Positions 1 through 58,941 of a stretch of DNA of 58,941 bases are shown piece by piece. The notes under the pieces were generated by a model, which saw only the letters and a list, made by a program, of their open reading frames with translations, was not told the DNA's origin and did no database searches. Position 1 is the first letter of the stretch; every line of letters begins with the position of its first letter. Source of the stretch: Dethiobacter alkaliphilus (lineage in GTDB: Bacteria; Bacillota; Dethiobacteria; DTU022; UBA8154); NCBI GenBank assembly GCA_016841605.1, contig JAENYV010000013.1, positions 51,372 through 110,312 of the forward strand, in the 5' to 3' direction. The translations under genes were made by a program, and so were the position numbers.

Positions 1-1
1 C

Positions 2-91
2 TATGCTGACTTGGGAGTGAACACCACAGATAATACAAGTATTACAGAAGGAAAACAGAATATTAAAGGGGGAATTATTTGTATAAATTAA
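2..91 (+). CDS. C-terminal end of a partial gene, unknown product
   Basis: This frame is open from the window edge to a TAA at 89-91 and encodes the last 29 residues of a protein whose start lies outside the window. The other two plus frames stop within the first 20 bases. The visible tail is polar and rich in Thr and Asn and ends in Gly-Gly-Ile-Ile-Cys-Ile-Asn, a composition seen in secreted proteins. No domain can be named. The next gene begins 48 bases later with its own ribosome site, so the two may be co-transcribed. The call rests only on the open frame and spacing. Confidence 0.4.
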   Translation, partial: YADLGVNTTDNTSITEGKQNIKGGIICIN

Positions 92-139
92 GATAAATAT
101 TAAAAAGGAAAAACTAAACGAGACAAGGAGATGAATTTA

Positions 140-898
140 ATGAAAAAGACATTATTTAAAACGATTATGGTTTTAGGTATTGTTGGTTTAATGTTAGCAG
201 GAACTGTTACAATAGCATTGGCTGATGAAACGCCAACTTTTCGAGGGATTGTATATGATTATAATGGACAATTTATTGAATTAACCCCAATGCAATATGT
301 TCAGTTTCGTGGTGCCACAAATCCAGATTTAAAGGCATTAGTGATTGATCCTGATACGAGTAATTTTAGACCTCTTCAAGCTATTGTAGATTCTAGAGGT
401 TACGTTTTTACAGTTATAAAATATGTTCAAACCGGCAAAAATTATAGTAACTTAGTTTTTGAAGATCAAGTTTCAAATTTGACAATGAGGTTGCCAAATT
501 CTGTCCAAGTAGTTTCTCAAGTTATTAATTTAATACCAAGAGATATAACGTTATCAAACATCTCTATTGAAGATATTAATCCGGTAATTACCAACGAAGC
601 TGAAAAAACAATACTAACTTTTGACGTAGATCCAGAAACAAGGTATTCAAATGGTACTGCTTCACCTTCCGAGGTAAACTTAAAATTTAAAATCGATTCA
701 GCGAACTATGACATTGCCGAAGACACTGCAAATGATGATTTACTACAACAAGCAATCGATTTATTAAAACTTTATAGCGGAGATGCTGATAAAACCGGAG
801 TACTTGGATCTACATTAATAAATGAGTCACCAATTACTGTAAGGTTAACTAGTGATATTACAGGAGTGCAAAAAATATATGAAATAATATTTGAGTAA
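140..898 (+). CDS. Small secreted protein, unknown function
   Basis: Encodes 252 residues. An ATG at 131 directly abuts the ribosome site AAGGAG (125-130), so the in-frame ATG at 140, nine bases downstream, is the better start. The N terminus is a classic signal peptide: Lys-Lys, a hydrophobic core (about residues 6-24), and an Ala-Leu-Ala cleavage site before Asp-Glu-Thr. The mature part of about 225 residues is predicted beta-rich and Asn/Thr/Ile-rich, with no cysteine, no anchor and no motif I recognise. Codons are strongly AT-biased. A terminator follows at 922-957, separating it from the next operon. The surface-protein genes around it suggest an extracellular role, but none can be assigned. 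Confidence 0.85.
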   Translation: MKKTLFKTIMVLGIVGLMLAGTVTIALADETPTFRGIVYDYNGQFIELTPMQYVQFRGATNPDLKALVIDPDTSNFRPLQAIVDSRGYVFTVIKYVQTGKNYSNLVFEDQVSNLTMRLPNSVQVVSQVINLIPRDITLSNISIEDINPVITNEAEKTILTFDVDPETRYSNGTASPSEVNLKFKIDSANYDIAEDTANDDLLQQAIDLLKLYSGDADKTGVLGSTLINESPITVRLTSDITGVQKIYEIIFE

Positions 899-921
899 GT
901 ATAAGAAAATGTTATAAATTT

Positions 922-957
922 AAAAAGGCTGCTTCATTAAATGAGGTAGCCTTTTTC
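922..957 (+). terminator. Intrinsic terminator after the first secreted-protein gene
   Basis: AAAAAGGCT pairs with AGCCTTTTT across a partly paired loop, and the 3' arm runs into a T-rich tail. It lies 24 bases after the stop at 898. Confidence 0.85.
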
Positions 958-1028
958 TTCTATCTTGGACTTCAAAAAAAAGTGTTTGTTTACTGCTGCT
1001 AAAAATAAATTAAATAAATCTGTTTCTG

Positions 1029-1057
1029 TTGACAAGAGAAAATCTACAGGTTAAACT
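1029..1057 (+). promoter_or_regulatory. Probable housekeeping-sigma promoter for the Ig/SLH/FecR operon
   Basis: A perfect -35 box TTGACA (1029-1034) is followed after 17 bases by TAAACT (1052-1057), a 4/6 match to TATAAT. The GTG start at 1108 lies about 45 bases beyond the expected start point. Confidence 0.6.
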
Positions 1058-1107
1058 AGTAAAGTCTACTAATTGTTAACATAATTAGCAGGAAGGAGAA
1101 ACAAAGT

Positions 1108-2616
1108 GTGAATATTAGAAAAATAGTATGTTGTGTAATATTTTCCTTATTAGTTCTATCTCCAGTAATGGTGCTGGCAGACACAATGAAAGCTGTTACA
1201 TTTGAGGAAATAGTTTTTAAAGAAGAAGTAATAAATTTGAATAAGGAGTGGACGGTCCGTTTTAGCAGGGAAATAGCATCTTCTTCAATAAATGAAGAAA
1301 ATATCTCTCTTCAAGAAAGAGAAAATGAAACCAAGATCCCTGTTGAACTAAAGCTTCAGCCTGACGCAAAAAGTGTGCGGGTTAAACCATTGGAACAGTA
1401 CGAGCCTGGGAAAAGTTATTGTCTTATTATTACCGATGGCATTCAAGACAAAAAAACAAAGTATTCATTGGCTAACCCGACATACATGTATTTCGAAGTA
1501 AAAAATTCAAAGGCACCTGTGATAACTCTGCATATAACTAATGAAACTGTTGAGGGAACCGAAGAATCAGCACTTTTCAACATTACTGGTTCAGTTGACA
1601 GGGAGGCAAAGATCAAAGTAAACGGCATAAATGTTCTTTTGCGTAATAAAGAATTTAACATAAATGTAACTCTGTATCCAGGAGTAAATACTTTTTTTGT
1701 TGAGGCAGAGGATGGAGACGGTAATAAGGCGACAAAGATTTTTACTATCAGATATGATAAAAAGACATCAACATCAAAAACAAATGATAAAAAGCCGGAT
1801 GAAACACCTTTAATTTTGCAAGTTAATCAAGCGGATCAAGTTGTTACAGGAAACGTATATTATCTCTCATTTTTAATTTCCGGATCGGTAAATAAGGAGT
1901 CAACGGTGGAACTTAACGGAGAGAAAGTTACTACTGTTGATAATACGTTTACAGTATACACGGAGCTAACAGAAGGATTAAATACAATTACTGTTCAAGC
2001 TCAGGATTTAGTGGGAAATATTGTTAAAAAAACATTACAGATTACTTACGAAAGATATGATGATAATCAATCACCTGCACAGTCGTCACCGCCGCGTATA
2101 ACTCTAGACCAGAGTGACGAGATTATTCAAGCAATTACAGCAACATACGAATATTTAGTTTCAGGTAGTATAGATAAAGATTCCGTTGTCACAGTAAATG
2201 GAAATACAGTTAACATGGAAAATAACAAATTTTCTACAAACGTAATACTATCTGAAGGGGAAAACAGGATAACTATAGAAGCAAGAGATGATAAAGATCA
2301 AATTAGTAGTAAGGTTCTCACTGTTAACTTGCAAAAGGTGCAGATTGATGCTGATTTAGTAGAAGTAAGAGAATGCATGAATAGCGTAATTGCAGAGGTC
2401 CAGACTGAAGAAACTAAGCAACTGTCTCGGTATATTCAGAATGTACTCGAGCAAATGATTAATGACCCTGATTATGATTACGAGAGTCAGAGTCCGGTTG
2501 TTAAAGGAATGTATAGTAGTTTAAGCAGTGCAGAAAAGGATGATTTTCAAAAGGCAATTCTAAAATATATTAGAGTATCTTTAATACTGAAACTGAAAAG
2601 CATTTTTGGGATTTAG
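1108..2616 (+). CDS. Secreted protein with SbsA-like Ig domain and three Ig-type repeats
   Basis: Encodes 502 residues, starting at GTG 1108 after GGAAGGAG (1091-1098). Residues 1-25 are a signal peptide ending near Leu-Ala-Asp. Residues about 28-133 resemble the SbsA/Big_5 Ig-like domain (a VRFSREI segment, then a YEPGKSY turn). Three repeats of about 85 aa follow (about 136-217, 232-316 and 328-411). Each has the pattern hydrophobic-SGSV-(D/N)-x-(E/D)-x-x-V-x-(V/L)NG...G-x-N-x-(F/I)-x-V-x-A-x-D, as in glucodextranase-type or cadherin-like Ig folds. The last 90 residues are predicted helical. There is no LPXTG and no C-terminal membrane segment. It heads an operon with the SLH gene 19 bases downstream, so that protein may supply its attachment to the wall (inference). 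Confidence 0.85.
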   Translation: MNIRKIVCCVIFSLLVLSPVMVLADTMKAVTFEEIVFKEEVINLNKEWTVRFSREIASSSINEENISLQERENETKIPVELKLQPDAKSVRVKPLEQYEPGKSYCLIITDGIQDKKTKYSLANPTYMYFEVKNSKAPVITLHITNETVEGTEESALFNITGSVDREAKIKVNGINVLLRNKEFNINVTLYPGVNTFFVEAEDGDGNKATKIFTIRYDKKTSTSKTNDKKPDETPLILQVNQADQVVTGNVYYLSFLISGSVNKESTVELNGEKVTTVDNTFTVYTELTEGLNTITVQAQDLVGNIVKKTLQITYERYDDNQSPAQSSPPRITLDQSDEIIQAITATYEYLVSGSIDKDSVVTVNGNTVNMENNKFSTNVILSEGENRITIEARDDKDQISSKVLTVNLQKVQIDADLVEVRECMNSVIAEVQTEETKQLSRYIQNVLEQMINDPDYDYESQSPVVKGMYSSLSSAEKDDFQKAILKYIRVSLILKLKSIFGI

Positions 2617-2635
2617 AACTGCAAGGAGGATGACA

Positions 2636-3316
2636 ATGAGTTATACCCGAAAAAGTAAAATATCAATGTTCTTTCTTTTATTTATTTTCTTGTTTAGTCT
2701 TCCTTTCAATAAGACGGCAGCTTCTGTTCCACAACCTACTGATATTGAAGGAAGTGCTTATGCGGAAGCCATTAGTGAGTTAGTTTCTATTGGTGTTATG
2801 CAGGGTTTTCCCGATGGATCATTTAAACCCGATGAGACAACAACACGCGCGCAGGCTGCAAAAATTATTTCATTTTTAATGGGCAGAGCAGAAGAAGTGG
2901 ATGAAAAAGATGCTACCCTTAAGACAATTTTCCCTGATGTGGAAACGGGTCACTGGGCAGCCGGATACATAAATATCTGCGTTGAGGAAGGAATTATTCG
3001 GGGTTTTCCTGATGGTTCATTTGCCCCCTCACAAACAGTAACACAAAGACAATTAGTTGCGTTAATGCTTCGTCTGCTGGGCTATGATACACTGCAGAAG
3101 CCATTGGAGTGGGAAAAAGAAGTAGATGAAACAGCTCAGGAGTTGGGGCTTATTACATGGGAGTATAAGCCTGATCTAGAATCTCCCCGAGAAATCTTAG
3201 CTCAGGCTTCCTATAATGCCATTCAAGCAGTTCCCATGTCTACCGGTTCATATTTAGCGGAAATAGTAAAACTCTTTGAACCTCTTTTCAAACTAAAGGT
3301 AACCGAGATTGAGTAA
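2636..3316 (+). CDS. S-layer homology (SLH) domain protein
   Basis: Encodes 226 residues. ATG 2636 sits six bases after AAGGAGG (2623-2629); the ATG at 2630 abuts that site and the upstream TTG is unlikely. A signal peptide covers residues 1-29. SLH repeat 1 (about 45-90) carries GFPDGSFKP and a TRAQAA helix. Repeat 2 (about 105-155) carries the FPDV...HWA start and GFPDGSFAP. A third, degenerate repeat follows near 165-205. SLH triplets bind pyruvylated secondary cell-wall polymer non-covalently in Gram-positive bacteria. The protein is almost nothing but SLH plus a short tail, so it looks like a wall-anchoring or adaptor subunit. It is flanked in the operon by two large secreted proteins that lack SLH domains. 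Confidence 0.92.
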   Translation: MSYTRKSKISMFFLLFIFLFSLPFNKTAASVPQPTDIEGSAYAEAISELVSIGVMQGFPDGSFKPDETTTRAQAAKIISFLMGRAEEVDEKDATLKTIFPDVETGHWAAGYINICVEEGIIRGFPDGSFAPSQTVTQRQLVALMLRLLGYDTLQKPLEWEKEVDETAQELGLITWEYKPDLESPREILAQASYNAIQAVPMSTGSYLAEIVKLFEPLFKLKVTEIE

Positions 3317-3356
3317 AAGTTTTTGTTATCGGATTTTTACGCGGGGAGTGGTAAAA

Positions 3357-6300
3357 ATGAGGCAAGAAAATGCTTTTATCGGCAATAGGCCGGGATCGAT
3401 TAAAAAAAAGAAAGGTATGTTTAACGGTTCTTTACTTAATTACTTTACAATTCTCGTGTTAATCGGGTTAATGATCCTGGGTAGCACCGGTAAAGCAATT
3501 GCTTCTTCCACTCCCCGACGGGCTACAATAATATCATTAATTGGTTCAGTATTGATACAAAATGCCGGACAAGCTATCGCGGTCCCCGCAAGAAAAAATA
3601 TGGAACTAAAAAGCGGTGATCGCATAATTACCGGCAATGATGCAACATGTGAAATTAGGTTTGATGACGGCAGTATTAGTCGTATCGGACCTGAAAGCCG
3701 TATTGATATCTCCTTCCTGCAAAGTGAAGGGGACGGCGTGGATACGACTATTATGAATGCTCATCGTGGAAGTGTCTGGAATAATGCCAAAGAGATTGTA
3801 AAACGCAACTCGCGCTTCGAAGTTAATACACCTGCGGCTGTTGCCAGTGTCCGGGGGACAAATTTTTTGGTAAGAGTACAGAGTATTATTGATACTTTGG
3901 TACGTGTTTATCAGGGTCAGGTTGGACTTTCCGCCGCATCGGAAGAACCTGAGGATGGTGACGGAGCTTCGTCTCCACCGATTTTAACTAAACTTTTAAC
4001 ATATGTTAACTCTTTTCAGCAAGCTACTTTTACTGCTGATGCTACTCCACCAGCAGCAGCTGAAGATGTAAACGTTTTGGATGTGGATGATTTTGAAAAA
4101 GACAATCTAGTGTCCGATCAACCGGAAGCTTATGTGCTCATAGAGACCGAGGTTAAAACCATCCTGCTGGACATAACCGGCGAAAGACTTCAGGAAGAAT
4201 TAAAGAATCTTGCTCTTATAACCAAAGAATTGGAGCTGCTTGACCAGTTGCTTGACCGGGAAACAAATCCGGAAAAAATTAGGCAGCTTCAGTTAATGCA
4301 GCAAAAAATGCAAAATGAGAAAAGTATTCGTCAGGAATTGGCCATAAACCTGGAGAAAGAAAGACAAGTTTTAACAGATGAGAAAGAAAAGTTTACTCAA
4401 TTAAAAGGAAAAATGGAGAGACTTACTCCAGAGCAGTTAAAAGAAGAAGCCAAAGATTTGCGTGAGGAGGAGAAGGCACACACCTCCGAGCAACAAGTAC
4501 GTCAGCAACAAATTACTCAACAGGAACAAAATGCTACTGAAACGCGCACGCAGCTTATTCAGCAAGGTGAAGAGCTTGGAGTAAAGGATACTCTTCAGCA
4601 AGCAGAATCTCTGGTAACTCCGGAATTAATTCAAAAGTTAGCTCAAGAGGTTTTACCGGCACAGTCTGAGCAAACAGAAACACAAACACAAATAGAGTCA
4701 CCATCATCAACACAATCATCGGATTCGGGTTCATCTTCAACAAAGTATTCTCTAACCCTAAACGTTTATCCGACTCCAGGTGGAACAGTCAGCGGAAGCG
4801 GCTCATATCGTCAGGGCAGAAGCGTTACCTTAAATGCCATACCTGCAACAGGGTATTCCTTTGTGAACTGGATGAAAGGCGATGCGGTGGTCAGTACTGA
4901 TGCCGAGTTTAACTATACAATGCCTTCGGAAGCAGTAACAATGATCGCAAATTTTGAAAAAATTGTCGAGCCCAGTTTTACCGTTTGCTTTGCTGTCTAT
5001 GATAAGGACGAGCAGGCTCTAGAAGATACATTAATCACCTTTAACGGAATTACAAACGGTGCCGGCGACTATATCTTTAAAAATATTTCACCGGGTACCT
5101 ATGAATACGTGATATCTAAAAAAGGTTACGAGACAGTAAAAGGTGAGCTAACAGTCCTAAATAATAGCATTAATAAAGCAATAACTTTGCAGAGCACGTA
5201 TTTTTTAACGCTGGAAGTTGCACCACCCAATGGTGGTACAGTATCCGGAGCCGGTGATTATACAGTGGGGGAGAAAGTTCAGATCAGTGCGACTGCCGCC
5301 GAAGGTTATAAGTTTGTGAACTGGACAACCGGCGGTTTCGAAATAGCTACTGTAGCGAGTTATGTCTACACGATGTCGGCTGAAGCAACAACATTGGTCG
5401 CGAATTTTGATGAGATTTACACAATAAGTGTTTCTACTGGTGAAGGCGGAACGGTAGCGGGTGGGGGATGTTATACGTATGGAAGCAGTGTTACCCTGAC
5501 AGCAACCCCGGTGACAGGGTATGAGTTTGTAAAATGGACAGAAAACGGTCAGGAAGTAAGCCGAAACGAAAGCTATTCTTTTTCTGCTTACGCTAATCGG
5601 ATACTCGTAGCCCATTTTAAGAAACTTTTACCTACAGGAGAGGTTCAGGGTACAGCAAATTTCATGGATAAAGAAACCCATGAAGGAATCAGCATTTTAC
5701 TTGTTGGTTACGATGCAGAAGGAAAACGGTTTGAAATTAGAACAAATACAGGTCAAAACGGGACTTTTTTATTAACAGGAATACCAAAAGGCTCTTATAC
5801 AATTACAGCAAGTTATGCAGACTATTATCAAACAAGTAAAGTTTTAACAGTTCAAGGAGGAGATGTAGTCGTTCTTGATCAGGTTTTAAAACTTTATCCT
5901 GAACAGTCTTTTGGAAGCCTTCAGGGTTATGCAAAATACCTATACAGAGAAAACCACGAAGGAATTTATATCAGAGTCCAGACTTTGGCCGGGGAATTTC
6001 TCCCGGATCTTGTAGCTTTAACAGATGCAAGCGGATATTTCTGTTTCGAGCAAATTCCTGTGGATTCTTTGTCAGGCGTAAGCAGCTATATTGTTACAGC
6101 TTATGCTTTGGATGCACAGCAGGAGTTAGCCAGTGATAGTATCCAGGTAACAATACAGGCGGGGGAAGAATATACGACAATTTCTGAAACGCTCTGGGTG
6201 AGAGCAGCGGCCAATAATGTTATTATTTTTGCCGACAATACGGAGCCTTGGGAGAGTAGTGCCTTGCTTGAAATGTTGGGAATGCTGGAGGTGAACTATA

Positions 6301-7604
6301 GTCTTCACTCAAGCTCTGGGATGGCAACCCTTTCCCTTCCCATTGATAGCACAGTGTGGATAATTAACGATCAGCCCCAGGAATTTTATAATTCCTATGC
6401 TGATAACCAGCAACGCTTTATTGATTTCGTTCAACAAGGAGGAACCTTGCTTTTCGAAGCGTGCGATCAGGGCTGGGAAGAAGGTTCGCTGAAGGAAGCC
6501 GGGGGTAAGCTTCCTGGTGGGGTAGAAAATGCATTGAGTAATGATTATTATAATTCTAATGTTAATCCCACTCATCCAATGATGACACATGTTCCCGCTG
6601 AGCTTTTCGGAAATTATGCCTCCCATAATTATTTTGTGAACCTGCCGGTTAATGCAACTATCCTTTGCACAGATTCGCAAGACAATCCCACTCTTGTTGA
6701 ATACAAATATGGTCAAGGTCGTGTAATTGCAACAGGTCAACCCCTGGAGTATCATTGGCAGTATGGTTATAATCCCCGACAGATCTACGCAAACATGATT
6801 TTCTATACTTTTAATCTTCCTGCAACCGTAATTATGGAATCCTATGGGTTTACGTTGCAAGCTAATCCGGAAACAGGAGGAGCAGTAATAGATAACACAA
6901 ATTTTGGACCGTATGCTGCAGAGGGGGCAAGCATTAATGTAGAAGCAATTTCCTGCACAGGTTATAAATTTGTAAACTGGACTGTAGACGGGGTGGAAGT
7001 TAGTTTATATCCATTGTTTAATTTTCCAATGCCCGCAGCAGATACTGTTCTTGTGGCAAATTTTATTGAAGATAGGGAAGTGCCGGTATTTGCAGAAGGT
7101 TATCCCCGGATAAATGCAACCTGTGACTCAGTGGAGTTAGCTGTACAATTAAATGAAGATGGAACAGGCTATTCCGTGATGCTGCCGGCTTTGGAAGCCG
7201 GGGAGCTTATGCTGACGGCAGAGCAAATCAAAGCATGGAATCCGGAAGAATATCCGGAGATAACAAGTTCGTGGACCGATAGTTTTCCGATTAATGCCGA
7301 TGAGGAAATAATAATACAAAATTATGAATATATCTACCCGGAGACAACTTATAAAATATACTTTTTCGCTGAAGACCCGGCAGGGAATATGACAAATGTT
7401 CAAGTGCTTGAAGTAACAACAGACATGGCAATGGAAGAGACGGTGATGCCGGAGTGTTGTCCTGCAGGGATTTTATCAGAAAACCGAAATGAGCAGCATA
7501 ACGGTATTCAAGGGCAGGTGGATTCATCGGAAGCAGGAGAGCATTTATTGATGACAAAGCAGATAAAGACACGTAATTCCGCGACCGGACCCGGAGATTA
7601 CTAG
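3357..7604 (+). CDS. FecR-domain protein with InlB B-repeats and a GATase-like domain
   Basis: Encodes 1,415 residues. ATG 3357 follows a GGGGAG site; an upstream TTG at 3309 overlaps the previous gene and is unlikely. After a long basic N region comes a hydrophobic signal segment (about 28-50). A FecR-type domain follows (about 55-190; RATIISLIGSV..., then TPAAVASVRGTNF). Next are a Gln/Glu-rich coiled coil (about 265-440), a Ser-rich linker, and InlB-type repeats (GGTV.G.G.Y..G..V...A....GY.FVNW) near 465-540, 615-690, 690-760 and 1150-1220. Carboxypeptidase-regulatory-like domains lie between them. A Rossmann-like block near 940-1145 resembles GATase/ThuA-like proteins. No CFI box is present. 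The 3' end looks frameshifted. It is last in the operon and followed by a terminator; binding of polymer or ligand outside the cell is the likely role (inference). Confidence 0.85.
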   Translation: MRQENAFIGNRPGSIKKKKGMFNGSLLNYFTILVLIGLMILGSTGKAIASSTPRRATIISLIGSVLIQNAGQAIAVPARKNMELKSGDRIITGNDATCEIRFDDGSISRIGPESRIDISFLQSEGDGVDTTIMNAHRGSVWNNAKEIVKRNSRFEVNTPAAVASVRGTNFLVRVQSIIDTLVRVYQGQVGLSAASEEPEDGDGASSPPILTKLLTYVNSFQQATFTADATPPAAAEDVNVLDVDDFEKDNLVSDQPEAYVLIETEVKTILLDITGERLQEELKNLALITKELELLDQLLDRETNPEKIRQLQLMQQKMQNEKSIRQELAINLEKERQVLTDEKEKFTQLKGKMERLTPEQLKEEAKDLREEEKAHTSEQQVRQQQITQQEQNATETRTQLIQQGEELGVKDTLQQAESLVTPELIQKLAQEVLPAQSEQTETQTQIESPSSTQSSDSGSSSTKYSLTLNVYPTPGGTVSGSGSYRQGRSVTLNAIPATGYSFVNWMKGDAVVSTDAEFNYTMPSEAVTMIANFEKIVEPSFTVCFAVYDKDEQALEDTLITFNGITNGAGDYIFKNISPGTYEYVISKKGYETVKGELTVLNNSINKAITLQSTYFLTLEVAPPNGGTVSGAGDYTVGEKVQISATAAEGYKFVNWTTGGFEIATVASYVYTMSAEATTLVANFDEIYTISVSTGEGGTVAGGGCYTYGSSVTLTATPVTGYEFVKWTENGQEVSRNESYSFSAYANRILVAHFKKLLPTGEVQGTANFMDKETHEGISILLVGYDAEGKRFEIRTNTGQNGTFLLTGIPKGSYTITASYADYYQTSKVLTVQGGDVVVLDQVLKLYPEQSFGSLQGYAKYLYRENHEGIYIRVQTLAGEFLPDLVALTDASGYFCFEQIPVDSLSGVSSYIVTAYALDAQQELASDSIQVTIQAGEEYTTISETLWVRAAANNVIIFADNTEPWESSALLEMLGMLEVNYSLHSSSGMATLSLPIDSTVWIINDQPQEFYNSYADNQQRFIDFVQQGGTLLFEACDQGWEEGSLKEAGGKLPGGVENALSNDYYNSNVNPTHPMMTHVPAELFGNYASHNYFVNLPVNATILCTDSQDNPTLVEYKYGQGRVIATGQPLEYHWQYGYNPRQIYANMIFYTFNLPATVIMESYGFTLQANPETGGAVIDNTNFGPYAAEGASINVEAISCTGYKFVNWTVDGVEVSLYPLFNFPMPAADTVLVANFIEDREVPVFAEGYPRINATCDSVELAVQLNEDGTGYSVMLPALEAGELMLTAEQIKAWNPEEYPEITSSWTDSFPINADEEIIIQNYEYIYPETTYKIYFFAEDPAGNMTNVQVLEVTTDMAMEETVMPECCPAGILSENRNEQHNGIQGQVDSSEAGEHLLMTKQIKTRNSATGPGDY

Positions 7605-7678
7605 TTCAACATGCGGAGTTGGTAAATGCCGAATTAATTTTCTTTTGCCTGTTCATCATGGCAGCAGAGGTTCCCTGG

Positions 7679-7720
7679 AAAAGACCATGCGAGGTGTCAC
7701 TACTAACGCATGGTCTTTTT
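7679..7720 (+). terminator. Strong intrinsic terminator after the FecR gene
   Basis: Perfect 13-base arms, AAAAGACCATGCG (7679-7691) and CGCATGGTCTTTT (7707-7719), flank a 15-base loop and end in a T run. Similar sequence occurs inside the regulator gene at 16048-16089. Confidence 0.9.
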
Positions 7721-7743
7721 AATAACCAAAAAAATTAAAATTC

Positions 7744-7770
7744 TAAAAAGGATATTTCTGTAGACGATAG
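7744..7770 (+). promoter_or_regulatory. Candidate sigma-28-type promoter upstream of the 2,616-aa gene
   Basis: TAAA (7744-7747) is followed after 15 bases by GACGATAG (7763-7770), close to the motility sigma consensus TAAA-N15-GCCGATAT. It is the clearest promoter-like element in the gap 7605-8029. That gap otherwise holds the terminator, a purine-rich stretch near 7866-7888, and a possible 12-codon leader (7908-7946) without convincing support. A leader of about 250 bases would precede the gene. Confidence 0.35.
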
Positions 7771-8029
7771 GAGGAACTCTAATTCCTACATAGAATTATA
7801 TTTTGATAAAATAAATGCCTGTATTACCAAATTAAGGAAGTAGGGTTCGATACTTTTCGGCAAGCAGCAGGCAGGAAGGAAGGAGGTTTTTATCCAAAGG
7901 TAAGATAATGATCAACCGCAGTACCAATATTATGAGGCGGCATTAAGTTGGATGCGTTGAAGAAGTAGTTTAGTTTTATTGTTTTTATGCAGTTTATTTG
8001 TCATTTTTTTATTGGGAGGATTAAAATTG

Positions 8030-11000
8030 ATGTTCAGAGTAATGAAAAGGGGCAAAAAGCGGGCAACATTAGCTGTTATTCTTGTAATAGCTTTATTGCT
8101 AAGCAATATTATTGCTCCCATATCTGCCTTTGCCCTGGAAGATTGTTATTTATTTCTCTGTGCCTATCCCAGTGAAGGCGGGACAGTAGAGGGAGATGGA
8201 AATTATACGGCCGGACAGGAAGTTTCCATAAATGCTGTCCCCAATCCCGGATACAAATTTGATCATTGGGAAGCTTATTGTGGCGGTGAACTGGCAGATC
8301 CGCTGCAGGCCTCAACTACTTATACCGTTCCTGAAGGGACGGCAGAAGTTATGGCTTATTTTGTTCCTGTCTATGAGCTTACTCTGCAGGCTGATCCGGT
8401 TGAAGGCGGGACGACGGCAGGTGACGGCGAGTATAAGGAAATGGAGGAAGTGCAGATAAGTGCCGCTGCCGCTGAAGGCTATATGTTTTCCGGCTGGACG
8501 GATACGGAAGGTGTCCTGGGCGGTAATGTAAATGAAACGTTTGCGTCCTTTTATATGCCGGCAAATCCGATCTCACTGACAGCTAATTTTGTTCCTGTCT
8601 ATGAGCTTACTCTGCAGGCTGACCCGGTTGAAGGCGGGACGACGGCAGGCGACGGCAAGTATGAGGAAAATGAGGAAGTGCAGATAAGTGCCGTTGCCGC
8701 TGAAGGTTACATGTTTTCCGGCTGGACGGATGATGGCGGCGTATTGGCAGATGATGATTTGGAAAAAGCCGTCGTAACTTTCTTCATGCCGGCAGAGGCG
8801 GTATCTTTGACAGCTAACTTTGTTCCGGCATACGACTTAACTTTGTTTGCTAACCCGGCTGAAGGCGGAGAAGCTCTGGATCTTACTGCCGGTGGTCCAT
8901 ACGAGGAAGGTACGGAAGTAGAAATTAGTGCAATTGCCAATGACGGCTATAAGTTTGTCAACTGGACAGCGACAAATTTTGCGCATTTAATAGAAAATGT
9001 AAATGCAGCAATAACAAAATTTATCATGCCTGCTGCCCATGAGACCCTGACAGCCAATTACAAAAATTATGCAATCGCCGATTTGGAAGTAGCGGTTCCC
9101 AACCATACTGTCTATGTGCCAACCGACTATACTTTTACATTTGAGTCGGTAACCGAACTGAACAAAAATTTGGGCGATAAAATATTCATAGTTACGGATC
9201 CATATTACGCAGGCTTTGATTATTCAGGAATAAATCCGGAGGAAATGCCCATTACAATTACAATTAACGGGGAAGAAAGCAGCTACGTAACGAATGCCTC
9301 CTGGGGTGATGAGGATAATCCGCAGATGCTGGAGATCAATCTTCCTGCGGATATCCCGTCAGGTAGCCTGCTGAAGTTTACTCTTTCCGGCGTGAAAAAT
9401 CCGCCCATAATTGGTGAAGCAGTTCCTGCCCTTGTTCATATCGGCGGAGAGGGAGGAGACCCTTTATCAATTGCTTTAGAAGAAGCAGTAGAGTTTATTC
9501 TGCCGAGCATTTCCATTACTCCTGTGGCAGGGCCTGAAGATAAACCGGTAGGGGAAGAAGATGATCCCATGGAGGTCAACCAGCGGCGCAGACTTATTTT
9601 TGAGTTGAAGGATGAGTCGGGTGAACCCTTTGTTGCCCCCAATGATATTACCGGCACCCTGTACAGTAATTCTAACGGGGACTTTTATAACGAATACGCG
9701 GATGTGTATAACGACGATTCCTTTACCATTTTATCAGGTAACTCCGCTACTTATAAGTACTACCGTCCTCTGGCTGTGGGTAACCATACAGTTGATAATT
9801 TTTCAGGTTCCTGGTATCCAAGCAGCAGTCCGTTTGCCGGTGGGTATCTCCAGGCAACCAGCCCCACTATTCCGGTTGCCCCGGCCGGTGAAGTAGAGGC
9901 CTGGATGAATTACTCCCAATTTCCTTCTATCCAGGCAGGAAGTACCGGTCATTTTGCAATTACAGTTGAAAACAGGGATCAATACTGGAACCAGACGGAG
10001 CAGACCCGCAATATTTCCATAATGCTGAAGGCAGTAGCTTTCCGTCAAGACGGCAGTCCTCCGGAAGAAGGAGAGTTTAAAGGAAAACTGCTTCTTCCTG
10101 AGAAGGATGCCGAAGGAAATATTAAATATGACAATGACGGTAATATGCTTTTTGTTGATTGCGGTGATTCGACTGTCATAGAAATACCGGAAGGGGAAAG
10201 AATCGTAGATTTCTACTACTACGATGAAAAATCCACAATTTGGCCTAACGATTATGCTGTCAATATTATCGCGACCGCAGAAAATCTCAACGTCCTTGAC
10301 CAATCTGTCACGGTCTATCCCCTGTCACAGTCGGAAAAGCTGGTTGTTTTGCCCATGGATGGTGTGGAGAAGTTTACAGGAGCAAAATATGAGCTCCAGC
10401 TGCAGGTCCAGGATGCTTTCGGCAATGTGACGGATCTCCAGCCCTGGGCTTTGACGGTTTCTCTGACCAGTAGTTCGGAAACAGGTAAATTTTACAGCGA
10501 CTACTGGCTCGATACGCAGATTACCCAGGTTACTTTAAATTATGAAAATGTAAAAACCTTTTATTATGTTGATACGGCCGCATCGGATCCCGCCATGATT
10601 ACGGCAAAATCGACAGATTTGCAGGACGGCATCATTGATCTGTTTGTGCGGGAACCTCTTTTGACGGTTGACTTTGACAATAATTCAGGAGAAGTGAATC
10701 TGCACCGGAAGTTTGGAATAAAACTTCAAGTTAAGGACGGGGAAAGTTATAAAGATTTTCCGGCGCCAGGCGATTTGACTGTGTATTTGGGCACGGATAA
10801 AGGCGGTGAATTTTTTCAAAATAAAGCGGATAATAACAATCCTATTTACTCCATTGTTATCGAAGAAGGCAGCAGCAGTGCAGAGGCTTACTACCGTCCT
10901 GTTGAAGTCGGCACTCACCAAATTACGGCTACCCTGAACATTTATAATACAACTGTTCAGGACGCAGGCCGACTGGAAGTTACTCCCTCCGGAGAGACAC

Positions 11001-14000
11001 AGAACCGGTTTACAATGATTTCTTCTCCCTTTACCGCCGGAATTCCCGGACGTGTTGACCTGGAAATTCGGGATCAGTATAATAACCCCGTAACCCAGGA
11101 AACAAACAAAATTGTTTATCCGGAAGCATTTGCCGTGGATAGTGCAGGTAATCCTACCGACCTAAACGGCAGGTTAATCAAAGCCGGCGATGACGGTGCT
11201 CCTCTTATGGACGGCAACGAATGGGTAGATTTGGAGAAGGATACGGAAGGCCGGCTATTCGTGGAAGTTCCGGCCGGTGAGAGCGGTATTTCTTTCTATT
11301 ACCTCAATACCCGTGCCACCGGTCCTGTTCCCGACTATTACGTATATCTTCGTGCTAGGGCGGAATCTCTTACAGAGGAGGGGCCGGTTGCCCTGACGGT
11401 AAATGCCGCTGAAACGGCAAAATTGTCAATTAGTGCCCTGGACGGAGAAGAGAAAAACACCGGTGAATCATTCATGCTGCAGCTGGAATTGCAGGATGAG
11501 TTCGGCAATCTCTCGCAGCAGCAGGTATGGCAGGGACCCCTCACTGTAGCGTTAGCGGCGGAAGAAACGACAACAGGAAAATTTTATAGTGATGCATATC
11601 TGCAAGATCGTATTACCCAGCTTACATTCCAAAATTATGAAAACGTTAAAACCTTTTACTTCCAGGATAAGGCGGCAGGAAATCCCTTAGTTAAGGCAAC
11701 GGCGACGGATCTACAATCCGGAAGCCTGGATTTGAGAGTGGTGCAGCCTCCGGAATTTACTGTTACTGCTGCATCATCTTCCCTGGAAGTATATCTGCAC
11801 AATGAAATTAATATTGCACTGAACAAAAGTTATCCTTACGATATCATCGTTTACTTGAGTTCGGCCGTGGAAGAAGATAATTTTGCCTTTTACCCCGGCA
11901 CTTTTTATCCCTCTCCGACCAATAATGTTGCTTCCGTTGATACAGCCGTAATTCCCGCCGGAGAAACCGGGACAACAGTTTATTACCGTTCCCGGTTTGT
12001 GGGAACACACACCATTTTGGCCTATATTGATTCTTTCGGCGGCCTTGAAGCTATTAGCAACGCATTTACAGTAACACCTGCAGCACAAGTTACGCATCAG
12101 CTCGGTCTTGAAACCTGCTTTTTTACTGCCGGGGTTCCCGGACAGGTAAATCTGGAAATATTAGATCAGTATGGTCAGCCCGTACCCCAGGCAGGAGAAA
12201 CTACTGTTTATGTGTCGGCTTATGCTCTGGATCAAGACGGGAAGAGTGCAGATAATTTCTCCGGAAGGTTGCTGAAAGCCGACACCGACGGTTCCCTGAT
12301 TGGCGGAGACAATGCTGCAAATTGGGTCGATGTTGATGAAAACGGTCTGCTAATACCCGACGGCAAAAGCGGTTGCTCCTTCTATTATTACGATGAGCGT
12401 GCGACTGATGATGAGTACAATGTTTTTATTCAAACCGGGGCGGAACATCTCAATATGGACAATTACCGGCAAAAGCTTACTGTAAAATCGGCTCCGGCCG
12501 ACACGGTCCGGATATCTGCTGTGGAAGGGTGTTCCAGGGTTATCTATGATACCTTCCCCCTGCTGGTGGAGCTTGTGGATAAGTTTGGCAATTTGGCAGC
12601 AGCCCAGGATGAGCCGGTCACTATTGAGTTGACTACAGATTCTCCGACCGGACGTTTTTATTCCGATGCTTCCTTGACCCAGCGTATCAGCCAGCTGACC
12701 TTTGATTATTATACGATTTATAGTAATTTCTTTCCCGGTCAACTTATTTATTATGTGGACAGCAATGCGGCAGAAAAAGTTCAAATTTCCGGAGCAGCGC
12801 AAACACCTACTATTAATGCCAGGGCTGTCGATCTCATGGTGCTCCCCCTTCCTTGCTCCATAACCCTGGAGGAGGGAGAAGGAGATGACTGGTTGGTTCA
12901 GCAGAGACGTAAGGTAATCGTCAAGCTCTGGAATAATGAACCGGAGAGCGAAATTTATGATGATCCGTACACGGTTCCTGCTGAACTGGAAAAAGGACTT
13001 CCGTTGCAGCTTTCCTGCAATCCCGAAGGTAAGTTTTATACACATCTGGTCGGCGGCGAAGAACTTGAAGGCAATAATATCGCCGTGCCTCCAGGTGCTT
13101 CCGAGATAGAAGTTTACTTTAACCCTGAATCGCCGGGTCATGTTCAGTTGGCGGCCGGTTTCAGTTACAGGTCCGAGGCTGCTGTCTTTGGTGTCTTGAA
13201 TATTGACGTCAGTGCTGCCGGTCGGGTGCGCTCCATCCTGGAAGGGGAGCTGCATTTCACGGCAGGCGTGCCCGGCGAAGTGTGCGTTGCCCTGGTGGAC
13301 CAGTACGGCAACCGGACCACCGAAGATTCTGATCTGAATGTTGCCCTTCATACTTCTTCGGCAAACGGGAGCTTTTACCTATCTCCGGAAGTGGATAATG
13401 ACGGCAAACCAACCGCTGATGCCATCACGAATGTCCTGATACCTCAAGGCAAGTCAAAGGCTATTGTTTACTACTACGATACAAAAACGACAGGTGGGGA
13501 TTACCGGCTTTTCCTGGATGTTAAACCTGCCGGTTGCAACGGAGATGTCCGGGAAGCTTTTGTGTATCCCGCGGATTCCAAAAACTTAATGATAAGCGTC
13601 TGGGATTATGAGGAATTTTATGATTTGAAGATTGAAAATCAATATGGTTGTCTTGTCCTTCCCGGTCATTCCGGAGAACAGGATAAACTCCTTTCCGGCA
13701 TGCTCTTCCCGGTTACAGTAAGTATTGTGGATGCGATGGGCAACCCTGTGCCGCAGAGTACCCCTCTTACCGTAAACTTGTCAGCGGAAAAAGATGATCC
13801 TGACGCTCCCGGTTCCGGCAAGTTTTATCTGGATGAGGAAGGTACTTTACCGGTAACACAGATAACCATCGGCGGTGATGCAGGCAGCAGCGCGGCCCTT
13901 TATTTTGTGGCTAAAGGAAATAAAGAACTTAACTTTGCTTTGCAGGCGACAGCCCCCGGCCTGGCAAAGGGCGAGAAAACTGTTACCGTTCTGGAAGCAG

Positions 14001-15880
14001 ACGAACTGAGGATTTACTTCCCCTGGGGAGATAATGCAGCCAATCCCGAGCAGCGCAAGCCTTTTGCCATTGTCTTGACCGATGCCCAGGGCCATCCGGC
14101 CAAAGCCTTTGAAGATATTCAGGTGGCTTTACAAGGTGGCCGTTTCTTTATGGGACCCGAGGACTATGAAGATGTTACCGATGTAACGATTAAAGCAGGC
14201 CGTCAAGGGATTATGCTTTTTGTGGAAGCAGGCAGGCTTGAAGGTCCAATGACTATTGAAGCAGTTGCCGAAAATTATGAAAATGCTGGGGCAGTTTTAG
14301 ACGTAAAACACTATCCTTATTATACGCGGGAATTATTTAGAGGCTGGAATATTCTTTCCGTCCCCCTGGAACTTAAGTATAATACCCTGGCGGATATAGT
14401 AAAAGATGCGGAAAATGTCATTGAGCTGGCTTATTATTTTGACGCCGTGAACAAGGAGTGGAAACTGATAACAACGGCAGATTACGGAGATATGCCCATA
14501 AACCCCACAGATGCAGTTTACCTCAAACTAAAAGGTAAAACTCTGGCGGAGTTTTACCCGTTGGAAAGTCCCTCCGGGCCTTACAACCGGACTTTGAAAC
14601 AAGGCTGGAATCTTTTCGGTCCTGCCTTTGACCTGAGCGACTGGAATGCTCATGAGATGAGAGCATCCAATGTCCTTTCCAGTCTAAGCGGTCAATTTGT
14701 TCATGTTATCAGTCCGAGAACAGAAGTGCAGAACCCCTGGGCTTACATTCCCGGTTTATCGAGCAATCCGGATATGCGGGTGACCGAGGGTTACTGGATT
14801 TATATGAAAGAGGAAGGTATTCTGCCGGGCTTTAGTTATACTCCTGTTAGTGGAAATTACTACGGTCATATTCCCTGTCCCGGAGATGATGATTACTGGG
14901 GAGTTATGGAAATGCCCGACCTGACTGTTTCTCCGCCGCCTCTTCCGGCAGCTTTCTACGGAGATGTAGTTGATGCGGAGGGCAACACTATAGAGGAAGG
15001 AACCATTGAAGCTGTTGTCGACGGCATCGTCAGGGGCCGGATAACTTTTAACGACGGCCGGTTCGGCTTATCCGAAGGTGCGCGGCTGGTTGTCCAGAGT
15101 ATGACTAACCTTGGCAGCAAGAAGATTACTTTTTATGTCAACGGATACCGGGCCATGGAAAGCTTCAGGTGGTTCGATACCAGCGGATACCTGAGCGGGG
15201 TCACACTGACGGTGGATACTTCTACCGTCCAGGAAGGGCTGGTGTACAAGGGGCTAGCCGTAAGAGATCCCTATACAGTGGAACTTACCTTCAACGTTAA
15301 TATCTTAAACAATCTGGATAACCCTGATGATCTTAAGGGAGCTGTTCAATTTTCTTCTTCCCTGGGCACCTTCCTTCCCCTTTCGGAAGAGGACTCCGTT
15401 TTCATCGAAAATGATAAGCTGGTCATCAAGTTCAGCCGGAAAATAGCGGGGAATGACAATGAAATTACCCTTGCCGCCAATGCTTTGAAGGATGAGAAGA
15501 ATAATGTGCTTAATTATAACATCAGGACAGCTCCGTTTAATACAGAAGACATCGTTATCGATGAATGCTTCATCGCTACCGCTGCTTTCGGAACCAAATT
15601 TGATCCCGCGGTAGCCCTGCTGCGGAAGTTTCGCGATAAGTGTCTGTTGACCAACACATTGGGTCAGGAATTTGTGGCGCTTTACTATCGCACTTCGCCG
15701 CCTATCGCCGCTTTTATCGCGGGCAACGGTTTCCTGCGCGGAGCAGTCAGAATGCTGCTGGTGCCGTTTATAGTCCTGGCTTACCTTTTGCTCAATCCTG
15801 CTCTGGGATTGCTGATGGCAGCTGTTATTCCGGCTCTTATTGTTTACCGCCGGAGGTTCAGGATCAAAGCGCTGCATTAA
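8030..15880 (+). CDS. Giant secreted Ig-repeat protein with CFI-box C-terminal domain
   Basis: Encodes 2,616 residues. ATG 8030 lies 10 bases after GGGAGG (8014-8019); an in-frame TTG at 8027 is possible and the far-upstream TTG at 7979 is not. The signal peptide (KRGKKR, hydrophobic core, Ala-Phe-Ala) ends near residue 37. Four InlB B-type repeats follow (about 40-345). Then about four copies of a 300-350-aa invasin/filamin-like Ig unit come with recurring TAG(V/I)PG.V...DQYGN, TGKFYSD and FYY.D motifs (about 500-2080). A pair of GWN(I/L) beta units lies near 2105-2260, followed by a short regulatory-like domain and an SbsA-like domain. The C terminus has the CFI box with Cys2513, two hydrophobic segments and a basic tail. 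The fold is typical of a surface stalk or adhesin. It ends 13 bases from the convergent regulator gene. Confidence 0.9.
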   Translation: MFRVMKRGKKRATLAVILVIALLLSNIIAPISAFALEDCYLFLCAYPSEGGTVEGDGNYTAGQEVSINAVPNPGYKFDHWEAYCGGELADPLQASTTYTVPEGTAEVMAYFVPVYELTLQADPVEGGTTAGDGEYKEMEEVQISAAAAEGYMFSGWTDTEGVLGGNVNETFASFYMPANPISLTANFVPVYELTLQADPVEGGTTAGDGKYEENEEVQISAVAAEGYMFSGWTDDGGVLADDDLEKAVVTFFMPAEAVSLTANFVPAYDLTLFANPAEGGEALDLTAGGPYEEGTEVEISAIANDGYKFVNWTATNFAHLIENVNAAITKFIMPAAHETLTANYKNYAIADLEVAVPNHTVYVPTDYTFTFESVTELNKNLGDKIFIVTDPYYAGFDYSGINPEEMPITITINGEESSYVTNASWGDEDNPQMLEINLPADIPSGSLLKFTLSGVKNPPIIGEAVPALVHIGGEGGDPLSIALEEAVEFILPSISITPVAGPEDKPVGEEDDPMEVNQRRRLIFELKDESGEPFVAPNDITGTLYSNSNGDFYNEYADVYNDDSFTILSGNSATYKYYRPLAVGNHTVDNFSGSWYPSSSPFAGGYLQATSPTIPVAPAGEVEAWMNYSQFPSIQAGSTGHFAITVENRDQYWNQTEQTRNISIMLKAVAFRQDGSPPEEGEFKGKLLLPEKDAEGNIKYDNDGNMLFVDCGDSTVIEIPEGERIVDFYYYDEKSTIWPNDYAVNIIATAENLNVLDQSVTVYPLSQSEKLVVLPMDGVEKFTGAKYELQLQVQDAFGNVTDLQPWALTVSLTSSSETGKFYSDYWLDTQITQVTLNYENVKTFYYVDTAASDPAMITAKSTDLQDGIIDLFVREPLLTVDFDNNSGEVNLHRKFGIKLQVKDGESYKDFPAPGDLTVYLGTDKGGEFFQNKADNNNPIYSIVIEEGSSSAEAYYRPVEVGTHQITATLNIYNTTVQDAGRLEVTPSGETQNRFTMISSPFTAGIPGRVDLEIRDQYNNPVTQETNKIVYPEAFAVDSAGNPTDLNGRLIKAGDDGAPLMDGNEWVDLEKDTEGRLFVEVPAGESGISFYYLNTRATGPVPDYYVYLRARAESLTEEGPVALTVNAAETAKLSISALDGEEKNTGESFMLQLELQDEFGNLSQQQVWQGPLTVALAAEETTTGKFYSDAYLQDRITQLTFQNYENVKTFYFQDKAAGNPLVKATATDLQSGSLDLRVVQPPEFTVTAASSSLEVYLHNEINIALNKSYPYDIIVYLSSAVEEDNFAFYPGTFYPSPTNNVASVDTAVIPAGETGTTVYYRSRFVGTHTILAYIDSFGGLEAISNAFTVTPAAQVTHQLGLETCFFTAGVPGQVNLEILDQYGQPVPQAGETTVYVSAYALDQDGKSADNFSGRLLKADTDGSLIGGDNAANWVDVDENGLLIPDGKSGCSFYYYDERATDDEYNVFIQTGAEHLNMDNYRQKLTVKSAPADTVRISAVEGCSRVIYDTFPLLVELVDKFGNLAAAQDEPVTIELTTDSPTGRFYSDASLTQRISQLTFDYYTIYSNFFPGQLIYYVDSNAAEKVQISGAAQTPTINARAVDLMVLPLPCSITLEEGEGDDWLVQQRRKVIVKLWNNEPESEIYDDPYTVPAELEKGLPLQLSCNPEGKFYTHLVGGEELEGNNIAVPPGASEIEVYFNPESPGHVQLAAGFSYRSEAAVFGVLNIDVSAAGRVRSILEGELHFTAGVPGEVCVALVDQYGNRTTEDSDLNVALHTSSANGSFYLSPEVDNDGKPTADAITNVLIPQGKSKAIVYYYDTKTTGGDYRLFLDVKPAGCNGDVREAFVYPADSKNLMISVWDYEEFYDLKIENQYGCLVLPGHSGEQDKLLSGMLFPVTVSIVDAMGNPVPQSTPLTVNLSAEKDDPDAPGSGKFYLDEEGTLPVTQITIGGDAGSSAALYFVAKGNKELNFALQATAPGLAKGEKTVTVLEADELRIYFPWGDNAANPEQRKPFAIVLTDAQGHPAKAFEDIQVALQGGRFFMGPEDYEDVTDVTIKAGRQGIMLFVEAGRLEGPMTIEAVAENYENAGAVLDVKHYPYYTRELFRGWNILSVPLELKYNTLADIVKDAENVIELAYYFDAVNKEWKLITTADYGDMPINPTDAVYLKLKGKTLAEFYPLESPSGPYNRTLKQGWNLFGPAFDLSDWNAHEMRASNVLSSLSGQFVHVISPRTEVQNPWAYIPGLSSNPDMRVTEGYWIYMKEEGILPGFSYTPVSGNYYGHIPCPGDDDYWGVMEMPDLTVSPPPLPAAFYGDVVDAEGNTIEEGTIEAVVDGIVRGRITFNDGRFGLSEGARLVVQSMTNLGSKKITFYVNGYRAMESFRWFDTSGYLSGVTLTVDTSTVQEGLVYKGLAVRDPYTVELTFNVNILNNLDNPDDLKGAVQFSSSLGTFLPLSEEDSVFIENDKLVIKFSRKIAGNDNEITLAANALKDEKNNVLNYNIRTAPFNTEDIVIDECFIATAAFGTKFDPAVALLRKFRDKCLLTNTLGQEFVALYYRTSPPIAAFIAGNGFLRGAVRMLLVPFIVLAYLLLNPALGLLMAAVIPALIVYRRRFRIKALH
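8361..8820 (+). repeat. Near-identical tandem InlB-repeat units
   Basis: Two adjacent units of 228-231 bases, beginning at 8361 and 8589, share almost identical DNA through their first 150 bases, including TTGTTCCTGTCTATGAGC and GACGACGGCAGG. A third, diverged unit begins at 8820. The DNA-level identity points to a recent in-frame duplication; the other repeats in the protein agree only at residue level. Confidence 0.8.
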
Positions 15881-15893
15881 TTATTGCAGGCTT

Positions 15894-17525
15894 TCAAAGT
15901 TGATGATAAAGCTTCTTTAATTTAGTGATAATCTGGTTTTTCGTCCGATTGAAAGACGGTATTTCCGCCTGCAGGTCCTGAAAGAATTCTTCAAATGTCC
16001 GGACGATATTTCCTTCGTTGCTCATGATGGCAACGGGGTGTTTATGGGGAAAACCATGTGAGGTGGTCACCACCGCAGCATGGTTTTCCTTATAAATGAA
16101 GCTCAGATCCGGAGCGGTAATGATGTACTTTTCTCTTCCACCGGCAAAAAAAATTTCGTAGTGTTTATTATTCTCCAGGACCTGAATTGTATGTTCGAGC
16201 AACGCAACCAGTTGCCGCCTGTTAAGATAAATATTTTCCTCTAAAAAGAATTCCACGGAAGAGAGTTTAATATTTTCCTCCCCGGGAAGAGTGAAAAAAA
16301 TATTATATGGAAATATTTCACAGTAGTTGTAATGTTCGGTCATCGCGATAAAGCTTTGCAGGCGTTTTTCATGTAATTGCAGCCGTTTTTTTATCTCTTG
16401 CGGGGGGAGATTGTTGCTTTGCAGGATATCTTCGTATAAGGACAGTGGGATGGTAAGACTGCTGAGATGGTTTTTGAAAGTTATAAGGTCTCCACTACGT
16501 CCTTCCAGCTGGACCATCTTTTCCATAAACGGAATCATTTGCTCCCCTGTAAAAACATACAGCAATTTTTTACATTGCTCCAGGAAAGCATAAAAAGACG
16601 CTTCAAATATTTTTGTTACAAGGGAGTCAGGAAAAAAGAAGGAATAGTTATCACTTTGGGCATCTTCCGGGAGAAAAGAAACGATGCAGGCCTTATTTTT
16701 AATAATAAAATAAGTTGCCTTGATGATGGTATGGACATATTGGGGATGGTAGAAAGATTCAACATTACCGGTCAGATGCAGGGGTAGCCAGTACTTCATA
16801 ATAGATGTTAAATCGGATAATTCCCGGTTAGTGGTGTGAATAATTGTAATTTTATGCCCCTGTTCTAAGGCGAGACGCAGTTTTTCCTCCCACTGCACGG
16901 TAAATTTTTTGTCTTCTAGAATCCATTGTAAATTTTCCTGGCTGGTAAGAAGTAATTCAAGAGGTTCGGCTGAGGTCAGCACCAGATCCAAAAAAGCCAG
17001 AACCGCCTCTCTTTTCCCGGCTCTTCCCCGGTAAAGTTCGAAGTGGTGTAAACTTTTAAACAGAGAAAGTGTTTCGGGTTTGTTCATTTTAAACAAAAAA
17101 GGAGCGGTGATGTTTTTCTTTCCTGCGGGTTGAGTAAATATCCCGTCAAATATGTTCAGAAAAGCGGAGGTGCCGCCAGGCTCATTTTGGGTGTGAGGAT
17201 GATATTTACTTGCCGCTTCCTTTTCATTTTCAGGGGAAAGCCATTCGGCCAGCGCCTCCTGGAGAGCTGCAGAACTCTCCTTGTCTGTGAGCGCAGCGTG
17301 TTCTTCCAGGACTTTCAGCAGCTCAACTCTTTGAAAATTGTGTAGATGCAAACTGGAAAAATAGCTTACCATTTCCGCCGGATAGGGGGATACTGCAGAT
17401 GGTACCCTCTTTTTATTACGCCATTTACTGACGAGGGAAGGGTCAACACTTAAGGCCCTGGCCAGTTTGCTGTTATTAACCTTCAGCGTTTTCATCAAAA
17501 GATTAAGCTTGTCACCAAAATCCAT
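15894..17525 (-). CDS. XRE-type HTH regulator with large unknown C-terminal region
   Basis: Encodes 543 residues. ATG at 17525 follows AAGGGTGGG; a TTG six codons upstream is less likely. Residues about 3-60 form a lambda-repressor-like helix-turn-helix (KLNLLMKTLKV..., then SKLARALSVDPSLVSKWRN), so it should bind DNA. The remaining 480 residues match no family I can name. They look mixed alpha/beta, with long helical stretches around 60-110 and 320-400, and no membrane segment. The protein could sense a ligand or partner. The gene lies between, and divergent from, the giant CFI-box gene, and its 3' end converges on another CFI-box gene. Its own promoter overlaps a repeated ATGACAA motif, which suggests autoregulation and control of the surface-protein genes (inference). 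Confidence 0.85.
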   Translation of the reverse strand: MDFGDKLNLLMKTLKVNNSKLARALSVDPSLVSKWRNKKRVPSAVSPYPAEMVSYFSSLHLHNFQRVELLKVLEEHAALTDKESSAALQEALAEWLSPENEKEAASKYHPHTQNEPGGTSAFLNIFDGIFTQPAGKKNITAPFLFKMNKPETLSLFKSLHHFELYRGRAGKREAVLAFLDLVLTSAEPLELLLTSQENLQWILEDKKFTVQWEEKLRLALEQGHKITIIHTTNRELSDLTSIMKYWLPLHLTGNVESFYHPQYVHTIIKATYFIIKNKACIVSFLPEDAQSDNYSFFFPDSLVTKIFEASFYAFLEQCKKLLYVFTGEQMIPFMEKMVQLEGRSGDLITFKNHLSSLTIPLSLYEDILQSNNLPPQEIKKRLQLHEKRLQSFIAMTEHYNYCEIFPYNIFFTLPGEENIKLSSVEFFLEENIYLNRRQLVALLEHTIQVLENNKHYEIFFAGGREKYIITAPDLSFIYKENHAAVVTTSHGFPHKHPVAIMSNEGNIVRTFEEFFQDLQAEIPSFNRTKNQIITKLKKLYHQL

Positions 17526-17600
17526 TGTACCCACCCTTTGCAAGGTTTGGAAAATTCAGATACAACCAGGCAGTCGCAACCCTCTTATCTTATATTTTCT

Positions 17601-17629
17601 ATCATAACACAGCAATTTAAACATGACAA
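17601..17629 (-). promoter_or_regulatory. Promoter of the HTH regulator gene
   Basis: Read on the minus strand, TTGTCA (17629-17624) and TATGAT (17606-17601) are separated by 17 bases, each a 5/6 match to consensus. The start codon at 17525 lies about 75 bases downstream. The -35 box lies within one of the ATGACAA repeats. Confidence 0.65.
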
Positions 17630-17810
17630 TTCATGACAAGCTGTGTCCGTGACAAATGGCTTCGCAAAGCATTATTGGGAGTATTTAAACTAAATTTGTG
17701 TTCCCTATCACAGAAATGAGGCGGTTATTATTTAAGAATATGTTACAGCTGTAATTCAGCATGGGAGTTACATAAATAGTGAGTTAAGTGGCATGGAATG
17801 TCCATGACAA
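17623..17810. promoter_or_regulatory. ATGACAA/GTGACAA direct repeats in the divergent intergenic region
   Basis: ATGACAA occurs at 17623-17629, 17633-17639 and 17804-17810, with GTGACAA at 17649-17655. The first two are exactly 10 bases apart, one helical turn, and the first overlaps the regulator's -35 box. This suits an operator array for the adjacent HTH protein. The 385-base gap (17526-17910) also holds a TTCCCTATCACAG element (17701-17713). No small gene is visible in it. Confidence 0.45.
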
Positions 17811-17847
17811 ATCCAATTATGGGGTATTATTCCAAAAGATGAAGAAT

Positions 17848-17853
17848 TATAAT
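17848..17853 (+). promoter_or_regulatory. Possible -10 box for the 29.6-kb gene
   Basis: A perfect TATAAT lies 58 bases before the ATG at 17911, but no good -35 box is found 16-18 bases upstream. Such a promoter would need an activator. ATGACAA at 17804-17810 lies about 37 bases upstream of it. Confidence 0.35.
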
Positions 17854-17910
17854 GGAACCATGTCCGGAAAGTGTCAAGCATAAGACTAAATTACGAGGTG
17901 AAAAGAAATA

Positions 17911-20900
17911 ATGAGAGTGCCGCGCTGGAGAAGAATAAAATGGGGTTTGAGCTGGACTTTATTAATTATCATGATCTTTACTACTATTGGCGATCTCGCG
18001 GCCCTCTCCCTGCCGGAGTATGTCCAAAAACCGGATGAGGCTTTTAATCTGTCAAATATAATCGCCTATGAGTCGAAAGGTACCGTCCAGGCCATGGAAG
18101 GGGACGGGGAAAAGGAAGAGGAAGGGACACTCCCCGGGGAGGAAGTTTCGGAGACGGAAGCTGCCGGTGTGGGTGACCATGTATACGCTGATGTTTCAGG
18201 GGAGGAGGGCCTTCCCCTGGATATAATGCCGGAGAAAGAGCCTGAGACTAATGTTGTCACTCCTGACAGCGGAACCGGACCGGAGGCGAGCGAGGTCCTT
18301 GCGGCAGATTTTTCCGGCGAGGAAATTCCTGAAATGTTGCAAGTCATGGAAGATGAGTCTTTCCAAAACAGTGATGCAACTACCGTTCCGGAAAGTGTTT
18401 ACGGGCAGGGAGAAGCCGAGGAGGCAACTACTGTCACGGAGAATGTCTACACCATTGCTCCCCCCACCGCCTCCCCGCTCCCCGGAATTTTTTACGAGCC
18501 GCTGCAGGTAACCCTCCGGAGTGAAACCGTGGGAGCTGCCGTATACTATACGCTGGACGGAAGCACACCTTGCCCGGCGAGCATAGCATATCGCGAACCG
18601 ATTGAGCTGGAAGAAACAAGGACAATTAAAGCAGTCAGTGTAAAGGAAGGGGTATCCGGTCCCGCAGCCGAATTCACCTACGAACTCTTTCTTTTCCGTC
18701 TTATGGATGAGGGGATAGAAACGATTGAGGTAAACAGTGAGACAAGCGGTTTACTGGAAGAAGGTACCGGGGAAAAATGGTACAGCTTTTCAGTGACGGA
18801 AAAAGCCGATTACCGCATAAAATGGCTTGACCCCGGGGACGGGCAAAAACTGGACTGGTTTAACGTTTATATCTATGATGCCGATGACAAGCGGTTAGCA
18901 GATGGGTATGTCGAGCAATGGCAAGAATTTTACTGCGAGCTGGAAGCAGGAGCGTACAAACTAAAAATTTCAAATCAATGGAATGAGGGCAATTTTAAGT
19001 TTGCTCTTAACCAGGTACCCGCTGCTCCGGTGGCTGATCCTGCTCCGGGCTTATATGGCGAAGGGCAGAGTGTTGTTTTAACTGCTGCCGGTGCCGATTT
19101 AGAAATATACTATACCACTGATTATAATGATCCGGATATCAACAGCAGCAAGTATACGGGCGAGCCCATCGTCATTTCCGAGACAACCACCGTAAGGGCT
19201 GTTGCCTGGGACGGGAACAATTACAGCCGGATTAAAGTGTTTTCTTATCGTATTTCTAATGATGTGATTGATCTTCCTGTGAGAGCGGGCAGCGGAGCTG
19301 ACGGAGCTGTAGAAGCAGAGATAACAGAGCAAGGAGCCGGCAACTGGTTTAAGTTTGAGGTTCCTGCCAACGGCAGATACGGCATTAAATTTTTCCCGGC
19401 AGAAATGCCCCGGGGCAATCTCTATTCTCTGAATTGTAATCTTTATGATGCTTCCCTGAAAGATCTAACTTCCGGATGGGCAGATTTAAACTCGGAGAAA
19501 TTAACAAGTATTTTCCCGGATCTCGGTTACAATTATGAGCCGGGAACCTATTATCTGGAGGTTTTCTCAGGCGGGTGGAATAATTACGGCAATTACCGCG
19601 CTAAGGTTTATCCCCTACCCTATCTGCCTGAAGGTTTGCCGGAGGAATGTGATATCAATAATGAACCCATTCAGTATAATGAAGCCATCCAGGTTACGCT
19701 GACCAGCGAGACTCCCGGTGCGGAAATTTACTACAGGCTGAATTGGGATGATGCCCCTGTTTTATATGAAGGCCCCATTACCTTAAACAGAAATGGAAAC
19801 CTGGAGGCTTATACCGTCAGCAATGGTATCTCCAGCGGTTGGAGATACTTCTACTATTATTTAAATACGCCTTCCCCTCCTGGGGCCGGCCTTGAAGCCG
19901 GCCGTTACCCGGCAGGTACGGAGATATCCTTAATTCCAGCGCAGCCTTCCGATGAGATTTTTTATACAACGGACGGCAGTGACCCGGCTGACAACGGTAT
20001 TTTATATACTGCTCCCTTTGTTTTGGAGAGCGATATGACCATACAGGCAGTGAGCAGAAGAAACGGGCTTTACAGCTATGCAGTTGAATATATTTATCAG
20101 ATAGGGGTTCCCAGCCCAACGGCCGGCCTTTCCCCGGGGAGCTACGAAGGGGCGCAAACCGTAACCCTGGCTTCTTCTCTTGAGGATGCCGTCATTTATT
20201 ACACCCTTGACGGCACGGTTCCTTCGGAGGAAAGTACACTCTATACGGGAGCAATTACAGTTGACAGAAATATACAGATCCGGGCTATCGCTGTTCACGA
20301 AGGGGAGACATCCCTGGAGGCAAGAGCTAATTATAGCCCCCCGGGTTTTAATTATCACATTGCAGATGCTGTCAGAATTTTGGAGTTGGGAAATAGTTAT
20401 GAGGGATATTTACCTTCCAGCTACAATGATGAATGGTTTACGTTTACAGTAGAGGCGGAGGGCAGCTATCGTCTGGTTACCTCCCCCAGTGCTGTCGGCG
20501 ATCAGGTTTCGTATACCACATTGACATTATACGATGAAGAGAAAAATATCCTGGAAGAGTTAATCCCCATTAATTATACTCATGCCGATTTTAGCAGATT
20601 TATGGAGGCTGGTGAATATTACCTGCGTGTTATAGGCAGGGACTCCTGGTACCGGGGACGCTACCAGCTGCAGGTTGGCATTAATGCGGCTCCGCCGGAG
20701 GCCTCTCTGCAGTCCGATACATATGCTGAAGTACAGGAGGTTAGCCTGGCAACCCCTGTGCCGGGAGCAAATATCTACTATACAATCGATGGCAGCGAAC
20801 CGACTGGGGAGAGCCTCCTTTATACTGACCCCATTACAGTAGATAAAAATATGCAGATCCGGGCAATTACCGTGCTGAATGATGTTGTATCCGAAGAGGC

Positions 20901-23900
20901 CAATGCTTTTGAAACTCCCAGGGGCTTTAACTATGAAATAAACGTCCCCAGACCTGTAGAGTTGAATACTGCTTATGAGGGCTACTTCCCCTTCAGTTAC
21001 GGTCAGGAGTGGTTTGAGTTTAAGCCGGCCCATGCCGGTCAGTATGAGTTTGATACATTATCAGCCGGCACTGACCAATTGTGGGGTGGGACAGATATAC
21101 AGGTGTTTGATGAGAATGACAATCTGAAGGGCAGTGTGGGGGACTATTCCTTTAATTACAGCTTAAAAGTCGACCTGCCGGCCGGAAAATATAAGGTTAA
21201 GATAACTCCCTATTATACCGGTTACAGGGGGAGATATGAATTTATCATCAAGGGCAACCCCCTGGCTCCGCCCACAGCCTCTCCGTCACCGGTTACCGGA
21301 GACGCTCCCTATGCGGAGAGTGTCTCTGTTCAACTCAGCTCGGCAGAAGCCGGCAATATTTACTATACAGTAGGAGAAAACGGCAATGCACCTGCCGACC
21401 CGACCAAAGAAAGCGCCCTGTTTGAAGACAGTAATCCCATTGTGCTGGATGAAGGCGGCAAGCATATCATCAAATCCTTCCTTGTTATTAATGAAGGAAT
21501 GGAGAATGAGGCTGCCAGCGATGTGGTTTCCTTTGAATACTGGGTAGATGTGCAGAAACCCCAGGTGACAAATGTCCAATATTTAAATTATTCCTGGTAT
21601 TCGGAGTTGTATGATAATCATATCTTTAATCAAACTGCCCAGTTTCGAGCTACTGCCGAAGATGATACGAAGGTGGCGGAAATCGTTTTCTCCTTATCGC
21701 CGGATGAGGGCGCCAGCTGGCAGGAAATAGGTTCGTATGAGTATGTGGACCAGTGGTCGGGAAGCATGAGCTGGGATACCGGCGGTGTAGAGGACGGAAC
21801 CTATCTATTAAAGGCCGCAGCCAAGGATGCCGCCGGACGTTGCGGTACGGAAGAGGATGAAATCAGGCTCATTACTATTAAAATAGACAACACGCCTCCC
21901 CCTGTACCGCAAGGCGTGATCTTGACTCCCCTTGAGGGCGGTTTGAAGCTTGAATGGGAAAGCGTTACCGAAGGCGACCCATATAATTACTACATATATA
22001 AAGGAACAGACACGGACAGCCTGGAATTTTTAACTTCAGTCTGGCATTCCAGTTACGATGAGACGCATTCCTATACGGACAATCTTACCTTTGCCGATGA
22101 TGTGGAATATTTTTATGCCGTTACTTCCAGAGATTATCTTTCCGGCGGATTATATAATGAGAGCGCTTTCAGCGCCATTGTCAGCGGAACTGCCCTGGAG
22201 GATGTTACTGCTCCGGAGATTACTTCCCTTAATCCCCAGGAAGGAGAGAGAATTAACAGCAACTACGGTATCTACATTCGAGCCAGTGATAATGCCGGTA
22301 TTAAATCCCTGCTGGCGGAGATAGCAGTTGACGGAAGTGACGACTATGCTGCCCTTTACGAAAACAATGATTATAGCTTGAATACCACTTCTATTTATCC
22401 TCCAAATCTGTATCCGGATGCCGCAACTTATACAGACGGGATGTATCTGCTGCGTGTGACGGTCACAGATTATAGCGGCAACAGCACCGTAGAGGAGCGT
22501 TTTTTTGAACTGGATAACACACCGCCGCCGGTGCCGGGGGGGCTCAACGCATGCAGTCAGCCCGGCCGGGTGGAGTTAAGCTGGGAGGCCTCCGCCGCGG
22601 ATGATCTGCTCAGGTATGAGGTTTTTCGTGTCGCGGCAGGCGGTACCTTCTCTTCCTGGAGCTGGAGAAATATTGATGCCGGGACAACAGAAACTGTAGA
22701 TTACACTGTCAATGAAATAGGTACAGAATTTTCTTATAAAATCCGCGCCCTAGATACAGCGGAAAATTACAGCGATTTTACAGACGTGGTAAACGGCAGC
22801 AAACAGGAATACGAACCCTACGTCACTGTTGAGCCGGCAGGCTTGATGCCGGGGCAGCAGCTTACCATTAGCGCTGTGGGCTTCAGGCCCGGAGAATATA
22901 TTTATTTCTATCTCGACGATAACACCAGCTACTTTAGCGGAGGCTATGCCGACAGTACCGGATTCAGGACTATTACTTACTCTATTCCAGCGAACATCAC
23001 CGGTACCCATTCCTTTAAAGCAAAAGGGTATACCTCCGATCTTTTCGCGGTCCGCTATTACACCATCGGCAGTTTCGATCCCACCCTGGAGGTAATTCCT
23101 GCCGGAGCCATGGCCGGCCAGAAGGTGGATCTCATTGCCGCAGGGTTTGCTCCCAATGAAAGAATCTACTTTTACAGGGATGGGACATCCGTATCCACCA
23201 GCTGGTCGAACTATGCCGATGACAATGGCAGTTTTACTTATAGCGACTATACCATACCCGACGGTTTAAGCGGGGTGGTGGTTTTCAAGGCTGTCGGTCA
23301 GTCTTCGGGGCTGGAAGCAGTTGTTTCTTATAGTCTTGCCTGGGTCGAGCCTACCCTGGAAATAGTGCCTGCCGGGGCTATGGCCGGAGATAAAATAGAT
23401 CTCATTGCCAGAGGTTTTCAGCCCGGAGAGAGGGTTTATTTTTACCGGGATGGCCAGGGTATTTCCACAAGCTGGAATAATCTGGCCGATGATAATGGTG
23501 ATTTCACCCTTGCCGATTATGCCATCCCTCACACCGCGAGCGGTTTGCTGGTTTTCAAAGCCGCAGGCCAGTCATCGGGGCTGCAGGCTGCCGTCTCCTA
23601 CCATGTGCCCGCCAGGACTCCGACCCTGGAGATTGCCCCTCCCGGTGCCGGGGAGAATGAAACGGTAAATCTGGTGGCCGGAGGCTTTTCCCCGGGAGAA
23701 AATGTATCTTTCTACAGGGATAATGCACGATTATCCTGGGGCATCGCTGCCAATGAAGATGGTGATTATGTCTTCAGCCACAACATTCCCAGCGGTAGCA
23801 GCGGCCTGGTTGTTTTCAGAGCCGCAGGCAATTCATCAGGGCTGGAAGCAACCGCCTCCTACCTGGTTGTGCCGCGGGAACCTTCTTTAATTGTCAATGC

Positions 23901-26900
23901 GGAGAATCCGCAACAGGGGGACAGCGTAAGCCTGACAGCCTTTGGTTTCAGACCCGGGGAAACCGTCAATTTTTATGGGGCAAATTCTTATTTTGACTGG
24001 TGTCAAGCTGATGAGAGCGGCTCCGCTGTCAGTTCCAACAGAACGCTGGCACAGGTGCCCTATTACTTCTATGCCCGGGGTTCCGGCAGCAGCTCTTATG
24101 CTGCCACTATTGTCGGAGATCCCCTGCCTCTGGACCTGGAGCTGAACCTGCCGACTTTAACGGTCGCGCCCGGTAGCCTGCTCAGCGGGACGGCTGCCGG
24201 CTTTGACGGCAACGAAGCAGTTCACGTTTACCTGGGTCCCGGGCGAATTGCCGCGGGCAGTGCCTCTTATGACAGTGAAGGGGATAATTATAAATACGAA
24301 TTTGATTATACAATACCCGGAAATATTGAGCCGGGAACTTACACGCTCCAGGTAATCGGAGCAGCCAGCGCTTCCAGGGTAACCTCCACCGTCACCGTCA
24401 CCTCTCTTGCCCCGCAGGTCTCCATTAATAAGGAAGACGGCGAAGAGGACCCGGTGCAGCGGGCGGCGGGGAGCAGTATGGGCATCAAAGCGGAGGGCTT
24501 TATCCCGGGTGAGAGCGTGCGTATCCATGTGGGCAACAAATTGGTTACAGCTGCCGCCGGAGAGACGACGGACAGCGAGGGGAGCAGGGAATTTACTTAT
24601 GACATCCCTGTGAACAGCCTGCCGGGGACAGTGACCGTAACAGCAACGGGTCTCTCATCAGGCGCCGTCGCTTCCACCACTTTTGTTATCACTTCTCTTG
24701 CGCAGTCCGTTACAGCGGATCAGGAGACAGTCCGTCCGGGAACAACCGTGGAGCTGAGCATCAGCGGCTTTACAGCGGGTGAAACCCTGGAATACTTTTT
24801 TAACAACAAGACCGTCACACCGGAGGGGACGGCCGATGAAACGGGTGCTGCAACCTGCAGCTATACGCTTCCCCATACCCTGCCCGCGGGAGAGTACAGC
24901 TTTGTGGTGACCGGGGAGACTTCCAGGAGGCAGGCAGTAGTAGCCCTGACCGTAATAGAGCTGCTGCCCTCCCTGCATGTTTTCCCTGATGAGCTTTCCG
25001 CCGGGGAGACGGTAAGCATCGCGGTGGAAGGTTTCGCCGCGTCAGAAGAGATAAAGATCTACCTTGATAATAAGGAAATTACCGCCAACATTTTGGGCAA
25101 CAGAATTACAGATGCGGACGGCAGTATTAACGGCAGCGGCAGTATGAGCTATACCCTGCACGGGAACCTGGCACCGGGGAGTCACACTTTCACCGCCCTG
25201 GGTTCCTTGAGCAACCGGACCGCGGCGCTTGGCTATACGGCTCTGGAGATCGGGCCAACCCTCATGGCCCGGGGGCCGGGAGATACAGCGGAGGGTACCA
25301 TCGGGACAGAGGTTGCGCTCCGGGGGCTGCGCCTTCCGGAAAACAAGACGGTGCGTCTCTATTTCGATCAGCAGGAGGTCGCCCTCCAGCCCGAAAATAA
25401 CAGCACCGACAGTTCAGGAGAATTTAACTGTGTGTATCTCATTCCGGCAGATACCTCCCACGGGATGCATCAGTTTACCATTACTGTGGCAGATCCCTCC
25501 CTGGGGGCTCAGTCGGCATCAACCGGTTTCTATGTGGATACCGAGCCCCCTGGCCCGGTCATTCTCTCCCTTAGCGCCATCCCCAGAAGAATCAATCTCT
25601 CCTGGAGCGAGGCAATAGCAACGGATTTTGATCACTATAAAGTGTATCGCCGGGAGGGTGAGGAAGACTTTCAGCTCGTCGCGGGAGAGGGAGGAAGCCT
25701 GAAAACCGCCTCTCTTGTGCAGCTTTACGGAGAAGTGTCGGCCGGGGTCGCCTACACCTATACCGTAACTGCCGTGGATCGTTTCGGCAATGAAAGTGTC
25801 CTCTCCAACCAGCATGTTGTTACCCTGCCGCCGGATGTGCTTCCAGCGGAGATTACCAGTTTCAGTCCTTCCTCCAACACCTGGGTGCGGGGAGAAAGAA
25901 ATATTGTCGTCTATATGAGGGATAACCAGCAGGTACAGGAGCTGAAACTGGAATATTCCGCAGACCAGGGGACAACATGGCATGATGTGCAGCAAATCCA
26001 GCCCGTTTACCTCTATGAATCAGGTAATCTGGCCTACTGGCAAAGTACTTACACCTGGAACACCCTGGCAACCGACGGGGCAGGTGAACTCCTCTTCCCG
26101 GACGGAGCATACCGTTTCCGGGCTACCGCGTTTGACGGGGCGGGGAATGCCGGCACCTCACAGCTCAGGGATTACCGGGTTAAAAATATTCCGCCCTCTG
26201 CCCCCCCAAACGTAACCGTAGCTTCTTCCCCCTTCTCCCTGGAGCTCAGCTGGCAGGCACCGGAGGAAGAACTGAGCTATTACCGGGTTTTCGCGGGCAG
26301 CAGTCCCGATGACCTTGCCTTCTGGAGGTATGAATACAGCTCTGCGTCTGTAGTGTCCACCGTCTATGACGGTGTGGCCCTGGGGGAAACGATCTACTTC
26401 GCTCTCAGAGCGGTGGACCGGGCCGGGAATGAAGGGCCGCTTTCAGAGACCGTATCCGGGACCGGCATGGAAGACACGGAAGCGCCGGTGATCACGCTCT
26501 TAACACCGGCCCAGGGAACCAGAACAGGCGGCAATGTGGGCATTCAGGCCCGCGGGACTGATGATACCGCCATTACAAAATATCACTTTTTCTATGCACC
26601 CGCAGAGAGCGGCGCGTGGGAGGAAATCGGAGAGACGGCTCCGTCATACTGGTCTTCCGATAAGAGTTACCGGGGCGGTTTTACCTGGGATACGTCAGCT
26701 GCGGCTTTGAACGGAAGCTACCGGCTCCGGGCCGTGGCCGAGGACCGGGGTGGCAATACAGGCGAACAGGTCAATATTATTACCCTGGATAATCTGCCTC
26801 CGCCGGTGCCTGTCAATCTGCAGGCTGCTGCGGACTCAGGAAGGGTAAACCTTTCCTGGGAGCCTGTCTCTGATCCCTTCCTGCTCCATTATCTCCTTTA

Positions 26901-29900
26901 CAGAAGCGCTGACGGGGGAGAGAACTATACATTAATCAATACGTGTGCCGCCAATCAGACGGCCTATACAGATTTTAACGTGGAGTACGGCACCGCCTAT
27001 ACCTATGCCGTCTCCTCCAGGGATGATTTAAATAATGCGAGTGCCAAATCAGACCCGGTATTGATCAGCACTTTCGGCTATACTCCTGCGGTAACCCTTC
27101 AGCCGGAGACAGCCGTACCGGGGACCACCTTTACATTTTCCGTACAGGGCTTCAGGCCCAATGAATGGATCTACCTGTATATTGACGGTGATACGTACTG
27201 CACCTCAGCCTGGATGAACGAAAGCGGAGCAGCCGTTTTTACCTGGCATTATGCGCGCCATGTCTCTCCGGGCAGCCATACCTTTAAGCTGCAGGGACAG
27301 ACCAGCGGTGCTGCCGCGGAGGCGGTCTTTACGGCGGATGTGCCCCTGCCCGGCGTTCCTTTGCATTTGACTGCTGCTGCAGGAGCAAAGGAGATAAACC
27401 TCTCCTGGGATGCTCCGGCGACAGGACCTTCTGTCCATCACTACCGCATCTATCGCCAGGCTCCGGAAGAAACGGAACCCGCGCTGGTGGCTGCCGACAT
27501 CCGCTCGCGCAGCTGGAAGGACACGGATGTTGCCCCGGGAGTGGAATATACTTATCATCTTTCCGCGGTAGACAGCTACGGCAATGAAGGCCCCCTTTCC
27601 AACACAGGAGACGACGAACTGATCAAGGCTGCAGCGCTGGCCGATACGGAAAAACCGCAGCTCAGCAACTTCCAGGCCCTCCGTTCGGGCGACAATCTGC
27701 GCCTGAGCGTCATGGTGAGGGATAATGTGAGCGTGGCCGGTGTGAACTTCTCCTACCGGTTGGCGGGGGAAGAAGAGTGGAATGAAATCACCATTCTCCC
27801 GGTGAACAGCGGCCGTGACGTTAACGCGTATCCCTATTACGATTGGGATACCTCCGGCCTGGAGAACGGACAATATGCCCTGCAGGCGGTCGCCGCGGAT
27901 ACCGCAGGGAATACAAGCGACCCTGCTGCCCTGCAGGCGGAGATCCGCGCCTTTAATCCCAACGCCCCGGTGAGCATCAATGCCGTGGCCGGGCAGCTGC
28001 GGGTTGATGTAACCTGGGCTGCGGTGGATGACAGTGAATTTGATATGTATCGCCTTTACCGCAGTGTTGGCGACCGCGCTTATGAGCTGATCAGGGCCAC
28101 TAACCTGCGTTCCTTTGCCGATATGAATGTGGAGATGGAGAAAAGCTATACCTATAAGGTAACCGCGGTGGATAAATTCAGCCATGAAAGCGAGGGAGCC
28201 GTCAGCCAAAAAGTTCAGGCCCTGGCCGATAGTACGCCGCCGGTTATCGACAGATTAATTCCCGCGGATGGAAGCAGGTTCAGGGGTAGTGTCAATATCA
28301 GCGTTATTGCCACAGACAATGTGGCGGTGAATAATATTGAGGTCCTTTACGGGCTGGAAAGCACAAACAATGATACCGGCTGGATCACTCTGGGAAGCGG
28401 CACTTCGGGCACTGTTGTCTGGGATACCGCGGCTACCGTTCCTGACGGAAGCTACCGGCTTAAGGCTGTTGCTGCAGACAGCTCCGGCAACGAGGCACAA
28501 AAAATTGTCACCTATACGGTGGATAATACACCGCCTTCTGCACCCCTACTGTCAGGCTCAGCGGGAGAACTGCTGGTTTCCCTCTCGTGGGTGCCCCAGA
28601 CTGTGGCGGAAGATTTTGACCACTACCGGGTCTACAGAAAAATTTCCGGAGCAGATGATTTTGCATTGCTCTGTGAAACCGAAAATACAAACTACAATGA
28701 CAGAAACGCCCCTGCGGAGACGGATAGCAGTTATGCACTTACAGCAGTGGATAAACTGGGTAATGAGAGCGCCTACTCCAATACAATAGCAGCGAGGCCG
28801 GGTGCAGATATTACTCCGCCGCAGATCCGGCTCTTTACACCTCAGGAAAATACCGCGCTGCGCGGAGAAGCAACTCTCACCGCCGGGGCCATTGATAATG
28901 TGGGCGTTGTTTCCTACAGATTTGAATATCGCCCGTTAGAGGAAGATGAAATGCTTCCGGGCGAGGGCAATGCCTGGATCCCCATCGCGGAAGTAAGCGG
29001 CTCCGGGTCCGCGCAGACTGAAGTATCGATGGACTGGAACACCCTGGAGATCGGAGCCGGGGGGATCGTCCTTTATCCCGACGGCCAGTATCAGGTCCGT
29101 ACAGTGGCGCTCGATGCTGCCGGCAATACCGCTCAGCAGGTCCAGTCCTATCTTATTGCCAACGACCCGCCTTCAGCGCCCGGGGATCTGCGGGTGGATG
29201 CCGGCGAGTGGCAGCTCATCGTCAGCTGGGCACCCGTGGTGCGTTCCGATTTCAGCCATTACGCGGTCTACCGCAAGGAGGTCAGTGAAGATACTGCAGG
29301 TCCGTATGAAAAGGTGGTCGATTACACCACCTCCAATCTCTTTATTGACCGGATGCGTGATCCTCAGCTTAAATATTATTATCAGGTAACCGTGGTTAAT
29401 GACCTGGGCAGGGAGAGCCGGAGGTCCACTGATTATTCCCAGTGTGATCCCTCCGAGCTTCCGGAGAATATCAATACAAATTCTCTTCCCCAGACCAGCA
29501 ATCCCATTGTCCTGGATGTGGACCCGGCCGAATTTGCCCGTTTTAACAGCACTCTGGACCTCAAAGCTTATATCAGCGATCTCGTCGGTATTGAGGAAGT
29601 GATCTATGCCTATGCCTTCCTGGGTTCATCCGCTTTTGCCGAGCCGACCGGCGAGGAGATTTACCATGAAATCGGCAGGGATGAGGATCCGCAGCTTCCA
29701 AGCGGCAGCGCCGTAGACCGCTGGATCGACGACTGGCTGGACCAGATTGAGGGAATTTCCAGCGGTTACGTTTTGAGCCGCGCGGACTATATCTCCGCCA
29801 TGACCTGGGACGCTTCAGCCCTCTCTCCCGGGACCTATGCCGTGAAGGTGGCGGCTGTAAACAAGGGCAACAGGGAGAGTGCGCTGATTAAAAGATTTGT

Positions 29901-32900
29901 GATTGACCGTACCGCACCGCCTGCTCCGGCTGATTTAACGGTCAGCGATCCCAAAAGCGGGGGAGAACTGAGTATCAGCTGGCAACAGAGCAGCGCCCAG
30001 GATGTGGATCATTATGGAGTATACCGCTCGGAGACCAATGGCGGCCCCTATAACCTGATCGACACCACCAAGGCCCAGGTTTTCAGAGACCTGGGGCCGG
30101 TAGACGAGACAACATACTACTATGTGGTCAATGCCGTGGATGAAGCCGGCAACAGCAGCCCTTACTCCGACCAGGCCGCGGGTATCCCCACGGCTCAGAG
30201 TGATTTGGCTGTTACCGGTATAAGCTCCGAGCCCGCGGCCCCGGTTTACGGGCAGCAGTCCAAAATAATCGCCCAGCTCACCAACTCCGGTTATGCCAGG
30301 GCTCAGGGTATTGTGGAGTTTTTTGCCAGAGAGGCCGATGCTGTTGTTGATTGGCAGTCCATCGGCAGCAGTAATCCTCTTGCGCTGAACAGCTTTGCCT
30401 CCGGGACGGCCCAGATCACCTGGACTCCTCCCCTGGAGATGAGCAGCCCGATCCAGATCAGGGCGGTGGTAAGCACTTCCGCCGGAACAACAGATCTTGA
30501 TGACGGGAACAATGCATATACGCAGCAGTTCCGCCTGAACAGGCCTCCTGCGGCGGATATGGATTTTTCCACTACCGTTTTTTCAGGGGATACGGTTACC
30601 TTTAACGGGGCCTCTACCCCTCAGAAGATGCTTTCGACAGATATTGACGGCTATATCGCGGCCTTCAAGTGGGATATGGGGGACGGCACTCAGAGGGATG
30701 GTTCCCAGGTGAACTATCAATACCAGCTTCCCGGAACATACACCGTTACTCTTACAGTGACGGATAACGACGGCGCCTCCCACTTAGTCAGCAGGGAAAT
30801 AGAGGTCTCCGATAACCGTTCCGATCTGACCGTTTCCGAGATTAAGTGGTCTCCCCAGGATCCTGCGGAAAATGATGTGGTGCAGATTACTGCTAACATC
30901 GCCAATACAGGTAAAGGGCCCACAACCATGGGCTTCCTCACCGGTTTTTATATTGACAACCAGTACATGGGCTACACCCGGGTGGATGATTTGATCGGAG
31001 CCGGTGAAAGTATTAACGTCAGCTTCAACTGGGTGGCTGCTCCGGGGATTCATGTGGTGCGGGTGGTGGCCAACGATATCCTGGATAATTTAAAAGAAAT
31101 CTCCCGGGACAATAACAGCGCCACTGCCGCGATGACCACCCAGCAGGTGAACTTCCCCGATCTTCAGGTGGACTCTGTGACCTGGTCACCCGACAGCCTG
31201 GACCTGGAGAGCCAGAGCCCCTTTGTTTACCGGGCTTCTGTTTCCAACCAGGGAACGGCCCGTGCGGAGAGGTTTAACGTTTCCCTCTATATGGACGGTA
31301 CCTACACAGCCAGGCAGCATGTCAACCTGCTGGAGGCCGGCGAGGAGATTACTCTTACCTTTGCCTCGGCACCCCAAGCCGGTTCGCGGACAATTACGGT
31401 CAGGGCCGATGATCCGGACCCAGCCCTGGTGGAGCTGAACCTGGATAACAATCACAAAACAGTGGTCACCCCTGACTTTCGTGTGGCCTATCCCAGCCTT
31501 TCTCTGGCCCCCATCACCTGGCGGCCGGTGGAGACCTCCCTGACCGAGGGGACCTCCTTAACTTTTGAATCGAAGATCACCAACACAGGCCTTGTGAATA
31601 TAACCCAGCGTTTCTCCGTGCAGCTTATTGTCGACGGCAACGTTTTCAAAACCATCAATATCGACAAACTTTCAGCCGGTGAAGAAAGGGAGATCTGGGA
31701 GCGCTGGCCCGTCCTGCCCGGCTCCCATACCGCGGCCTTTCTGGCCGATCCGGAGGGAACGGTCACCGGTCAGGTCTACGGCGCGCGCGTCGAAGCACAG
31801 GTGCCCACCTTGCGGGTTATCTATCCTGATCTGCATATTTCTGATCTTACCTGGTCGCCGCAGCCTTTGGAATACAAGAAGACGGTCACCTTTATTGCTC
31901 ATGTCAGTAATCAGAGCGTCACCTCCATCTTCCAGAGATTTCACGTGGGTCTGAATGTAAATGGGGAAAGGGTGGCCAATACGAGGGTGGACGGTATGCG
32001 CGGCCACAGCACTGCTGTGGTGCCCCTGACCTGGACTCCCGACATAGTGGGCCAGGTGGAGGTGGAAATTGTCGTGGACAGCTTCAACGAACTGCGCCTG
32101 GAACCGCTCCGCGACGGTGTGGAGCGCGTGAGGAAAGAGACTTTACAGATCTATGACAGCATGATCATGGAGACCAAACCCAACAAGGATGATGAAGACA
32201 GCGAGATGCTGGCCGCTCTCTACGCTTCGACGGATATGTTTATCCCCCTGGAGGCCAGGGTGTACATGGGCAGCAACCCTGCTCAGTTGCTGGGTCCGGA
32301 AAGCAATGTGAGCGTCTGTTACCTGCTGCAGAAGGGAGCAAGCGTCGCCGCACAGGGCGAAATCGGCTTCAATCCGGCCACGCGCAAATTTACCGGTCAG
32401 ATACCCATCGCCTCCCTGGAGAGCGGCGGCTATATCTTGACCATCTCTGAGGGCGGCGGCAGCCTCTTGCAGGAGACGGTGAATCTTCTGATCATCCAGG
32501 ACACTATCGCCACTATCTCCACCGCTAAGCAAAGCTACCAGTACCGGGAGATGGTGCGCATCAGCGGAAAGTTTACCTTCCTGGACGGAACCCCCATGGC
32601 GGATGAGCGGGTAGCCCTGGACATTCACCTGGCCCCCCGCAAGGAGCCCCCTTATGCCGTGGCTAAAAACGAATACGGGGAAGATTACTTTATCGAGTGG
32701 GAAGCCCAGAGCTTCAGATTTGTCACCACCGATGCCCAGGGCCGCTTTGCATACAATTTTATGCCTCCCGTGGGAGCGGCCGGGGAGTGGTCGGTGAGCG
32801 CCTATGCTTTCCAGAGGCTGCTGGGCAATGCGGCCACGACCAAGTTTACCGTCTGGGGGATGACCGCGGATCCCTCAGCCCTGAACCTGACGGCTACCAA

Positions 32901-35900
32901 GAACTCTCAGTTCTCCCGGGTAATCACTATCCGCAACGCAGCTTCATCCGGGGGTACTTTAACGGGCCTGAATGCCGTATTAATCAACAAGACGCCCGAC
33001 AGCAAGGTGCGGGGGACCCTGGATACCTCCACCCTGCCCCAGTCTTTGGGCTACAAACAGAGCGCGGGTGTGGTGCTGAACATTAATGCGCCCCTGGATG
33101 TGGCTGATACCGCGGAGTACGAAATCCGCTTCAGCAGCGCGCAGGGGGCCTCCACCGTCTCTGCGGTCAAGCTTTTCCTGCGTCCGGCCACCCCCATCCC
33201 GGTAACGGATCCCCAGGGACTAAAGGTGGGGCTTAATCCCGGTGAGAGCGCTGTGCGCACTGTTACCCTGACCAACAAGGGCCTGGGCAAGATGGAGAAT
33301 ATAAGACTGACGGCTCCGGCCGGACTCCCCTGGGTCAGGCCCCAGTTCCTGGGCCAAACCTCCCTGGCACCGGGCCAGTCCACCACCTTCCAGGTGGTCT
33401 TCGAACCCCCTGCCGGGATACCGCTGGGGCAGTACCAGGACCGTATCGAGGTTACGGACGGTAAATTTACGGCGCTGCTCACGGTGGGTGCGGAGATCTC
33501 CAGCGCCAATACGGGTTCTATCTCCTTCCTGGTCATGGATGATTCCGGCAGCCGTGTCGCGGATGCGGAGGTCAACCTGTTGGGCAAGGATCCTTACATC
33601 CAGGTGAAAGGCGGCCAGGAGGTTACCTATTACCAGCATTTCTACGGCCGCACGGATAATAACGGTATGGTGGAGTTCCCTGAGAAGCCCCTGGGAGAAT
33701 ATGAGTTCTCCGTGCAGGCCCGGGGCCGCCGCAATGAGTACGGCACGGCCCATATTATGCCCACAACCGCACCAACACTGGTGGAGGTGGAGATGGAGAC
33801 CCTTCCTGTGCAGATCGAATGGACGGTAACACCCACCACCATTGAAGATAAGTATGACATCACCCTGGAGCTGACCTTCGGGGCACAGATACCCACACCA
33901 AAATTTGGGCTGGTACCCCCCTGGGTTCTGGTGCCCAAGGAGGTAAGCGAACCCATGGTGGTTGAGGCCACTGTGGTGAATACCGGTTTGGTGGCCATTA
34001 CAGATGTGACCGCGGCCGTGCGCCGCAAAAATTTATCTGATACGGGCATCAGCATTATCGGGGGCGGATACCTGGGAGAAATTCCGGCCCACGGAAGCGC
34101 CCGCCTCCAGCTGCAGGTGCAGCCGGGTTATTATAACCTGCCCTACCAGGCCAGAAGAACTGCGAATGACGAGGACTTTGCCTATATCGAATTTACAGGT
34201 ACTTATGTCAGCTTTGATCCCGATACGGGTCTGCCTGTGGATCCCCCGGCCGTTGTCGCGGAGGAACTGCCCATCTTTAACCCGGGCGAGATGAAGACTG
34301 TCATCAAGTATACACCGCCTGGAGAGACAACGCCCCGGGAAGAAGTCCTGGAGCTTCCTGCCGGGCAAGAGGTGGAGTTTGACTATTGGAAACCGACCGG
34401 TCCTGACGAGCTGCCGCAAGATCAAGCCGGTGGAGCCGGTACCTATGAAATAATTCAGCTGCAGCTGGACCAGACAGCCACCCTTGAGCGGCAAGCTTTC
34501 AACGCCACGCTGAAGATAACCAACGGCTACCCTGATCATTCCCTGCAGAACCTCTCAGTGCGGGTTCTGCTCTCCGACACGGAAGGCACAGATGTAACCA
34601 ATAACATGTTCATCATCCCCACCGGGCTGCAGGGCATCTCTTCGCTGGACGGCGCCGGGTCCCTGACCGCGGGGAAAAACATGACCGGCACATGGCAGCT
34701 TATCCCCGGGGACGGTCTGGGCGGAGATGACCCGGCAGGCAAAACTTATCTGGCCAAAGCAATAGTCTCCTATTATGTCAATGACCGTTTCGTGGAAACC
34801 CAGACTCAGCCGGAGGAGATCACTATTCTGCCTCAGCCGCGGATCAAGCTGCATTATTATGTGCCGCATAAGGTCTACCCCAATCAGCCCTTTAAGCTGG
34901 GGGTTATCGCTGAAAATACGGGTGCAGGTCCGGCCGGGAACCTGGTTATCGATTCGGGACAGTTAAATATTACCACCAATCAGGCCGGCCTTTTAACTGA
35001 TTTCAGCATCCTGGGCACTTCCTTCGGGTCAAGCGAAGGCGGAGGCTTCCGCTTGGTCCTGGGGGACATTGAGCCTGGAGGAAAGGTGAGCGGTTACTGG
35101 CTGGTCAGATGGAATGTCTATCTTGACGGCGTAGATTATAAGGAAGAAGATTACGAGGGTGAGTTCCGCGACTTTAAGGCCACCCTCTCCCACCGGGATT
35201 ATATGGGTGTGCAGCTGAATCCCCTCATTGTGGGTGTCAGCACGGAGATCATCGGCCGCGACAATCTTTTCGCGGACGCGGTGGACCAGGATATGGCCCT
35301 GACGCTGATCAATGTGGGCGATACGGGCTTCCCCAATTATCTGCTCAATCTGCAGACCGGGCTTAAGCTGCCCATCTATGTGCCCCAGGGCCTGGAGGTT
35401 ACCAGGCAGCCCGATGAGCAGGAGAGCACGCTGCAGTTTAAGGTCCCGTCTCCTCAGGGAGATCCGGATGCTCCGGAGGCGCCCCGTTATCAGGTGCTCA
35501 TGCTCAAGGATCCTCTGTCCCATACCAGCATCACCTCCGTGGTGCGGGAAGTTTATGCCGAGGGGGGCTCGCCGGCAACTTTAAGCCATAATAATACCTG
35601 GAAAGATTACGATAATATTTATATTGTTGACGAGATTCCCGTAATCACCTCCGATGATCCCGAAACAGTCGCAGGAAGCGTCTACGGCCGCAAATACATG
35701 GGTGCGACGTATACAATTGATTTCCGGGCCGGAGCGAGGCTTAATACGGTGGAAAGCGCGCAGTGGGCCTACGTGGAAGGGGATGCCGGGCTGGAACCGT
35801 ATCCCGTGTACTACGATATGGGACACTATGTCAATGAGGGAGAGCTGACCACCGTCAGGGCTCAACTGGAAAATGTGGGCCGCTCTCCGGAAAGCGGCGT

Positions 35901-38900
35901 GGTGGAGTTCTTCGCGACACGTAAAGGTTCAGGCGACGATCCGGCTAAGATCGGAGAGACCTCCTTCAGCAATTTGAGGCCTCTAACCACTGAGTATGCC
36001 TATCATACCTGGGAGCCGCAGGAGGGCGGTCTCTACCGCCTGGAGGCGCGCATTCTGCGCAGCCTGGCTCCTTCCGCCTACGCGGAGACAGAGGTGCGCA
36101 TCAACTGCCTCCCCCTTGCCGATGCGGGGGCGGACTTTTCCGTGGATGTCTTAAAGCCCGCCCGTTTCGACGGCTCGCGCTCCTATGACAAAGACGGGTA
36201 TATGCAGAGTTTTGTCTGGGATTTCGGTGATGGTCATTCCGGCAGCGGTATGAACCCGGTGCATACGTATCAGCATTCGGGGACGTACCGGGTTAACCTT
36301 TACGTTACCGATAACAACAGTGCCGAACGCACTGCCCGGATGCAGATTACCGTTAACGAGACCAGGCCGGACCTGCGGGTGACCTCCATTGCCCTGGATC
36401 CGGAAGACCCCGCGGAAGGAGAAACGGTCACCGTAAGCGCTGCTGTTTACAACGGGGGATATTCGGCCACAGGAGCTTCTTTCCTGGTGGGCTTTTATGA
36501 GAATTACGAGTACCGCGATTACGTGGAGGTTACTGAAAATATTGCAGCAGGTGATACGGTTTATGTAAGTTTCGACTGGGCCAACAAGGCCGGCAACCAT
36601 ATGCTAACCATCATTGCCAATGATATGGGCCGGCCCGTGGACGAGGCTGATTTCGACAATAACCAGCGCAGCCGCCCCGTGGATACCGGGCAGGCTTTCT
36701 TCCCCAACCTCAAGATAACGGATTTCTACTGGGACGGACCCTCCGACGGAAAGGTGGGCTGGAAGGAGAAGATAACCCTGCGCGCGGTTGTTGAAAATGA
36801 TGGAAGCGCAGCAGCAGGCCCCTTCCAGGTAGCCTTCTACGCGGGGGATGAACTGATCGGTGTGGACAATGTCAGCGGGTTGCCCGCGACGTCGGAAAGC
36901 AACACCAAGTATCTCTCCATGAATTGGGCTGCCGGGGCGGCCGGAGAACAATGCTTCAGAGCAGTGGCCGACGGTCCCATCCCCAGGATTGCCGAAGCAT
37001 CAAAGGAGGACAACAGCAGGGAAATTATTTCTCCCGCGTTAACGATAAACTATCCTGATCTCCAGGCCGAATCGGTCCAACTGACGCCGTCCGGCGGAGC
37101 GGTGCTTCCGGGGCAGCCCCTGCTCATCAGCGCGACGGTGAGGGATAACAGCCCCGCAGGGGTAGATCTCCCCTTTAGCGTGAACTTCTACGCGGACGGC
37201 AGCTTCGTGGGCACCAGGGAAATAAGCTCCCTGGCTGCAGGAGAGAGCACCGGCGTATCTTTCTCCTGGAACCGTCCCGTGCCCGGCACCCAAAAGATAG
37301 AAGTGCGGGTAGATGAAAGGAACAAAATCAGGGAAACCTCTCTGGAAAATAACAATTTCATACACCAGCTACCGGGGACTCTGACCATTCAGACACCGGA
37401 TCTAAGGGTGGTAAGTATCGATAATTCGCCCCTGTCGGGGAGCGCATCTTTCGGGGAGCAGATAACCACGACAGTGCGGCTCTGCAATGAGGGTTTGGCT
37501 GCCACCAGCCGCTCCTTTACCACAGGGCTCTATGTCAATGATGCCCTGGCCGGCACCTTTGAAATTCAGGGGAGCGTCGCTCCGGGAGCCCTGGTGACCG
37601 GTACCATTACATGGGACGCTGATTATCTGCCCACCAGCCCGGATTACAGATTGACGGTGTATGCGGATATGTACGGCGAATTGCATCTCGCGGACCGCAG
37701 GAACTCTGTAAAATCACAGGATTACAGGGTAAAAGGACGTCTGACCGCAGAGGCGGATGAACTTTTTACAGCTTATACAACAGAGGATAATGTAGCCCTG
37801 GGTGTCAAGGTCAGCTCCAGCGATGAGCCCTGGAAGCCGCTGGGAAGCGGAGAAAGCGTCACAGCGGCTGTCTCCCTCTTTGCAGGCCTTTATGCCGAAC
37901 AGTTCCCCTCTCCGGGTGAGGCACTCTACACGACAGAGATGGAGTACGACAGCGTTGCCGGCAAGTTTAAGGCGGAACTGCAGCCGGGCAGCGGAACGGT
38001 CCCGGACCTGGAGAGCGGAGACTATACTGTGGCTTACCGGGTCTACCGGGGTGAAACGGGAATCAGTCTTGATCAGAGTTTCATGATCGTCGATGACTAC
38101 CAGGTCGCGGTAATTGTTGCCGGTCAAACCTTTACAGTCGGTCAAGCGGTGGAATTTAGCGGCAGCGTGCGCAGCACCGGCGGGGAAGAACCCCTGGCCG
38201 GGGCCGGTGTGGAAGTGATTATCATCGGCGAAGAGGAGTGGCGTCTGGAAACCGCCACTGCTGCTGACGGTACCTTTACCTGCTCCTTCACCCTGCCGGG
38301 GGGATACGGCGGCAGTTACTCCTACCGGGCCGAAGGCAGGGTTAATGGAGCCAAAAAATCCAGCGACTCCGCTCTCTTCTATGTGGAAGGTCCCTATCTG
38401 GCCGTGCCGGCACGCCTGCAGATTATTGAGGGCTATGAGGAAACAGTACCTGTCCTTTTATCCAATGTAGGCACCTTGCCTGTAACGGGGCTCAGCATGG
38501 AGATCGATACCTGCGGCGCAGCCGGTCTGGATCTCTCCTTTGCCGGAGATATCCCGCAGAGTATCGCGGCCGGCGACGATATCCGGCTGGAACTGCTGGC
38601 CGGCGCTGCCTCCGGCCTGGAGACCGGTCTGCTGCCTTTAAACTTTATCATTAGCTACAACGAGGGGACGCCGTTAACGGTCCAAAGCTCTGTCTACGTG
38701 GTTACCGCTTATCCCGAGTACCGCATTACTATCCTTGATTCCGCAGGCGGTTATACGGATGATTACCTGGAGGGGTACAGGGAAGCTCTGCGTCCCGGCG
38801 AAATTGCCTCCCGGCTGATTCAGATTATGAATACGGGAACCGGGCCCATCAAGGATCTCGCGGTAACCGGGCCGTCCACCCTGCCCTGGGTCTCCCTGAC

Positions 38901-41900
38901 CATGACCGCTCCGGAACAGGTGGACCCCATCCGCAAAGGCCTGACTGTCAGGGACGAAGGGGGAAGGGCTACTATCGCCGTGCATATGGCTCCCTCCGAG
39001 CATGTGCAGCCGGGACTGTACAGGGATATTGTAACGATTTCCTCCAATGCCGGGGAGGCGAAGGTGCCTCTGAGCATCAGCGTGGGTGCGGAAAAGGTGG
39101 CCACCGCGGTGCTCCAGGTGGTGGATCAGCGTCATGTCAACCTGGAGGGGGCTGTTGTCACACTATTCGGCCCCGCCAATATCCCCGGAGAACAGCCGGT
39201 GGAAGCGGAGCTGTACTCTTTCCGCACCGGCGCTGACGGGACAATAATGCTGGAAAATATTATGGCCGGGACCTACACCATCCGCATTCAGGCTGACTAC
39301 CATAAGAATTACGAGGGCAGCCTGCAGATTTTGCCTCTGGTAGACCTGGTTCCGCAAAAATTGGTTCTGGAAAAAGTGCCCTTTGAGCTATCCTGGGATT
39401 ATCAGACTATCGCCCAGGAAGGCCGGACGGAGTTGACAGGCGGAGCTTATGAAAAAGCGGTGCTTCAGGCCAGGATGGATGCAGTCGCCAGGGAGCCGCA
39501 ACTGACTCCCAACCTGCCGGCCGACGAGCTGGAACTTTTCTACAACCTGGGGCGGCTCTCCGGATGGTTTGCCGTTACCAACCCTGCGGTTGCGGAGCAG
39601 GTCTACAACGCCAGAGTGGAGCTTGTAGATCTGGATGCGGCTCTTCCGGCTGGGGCCGTGGCCTTGAGAATGCCCGGCGATGCCGGGATGCCCTACCGGG
39701 AGCTGGGGGATTTCGCTCCCGGAGAGAAAATGGATATTATTTATGATATTAATGTGGGGGTCTTCTATGCAACAGCCCAGGTGGAGGAGACGGAAGTTCC
39801 CGGACAGTTCCGGGTCATCTTCCCCGCAGGGACAACGGAAGGGCAGCTGCAGTCCTGGCTGGCCGCTCATAATCTGAACCGGGAAGGATTTCTGACAAAG
39901 GTTTCCGGCAGCCTGGAAGACGGAATCTTTGTCTTCCAGGTGCAGGCGGACAGCGAAGGAGAATATACTGCACCATACAAAGAAGTTCCCCTTTACTACG
40001 GGGAAAGGCATAAATTTGACTTTGCCGTTGAACTGACCTGTGAACGGCAAAATTCGGCAGGCGAATTGGAAGAGATTACAAACAGAGTTCCCGTGCGTCT
40101 CCATTTCGTCCCTGCGGAAACAATTATCAACGACACAGCTCCCGATGATACCCTGAGCATTACCATGGAAGCATCCTTTACAGCGGGTACGGAGCTGAGG
40201 AAGAAGCGTAGCTACAGTCCCGATTTCCTGCGCCAGGTGGGGGTAAGCGTCCCGTCGAAACCTGAGGGGCTTGGCCCGGCCGTGGGAGATTTCGGTTTCT
40301 CCCAGGAGGTCAGCATGGAAGAGGAGACCTTTACGGCTTCCTTTAACCTTTACAATCCTTCCGGTTACAGCAAGATCAGGGATATCTACCTGCAGGTGCA
40401 TATTTCCGACCAGCCGCCCGACGAGGAGGGCAGGCTGGTCCCCGGTGCGCAGTATCTGAACGACCGTTTCAACATCCGGCCTGTGGTCCTGGATGGAGGC
40501 AATTATTCAGCGGAAAGCGGCGGGCATATCTACAGTCCCGAACTGTCTCCCCAGAGCCGGCTGGAGGTTTGCTGGCAGATGCGTCCCGATGAAGGACTTG
40601 CCGATCTCCTCTCCAGTCTGGAGAACTTCGGCGATGGGGAATTTCAAGAATTTCTGGGCGAGAGCCTCGACCAGCCGCAGAGGTACTATGCGTGGGTCAG
40701 CTATGAATTTGAGATGGAGGGTTCCGGAGATTCAACTGACGATAGTCATTACCGGGGAAGCACCGCAGTCCGGGAAAAAGAAATCAGTCCGGCGCCCAAG
40801 CTTTACGTGAGCTATTCTCTGACGCCGTATACTCCGGGCGGGAGCAGCTACGAACTGAAAGTTACCGTGACCAACGTGGGCAAAGGACCGGCACGGGACG
40901 TTGTGGTGGATATGCCTTACATTCCCACTTCGAGCTATCAGCATGTGGAAGTGGTCAGCGCCTGGTCCCGGGCCAGGGGAGTCCATAAAAACTTTGACCG
41001 GCTGGAACTGGGAGATATCGCTTCCGGTGAGACCACCTGCGGTTACTTTGATATTTTTGCCGACGGGCTGGAGGACTGGAGCAACCTTCCGGGAGTCGCG
41101 GTGCGCACCTCCCAGGGACGTCAGGGCAATATCGTCGTAACCCCCCTGGCCGTGCAGCGGCAAAACCCGGTCGAGTTCAACAAGACTCTGGAAGAGATTA
41201 AAGCCGAACTGGATCTGCTGGAGGAAAATCTCCAGCGTACCATGGAGAAAACGTCTTACGATATCTCCCGTGCCGTGGTGGATTCCTACAACTACACTGC
41301 CCAGGCTCTTTCGGCACAAATGCAGACCCGTATCATGGAGATGGCCGGCAATTATATCGCCCTTGTGGGAGTCATCTCCCACTGGGCCAAGTCCGCGACC
41401 AGCCTTTTTGTCAGCGGGTGGGACGGAGCAGCGCAGTTGGGAACAGGAGCCATTACAGGTCAGATGGCCGAGAAGCTGAAGCTTCTGGACGAAAAATCGG
41501 CCGGACAGATGCTGGGTCTCTATACCGGAATGCTCCAGGAGATGAAAGAAGCGCAGCAACTGGCCGCCAAACTGGATGAGCTGCACCGGCTTCAGGAGAG
41601 CAGAGAGCATCAGCTGGTCTTCCTGGAAGAGAGTTTCCGGGAACACGAAGTAAATCTGACTTCCGGGCTGCGGGAGAGCGGCGTTTTAACGGCTCCCGGT
41701 TCCCGTTGGGAAGAGCAGTCCCAGGTTTTTGCGGAAGCGTCGGCCAAATTGGCCGCGGGATTCCAGCTCCTGGAGCAGGCTCCTCTGCAGGCAAATCCGG
41801 AGTCCGGCCAGGCCGACCTGAAGGCCGCGGAGCTCCATGCCAAGGCAGCTCTGCAAGCCCTGCAGCAAGCGGAAGGGCTTCGCATGCAGGTGGCGGAGGA

Positions 41901-44900
41901 ATTGCAAAACAGGGAGCCCGGGTTGGAACAATTATATAATAATTACTATCGTTCGCTCCTGGAACTGCAGAGGGAAAACCTGCGCTTGCTAATTCTAGGA
42001 TTGGAAGCCCTGGGGCAGCATCTCCAGGGGCGAAAGCGGCTGCAGACCTTGGAGAAAAACCTGGAAAAGGCAAAAAATAGTAATGTTGACATTTATGATC
42101 TTTTGAAACATCTCATCTCCTTGGAGAAGCCGGAGAACAGCGATCCCCTGACCTTGATCAAAGGTCTCGGTGAAGCGTCCTGGACCGAATTTTCCAGTGC
42201 CGTGGATAACAATATACTGAAAACCGGGGATTTCCTGAAACACTGGCAGGCCCTTACCGACTTTTATCAGCAGCGGGAGCTGGTGGAAACACTACCCCAG
42301 TGGATCAGAGAGATCGGCAGCCTGCAGGTCAAGGCGAGGGAAGACAACAACTTTGCCGACCCGCAAAAAATGGGAGATCTTATTTTGGAGTATCTGGGAA
42401 AACGACCTCTCCTGGGAGACAGGGATCACCAGGTTTACAAGGCTGATTTTGTGCAGCGCCTGCAAACGGCTGTTCCCGACAATAATGATGCCGACGGGCG
42501 TATACGTTACCTGCTGGCGGAGGCTGTCCAGCTGATAAATTATCCCCTGGTGGAGAGAAACGAAAGCTTGCTGGAAGAGCTGGGAGAAAGCGGCCGGGCT
42601 GCTGTGGTCAAGACCAATGTCCTGGGGATGAAGGAGATGGCTTCTGCCATGCTGGATGACGTGAAAGCGATGCTGGATCGTTATGTGGCAGACAATACGG
42701 ACAGTGTCTCCTACTACCCGACAGAGCCTCTGCTGGCTTACCTGCAATCCCTGAACCGGCAACTGCAATTCACCTGGGCCAACAGTGCCGCAGACGGTAC
42801 ACCGTTACCGCTGCCCGGCACGCGCCTGGGGCGCTACCGCAACATTTGGGTCTACGACGGGGACGGCCCCGATCTGGTCCCGCTGGAGCTGGAGATGAGC
42901 GATCTCTATCAGGCGCTGGTCTCCGTGGATACCACCATCAGCAACGGTTACCTGAATATCGCGGACCGCTACAGCATGCTCGCTTTCCAGAGCCTGGCCA
43001 CTGCCAACAGTATGGTGGGCGGTATCTGGGGAGCCGGCAGCCCGGCTGTTTCCTCCATTACCTCCTTCCTGGGAGGGATTATGGACGGCCCCCTGAACGC
43101 CTGGCAGACTACTCTTGATTCCGCGGACCGCAGTATTCAGCAGGAACTGGCCATGGCCATGGGCAATGCCTATCAGGCCACCGGCAGCATGCTTTCCAAG
43201 CAACTGGCCGTAGCCCGCTCGGTGGACGGCGTCTTTACCGCAGTGGATAAGTGGCGCAAAATCGATCCTCCCCTGCCGATAACCGTGCTGAGCCACTCCG
43301 TGAGCGACGTGGAGATCCCGGCCGGAGCAGAGGTTGGCGAGGGGAGTGCAGTGTTGCGGCTGCGCAACGATCATGACGGAGCTGTGCAGGTTGCGCCTTA
43401 TCTGGAGATTTATGCCCGCGGCGGCCTGGTCAATACAGCCAGGGGAGCCGCTGTGAATATGGAAGCGGGGCAGGAAGCCACCATCATCATTCCCTTCCAG
43501 GTCCCCCGCTCCACGCTGACCGATGCCGGAGGCTATGATGCCCTCCTTGCCTTTGACCTTTCCGAAGGCAACACAATGACCATTGCCGGGACCGACGGCC
43601 CCTACATGGCTCACTTCTATGCCGGGACGGAGCAGCAGCTGGAGGCTTACCGCGCCTCCTACCGCACGGCCCAGCCCCTGGGGAGACATCTGGGAGGGAG
43701 CGGTCAGGATGAGGAAGATATAACTGTGATTACCCCGGCGGAGAATACCGAAGAACTGCGGCTCTTCCTGGGAGCGTTGCCGGGTTCAGGGCTGGAACTG
43801 CATCTTTATGACGCCGCGGGGCAACATACCGGCTGCAGCAGCGGAACAGGGACAGTGACCGGCGAAGTCTATGGAGCGGAGCTTTCCGGCCAACTGAACG
43901 AGGGAGACTATATTGTCGTAACCAATCCCCAGGAGGGCCCCTATACCGTCAGGGTCTTGCTGCCTGCCGGCGAGCCGGAAAATTATTACACCCTGCAGGT
44001 GGTGGAACTGCCTTGCCTGGGCGCTGTGGCCGATGTCACCGTAGCTGCACATGTCTACAGCCCCACCAGGGAAGCCGATTTCAGCCTTTCCGTCTTTGAA
44101 AGCGGCCTGCAGGAGGGCATTACCGCTGTCAACCTGGAAGCAGGAGATCTCATGGATGCTGAGAGAAACACCATCCCCGCGGAAGCGGTTTCCTTCCTGG
44201 GAACCGGCGGTGCAGCTCTTCCCACATCCCTGCCCCCGGGCGGCGGGCTAACCGCGGCCGGGATCGTGCAGGTGCCGGAGAACCTGCCGGACGGCATTTA
44301 CCGCGGGACAGTCAGTATCTATGTCTATGGGGAAAATCTGCAGGTGGAAATGTGCCGCCTGACCGGTATTGAGCCTACAGTGACGGAGAGCGTCTATGGA
44401 GAGGCGGAATGTTGGGAAAAAGTTGACGGCGGCTACCGCTACAGAGCCCCGCTGACAATTGTCCTGGAGACCGCCTTACCTCCGGCGCCGCTGCTGTATC
44501 CTGTTACGTTAACGGGAGACGATCCTACTACCATTAGAGTTGAGGGGAGCGCGGAACCGGGCCTCTCCGTAACCCTCTGGATCAACGGCAATGCCCGCCG
44601 GCTGATCGCTGTGGATGAAGACGGCTCTTTCTCCGCAATTCAACAGCTTGGTATCGGCTCATATGAGATCTATGCCACCGCGGTGACCAGGAGCGGTCTG
44701 CACAGCCCCGCCTCGGCTGTTTATGAAGTGTTTGTGGACGGCGGGGATGATGAAGGGCCGGTTATCACACCCCTTTCCCCGCAGGATGGTGACGTGCTCT
44801 ACATTTTGCCGTCAGAGCTTCTCTTCACAATAACCGACAACCTCAGCGGCGTTAACGGGGAGAGCCTGGAGGTTTCCCTGGACGGTCAAATCTTCCCCGC

Positions 44901-47550
44901 GGAGGATCTGCGCAACCTGGGCGGCGGAAGCTGGAAAGCCATCCTGCCGCATGAGTCGGAAGGAGCGGTTTATACCGTGGCTGTCAGTGTCTACGATAAC
45001 GCGGGGAACCATTCCTGCGACTCCTGGAGTTTTCAGGTGCGACCGGCCGCTTATGAGGCTTTGGACCCGGCCCGGGAAGCCCTGACCTTTGATATTATTA
45101 AGGGTGCCAACCAGGCCGAAGATGAAATTATGGCGGACCTGCAGCTGGTTGACGACGACTCCTCCTTTACAGATTTGGGTGTCAATATCAGCTGGTCAAG
45201 CAGCAAGCCTGCCTTTATCTCCGTCACAGGGGGGGTAAGCCGTCCGCCTTATGGCTTCCCCGCAGAAACGGTTCTCCTGACAGCTGCGCTGCACAAGGAT
45301 GATCTGCAAGTAATGAAGAGCTTTGTCCTGGTGGTCCAACCGGCGGAACCGGATGATGCAGCGGCTGTGGCAGCGGCCGGAGAAGCGCTTACCTTTGCCG
45401 TTATCCGGGGTGAAAACACTGCAGAAGGGCAGATAACTACTGATCTGCTTCTCCCATCGGACGATAGCAGTCTAACAGATCTTGGTGTGTCTATTAACTG
45501 GGAGAGTAGCAAATCGGCCGTCATAACCGTTACCGGCCAGGTTTACCGTCCTTCTTACGGTTCTCCGGATGAAGAGGTTTCCTTAACAGCAACAATGAGT
45601 CGCGGAGATGTCCGGGAGACTAAAATTTTTGGACTGGTCGTTAAGGCAGCCGTTCCTAATACGGAAGCAGAACAGGATGTTTCTGCAGCCTGGTTCGCCC
45701 TGACTTTTGATGTTATCAGGCAAAGTAATGCTGCCGAAGGCTGCATTACAGGGAACCTTTTCCTACCCAGAAATGACGGCAGCTTCAGCAATAAGGGCGT
45801 TTTCATCTATTGGCTTAGCAATAATCCTGCTGTGAACACCTGGAGCGGGGAGGTCACCCGACCTGCCTTTGGTCAAGACTATGCCGCTGTGATCTTGAAG
45901 GCTTATCTCTACAAGGGAGAGACGGAACTAATTAAAGAGTTTACTCTTAAGGTCAAGGCCGAAGAGCCCACCCCGTCGCAGGCGGTTGAAGCCGCCTCCG
46001 AAGCGCTTACCTTCGAAAAGATAAGCGTGGGGAACACCGCAGCAGAGGAAATAATTTCCGAACTTAAACTGCCTGTTGACGATAGCAGCTTGAGCGGCTA
46101 CGGGGTGGAGATCTCCTGGTCCAGCGATAAACCGGATGTTCTCGGCGCAAACGGCACGGTAAACAGACCTGCGGCCGGACAACCGGAGATCCCGGTAATT
46201 TTAACCGCAACCCTGAGCAAAGATGGTGCCGATGCCCAGAAGCAGTTCCTCCTGGTGGTTAAAGCCCTTCCTTGGAGCGATGCCCAGTCAGTGGAAGAAG
46301 CCCGGGCAGCCCTGACCTTTGATGCCATTAAGGCCGGAAATAACTCGCCCGCCGCAATTACCGGCGACCTGGAACTTATCACCGACGACTCGGGGCTCAG
46401 CGGAACAGGAGTATTAATTAGCTGGGTTAGCGATGAGCCGGATGTAATCGGCGATTCATCCCCGGATGAATCCGGTAAGGTTACCAGGCCGGCATTTGGA
46501 GAAGCAGACAAGGATGTTACCCTTACAGCTCACCTCAGCAAAGGTTTGAGTACCGCGACGAAAACTTTCGAACTTGTGGTCAAAGCTCAGGAACCCACGA
46601 TTGCCCAGGCAGTTTACGCCGCCAGAGAAGCCCTTTCCTTCCCAATTATTAAAGGAGCCAACACTGCCCCGGATCAGATCGAAGAAAACCTGAGCCTGAT
46701 CATTGGCGATGCTTCCCTGACCGGGTACGGCGTAACTCTGTATTGGCTCAGCGATAAGGATCAAATTATCAGCGGTTCGGCTTCCCCTACACCAGGCAAG
46801 GTTATCCGTCCCGCGTTCGGTCAAAGTGATGAAACTGTTACCCTGACAGCGCTTTTAATCAAAGAAGGCTGTGTTGAGCAGAAAACCTTTGTCCTGACTG
46901 TCAAGGCTCAGGAGCCGTCGGATCTCCAGGCAGTGGAACATGCCCGGGATAGCCTGCTTTTCAGTCATATTCAGGGCCTTAATGCCGATGAAGACAGAAT
47001 TAACGGCAACCTTCTCCTTATCACCGATGATTCCGCTTTCGGGGATTACGGGGTGCAGATCACCTGGGAGAGCAGCAAGCCGGAATATATCGCTCCGGAC
47101 GGCACAGTGACCCGCCCGGCCGCGGGAGAAGCCGATGAAGAGGTCTTGCTGACAGCTACCTTTACTAGAGGCGCTGAGAGCGCTGAAAGGGAGTTTCTCC
47201 TCACCGTCCTGGTGGAGGGGAGCCCGCTGGACGAATGCTTTATCGCTACCGCGGCCTTCGGCTCGAAGCTGGAGCCTGCTGTAGTCCTGCTGCGGGCTTT
47301 CCGGGACCGCTATCTGCTCACCAATAAAGCAGGCAGTGCTTTCGTGGAGCTTTACTACCATTTCTCCCCGCCGCTGGCACAATTTATCGCCGGCAGCGAA
47401 CCGCTTAAAGTTGTCGTGCGGGTCCTGCTCATGCCGCTCATTGGAGCAGCTTATCTGGCGTTCCATGGCGGACTACTGCTGCTCATCTGCTTACTCATCC
47501 TGGCTGCAGCTTTTCTGCAGGTTCGGCGAAGAAAGACTATTGGGAACTAA
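17911..47550 (+). CDS. 9,879-residue multidomain surface protein with CFI-box C terminus
   Basis: About 1 MDa, one frame without interruption, from ATG 17911 (GAGGTG ten bases before). A basic N terminus and hydrophobic segment (about 12-33) act as signal, followed by an acidic linker to about 185. Residues about 185-1220 alternate chitobiase-C-terminal-like units (YYT.DG..P) with PPC-like beta domains. About 1220-1640 is Ig/Fn3. About 1640-2450 holds roughly ten IPT-like units of 80-90 aa (PAGAMAG...GF.PGE...FY.D). About 2545-4090 is Fn3/Ig. About 4100-7730 is a duplicated PKD-CARDB-regulatory super-module. About 7750-8450 is a helical block. About 8450-9040 is PPC/Ig-like. About 9048-9770 has seven atrophied-Ig repeats. 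Cys9776 begins the CFI box and membrane-like tail. The architecture is that of a stalk-like adhesin or cell-cell contact protein. No catalytic domain is seen. Confidence 0.92.
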   Translation: MRVPRWRRIKWGLSWTLLIIMIFTTIGDLAALSLPEYVQKPDEAFNLSNIIAYESKGTVQAMEGDGEKEEEGTLPGEEVSETEAAGVGDHVYADVSGEEGLPLDIMPEKEPETNVVTPDSGTGPEASEVLAADFSGEEIPEMLQVMEDESFQNSDATTVPESVYGQGEAEEATTVTENVYTIAPPTASPLPGIFYEPLQVTLRSETVGAAVYYTLDGSTPCPASIAYREPIELEETRTIKAVSVKEGVSGPAAEFTYELFLFRLMDEGIETIEVNSETSGLLEEGTGEKWYSFSVTEKADYRIKWLDPGDGQKLDWFNVYIYDADDKRLADGYVEQWQEFYCELEAGAYKLKISNQWNEGNFKFALNQVPAAPVADPAPGLYGEGQSVVLTAAGADLEIYYTTDYNDPDINSSKYTGEPIVISETTTVRAVAWDGNNYSRIKVFSYRISNDVIDLPVRAGSGADGAVEAEITEQGAGNWFKFEVPANGRYGIKFFPAEMPRGNLYSLNCNLYDASLKDLTSGWADLNSEKLTSIFPDLGYNYEPGTYYLEVFSGGWNNYGNYRAKVYPLPYLPEGLPEECDINNEPIQYNEAIQVTLTSETPGAEIYYRLNWDDAPVLYEGPITLNRNGNLEAYTVSNGISSGWRYFYYYLNTPSPPGAGLEAGRYPAGTEISLIPAQPSDEIFYTTDGSDPADNGILYTAPFVLESDMTIQAVSRRNGLYSYAVEYIYQIGVPSPTAGLSPGSYEGAQTVTLASSLEDAVIYYTLDGTVPSEESTLYTGAITVDRNIQIRAIAVHEGETSLEARANYSPPGFNYHIADAVRILELGNSYEGYLPSSYNDEWFTFTVEAEGSYRLVTSPSAVGDQVSYTTLTLYDEEKNILEELIPINYTHADFSRFMEAGEYYLRVIGRDSWYRGRYQLQVGINAAPPEASLQSDTYAEVQEVSLATPVPGANIYYTIDGSEPTGESLLYTDPITVDKNMQIRAITVLNDVVSEEANAFETPRGFNYEINVPRPVELNTAYEGYFPFSYGQEWFEFKPAHAGQYEFDTLSAGTDQLWGGTDIQVFDENDNLKGSVGDYSFNYSLKVDLPAGKYKVKITPYYTGYRGRYEFIIKGNPLAPPTASPSPVTGDAPYAESVSVQLSSAEAGNIYYTVGENGNAPADPTKESALFEDSNPIVLDEGGKHIIKSFLVINEGMENEAASDVVSFEYWVDVQKPQVTNVQYLNYSWYSELYDNHIFNQTAQFRATAEDDTKVAEIVFSLSPDEGASWQEIGSYEYVDQWSGSMSWDTGGVEDGTYLLKAAAKDAAGRCGTEEDEIRLITIKIDNTPPPVPQGVILTPLEGGLKLEWESVTEGDPYNYYIYKGTDTDSLEFLTSVWHSSYDETHSYTDNLTFADDVEYFYAVTSRDYLSGGLYNESAFSAIVSGTALEDVTAPEITSLNPQEGERINSNYGIYIRASDNAGIKSLLAEIAVDGSDDYAALYENNDYSLNTTSIYPPNLYPDAATYTDGMYLLRVTVTDYSGNSTVEERFFELDNTPPPVPGGLNACSQPGRVELSWEASAADDLLRYEVFRVAAGGTFSSWSWRNIDAGTTETVDYTVNEIGTEFSYKIRALDTAENYSDFTDVVNGSKQEYEPYVTVEPAGLMPGQQLTISAVGFRPGEYIYFYLDDNTSYFSGGYADSTGFRTITYSIPANITGTHSFKAKGYTSDLFAVRYYTIGSFDPTLEVIPAGAMAGQKVDLIAAGFAPNERIYFYRDGTSVSTSWSNYADDNGSFTYSDYTIPDGLSGVVVFKAVGQSSGLEAVVSYSLAWVEPTLEIVPAGAMAGDKIDLIARGFQPGERVYFYRDGQGISTSWNNLADDNGDFTLADYAIPHTASGLLVFKAAGQSSGLQAAVSYHVPARTPTLEIAPPGAGENETVNLVAGGFSPGENVSFYRDNARLSWGIAANEDGDYVFSHNIPSGSSGLVVFRAAGNSSGLEATASYLVVPREPSLIVNAENPQQGDSVSLTAFGFRPGETVNFYGANSYFDWCQADESGSAVSSNRTLAQVPYYFYARGSGSSSYAATIVGDPLPLDLELNLPTLTVAPGSLLSGTAAGFDGNEAVHVYLGPGRIAAGSASYDSEGDNYKYEFDYTIPGNIEPGTYTLQVIGAASASRVTSTVTVTSLAPQVSINKEDGEEDPVQRAAGSSMGIKAEGFIPGESVRIHVGNKLVTAAAGETTDSEGSREFTYDIPVNSLPGTVTVTATGLSSGAVASTTFVITSLAQSVTADQETVRPGTTVELSISGFTAGETLEYFFNNKTVTPEGTADETGAATCSYTLPHTLPAGEYSFVVTGETSRRQAVVALTVIELLPSLHVFPDELSAGETVSIAVEGFAASEEIKIYLDNKEITANILGNRITDADGSINGSGSMSYTLHGNLAPGSHTFTALGSLSNRTAALGYTALEIGPTLMARGPGDTAEGTIGTEVALRGLRLPENKTVRLYFDQQEVALQPENNSTDSSGEFNCVYLIPADTSHGMHQFTITVADPSLGAQSASTGFYVDTEPPGPVILSLSAIPRRINLSWSEAIATDFDHYKVYRREGEEDFQLVAGEGGSLKTASLVQLYGEVSAGVAYTYTVTAVDRFGNESVLSNQHVVTLPPDVLPAEITSFSPSSNTWVRGERNIVVYMRDNQQVQELKLEYSADQGTTWHDVQQIQPVYLYESGNLAYWQSTYTWNTLATDGAGELLFPDGAYRFRATAFDGAGNAGTSQLRDYRVKNIPPSAPPNVTVASSPFSLELSWQAPEEELSYYRVFAGSSPDDLAFWRYEYSSASVVSTVYDGVALGETIYFALRAVDRAGNEGPLSETVSGTGMEDTEAPVITLLTPAQGTRTGGNVGIQARGTDDTAITKYHFFYAPAESGAWEEIGETAPSYWSSDKSYRGGFTWDTSAAALNGSYRLRAVAEDRGGNTGEQVNIITLDNLPPPVPVNLQAAADSGRVNLSWEPVSDPFLLHYLLYRSADGGENYTLINTCAANQTAYTDFNVEYGTAYTYAVSSRDDLNNASAKSDPVLISTFGYTPAVTLQPETAVPGTTFTFSVQGFRPNEWIYLYIDGDTYCTSAWMNESGAAVFTWHYARHVSPGSHTFKLQGQTSGAAAEAVFTADVPLPGVPLHLTAAAGAKEINLSWDAPATGPSVHHYRIYRQAPEETEPALVAADIRSRSWKDTDVAPGVEYTYHLSAVDSYGNEGPLSNTGDDELIKAAALADTEKPQLSNFQALRSGDNLRLSVMVRDNVSVAGVNFSYRLAGEEEWNEITILPVNSGRDVNAYPYYDWDTSGLENGQYALQAVAADTAGNTSDPAALQAEIRAFNPNAPVSINAVAGQLRVDVTWAAVDDSEFDMYRLYRSVGDRAYELIRATNLRSFADMNVEMEKSYTYKVTAVDKFSHESEGAVSQKVQALADSTPPVIDRLIPADGSRFRGSVNISVIATDNVAVNNIEVLYGLESTNNDTGWITLGSGTSGTVVWDTAATVPDGSYRLKAVAADSSGNEAQKIVTYTVDNTPPSAPLLSGSAGELLVSLSWVPQTVAEDFDHYRVYRKISGADDFALLCETENTNYNDRNAPAETDSSYALTAVDKLGNESAYSNTIAARPGADITPPQIRLFTPQENTALRGEATLTAGAIDNVGVVSYRFEYRPLEEDEMLPGEGNAWIPIAEVSGSGSAQTEVSMDWNTLEIGAGGIVLYPDGQYQVRTVALDAAGNTAQQVQSYLIANDPPSAPGDLRVDAGEWQLIVSWAPVVRSDFSHYAVYRKEVSEDTAGPYEKVVDYTTSNLFIDRMRDPQLKYYYQVTVVNDLGRESRRSTDYSQCDPSELPENINTNSLPQTSNPIVLDVDPAEFARFNSTLDLKAYISDLVGIEEVIYAYAFLGSSAFAEPTGEEIYHEIGRDEDPQLPSGSAVDRWIDDWLDQIEGISSGYVLSRADYISAMTWDASALSPGTYAVKVAAVNKGNRESALIKRFVIDRTAPPAPADLTVSDPKSGGELSISWQQSSAQDVDHYGVYRSETNGGPYNLIDTTKAQVFRDLGPVDETTYYYVVNAVDEAGNSSPYSDQAAGIPTAQSDLAVTGISSEPAAPVYGQQSKIIAQLTNSGYARAQGIVEFFAREADAVVDWQSIGSSNPLALNSFASGTAQITWTPPLEMSSPIQIRAVVSTSAGTTDLDDGNNAYTQQFRLNRPPAADMDFSTTVFSGDTVTFNGASTPQKMLSTDIDGYIAAFKWDMGDGTQRDGSQVNYQYQLPGTYTVTLTVTDNDGASHLVSREIEVSDNRSDLTVSEIKWSPQDPAENDVVQITANIANTGKGPTTMGFLTGFYIDNQYMGYTRVDDLIGAGESINVSFNWVAAPGIHVVRVVANDILDNLKEISRDNNSATAAMTTQQVNFPDLQVDSVTWSPDSLDLESQSPFVYRASVSNQGTARAERFNVSLYMDGTYTARQHVNLLEAGEEITLTFASAPQAGSRTITVRADDPDPALVELNLDNNHKTVVTPDFRVAYPSLSLAPITWRPVETSLTEGTSLTFESKITNTGLVNITQRFSVQLIVDGNVFKTINIDKLSAGEEREIWERWPVLPGSHTAAFLADPEGTVTGQVYGARVEAQVPTLRVIYPDLHISDLTWSPQPLEYKKTVTFIAHVSNQSVTSIFQRFHVGLNVNGERVANTRVDGMRGHSTAVVPLTWTPDIVGQVEVEIVVDSFNELRLEPLRDGVERVRKETLQIYDSMIMETKPNKDDEDSEMLAALYASTDMFIPLEARVYMGSNPAQLLGPESNVSVCYLLQKGASVAAQGEIGFNPATRKFTGQIPIASLESGGYILTISEGGGSLLQETVNLLIIQDTIATISTAKQSYQYREMVRISGKFTFLDGTPMADERVALDIHLAPRKEPPYAVAKNEYGEDYFIEWEAQSFRFVTTDAQGRFAYNFMPPVGAAGEWSVSAYAFQRLLGNAATTKFTVWGMTADPSALNLTATKNSQFSRVITIRNAASSGGTLTGLNAVLINKTPDSKVRGTLDTSTLPQSLGYKQSAGVVLNINAPLDVADTAEYEIRFSSAQGASTVSAVKLFLRPATPIPVTDPQGLKVGLNPGESAVRTVTLTNKGLGKMENIRLTAPAGLPWVRPQFLGQTSLAPGQSTTFQVVFEPPAGIPLGQYQDRIEVTDGKFTALLTVGAEISSANTGSISFLVMDDSGSRVADAEVNLLGKDPYIQVKGGQEVTYYQHFYGRTDNNGMVEFPEKPLGEYEFSVQARGRRNEYGTAHIMPTTAPTLVEVEMETLPVQIEWTVTPTTIEDKYDITLELTFGAQIPTPKFGLVPPWVLVPKEVSEPMVVEATVVNTGLVAITDVTAAVRRKNLSDTGISIIGGGYLGEIPAHGSARLQLQVQPGYYNLPYQARRTANDEDFAYIEFTGTYVSFDPDTGLPVDPPAVVAEELPIFNPGEMKTVIKYTPPGETTPREEVLELPAGQEVEFDYWKPTGPDELPQDQAGGAGTYEIIQLQLDQTATLERQAFNATLKITNGYPDHSLQNLSVRVLLSDTEGTDVTNNMFIIPTGLQGISSLDGAGSLTAGKNMTGTWQLIPGDGLGGDDPAGKTYLAKAIVSYYVNDRFVETQTQPEEITILPQPRIKLHYYVPHKVYPNQPFKLGVIAENTGAGPAGNLVIDSGQLNITTNQAGLLTDFSILGTSFGSSEGGGFRLVLGDIEPGGKVSGYWLVRWNVYLDGVDYKEEDYEGEFRDFKATLSHRDYMGVQLNPLIVGVSTEIIGRDNLFADAVDQDMALTLINVGDTGFPNYLLNLQTGLKLPIYVPQGLEVTRQPDEQESTLQFKVPSPQGDPDAPEAPRYQVLMLKDPLSHTSITSVVREVYAEGGSPATLSHNNTWKDYDNIYIVDEIPVITSDDPETVAGSVYGRKYMGATYTIDFRAGARLNTVESAQWAYVEGDAGLEPYPVYYDMGHYVNEGELTTVRAQLENVGRSPESGVVEFFATRKGSGDDPAKIGETSFSNLRPLTTEYAYHTWEPQEGGLYRLEARILRSLAPSAYAETEVRINCLPLADAGADFSVDVLKPARFDGSRSYDKDGYMQSFVWDFGDGHSGSGMNPVHTYQHSGTYRVNLYVTDNNSAERTARMQITVNETRPDLRVTSIALDPEDPAEGETVTVSAAVYNGGYSATGASFLVGFYENYEYRDYVEVTENIAAGDTVYVSFDWANKAGNHMLTIIANDMGRPVDEADFDNNQRSRPVDTGQAFFPNLKITDFYWDGPSDGKVGWKEKITLRAVVENDGSAAAGPFQVAFYAGDELIGVDNVSGLPATSESNTKYLSMNWAAGAAGEQCFRAVADGPIPRIAEASKEDNSREIISPALTINYPDLQAESVQLTPSGGAVLPGQPLLISATVRDNSPAGVDLPFSVNFYADGSFVGTREISSLAAGESTGVSFSWNRPVPGTQKIEVRVDERNKIRETSLENNNFIHQLPGTLTIQTPDLRVVSIDNSPLSGSASFGEQITTTVRLCNEGLAATSRSFTTGLYVNDALAGTFEIQGSVAPGALVTGTITWDADYLPTSPDYRLTVYADMYGELHLADRRNSVKSQDYRVKGRLTAEADELFTAYTTEDNVALGVKVSSSDEPWKPLGSGESVTAAVSLFAGLYAEQFPSPGEALYTTEMEYDSVAGKFKAELQPGSGTVPDLESGDYTVAYRVYRGETGISLDQSFMIVDDYQVAVIVAGQTFTVGQAVEFSGSVRSTGGEEPLAGAGVEVIIIGEEEWRLETATAADGTFTCSFTLPGGYGGSYSYRAEGRVNGAKKSSDSALFYVEGPYLAVPARLQIIEGYEETVPVLLSNVGTLPVTGLSMEIDTCGAAGLDLSFAGDIPQSIAAGDDIRLELLAGAASGLETGLLPLNFIISYNEGTPLTVQSSVYVVTAYPEYRITILDSAGGYTDDYLEGYREALRPGEIASRLIQIMNTGTGPIKDLAVTGPSTLPWVSLTMTAPEQVDPIRKGLTVRDEGGRATIAVHMAPSEHVQPGLYRDIVTISSNAGEAKVPLSISVGAEKVATAVLQVVDQRHVNLEGAVVTLFGPANIPGEQPVEAELYSFRTGADGTIMLENIMAGTYTIRIQADYHKNYEGSLQILPLVDLVPQKLVLEKVPFELSWDYQTIAQEGRTELTGGAYEKAVLQARMDAVAREPQLTPNLPADELELFYNLGRLSGWFAVTNPAVAEQVYNARVELVDLDAALPAGAVALRMPGDAGMPYRELGDFAPGEKMDIIYDINVGVFYATAQVEETEVPGQFRVIFPAGTTEGQLQSWLAAHNLNREGFLTKVSGSLEDGIFVFQVQADSEGEYTAPYKEVPLYYGERHKFDFAVELTCERQNSAGELEEITNRVPVRLHFVPAETIINDTAPDDTLSITMEASFTAGTELRKKRSYSPDFLRQVGVSVPSKPEGLGPAVGDFGFSQEVSMEEETFTASFNLYNPSGYSKIRDIYLQVHISDQPPDEEGRLVPGAQYLNDRFNIRPVVLDGGNYSAESGGHIYSPELSPQSRLEVCWQMRPDEGLADLLSSLENFGDGEFQEFLGESLDQPQRYYAWVSYEFEMEGSGDSTDDSHYRGSTAVREKEISPAPKLYVSYSLTPYTPGGSSYELKVTVTNVGKGPARDVVVDMPYIPTSSYQHVEVVSAWSRARGVHKNFDRLELGDIASGETTCGYFDIFADGLEDWSNLPGVAVRTSQGRQGNIVVTPLAVQRQNPVEFNKTLEEIKAELDLLEENLQRTMEKTSYDISRAVVDSYNYTAQALSAQMQTRIMEMAGNYIALVGVISHWAKSATSLFVSGWDGAAQLGTGAITGQMAEKLKLLDEKSAGQMLGLYTGMLQEMKEAQQLAAKLDELHRLQESREHQLVFLEESFREHEVNLTSGLRESGVLTAPGSRWEEQSQVFAEASAKLAAGFQLLEQAPLQANPESGQADLKAAELHAKAALQALQQAEGLRMQVAEELQNREPGLEQLYNNYYRSLLELQRENLRLLILGLEALGQHLQGRKRLQTLEKNLEKAKNSNVDIYDLLKHLISLEKPENSDPLTLIKGLGEASWTEFSSAVDNNILKTGDFLKHWQALTDFYQQRELVETLPQWIREIGSLQVKAREDNNFADPQKMGDLILEYLGKRPLLGDRDHQVYKADFVQRLQTAVPDNNDADGRIRYLLAEAVQLINYPLVERNESLLEELGESGRAAVVKTNVLGMKEMASAMLDDVKAMLDRYVADNTDSVSYYPTEPLLAYLQSLNRQLQFTWANSAADGTPLPLPGTRLGRYRNIWVYDGDGPDLVPLELEMSDLYQALVSVDTTISNGYLNIADRYSMLAFQSLATANSMVGGIWGAGSPAVSSITSFLGGIMDGPLNAWQTTLDSADRSIQQELAMAMGNAYQATGSMLSKQLAVARSVDGVFTAVDKWRKIDPPLPITVLSHSVSDVEIPAGAEVGEGSAVLRLRNDHDGAVQVAPYLEIYARGGLVNTARGAAVNMEAGQEATIIIPFQVPRSTLTDAGGYDALLAFDLSEGNTMTIAGTDGPYMAHFYAGTEQQLEAYRASYRTAQPLGRHLGGSGQDEEDITVITPAENTEELRLFLGALPGSGLELHLYDAAGQHTGCSSGTGTVTGEVYGAELSGQLNEGDYIVVTNPQEGPYTVRVLLPAGEPENYYTLQVVELPCLGAVADVTVAAHVYSPTREADFSLSVFESGLQEGITAVNLEAGDLMDAERNTIPAEAVSFLGTGGAALPTSLPPGGGLTAAGIVQVPENLPDGIYRGTVSIYVYGENLQVEMCRLTGIEPTVTESVYGEAECWEKVDGGYRYRAPLTIVLETALPPAPLLYPVTLTGDDPTTIRVEGSAEPGLSVTLWINGNARRLIAVDEDGSFSAIQQLGIGSYEIYATAVTRSGLHSPASAVYEVFVDGGDDEGPVITPLSPQDGDVLYILPSELLFTITDNLSGVNGESLEVSLDGQIFPAEDLRNLGGGSWKAILPHESEGAVYTVAVSVYDNAGNHSCDSWSFQVRPAAYEALDPAREALTFDIIKGANQAEDEIMADLQLVDDDSSFTDLGVNISWSSSKPAFISVTGGVSRPPYGFPAETVLLTAALHKDDLQVMKSFVLVVQPAEPDDAAAVAAAGEALTFAVIRGENTAEGQITTDLLLPSDDSSLTDLGVSINWESSKSAVITVTGQVYRPSYGSPDEEVSLTATMSRGDVRETKIFGLVVKAAVPNTEAEQDVSAAWFALTFDVIRQSNAAEGCITGNLFLPRNDGSFSNKGVFIYWLSNNPAVNTWSGEVTRPAFGQDYAAVILKAYLYKGETELIKEFTLKVKAEEPTPSQAVEAASEALTFEKISVGNTAAEEIISELKLPVDDSSLSGYGVEISWSSDKPDVLGANGTVNRPAAGQPEIPVILTATLSKDGADAQKQFLLVVKALPWSDAQSVEEARAALTFDAIKAGNNSPAAITGDLELITDDSGLSGTGVLISWVSDEPDVIGDSSPDESGKVTRPAFGEADKDVTLTAHLSKGLSTATKTFELVVKAQEPTIAQAVYAAREALSFPIIKGANTAPDQIEENLSLIIGDASLTGYGVTLYWLSDKDQIISGSASPTPGKVIRPAFGQSDETVTLTALLIKEGCVEQKTFVLTVKAQEPSDLQAVEHARDSLLFSHIQGLNADEDRINGNLLLITDDSAFGDYGVQITWESSKPEYIAPDGTVTRPAAGEADEEVLLTATFTRGAESAEREFLLTVLVEGSPLDECFIATAAFGSKLEPAVVLLRAFRDRYLLTNKAGSAFVELYYHFSPPLAQFIAGSEPLKVVVRVLLMPLIGAAYLAFHGGLLLLICLLILAAAFLQVRRRKTIGN
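30541..41100 (+). repeat. Two diverged copies of a PKD-CARDB-regulatory super-module
   Basis: Copy 1 runs from about 30541 to 35200 and copy 2 from about 36100 to 41100. In each, a PKD domain (WD(M/F)GDG) is followed by four CARDB-like units, an MG2-like region, a BACON-like region (TLPWVS / GLPWVR), a carboxypeptidase-regulatory-like domain, and two further beta domains with an IKLHYYV / LYVSYSL segment. Order and spacing agree at an offset of about 5.57 kb, with residue-level but not DNA-level similarity. Confidence 0.75.
41160..43260 (+). other. Helical module of about 700 aa inside the giant protein
   Basis: Residues about 7750-8450 lack the beta-domain signature of the rest. They start with LEEIKAELDLLEENLQRTM, continue through long Glu/Leu/Gln/Ala heptad-like helices, and include a Gly/Ala/Ser-rich hydrophobic stretch (SLATANSMVGGIWGAG) near 8380. 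The module is bounded by CARDB-like and PPC-like domains. I do not recognise a family. Confidence 0.65.
45052..47220 (+). repeat. Seven tandem atrophied-Ig repeats of about 100 aa
   Basis: Each unit starts with an Ala-rich helix and (A/S)L(T/S/L)F..I..(G/S)N, then a two-Asp turn (DDSS), a W.S..P core and a (T/S)RP.(F/A/Y)G loop, ending in a F.L.V.A strand. This fits the atrophied bacterial Ig family. The repeats lie directly before the CFI-box tail, as a spacer between passenger and membrane. Confidence 0.8.
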
Positions 47551-47590
47551 CGCTACAGTGAAAGATTGTTTGTTTTTGCTCTACCGCAAG

Positions 47591-47826
47591 CGCTCGGGCA
47601 AATCGCCGGACCTGTGCTCCGGTTTCCTGCCTGCAAGTCCTGCGGCTCTTTTTAGACCTTCACCTTACCTACCCGGCAAGCTGCCCTCCATGGCAGCGAG
47701 CCGGCTGCAGACGTCCTGTCTGCAGGGTAAACTTTCGGTCTGCGCTTCGCCGGGACTTTGCACGGCCGGGAAAAGTTGCACCTTGCCCGGCGTTTTACCC
47801 GAGCGTCTGGCGTATACGAAAGTTTA
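47591..47826. other. Palindrome-rich noncoding element, possible structured RNA or mobile repeat
   Basis: The gap 47551-48043 holds no supported gene but dense dyad symmetry. CGCTCGGGCAAATCGCCGG (47591-47609) pairs with 47787-47805 at 17 of 19 positions. CCGGA/TCCGG forms 47606-47622. A two-part hairpin, CCGGC/GCCGG plus GCTGCC/GGCAGC, spans 47673-47704. CTGCAGAC/GTCTGCAG spans 47705-47725. TAAACTTTCG (47728-47737) pairs with CGAAAGTTTA (47817-47826). The stretch is GC-richer than its flanks and matches no RNA family I know. Confidence 0.5.
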
Positions 47827-47879
47827 AAGGAAAGAAATTTTTTGCTATAGTGCTAATATATCCCGGCAGTTTTAAAGAG

Positions 47880-47909
47880 AGGGGCGAAGCTTTTTAATGC
47901 TTCGCCCCT
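47880..47909. terminator. Bidirectional hairpin between convergent operons
   Basis: AGGGGCGAAGC (47880-47890) and GCTTCGCCCCT (47899-47909) form a perfect 11-bp stem with an 8-base loop. It lies 330 bases after the giant gene and 134 bases beyond the propeller gene's 3' end. The minus-strand 3' side has a T-rich tail (TCTCTTT); the plus-strand side has none. Confidence 0.6.
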
Positions 47910-48043
47910 AGCATACATACTGGCTGCCCAACTGGAGGAATGTCTTATTGTCACGGCTGATAAAAATTGTTTAACGCTGTAACACCATTATTAGCTTTTA
48001 TGTGTTATCAGGACAGTTTTATGCTTATATATACATTTCAATT

Positions 48044-50284
48044 TTAATTCCGACTGAAAATAGTTGATCGCTTGCAGAGCAGGATCAAGCCCGCCACGCA
48101 CAAAAGAACTGTCATCCCAAGCCAGGGTTTATAGAGCAGGTAAATAAGGGCGATGACTGGACTAAGCAAGACCCGGATGATGAAGCACAAGGCTCCGTTA
48201 GTCGCAATGTATGCGGCAATTTTAGGTGAATGTTTGTAGTAGTAGACGACGAATGCTTGCCCTGTCGCCGTTGTCAGCAGAAAATCATCCCGAAAATTTC
48301 TCAGTATGGAGACAGCGGGTTGGAACTTTGAACCATAGGCGGCCGTAGCAATAAAACACTCATCCGCTGCATAGGCAATTTCTCCCCAGATCTCATAACC
48401 GTCACTGGAGGACGCAGAGCAAGTATACTGTACTCTGACCTCAAAAGAATTATCTCCTGATTGCAGGCTTACCGGTACAGAGAAAGTCCCGTTATCCATA
48501 TCAAGGTTGCTCAGTATGTCCTGATATTCTTCTCCGTTTAATCTTAATTGCAGGCTTTCAATGCTCTCAAGCGCTCCATAATTGCTGATAAATCCAGTTA
48601 TGTCAATGTCCCGGCTGCTGGTGGTATCATGCAAACCCGGCTGTGTAATATGGAGCATAGGAATGATGGTGAAGGGGACTGAAAACTCTTGTACGGTTCG
48701 TCCGGCATCACTGTAAATCCTCATTTCATAGGCTCCAACCGGAAACTGTTCATCTATTATGGGAACTGATACGTATTCCCAACTCCCTTCCCAGTCTTGC
48801 TGTTCGAAATTGATATCAACATTCCCGGAGCTTCCGGAATAAGGACTCCCATCTTGATATACCCGTCCATAATAGGTAACCGGTGTGGTATCGATGACAT
48901 TACGCAGGTGGAATTCATACCCCTCTCCCGCAGGTAAAATATTGAGGACGGAACTTTCAAAGTAAGCCTGCAGGTTTCGGTCACCGGTAATATTAAAAGT
49001 ATAATCTGCGGAGGTACTCGCCTCAACGTCGTTTTCTTTCCAGTTTACAAAGCGAAATCCTTTACCGGGGGTTGCTCTTACGGTAACTTCAGCATTTTGA
49101 TCATACAGTCCGTCGCCGGAAACGCTTCCCCCTGATGCCGGGATTGCTTCCAGGCAGACCGTGTACCGGGGTGGAGAGTAGTGAAATAAACGGATTCCTT
49201 CGGCTGACCACCATCCTATATAGCCGTTATGCACCACCGGATCGCTGTCACTGACGGCATTGTTACTTACACGATACATTTGACCGATGGCGGTATTGTA
49301 GAGCATGATTTCAATAAATGAGGAGTTGCGGTACAGATCCCAGACGATCAAACCATCGTGAAACTCTATATTTGAATTGTCATCCAGTACGGATAACCCA
49401 TCGGGAGCCATAATTCGACAGGCGTTGTTTCCATCATAGTAATAAAGTTTAAGTGAGCCGTAGTAGGTGTCTATCCAAACCGCTTTGCCGTTATCGAGCC
49501 GCAGGTTTTTCTTGTAATTGCCGGTGTCTGTAACCAGGGTTTTGCTGCCTGTAGTATGGTCCCATAAGTACACGGAATCAGTGGAGCTGCTCTTGGTTTT
49601 GTCATAGAGCACCTGACCGTTATCGGCGTCATAATCGTTTGATATGGTATCAATCAGTTGGGTTTGTGCTCCATCATAACAGTAAAGTCTGGATATGGCA
49701 TCTTTGAATATCAACAGGTCGCCTGTTACATGGACACTGGCCACCATTTTGTTGTCCGGAATGTTAATTGTTTCAGTCTCATTTGTTGCCTGGCGGTAGA
49801 ACTTAATGCAGTCTTTTCCCCCGGTGCGTTCTACCCAGGCCATATTACCATCGTCCATATCCATGCTTTGAAAACCTTTGGATGAGAGAGTCTGCACTTC
49901 ATCGGTGGTCCTGGACCATAGCTGGACCACGTTGCTGCTCCCACTGGACCAGCCCACCCATTGACCGTCAATTACATAAAAAGCATCATAGGTATTGGGC
50001 AGGGCTGTCAACGGTGTTGTCACAGTATTTTCCCCATCATAGTACATGAGATTATATTCGCCGGTTGCCGGATTACTGCGGCGCCATATGACGCCCGGAC
50101 CATCCTGATCCGCATAAACCCCGGCAAACCTGTCGGTGTTACAGGCAGATACATTGATTGTCGTCCCCGGGGCCGGGGGGATTTCTTCGGCAGCGGCGCT
50201 GCCTGCTGTCCAAAAGCAGTTCATACCGGCCATAAGAACAATAATAACCAGATACGTGCTCAATTGCTTAGATAATCGTGTCAT
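48044..50284 (-). CDS. Secreted beta-propeller/InlB-repeat protein with CFI-box C terminus
   Basis: Encodes 746 residues from ATG 50284 after AAGAGGTG. A signal peptide spans about 1-33 (ending Ala-Ala-Ala-Glu-Glu). Residues about 40-370 hold seven or so repeats of the kind (V.W/D...LW/YD....), as in TolB-like or Kelch-like beta-propellers. An InlB B-repeat follows (about 374-442; GGSVSGDG, GFRFVNW), then two Ig-like beta domains (about 443-640). Cys643 begins the CFI box, followed by two hydrophobic segments and Lys/Arg residues at the end. Propellers commonly bind ligands or partners. It lies 129 bases downstream of the subtilase gene on the same strand, so they may be co-transcribed, though a short palindrome and AT-rich leader allow a separate promoter. 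Confidence 0.88.
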   Translation of the reverse strand: MTRLSKQLSTYLVIIVLMAGMNCFWTAGSAAAEEIPPAPGTTINVSACNTDRFAGVYADQDGPGVIWRRSNPATGEYNLMYYDGENTVTTPLTALPNTYDAFYVIDGQWVGWSSGSSNVVQLWSRTTDEVQTLSSKGFQSMDMDDGNMAWVERTGGKDCIKFYRQATNETETINIPDNKMVASVHVTGDLLIFKDAISRLYCYDGAQTQLIDTISNDYDADNGQVLYDKTKSSSTDSVYLWDHTTGSKTLVTDTGNYKKNLRLDNGKAVWIDTYYGSLKLYYYDGNNACRIMAPDGLSVLDDNSNIEFHDGLIVWDLYRNSSFIEIMLYNTAIGQMYRVSNNAVSDSDPVVHNGYIGWWSAEGIRLFHYSPPRYTVCLEAIPASGGSVSGDGLYDQNAEVTVRATPGKGFRFVNWKENDVEASTSADYTFNITGDRNLQAYFESSVLNILPAGEGYEFHLRNVIDTTPVTYYGRVYQDGSPYSGSSGNVDINFEQQDWEGSWEYVSVPIIDEQFPVGAYEMRIYSDAGRTVQEFSVPFTIIPMLHITQPGLHDTTSSRDIDITGFISNYGALESIESLQLRLNGEEYQDILSNLDMDNGTFSVPVSLQSGDNSFEVRVQYTCSASSSDGYEIWGEIAYAADECFIATAAYGSKFQPAVSILRNFRDDFLLTTATGQAFVVYYYKHSPKIAAYIATNGALCFIIRVLLSPVIALIYLLYKPWLGMTVLLCVAGLILLCKRSTIFSRN

Positions 50285-50298
50285 TTATGCACCTCTTA

Positions 50299-50314
50299 AC
50301 TCAAATTTTTGAGT
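50299..50314. promoter_or_regulatory. Palindrome just upstream of the propeller gene
   Basis: ACTCAAATTTTTGAGT has perfect 7-base arms and lies 14 bases before the start codon, next to the ribosome site. It could be an operator or a small leader hairpin. Confidence 0.3.
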
Positions 50315-50413
50315 ATTATTGTTTTATAATTATAATTTCTTGATAATAGAGTAAAATCCTTCCTTAAAAGATAATATCTATCACAAAAAGTAGGGGTGGT
50401 GGTGTTTTATCGA

Positions 50414-52798
50414 TCAAGGGAACAGGGATACAATCGTAACCACCGGTAGTAATAGTAGCCTGGTAATTGTTTTCAGGGTTTCGCTGCCAGCGATTATCCG
50501 GGCAAGGGGTGGGGAATAGCGGTAGTAGAGCTCCACCAGGAAGCGACCTGCGGCATTTTGCAGCAAGTACCTGTCACGGAAGCTGCGCAGGGTGATCACG
50601 TCGGCAGCCAGTGGCGATCCGTAGGCTGCGGTCGCAATAAAACAGTCTTCATTATAAGGGGTGGCCTCCAAGGGTTCCACTTGGAGCACAAAGGTTACGC
50701 CGCTTAAAGTTATCTGCAAGCTTTTTCCGGCCAGATGTCCGAGTTTTATCTCTCCATAGCTGTTGACCAGGGGATCCCCGGCGAGGGCTGTTACTTCGTC
50801 TTTAATTTCTGCAACAATGGAAAAGATATTATCTAAAGCTATTTCATCCCGGAGAAATACACGGTCATTAATAGTAATCCGGTCCGGGCGATAAGCTGTC
50901 TCCAATTCTTGCAAGGCACTCCAGGTGGCCGGGATACTAAAAGCCTGCTCTAGCGTCACCTCTTTATGTCGAGGGTTGACGGCAACAGTGACGGTCTCAC
51001 CTTCGGCTGTCGCCTGGAAATAAGCACCGGCATGTTCATTGATTTTCTCCGCCAGCAGTGTACCGGCATGTTCTGTAATGAGGGCGGTTGCGGCAGCAAA
51101 AGCGTCTACCAGGCCATAACCGTAACCATAGTTGGGCGAAGTGGGATAGCTTGCGTCCGTGAGGGGAAGTGCTGTTTCCTGAAGAATATTTTCCAGAATA
51201 TTAGCCCGTTCCTCAGCAGGTACTCCTTCCCAGGCATCTTCGATGGATAGAAGAAGCGTAGCTATTCCGGTCACGTGTGGCGCAGCCATGGAAGTGCCTG
51301 TTTTTGTCCCGTATAGTCCTCCCGGAAGAGAGGAAGTTATCTGTACACCGGGGGCGGAAATATTCGGCTTTATCAGGTCAGGAAAGGTTTGGACAGGTCC
51401 CCTGCTTGATTTTGAATGCAGAGTATTGTTCAATTGGCTTGTAGCTGCTACGGCAATACTGGAGGGCAGATGGGCCGGATTTGCGATGGTTTCGGCGGCA
51501 GGGCCATAATTACCTGCCGCAAATAAGGGCAGAATACCGGCGTTACGCCAGTTATTGAGCATATTTTGAAAATAATCATTTTGCTCCTCTGCCCCCCATG
51601 AATTGTTAATAATATCCGGTGCTTTTTCCGGATATGTAATGGCGGGGTTTTGGGGATTGTAAGGAGCAAGCAAATACTCTCCCGCTTTAAGAAGATCTCT
51701 GGCGGATGCAGTGCCGTCACTTGAATTAAAGGCATTCACCGCGATCCACTGGGCTTCCGGTGCTGTCCCGATGATATTTTCTTCTTGGGGATCCGACCCC
51801 AGAATAATACCCGTTACGTGAGTCCCGTGGCCGTCTACATCTCTCGGCAACGGGTAGTTCTCGACAACATCATACCAGTTAAAGAGAGGATCGGGGTTAT
51901 TCGGGTCAGCGGGGTTGTAACCCCGCCATTTTTGTTTTAGTGCTTCGTGCTGCCAGTCTACCCCTGTGTCGATAATACCCACGACAACGCCACTGCCGTC
52001 GAAGCCCAGCAAGTTCCATACTTCCGGTGCTCTAACCCGTTCAATATTCCACTTTGCAGAAGCGTATATATCCAGGCTGTAAACAGTTTCCAAAATAGTA
52101 TCGTTAGTATCATCTGTATTATCTGACGAAAAATAATCATTTTTTTCCGTTACAGGAGCCATGTTTTCTTGGATGATATTGTTGGCGGACTTAGCTTCTT
52201 CTCTAATATTGTGAATATTATGTCTATTTTTCTCTAAATCGGTTGTTTCACTGTTTTCATCTTCTATCTGTTCATCTTGTTGTTTATCTTGCCCACCCAG
52301 GGAAAAGGTCTGGTTGGGCAAGATCGCCTCAATGCCCGGGAAGTGTTCCAGGTGACGGATAACATCCCTGTTTGCTTTAAGATAAACCATATTGACAATA
52401 TAATAATCTTTAATTTCCAGGACATTGCCCCTTTCCTGCTCTTGTTGCAGGAAGTCCAGGAGGGGTTTCTGCGTAGAAGCAGCCTTCTCCTTCAGGGAAT
52501 GGACTACTGCCTTACGGGCTGCCAGCGTCAATTGACGGGCATTAGTCGCCTTATCTGCGACTTTTGCCCGTGCTTCTCCGGCAATGCGGGCCGTATCAAC
52601 CTGCTCCTTCATTTGGATCAGAACTTCAACATATTCTTCCTGATCAAGTGCTTCCACAATAGTGTGGTGGATCGTGACTCGGGCAATTTTATCGTCATCC
52701 GGTTGGGCATTGACGGAAAAACCTGTTAAAAAAGGTATTATTGCCTGAATAAAAAGGAATAAAACGGCCACTGGTAAAATAGTTTTCTTAAAACGCAT
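50414..52798 (-). CDS. Subtilisin-family (S8) serine protease with short CFI-box tail
   Basis: Encodes 794 residues from ATG 52798, nine bases after AAGGGG; the ATG at 52807 abuts that site. A signal peptide covers about 1-31 and an inhibitor-I9-like propeptide about 35-165. An acidic Asn/Asp linker leads to the S8 catalytic domain (about 245-575). The triad is visible as Asp277 (GIIDTGVD), His324 (DGHGTHVTG) and Ser503 (GTSMAAPH), with oxyanion Asn430 (AAGNYG), so it should be active. A copper-amine-oxidase-N-like region may follow near 620-710. Cys719 starts the CFI box, but the protein stops after one hydrophobic segment, about 28 residues earlier than its three relatives. Sharing this tail with three neighbouring proteins suggests it acts in the same envelope compartment, possibly on them (inference). 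Confidence 0.92.
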
Positions 52799-52868
52799 GG
52801 CATACATCCCCTTTTTTCGTTTCCGATTAGCCTTTCAAGATAATACTACATGATTCTCCCTTAAAATC

Positions 52869-52895
52869 ATATCGTTTTATTGAGAAATTTCTGTA
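52869..52895 (-). promoter_or_regulatory. Candidate sigma-28-like promoter for the subtilase gene
   Basis: On the minus strand TACA (52895-52892) is followed after 15 bases by AACGATAT (52876-52869), resembling TAAA-N15-GCCGATAT with one deviation in the -35 core. The gap 52799-53277 otherwise holds AT-rich sequence, a TTGACA promoter for the plus strand near 53191, and no visible gene. Confidence 0.3.
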
Positions 52896-53190
52896 GCCCT
52901 TATCACTAGAAATGCAAATAATTACCTAAATAAATTTTTTATTTAATAGATTAGAATAAACTAGTATAACAAAAAAGGGTGAGGTCTAGTTAGGGGTGAA
53001 ATATAGTTAGCTTAAAAATTTGTATTATGTCATAATTTTCCTATTAACTTCTTTCTTGTCAAAGCAGGAAATGGATGTTTCTATAGAGAATTATCAAATC
53101 AATGGGAATTAAACCGGATTCTCGGAACTATTGAAAAATAATGTCATCCTTTGCTGAAAACTTTTATTTAAAAAATTGTGAGTCGCGTCC

Positions 53191-53219
53191 TTGACAAAGT
53201 GTAAGAGGAATAGTACCCT
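53191..53219 (+). promoter_or_regulatory. Probable promoter of the small basic gene and polysaccharide-control operon
   Basis: A perfect -35 TTGACA (53191-53196) is followed after 17 bases by TACCCT (53214-53219), a weak -10 (3/6). The first start codon lies 59 bases beyond. The strong -35 and weak -10 suggest regulated or modest expression. Confidence 0.45.
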
Positions 53220-53277
53220 TCTCATTGAATGACATTTTTACCAGAAAAGGCCGTCTATTTTCAAAGGAGAAACGAAA

Positions 53278-53442
53278 ATGGGACACCCGGACCGGAGAGC
53301 ACAGCGCCTGCGTAAAAAGGAAGATCGCAGGAAAAAAGAAGAGATGCTGGGCCGCAGGAGTTATTTTGACGTACTGGACCTTACGCCCTATAATGCCGTA
53401 GGCCTGCTAAAAAGTTATAATTTTGAAATTCGTTTCAAGTAA
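53278..53442 (+). CDS. Small basic protein, unknown function
   Basis: Encodes 54 residues. ATG 53278 lies seven bases after AAAGGAGA (53263-53270), a strong ribosome site, and a TTGACA promoter lies upstream. The first half is very rich in Arg and Lys (RRAQRLRKKEDRRKKEE). The second half is a conserved-looking hydrophobic segment (DVLDLTPYNAV). No signal peptide or membrane segment is present. The charge pattern would suit nucleic-acid or ribosome binding, or interaction with acidic polymer; no family is recognised. It precedes the CpsB gene by 54 bases and is probably the first gene of that operon. Confidence 0.7.
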   Translation: MGHPDRRAQRLRKKEDRRKKEEMLGRRSYFDVLDLTPYNAVGLLKSYNFEIRFK

Positions 53443-53496
53443 TATAATTATCATAATTTTCTTTTAGATCTTTTACGAGAAATTTTGGGAGAAAAG

Positions 53497-54309
53497 ATGA
53501 TTGATTTTCATTGCCATATATTGCCGGATATGGATGACGGTTCTCCCTCCATGGACGAATCTTTAGAGATGGCCAGACAGTTAGCTTTAATGGGTTTTTC
53601 CGCTATTTTGGCCACACCTCATCTCATGGAGGATTATTTTGTTTGGCAGGAAGATATTTTAGAAGAAAAGGTGGAGCAGTTAAATGCTGCCTGCCGGCAA
53701 GCAGAACTTCCAGTGACGGTATATCCCGGGGCAGAGCTTTTGCTTTCACCGTGGGTATTAGATTTGCTCTCCGCTGGAAAACTTCCCACTCTAAACAAAA
53801 GCAGCTACCTTTTATTTGAAATACCTCTGACTCAGCCTTTAACGGAGTTTTGTGAAGAGCTTTTTTTTCGTTTAAGAACGCAGGGATACGAACTTGTGCT
53901 CGCCCATCCCGAGCGCTGCCTGACCTTCCAGGAAGAGCCCCGGAAATTGCTCGACCTGCGCAAATATGAGTTACTCTACCAGCTTAATTTGTCCAGTTTG
54001 ACCGGTCACTTCGGGGAGAATTCCCGAAAGTTGGCCATTGATCTGCTCAAACAAAATCTGATTACCTTTATCGGCAGTGATGCTCACCATTCAGGAGAAG
54101 GGAGAATGGGTGACATACCGTCCGCTCTGGAAATTTTGCGCCGATACGCGGGGAAAGACGGGATGGATTTATTGTTGGAAAAAAATCCTTTGAAAGCTTT
54201 GAACAACGAACGCATTAATGTAGAGTTTATTTCTCCTGAAAAAGACGGGGAAAAACCCGGCCATAAGGTTTCCTTATTAGATAAAATATTTAAAAGAAGA
54301 CGACGCTAG
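53497..54309 (+). CDS. cpsB: CpsB/YwqE-type tyrosine-protein phosphatase (PHP domain)
   Basis: Encodes 270 residues; ATG 53497 follows GGGAGA (53487-53492), and the TTG at 53485 is part of that site. The PHP metal-binding motifs are all present: DFHCHILPDMDDGS at the N terminus, ATPHLMEDYF, AHPERC near 140, and GSDAHHSG near 190. The family removes phosphate from the tyrosine cluster of the cognate CpsD/CapB kinase and so controls exopolysaccharide or capsule output. The length is close to the usual 240-260 aa plus a Lys/Arg-rich tail (KIFKRRRR) that may contact the membrane or nucleic acid. It is followed directly by the polymerase regulator and kinase genes, the standard Firmicute trio. Confidence 0.93.
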   Translation: MIDFHCHILPDMDDGSPSMDESLEMARQLALMGFSAILATPHLMEDYFVWQEDILEEKVEQLNAACRQAELPVTVYPGAELLLSPWVLDLLSAGKLPTLNKSSYLLFEIPLTQPLTEFCEELFFRLRTQGYELVLAHPERCLTFQEEPRKLLDLRKYELLYQLNLSSLTGHFGENSRKLAIDLLKQNLITFIGSDAHHSGEGRMGDIPSALEILRRYAGKDGMDLLLEKNPLKALNNERINVEFISPEKDGEKPGHKVSLLDKIFKRRRR

Positions 54310-54363
54310 TGTAAATTCTGTCCGTTGTTAAGAAGTCTTCAGGAAGAGGGGTGTGAGAAAAGA

Positions 54364-55065
54364 ATGGAAGAAGAATTAGAACTGCGAGATATTTGGGAAG
54401 TTATTATTAAACATCGGGTACTTCTGATCGTTATACCCATAGTTGCAGTGCTGCTCAGTGCGATATACAGCTATTACATTGTTGAACCCCAGTACGAAGC
54501 ATCAACGACCATGATGGTCCTGCATTCCACTGAAAGCGGAGCGGAATCTTATCTCAAAAGCGCCGATATTCAGCTCAGCAGGCAGTTGGTCAAAACTTAC
54601 GGTGAAATTGCCCAAAGTCGCCGGGTTGCGGAAAAAGCCATCGAACTTGCCGGAGAAGAGACGACTGTCTCTATCGAAGGTCTGCAGGGAAAAACAGGTG
54701 TCAGCCTGGTAAAAGATACGGAACTGATCAGTATCACCGTCAAAGATAACAATCCACAGCGCGCTGCTTACTGGTCAACGATGGTCACCAAAGCTTTTAT
54801 GGACGAAGTTGTTAATATCATGCGCATCGAAAATGTTAATGTCCTGGACGAAGCATTTCCACCGTCGACTCCCGTGAGCCCTAGACCCAAACTCAATATG
54901 GCTGTGGCTTTTGTGCTGGGATTAATGATAGCCCTGGGTCTGGCTTTCCTGCTGGAGTACCTGGACAATACCATTAAGCTTCCTAAAGATGTTATTGATA
55001 CTCTGCAGCTTCAAGTTCTTGGTACTATCCCCGACTTTACGCAAAAATCTGGAGATGCTTATTAA
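54364..55065 (+). CDS. Wzz/CapA-type polysaccharide chain-length regulator and kinase activator
   Basis: Encodes 233 residues. ATG 54364 is preceded by AGGAAGAGGGG; a TTG at 54325 would start before that site. Topology is that of the Wzz family: cytoplasmic N terminus with ELELRDIWEVI, transmembrane 1 (about 18-38), an extracytoplasmic domain with helices, a Pro-rich motif (PPSTPVSPRPK) and transmembrane 2 (about 180-200). In Firmicutes this adaptor is separate from its kinase, and its cytoplasmic C-terminal tail activates it. The kinase gene begins 21 bases downstream, in agreement with that arrangement. Confidence 0.9.
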   Translation: MEEELELRDIWEVIIKHRVLLIVIPIVAVLLSAIYSYYIVEPQYEASTTMMVLHSTESGAESYLKSADIQLSRQLVKTYGEIAQSRRVAEKAIELAGEETTVSIEGLQGKTGVSLVKDTELISITVKDNNPQRAAYWSTMVTKAFMDEVVNIMRIENVNVLDEAFPPSTPVSPRPKLNMAVAFVLGLMIALGLAFLLEYLDNTIKLPKDVIDTLQLQVLGTIPDFTQKSGDAY

Positions 55066-55086
55066 AGAAAGGACAATTCGAATACT

Positions 55087-55899
55087 ATGGAAGAGCATAA
55101 CAAAAACGATAATACAGGCCTTATTTCGCTGATTAAACCCAAATCACCCATTGCAGAGGCCTATCATACACTCCGTACCAATATTCTTTTTGCCGGTCTT
55201 GACAACCCCATTAAATCTGTGCTGGTTACCAGCGCATTTCCCCAGAGCGGGAAAACAACTACCGTCGCCAACCTGGGGGTAACTATCGCCCGGACCGGTG
55301 CCAATGTTCTTATTGTGGACGCGGATCTGCGCCGTCCGGCCCAGCACCGTGTTTTTAAACTGGATAATAAGGTCGGTCTAACGTCACTTCTGGTTAACGA
55401 AAACATGGCCATGGAGGAGGCCGTGAAGAAAACAAATGTTGAGAATCTTTCTTTGCTTACCAGCGGTCCGCTACCGCCCAATCCTTCCGAATTGATCGTC
55501 AGCAGGGCTTTTGCTGCTCTGATCGACAAGATAAAAGCAAATTATGATATTATGTTAATTGACTCGCCTCCGGCAATAGCCGTTACGGACCCCGCGCTCT
55601 TGTCCCGCTTTGTAGACGGTACGATCCTGGTCATTGACTTCGGCCGAGTTCCCCGGGATATGGCCCAGAAGGCCAAGGAACAGCTGGTTAATGTAAAGGC
55701 CAATATAATCGGTGTTGTTCTCAATAAGATCCCCTCCAACGGTCACGGCTATTATTACTACTATTATTATCGTTACTATGGTGAGGGAGCGGATAGGGTC
55801 AAAAAGCGCAGCAAAAGTAAAAGACATCGCACGCGCTCAGAGCGCTCAGAGCAAAAACCATTCCGCCGGTGGCTGCAGGCCTTTTTTAAAAAAGCCTGA
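55087..55899 (+). CDS. CpsD/CapB-type bacterial tyrosine kinase
   Basis: Encodes 270 residues starting at ATG 55087. BY-kinase motifs are clear: Walker A (PQSGKTTTVANLG), Walker A' (VLIVDADLRRP) and Walker B (IMLIDSPPA), with an N-terminal KSPIAEAYHTLRTNI that serves activator and oligomer contacts. The C-terminal tyrosine cluster is striking, with seven Tyr in a row (GYYYYYYYRYYGEG); these are the expected autophosphorylation sites. A Lys/Arg/Ser-rich tail of about 35 residues follows. The kinase acts with the adjacent membrane adaptor and is reversed by the CpsB phosphatase. It is the last gene of the operon. Confidence 0.94.
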   Translation: MEEHNKNDNTGLISLIKPKSPIAEAYHTLRTNILFAGLDNPIKSVLVTSAFPQSGKTTTVANLGVTIARTGANVLIVDADLRRPAQHRVFKLDNKVGLTSLLVNENMAMEEAVKKTNVENLSLLTSGPLPPNPSELIVSRAFAALIDKIKANYDIMLIDSPPAIAVTDPALLSRFVDGTILVIDFGRVPRDMAQKAKEQLVNVKANIIGVVLNKIPSNGHGYYYYYYYRYYGEGADRVKKRSKSKRHRTRSERSEQKPFRRWLQAFFKKA

Positions 55900-55940
55900 C
55901 CTTACCTCGACAATAATCTTCTGCTTGATGTTTTAATGTT

Positions 55941-55989
55941 AAAAATAGGACGAAGGGACAGGTTTCTTGTCCCACTCGTCCTATTTTTT
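55941..55989. terminator. Bidirectional terminator between the kinase operon and the 80-aa gene
   Basis: AAAAATAGGACGA-GGGACA pairs with TGTCCC-TCGTCCTATTTTT around a short loop, with one mismatch position. A T run follows on each strand, so it can end both converging transcripts. Confidence 0.9.
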
Positions 55990-56045
55990 TTTGCAATAAA
56001 GTTTGGCTTATCTCCTGGGAAAAACATAGGTATAGAAATAAATAA

Positions 56046-56288
56046 TTATTGCTTACATAAATTAATGAACTTTTTAGCCATTTGTAACTGATCTTTCAGT
56101 GTTTGTATAATTCGTCCGTTTTGATTTTGACCATTATTTCCATTTTCTTTTTGAGCCCGGTGGATCATGTATTCGACTTCCCTCTGTGAGTAACCGATGT
56201 TAACAAGTGCTTCTTTAAGTTCTTCAATTTCCCCCCCCAATTTGTCAAAATTTTTGGAAGCGTGTTTTTTTGAAATTGAATTAAACAT
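56046..56288 (-). CDS. 80-aa protein under c-di-GMP riboswitch control, unknown function
   Basis: Encodes 80 residues from ATG 56288, preceded by AAGGAGA at 7-8 bases. It is cytoplasmic, with no signal or membrane segment. A short stretch near residues 25-45 (LKEALVNIGYSQREVEYMI) resembles the three-helix UBA-like domain III of RuvA, which in RuvA contacts the RuvB motor. A polar Asn/Gln-rich linker and a C-terminal amphipathic helix (about 62-78) follow. The similarity covers one motif only, so it may be a protein-interaction fold rather than a recombination protein. The gene is monocistronic between the riboswitch and a terminator. c-di-GMP is therefore expected to set its level. Confidence 0.82.
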   Translation of the reverse strand: MFNSISKKHASKNFDKLGGEIEELKEALVNIGYSQREVEYMIHRAQKENGNNGQNQNGRIIQTLKDQLQMAKKFINLCKQ

Positions 56289-56336
56289 AAAAAGTCTCCT
56301 TATGGTATTATTCCATACCTAGAAGACATTTCCCAG

Positions 56337-56426
56337 ATATGGTCTTTTGCAGCCGGGCTGTCTAAAAATTTAGATCCCTGGCTTTGCGTCCTTGCCTCGC
56401 GGCATGTTTGCCCTCCAAGCCCATAT
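56337..56426 (-). ncRNA. c-di-GMP-I (GEMM) riboswitch aptamer
   Basis: On the minus strand the conserved core is present: GGGCAAAC, a stem ATGCC/GGCAA capped by a GCGA tetraloop, GGACGCAAAGCC, then a second hairpin with TCTAAA/TTTAGA, GGG/CCC and AGCC/GGCT stems. The closing stem pairs ATATGG (56426-56421) with CCATAT (56342-56337). A TATGG/CCATA hairpin between aptamer and ribosome site (about 56302-56318) could compete with the closing stem, which suggests control of translation start. Whether c-di-GMP turns the gene on or off cannot be told from the sequence. Confidence 0.9.
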
Positions 56427-56444
56427 TTTTGTATTGCAGTGCAT

Positions 56445-56473
56445 ATTTTAGTATAAAATGTCATAAAAGTCAA
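56445..56473 (-). promoter_or_regulatory. Promoter of the riboswitch transcript
   Basis: On the minus strand TTGACT (56473-56468) and TAAAAT (56450-56445) are 17 bases apart, each 5/6 to consensus. The start point would fall about 10 bases before the aptamer's first stem. Confidence 0.75.
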
Positions 56474-56571
56474 GATCCAACGTGCTGACAGATCCACGTA
56501 ATGAAACTTACTGTAGAGAAAATCATAATGACAGCCTAAGCAGAGGGTTTGGTAATGGTTGCTTGTTGATG

Positions 56572-56601
56572 GTGACAGTTTCCTGTTGGTTGAGTTATAA
56601 T
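56572..56601 (+). promoter_or_regulatory. Promoter of the epimerase gene
   Basis: GTGACA (56572-56577, 5/6) and a perfect TATAAT (56596-56601) are separated by 18 bases. The start codon lies 39 bases after the -10 box. Confidence 0.65.
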
Positions 56602-56640
56602 ACTACTAATTAAAAGGCTAAAGAATTGAGAGGTAATAGT

Positions 56641-57654
56641 ATGACGATATTAATAACCGGAGCAGGAGGTTTTATCGGCTTCCACTTAAGTAAAAGGTTG
56701 CTGGAAGACGGTTTTGAGGTTGTCGGAATGGATAACCTTAACGACTACTACGAAGTGGGCTTGAAGGAAAGCCGTCTGGACCTGCTGCAGGAATATCAAG
56801 GCTTTACTTTTGTGCAGGCTTCCCTAGAAGAAAGGGAGGCGGTGGAGAAGCTTTTTTCTGAGTATACTTTTTCCCGTGTTATCCATCTGGCCGCCCAGGC
56901 CGGGGTACGTTACAGCATTGAGAACCCCCATGTTTATATTAACTCCAATGTGGTAGGCTTTCTGAATGTGCTGGAAGGCTGCCGTCACCACCAAATTAAA
57001 CATCTGATATTTGCTTCTTCCAGTTCGGTTTACGGGGCCAACCGGACCAAGCCCTTTTCCGTGCACCACAATGTCGATCACCCGGTGAGTCTTTATGCTG
57101 CTACCAAAAAGGCTAACGAGCTAATGGCCCATACTTACAGCAGTTTGTATGGGTTGCCGGTAACGGGGCTGCGTTTTTTCACTGTTTACGGGCCCTGGGG
57201 CAGGCCGGATATGGCCTATTTTTCCTTTACCAGGGCTATTTTGGAAGAGAAGCCCATTAAAGTTTTTAATTATGGAAAGATGAAGCGGGATTTTACTTAT
57301 ATTGACGATATTGTGGAAGGAATCGTGCGATTGATTGATCTGGTGCCGGGACCCGACCCGCAGTGGGACGGTGAGCGGCCGGACCCGGGCCGTAGTTATG
57401 CTCCTTATCGTATTTATAACATCGGCAACAACCAGCCGGTGGAGCTTATGTATTTTATCCGGTTGCTGGAACAGGCTCTGGGGAAGGAAGCAAAGAAGGA
57501 ACTGCTACCCATGCAGCCGGGAGACGTGCTGGAGACCTTTGCCGATATTGACGACCTGGAGCGGGAGGTCGGTTTCCGGCCGGGGACAAGTATTGAGGAA
57601 GGGATCGGGAAATTTGTGAATTGGTATAAGAAATATTACGGAAAAACAGTTTAA
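56641..57654 (+). CDS. UDP-glucuronate 4-epimerase-like NAD-dependent sugar epimerase
   Basis: Encodes 337 residues; ATG 56641 is six bases after GAGAGGT, and the upstream TTG (56626) precedes that site. It is an extended short-chain dehydrogenase. The NAD-binding GAGGFIG motif sits at the N terminus, followed by a DNLNDYYEVGLK segment, HLAAQAGVRYSIENP, the catalytic Ser/Tyr/Lys set (SSSSVYG and YAATKKANE), and the TVYGPWGRPDMA substrate loop. These last features are typical of enzymes that interconvert UDP-glucuronate and UDP-galacturonate (LpsL/CapI type). Length is normal. Acting next to the tyrosine-kinase operon, it probably supplies uronic acid precursors for an exopolysaccharide. It has its own promoter and a 17-bp hairpin behind it. 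Confidence 0.9.
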   Translation: MTILITGAGGFIGFHLSKRLLEDGFEVVGMDNLNDYYEVGLKESRLDLLQEYQGFTFVQASLEEREAVEKLFSEYTFSRVIHLAAQAGVRYSIENPHVYINSNVVGFLNVLEGCRHHQIKHLIFASSSSVYGANRTKPFSVHHNVDHPVSLYAATKKANELMAHTYSSLYGLPVTGLRFFTVYGPWGRPDMAYFSFTRAILEEKPIKVFNYGKMKRDFTYIDDIVEGIVRLIDLVPGPDPQWDGERPDPGRSYAPYRIYNIGNNQPVELMYFIRLLEQALGKEAKKELLPMQPGDVLETFADIDDLEREVGFRPGTSIEEGIGKFVNWYKKYYGKTV

Positions 57655-57661
57655 TTAATTA

Positions 57662-57701
57662 GGGGGCAGAAAGGGACATTTCCCTGTCCCTTTCTGCCCC
57701 C
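57662..57701. terminator. Long hairpin after the epimerase gene
   Basis: Perfect 17-base arms, GGGGGCAGAAAGGGACA (57662-57678) and TGTCCCTTTCTGCCCCC (57685-57701), flank a 6-base loop. No T run follows on the plus strand, so it may be a repeat or RNA-stabilising hairpin as much as a terminator. Its GGGACA/TGTCCC core recurs at 55941-55989. Confidence 0.65.
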
Positions 57702-57712
57702 TGAGACTTAAA

Positions 57713-57746
57713 AGACCACAAAGACCGAAACACGCCGAAAGAGCAT
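57713..57746. repeat. Degenerate short tandem repeat
   Basis: The stretch reads as three imperfect units of about ten bases with an A-C-C/G-A-A-A theme (GACCACAAA, GACCGAAACA, CGCCGAAAG). Such repeats are common between bacterial genes; no function is claimed. Confidence 0.3.
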
Positions 57747-57766
57747 AAAAACCGCTTAAAGAAAAG

Positions 57767-57889
57767 TTAGCCCAGGAATTTGAAAATCAGCAGCAATAAC
57801 CATATTATAACAGCCCACAAGGGAACGCTGAAAAGAATACCCCAAAAAATACCTCTTATTAAATTAAATCCATTACAATTTTCTTCCAT
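57767..57889 (-). CDS. 40-aa single-pass membrane protein
   Basis: ATG 57889 is preceded by GAGGT at six bases and the frame ends at TAA 57767. The first 12 residues are polar (MEENCNGFNLIR). A hydrophobic span then fills about residues 13-39 with Trp, Gly and Pro (IFWGILFSVPLWAV), ending near Lys-Phe-Leu-Gly. This is one transmembrane helix, cytoplasmic side unclear. Codon use and ribosome spacing favour a true gene over chance. Small proteins of this shape often act as regulators or subunits in the membrane, but no family is recognised. Confidence 0.65.
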   Translation of the reverse strand: MEENCNGFNLIRGIFWGILFSVPLWAVIIWLLLLIFKFLG

Positions 57890-58032
57890 ATATTACCTCG
57901 TATTGGCTCTAATATTAGTATGCTCTAAATATCGGGGTTTTATTAGTAATTTTATAACCATATGTCAATATACCCATAGTTTTATTTAAAGGGGGAAATG
58001 TTAATTGTTCTCCCATGTTATGGATATTGTGA

Positions 58033-58038
58033 TATAAT
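58033..58038 (+). promoter_or_regulatory. Possible -10 box for the membrane transporter gene
   Basis: A perfect TATAAT lies 55 bases upstream of the ATG at 58093. The region 17-18 bases further upstream gives no good -35 box. Confidence 0.35.
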
Positions 58039-58092
58039 TGGTTAAAGGATATTAAAGTTATTGAAATTTGTTTAGGTGCAAAGGAATTTTTT

Positions 58093-58575
58093 ATGCTTAA
58101 AGAGTTGCTTGACTTATTGTCAATCGAGCTGACGGTGATTTTAACGGCAACTATACCAATCATTGAGCTAAGGGGTGCAATCCCGGTAGGTATATCCTTG
58201 GGCCTGTCTCCGTTTCATGCAACGGTGCTCAGTTTTATTGGGAGCATGATTCCCGTGCCGTTTATTCTCTTTACCACCCGGCCGTTTTTTAATTATCTTA
58301 AAAAAACAAGAATGTTTAGACGTTTAGTACATAAACTTACGGATCGCTCTTTAAATAATAACGCCGGTAAGATTCAGAAGTACGGTGTGTGGGGCCTTAT
58401 TTTAGTGGTTGCGGTTCCTTTACCTGGAACCGGTGTATGGAGCGGAAGCCTGGCTGCCGCTTTATTGGATATGAGATTCAAATGGGCGTTTCCTGCCATA
58501 CTGGTGGGGAATCTTATCGCGGCGGCAGCAGTGATGATTTTAAGTCATGGCGTTGTACGGATGATTGTGCCGTAG
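58093..58575 (+). CDS. Small multidrug export family membrane protein
   Basis: Encodes 160 residues from ATG 58093, six bases after AAGGAA. It matches the Sm_multidrug_ex/COG2426 type: an N-terminal helix, TATIPIIELRGAIPVGI near residues 17-33, a hydrophobic pair around 38-65, a basic cytoplasmic loop (KKTRMFRRLVHKLTDR), then KYGVWGLILVVAVPLPGTGVW and a final pair of helices. About four membrane segments are seen. The family name comes from early annotation; substrates are not well established. It is likely transcribed alone. Confidence 0.85.
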   Translation: MLKELLDLLSIELTVILTATIPIIELRGAIPVGISLGLSPFHATVLSFIGSMIPVPFILFTTRPFFNYLKKTRMFRRLVHKLTDRSLNNNAGKIQKYGVWGLILVVAVPLPGTGVWSGSLAAALLDMRFKWAFPAILVGNLIAAAAVMILSHGVVRMIVP

Positions 58576-58622
58576 TGTTGAAGTTTAATATGCCGGAAAG
58601 AGTTTGTTCAAGAGTACTTTTA

Positions 58623-58884
58623 ATGAAGGAAATATTAAAGGAATACAATTTAAATTACCACTGTCGTGAAAATTTGTAATAAGTTAACCAAAAAAACTAA
58701 ATTTTGGGACACTAACGGAGAAATTAATCCCAGGAACCTGAAGGGGTTTCAATGCTGTTCTGCCGTCAGAACCTGGCAACAAAAGGACGGCTTTAGCTTG
58801 CTTTGGGTTTACGGACAATGCGGCGTGGGAAAGACCAGCTTAGTAAAACATATCCGCCATATCCGCCGTAAGATAAAAGCATAA
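58623..58884 (+). pseudogene. Fragment of a DnaC/IstB-like P-loop ATPase
   Basis: A 72-codon frame (58666-58884, GTG start) carries NPRNLKGFQCCSAVRTW, a hydrophobic strand and a clear Walker A motif (GQCGVGKTSL), then stops about 15 residues later. The rest of an ATPase core is missing: no Walker B or sensor motif follows. A short open frame at 58623-58679 (MKEILKEYN...) overlaps its start in another frame. No ribosome site supports the GTG. It is most simply the decayed remnant of a helicase-loader or transposition-helper ATPase, though a short functional protein cannot be excluded. Confidence 0.5.
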
Positions 58885-58941
58885 AGCGTGCATTCAACAA
58901 CATAAATATTTCCAAATTAAATAATTTACCCTAGAAAATTG

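Follow-up and report, generated by a model that had tools for sequence, protein, structure and literature searches.

A small-protein family linked to c-di-GMP riboswitches at exopolysaccharide loci, with a divergent member in Dethiobacter alkaliphilus

Results

A free-standing small gene in an exopolysaccharide locus

The window (the whole stretch of DNA analysed here, 58,941 nucleotides from Dethiobacter alkaliphilus) contains genes for CpsB, Wzz and a CpsD-like kinase, followed by a terminator, a small gene on the opposite strand and a sugar epimerase gene:

53485..54309, + strand: CpsB/CapC phosphatase (PF19567)
54325..55065, + strand: Wzz chain-length determinant (PF02706, PF13807)
55087..55899, + strand: CpsD-like tyrosine kinase (AAA_31, tyrosine-rich tail), convergent with the small gene
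55988-55941: bidirectional intrinsic terminator hairpin with T-runs on both sides (-28 kcal/mol, z -8.1), separating the small gene from the kinase gene
56288-56046, - strand: ORF of the small helical protein (80 aa), coordinates including the stop codon
56422-56345, - strand: c-di-GMP-I riboswitch aptamer (RF01051; 57.5 bits, E 1.2e-8)
56473-56445, - strand: sigma-A-like promoter TTGACT-17-TAAAAT (10/12 consensus matches), 5' of the aptamer
56626..57654, + strand: NAD-dependent sugar epimerase (PF01370), divergent

The small gene runs opposite to its neighbours and shares no operon with the polysaccharide genes. Its ORF is intact and preceded by the Shine-Dalgarno sequence AGGAG, and the terminator hairpin can stop transcription from either side. 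A preliminary description of this DNA had proposed a complete one-gene unit, and its parts (promoter, leader hairpin near the Shine-Dalgarno, intact ORF, strong terminator) were all found. Within the ORF lies a G8 tract (56231-56238, - strand), a possible slippage site that would change the frame; judged from sequence, slippage there might make the small gene phase-variable. Similar GGGACA...TGTCCC hairpins, perhaps a repetitive element, occupy the intergenic positions 55953-55975 and 57667-57702. Elsewhere in the window (48044-52807, - strand) are two large exported proteins, one of them subtilisin-like, that have a 10-residue motif near the C-terminus in common.

The riboswitch itself is of a known class, and the covariance model confirmed its presence: the match spans the full model (positions 1-87), scores well over the Rfam gathering cut-off of 35 bits, and is the sole gathering-level Rfam match in the window. 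The earlier label 'near-canonical' is slightly generous. Unlike a typical RF01051 aptamer, this one has GCGA rather than GAAA in the loop after GGCAAAC and a shortened outer P3 in the alignment to the model, it scores lowest of the linked class I set (those ahead of homologues reach 69-90 bits), and the protein family it controls has no Pfam or NCBIfam model. The base preceding the conserved GGCAAA is G in the window and A in the leaders of L051, L118, L114 and L117, a difference that might reflect another ligand such as cGAMP.

Because the window's own genome holds two further c-di-GMP-I aptamers and 16 GGDEF domains above cut-off, c-di-GMP is probably made there. Locus L001 of this genome (C4) has a stronger aptamer (1501-1589, 80.5 bits). 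Behind it come a terminator-like hairpin and an ORF for a small protein of 81 aa, Cys-rich and zinc-ribbon-like (1829-2074), another unnamed possible target. At locus L003 (C6) a weak aptamer (1501-1582, 48.6 bits) adjoins a reverse-transcriptase-like ORF on the same strand (1596-2180), probably a group II intron fragment.

Predicted folding of the leader

The 56 nt between aptamer and ATG contain a predicted sequestor/antisequestor pair. The elements of the predicted switch, all on the - strand, are:

56421..56425: P1 5' strand UAUGG, predicted to pair with 56342-56338
56338..56342: P1 3' strand CCAUA, doubling as the start of the antisequestor (from sequence and folding)
56313..56342: 12-bp antisequestor hairpin CCAUAUCUGGGA...UUCUAGGUAUGG, in the minimum-free-energy state (-45.9 kcal/mol)
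56294..56327: Shine-Dalgarno sequestor hairpin GUCUUCU...AGGAGAC (Shine-Dalgarno 3% unpaired)

Folded without ligand, the leader has two nearly isoenergetic structures (-45.9 vs -45.8 kcal/mol) with opposite access to the Shine-Dalgarno. One has a closed P1 (UAUGG:CCAUA) together with the GUCUUCU:AGGAGAC pairing that masks the Shine-Dalgarno; the second has CCAUAUCUGGGA paired to UUCUAGGUAUGG, which excludes that sequestor. When the region 3' of P1 is folded alone, the Shine-Dalgarno is 3% unpaired against a shuffle mean of 44%, and 1.3% of shuffles are as low. Because ligand stabilises P1, which shares CCAUA with the antisequestor, repression by c-di-GMP is predicted. Over the whole unliganded ensemble the Shine-Dalgarno is only 18% free, which could mean that switching is leaky or governed by the kinetics of transcription.

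The leader of L122 gives a like sequestor signal (1.7% of shuffles as low) and that of L116 is borderline (9.7%); by the same shuffle test the signal is absent from 7 of 10 class I or I-GGC leaders. We therefore rejected an off-switch kept across all leaders, and treat off polarity as a prediction for the window leader, not as a family rule.

Distant relatives of the small helical protein

Used as a single-sequence query, the window protein found no relative in genome contigs, viral contigs, phages or plasmids, and none turned up in its own genus or class. A search of 150 genomes returned one weak match, L006, whose sequence points to true kinship: the two proteins are equal in size, begin similarly and both contain an EYMI-RAQ stretch. 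In the reverse direction, the L006 protein alone recovers the window protein at 8.9e-4 (one genome), and as a query it led to four further strong members. Another candidate from the 150-genome search, L005, proved to be an ordinary RuvA. Profile searches then placed the family in 24 of 398 genomes of the phylum (E<=1e-4, a few matches lying inside longer unrelated frames) and in 38 of 113 genomes of one class (E<=1e-3). In all, we count 47 distinct members across the phylum, window included, among them proteins of Desulforamulus aeronauticus, Heliophilum fasciatum, Desulfotomaculum MAGs and Peptococcaceae BRH_c8a. The window protein aligns with them over the three-helix core with its G-Y/F motif, by sequence and profile match; it is a divergent member (identity to relatives <=36%, branch length 2.15 in the family tree) and is without the conserved loop that links helix 2 to helix 3.

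The preliminary description of the product as small, soluble, uncharacterised and encoded among polysaccharide genes agrees with these searches: the window protein matches no Pfam or NCBIfam family at cut-off, nor does any of eight family members tested singly, and PHROGs gave no meaningful match. AlphaFold models the window protein as a three-helix bundle (helices 11-31, 35-48 and 53-79; mean pLDDT 82), confident in all three helices, and a second model, of the L051 homologue, has three helices in the same layout (mean pLDDT 74.7).

A RuvA-domain-III-like identity, also suggested earlier, is not supported. The likeness to the RuvA C-terminal domain (RuvA_C, PF07499) is a helix-GY-helix stretch of ~27 residues at 20.0 bits, below the cut-off of 24, and only 1 of 23 family members matches RuvA_C at E<0.01. 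Unlike RuvA, the small protein is without domains I-II, and a long third helix is part of its family. RuvA chains (7oa5) superpose on the window model with TM 0.38-0.40 and Z 2.9, and many unrelated helical bundles rank higher. With the same model Foldseek gave no match at E<=0.001, and VIA-align gave middling Z values of the kind usual for helical bundles; its best matches, 4cc9 chain B (8.8) and the immunity protein 4nsr (7.6), were not read as kin. Searching PDB sequences with the family profile recovered mostly designed helical proteins, plus weak RuvA chains.

Repeated linkage to c-di-GMP aptamers

All loci were found by protein search only, and the RNA-family scan was done afterwards. 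The small gene is conserved as a divergent family whose members repeatedly follow c-di-GMP (GEMM) aptamers, and such an aptamer lies directly upstream on the same strand in 17 of the 47 distinct members:

Class I (n=9): L051/L038, L053/L040, L054/L108, L056/L041, L104/L073, L116, L118, L122, window
I-GGC variant (n=2): L114, L117
Class II (n=2): L094, L097/L067
II-GAG variant (n=4): L098/L064, L096/L066, L099/L068, L101/L070

With a generous background of 1% per gene, the binomial probability of this linkage is ~1e-22 (computed with 45 members); relatives were seen with up to 20 aptamers per genome, usually far fewer, so that 1% is an upper bound. The other 30 members have no aptamer, and a relaxed-threshold rescan of loci without gathering-level aptamers revealed no hidden c-di-GMP aptamer.

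In the family tree, which is built on few columns and leaves many inner forks open, one half (95/98 support) carries class I and I-GGC aptamers and the other class II and II-GAG, the exception being the long-branched L104 with class I. Aptamers of class I and class II are not related in structure. Since the classes follow the halves of the tree, recruitment probably took place at least twice, and a single protein family seems to have acquired unrelated c-di-GMP sensors.

One branch without aptamers has a different setting. L103, L111, L113, L120, L121 and L126 adjoin tRNA genes, several with a tRNA-Sec-like match nearby; no aptamer lies upstream in L103, L111, L113, L120 or L121, and exopolysaccharide genes are absent near the four tRNA-adjacent loci examined. 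Aptamer-free members such as these indicate that c-di-GMP is not the exclusive concern of the wider family, which has other uses. The window's own genome also encodes a paralogue (L086, C33, 3720-3977) without an aptamer or nearby exopolysaccharide genes.

Exopolysaccharide genes near linked members

The setting seen in the window recurs in relatives, which makes the tie to surface polysaccharide stronger than the preliminary description could tell from one locus. Core exopolysaccharide genes (CpsB, Wzz, CpsD-like kinase or O-antigen ligase, within about 5 kb) lie near 13 of the 17 aptamer-linked members; of 20 stretches chosen arbitrarily from these genomes, 2 have them (Fisher p 5e-5). The comparison somewhat favours the linked group because the query proteins came partly from linked loci. 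If SLH, CapD, epimerase and glycosyltransferase genes are included, 15 of the 17 linked loci qualify, and the Pfam names of 20 neighbours agree with the assigned gene classes. Core genes are missing nearby in 4 of the 17, and L104 and L161 are linked members away from exopolysaccharide genes. In L166, L167 and L168/L057 the small gene lies directly behind a kinase gene and has no aptamer, which suggests a tie to the kinase that is independent of the RNA.

Discussion

The computations show the aptamer, the gene, the protein family and its recurrent linkage both to c-di-GMP aptamers and to exopolysaccharide genes. Function is inferred from linkage only, and ligand binding, switch polarity, the partner and the sense of the effect are likewise inferred. 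We consider it somewhat probable that the small protein, made from a free-standing gene under an off-switch, modulates exopolysaccharide assembly under c-di-GMP control and is partnered with the neighbouring Wzz/CpsD/CpsB machinery. Transcription would start upstream of the aptamer. Bound c-di-GMP would close P1 (UAUGG:CCAUA) and so block the 12-bp antisequestor; GUCUUCU:AGGAGAC would then hide the Shine-Dalgarno and translation would drop. With no ligand, the antisequestor could free the Shine-Dalgarno. The three-helix protein would most likely bind part of the Wzz, CpsD-type tyrosine kinase or CpsB phosphatase machinery and modulate polysaccharide assembly. Given the predicted off-switch, the small protein may be a brake that is lifted by c-di-GMP. 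Against this reading stand the divergence of the window member and its missing loop, the failure to find a match to it in genus or class, the low score of its aptamer, the want of a sequestor signal in 7 of 10 class I or I-GGC leaders, the 4 linked loci with no core exopolysaccharide genes close by, the 30 members with no aptamer, and the lack of an operon joining the window gene to the polysaccharide genes. The small-adaptor role put forward in the preliminary description is a guess.

The protein might instead be regulated by c-di-GMP but have its target outside polysaccharide assembly, perhaps serving transcription or proteolysis as an adaptor or anti-regulator, so that its polysaccharide neighbourhood reflects no more than a common c-di-GMP regulon. 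Its generic three-helix bundle without a clear fold match would suit such a role, as would the transcription of the window gene against its neighbours, the placement of L104 and L161 away from exopolysaccharide genes, and the aptamer-free branch beside tRNA genes. We nevertheless regard action elsewhere as somewhat unlikely, given how often core exopolysaccharide genes accompany linked members (13/17 vs 2/20 controls) and given the three operon-like arrangements directly behind a kinase gene. The polarity is a separate question: c-di-GMP could switch the small gene on, and the protein would then activate polysaccharide assembly jointly with it. The general promotion of matrix production by c-di-GMP, the equal energy of the two unliganded leader states, a Shine-Dalgarno just 18% free in that ensemble and the want of a sequestor in most other leaders would all fit an on-switch, but in the window CCAUA is common to P1 and the antisequestor and ligand should favour the closed state, which makes this polarity unlikely.

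That the window copy is a decaying relic, with a weakened aptamer and a gene under relaxed selection, we hold to be improbable. In favour of decay are its long branch (2.15), an aptamer that scores lowest among the linked class I members, the failure to find a close relative in its genus or class, and the missing conserved loop. Against it, the copy retains an intact ORF along with its promoter, Shine-Dalgarno, bistable leader and terminator, and the AlphaFold model is confident in the three helices.

The window resembles a known control module, that of Wzz, CpsD (BY-kinase) and CpsB, in its locus, which it has in common with most aptamer-linked relatives. It differs in that control would run through an RNA sensor of c-di-GMP and not a PilZ or GGDEF-type protein receptor, and we know of no report of the small protein as a component of this module. 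In the openly accessible papers searched we found no description of a linkage between this protein and c-di-GMP aptamers (subscription papers, perhaps including the first descriptions of the variant aptamers, fell outside our search). Within that scope, neither the protein family nor its recurrent association, at exopolysaccharide loci, with four Rfam families of c-di-GMP aptamers appears to have been described. The I-GGC and II-GAG variants thereby gain a gene context. Because the class of aptamer differs between the halves of the tree, selection appears to keep c-di-GMP control, not any one RNA.

To our knowledge, c-di-GMP control of polysaccharide is largely an open matter in Gram-positive-type bacteria that use the Wzz/CpsD/CpsB module. 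A family encoded under c-di-GMP riboswitches beside that module is a direct, testable candidate for such control, and may be a missing link between the c-di-GMP signal and polysaccharide production. More broadly and more tentatively, this unrecognised family could quite possibly be devoted to relaying c-di-GMP to exopolysaccharide assembly within the phylum. RNA would read the signal, through structurally unrelated riboswitches of class I and class II that were each recruited independently, and the protein would set how active the Wzz/tyrosine-kinase/phosphatase module is. If true, this would be the RNA-sensed equivalent of the protein receptors of PilZ type that other bacteria use with their polysaccharide synthases.
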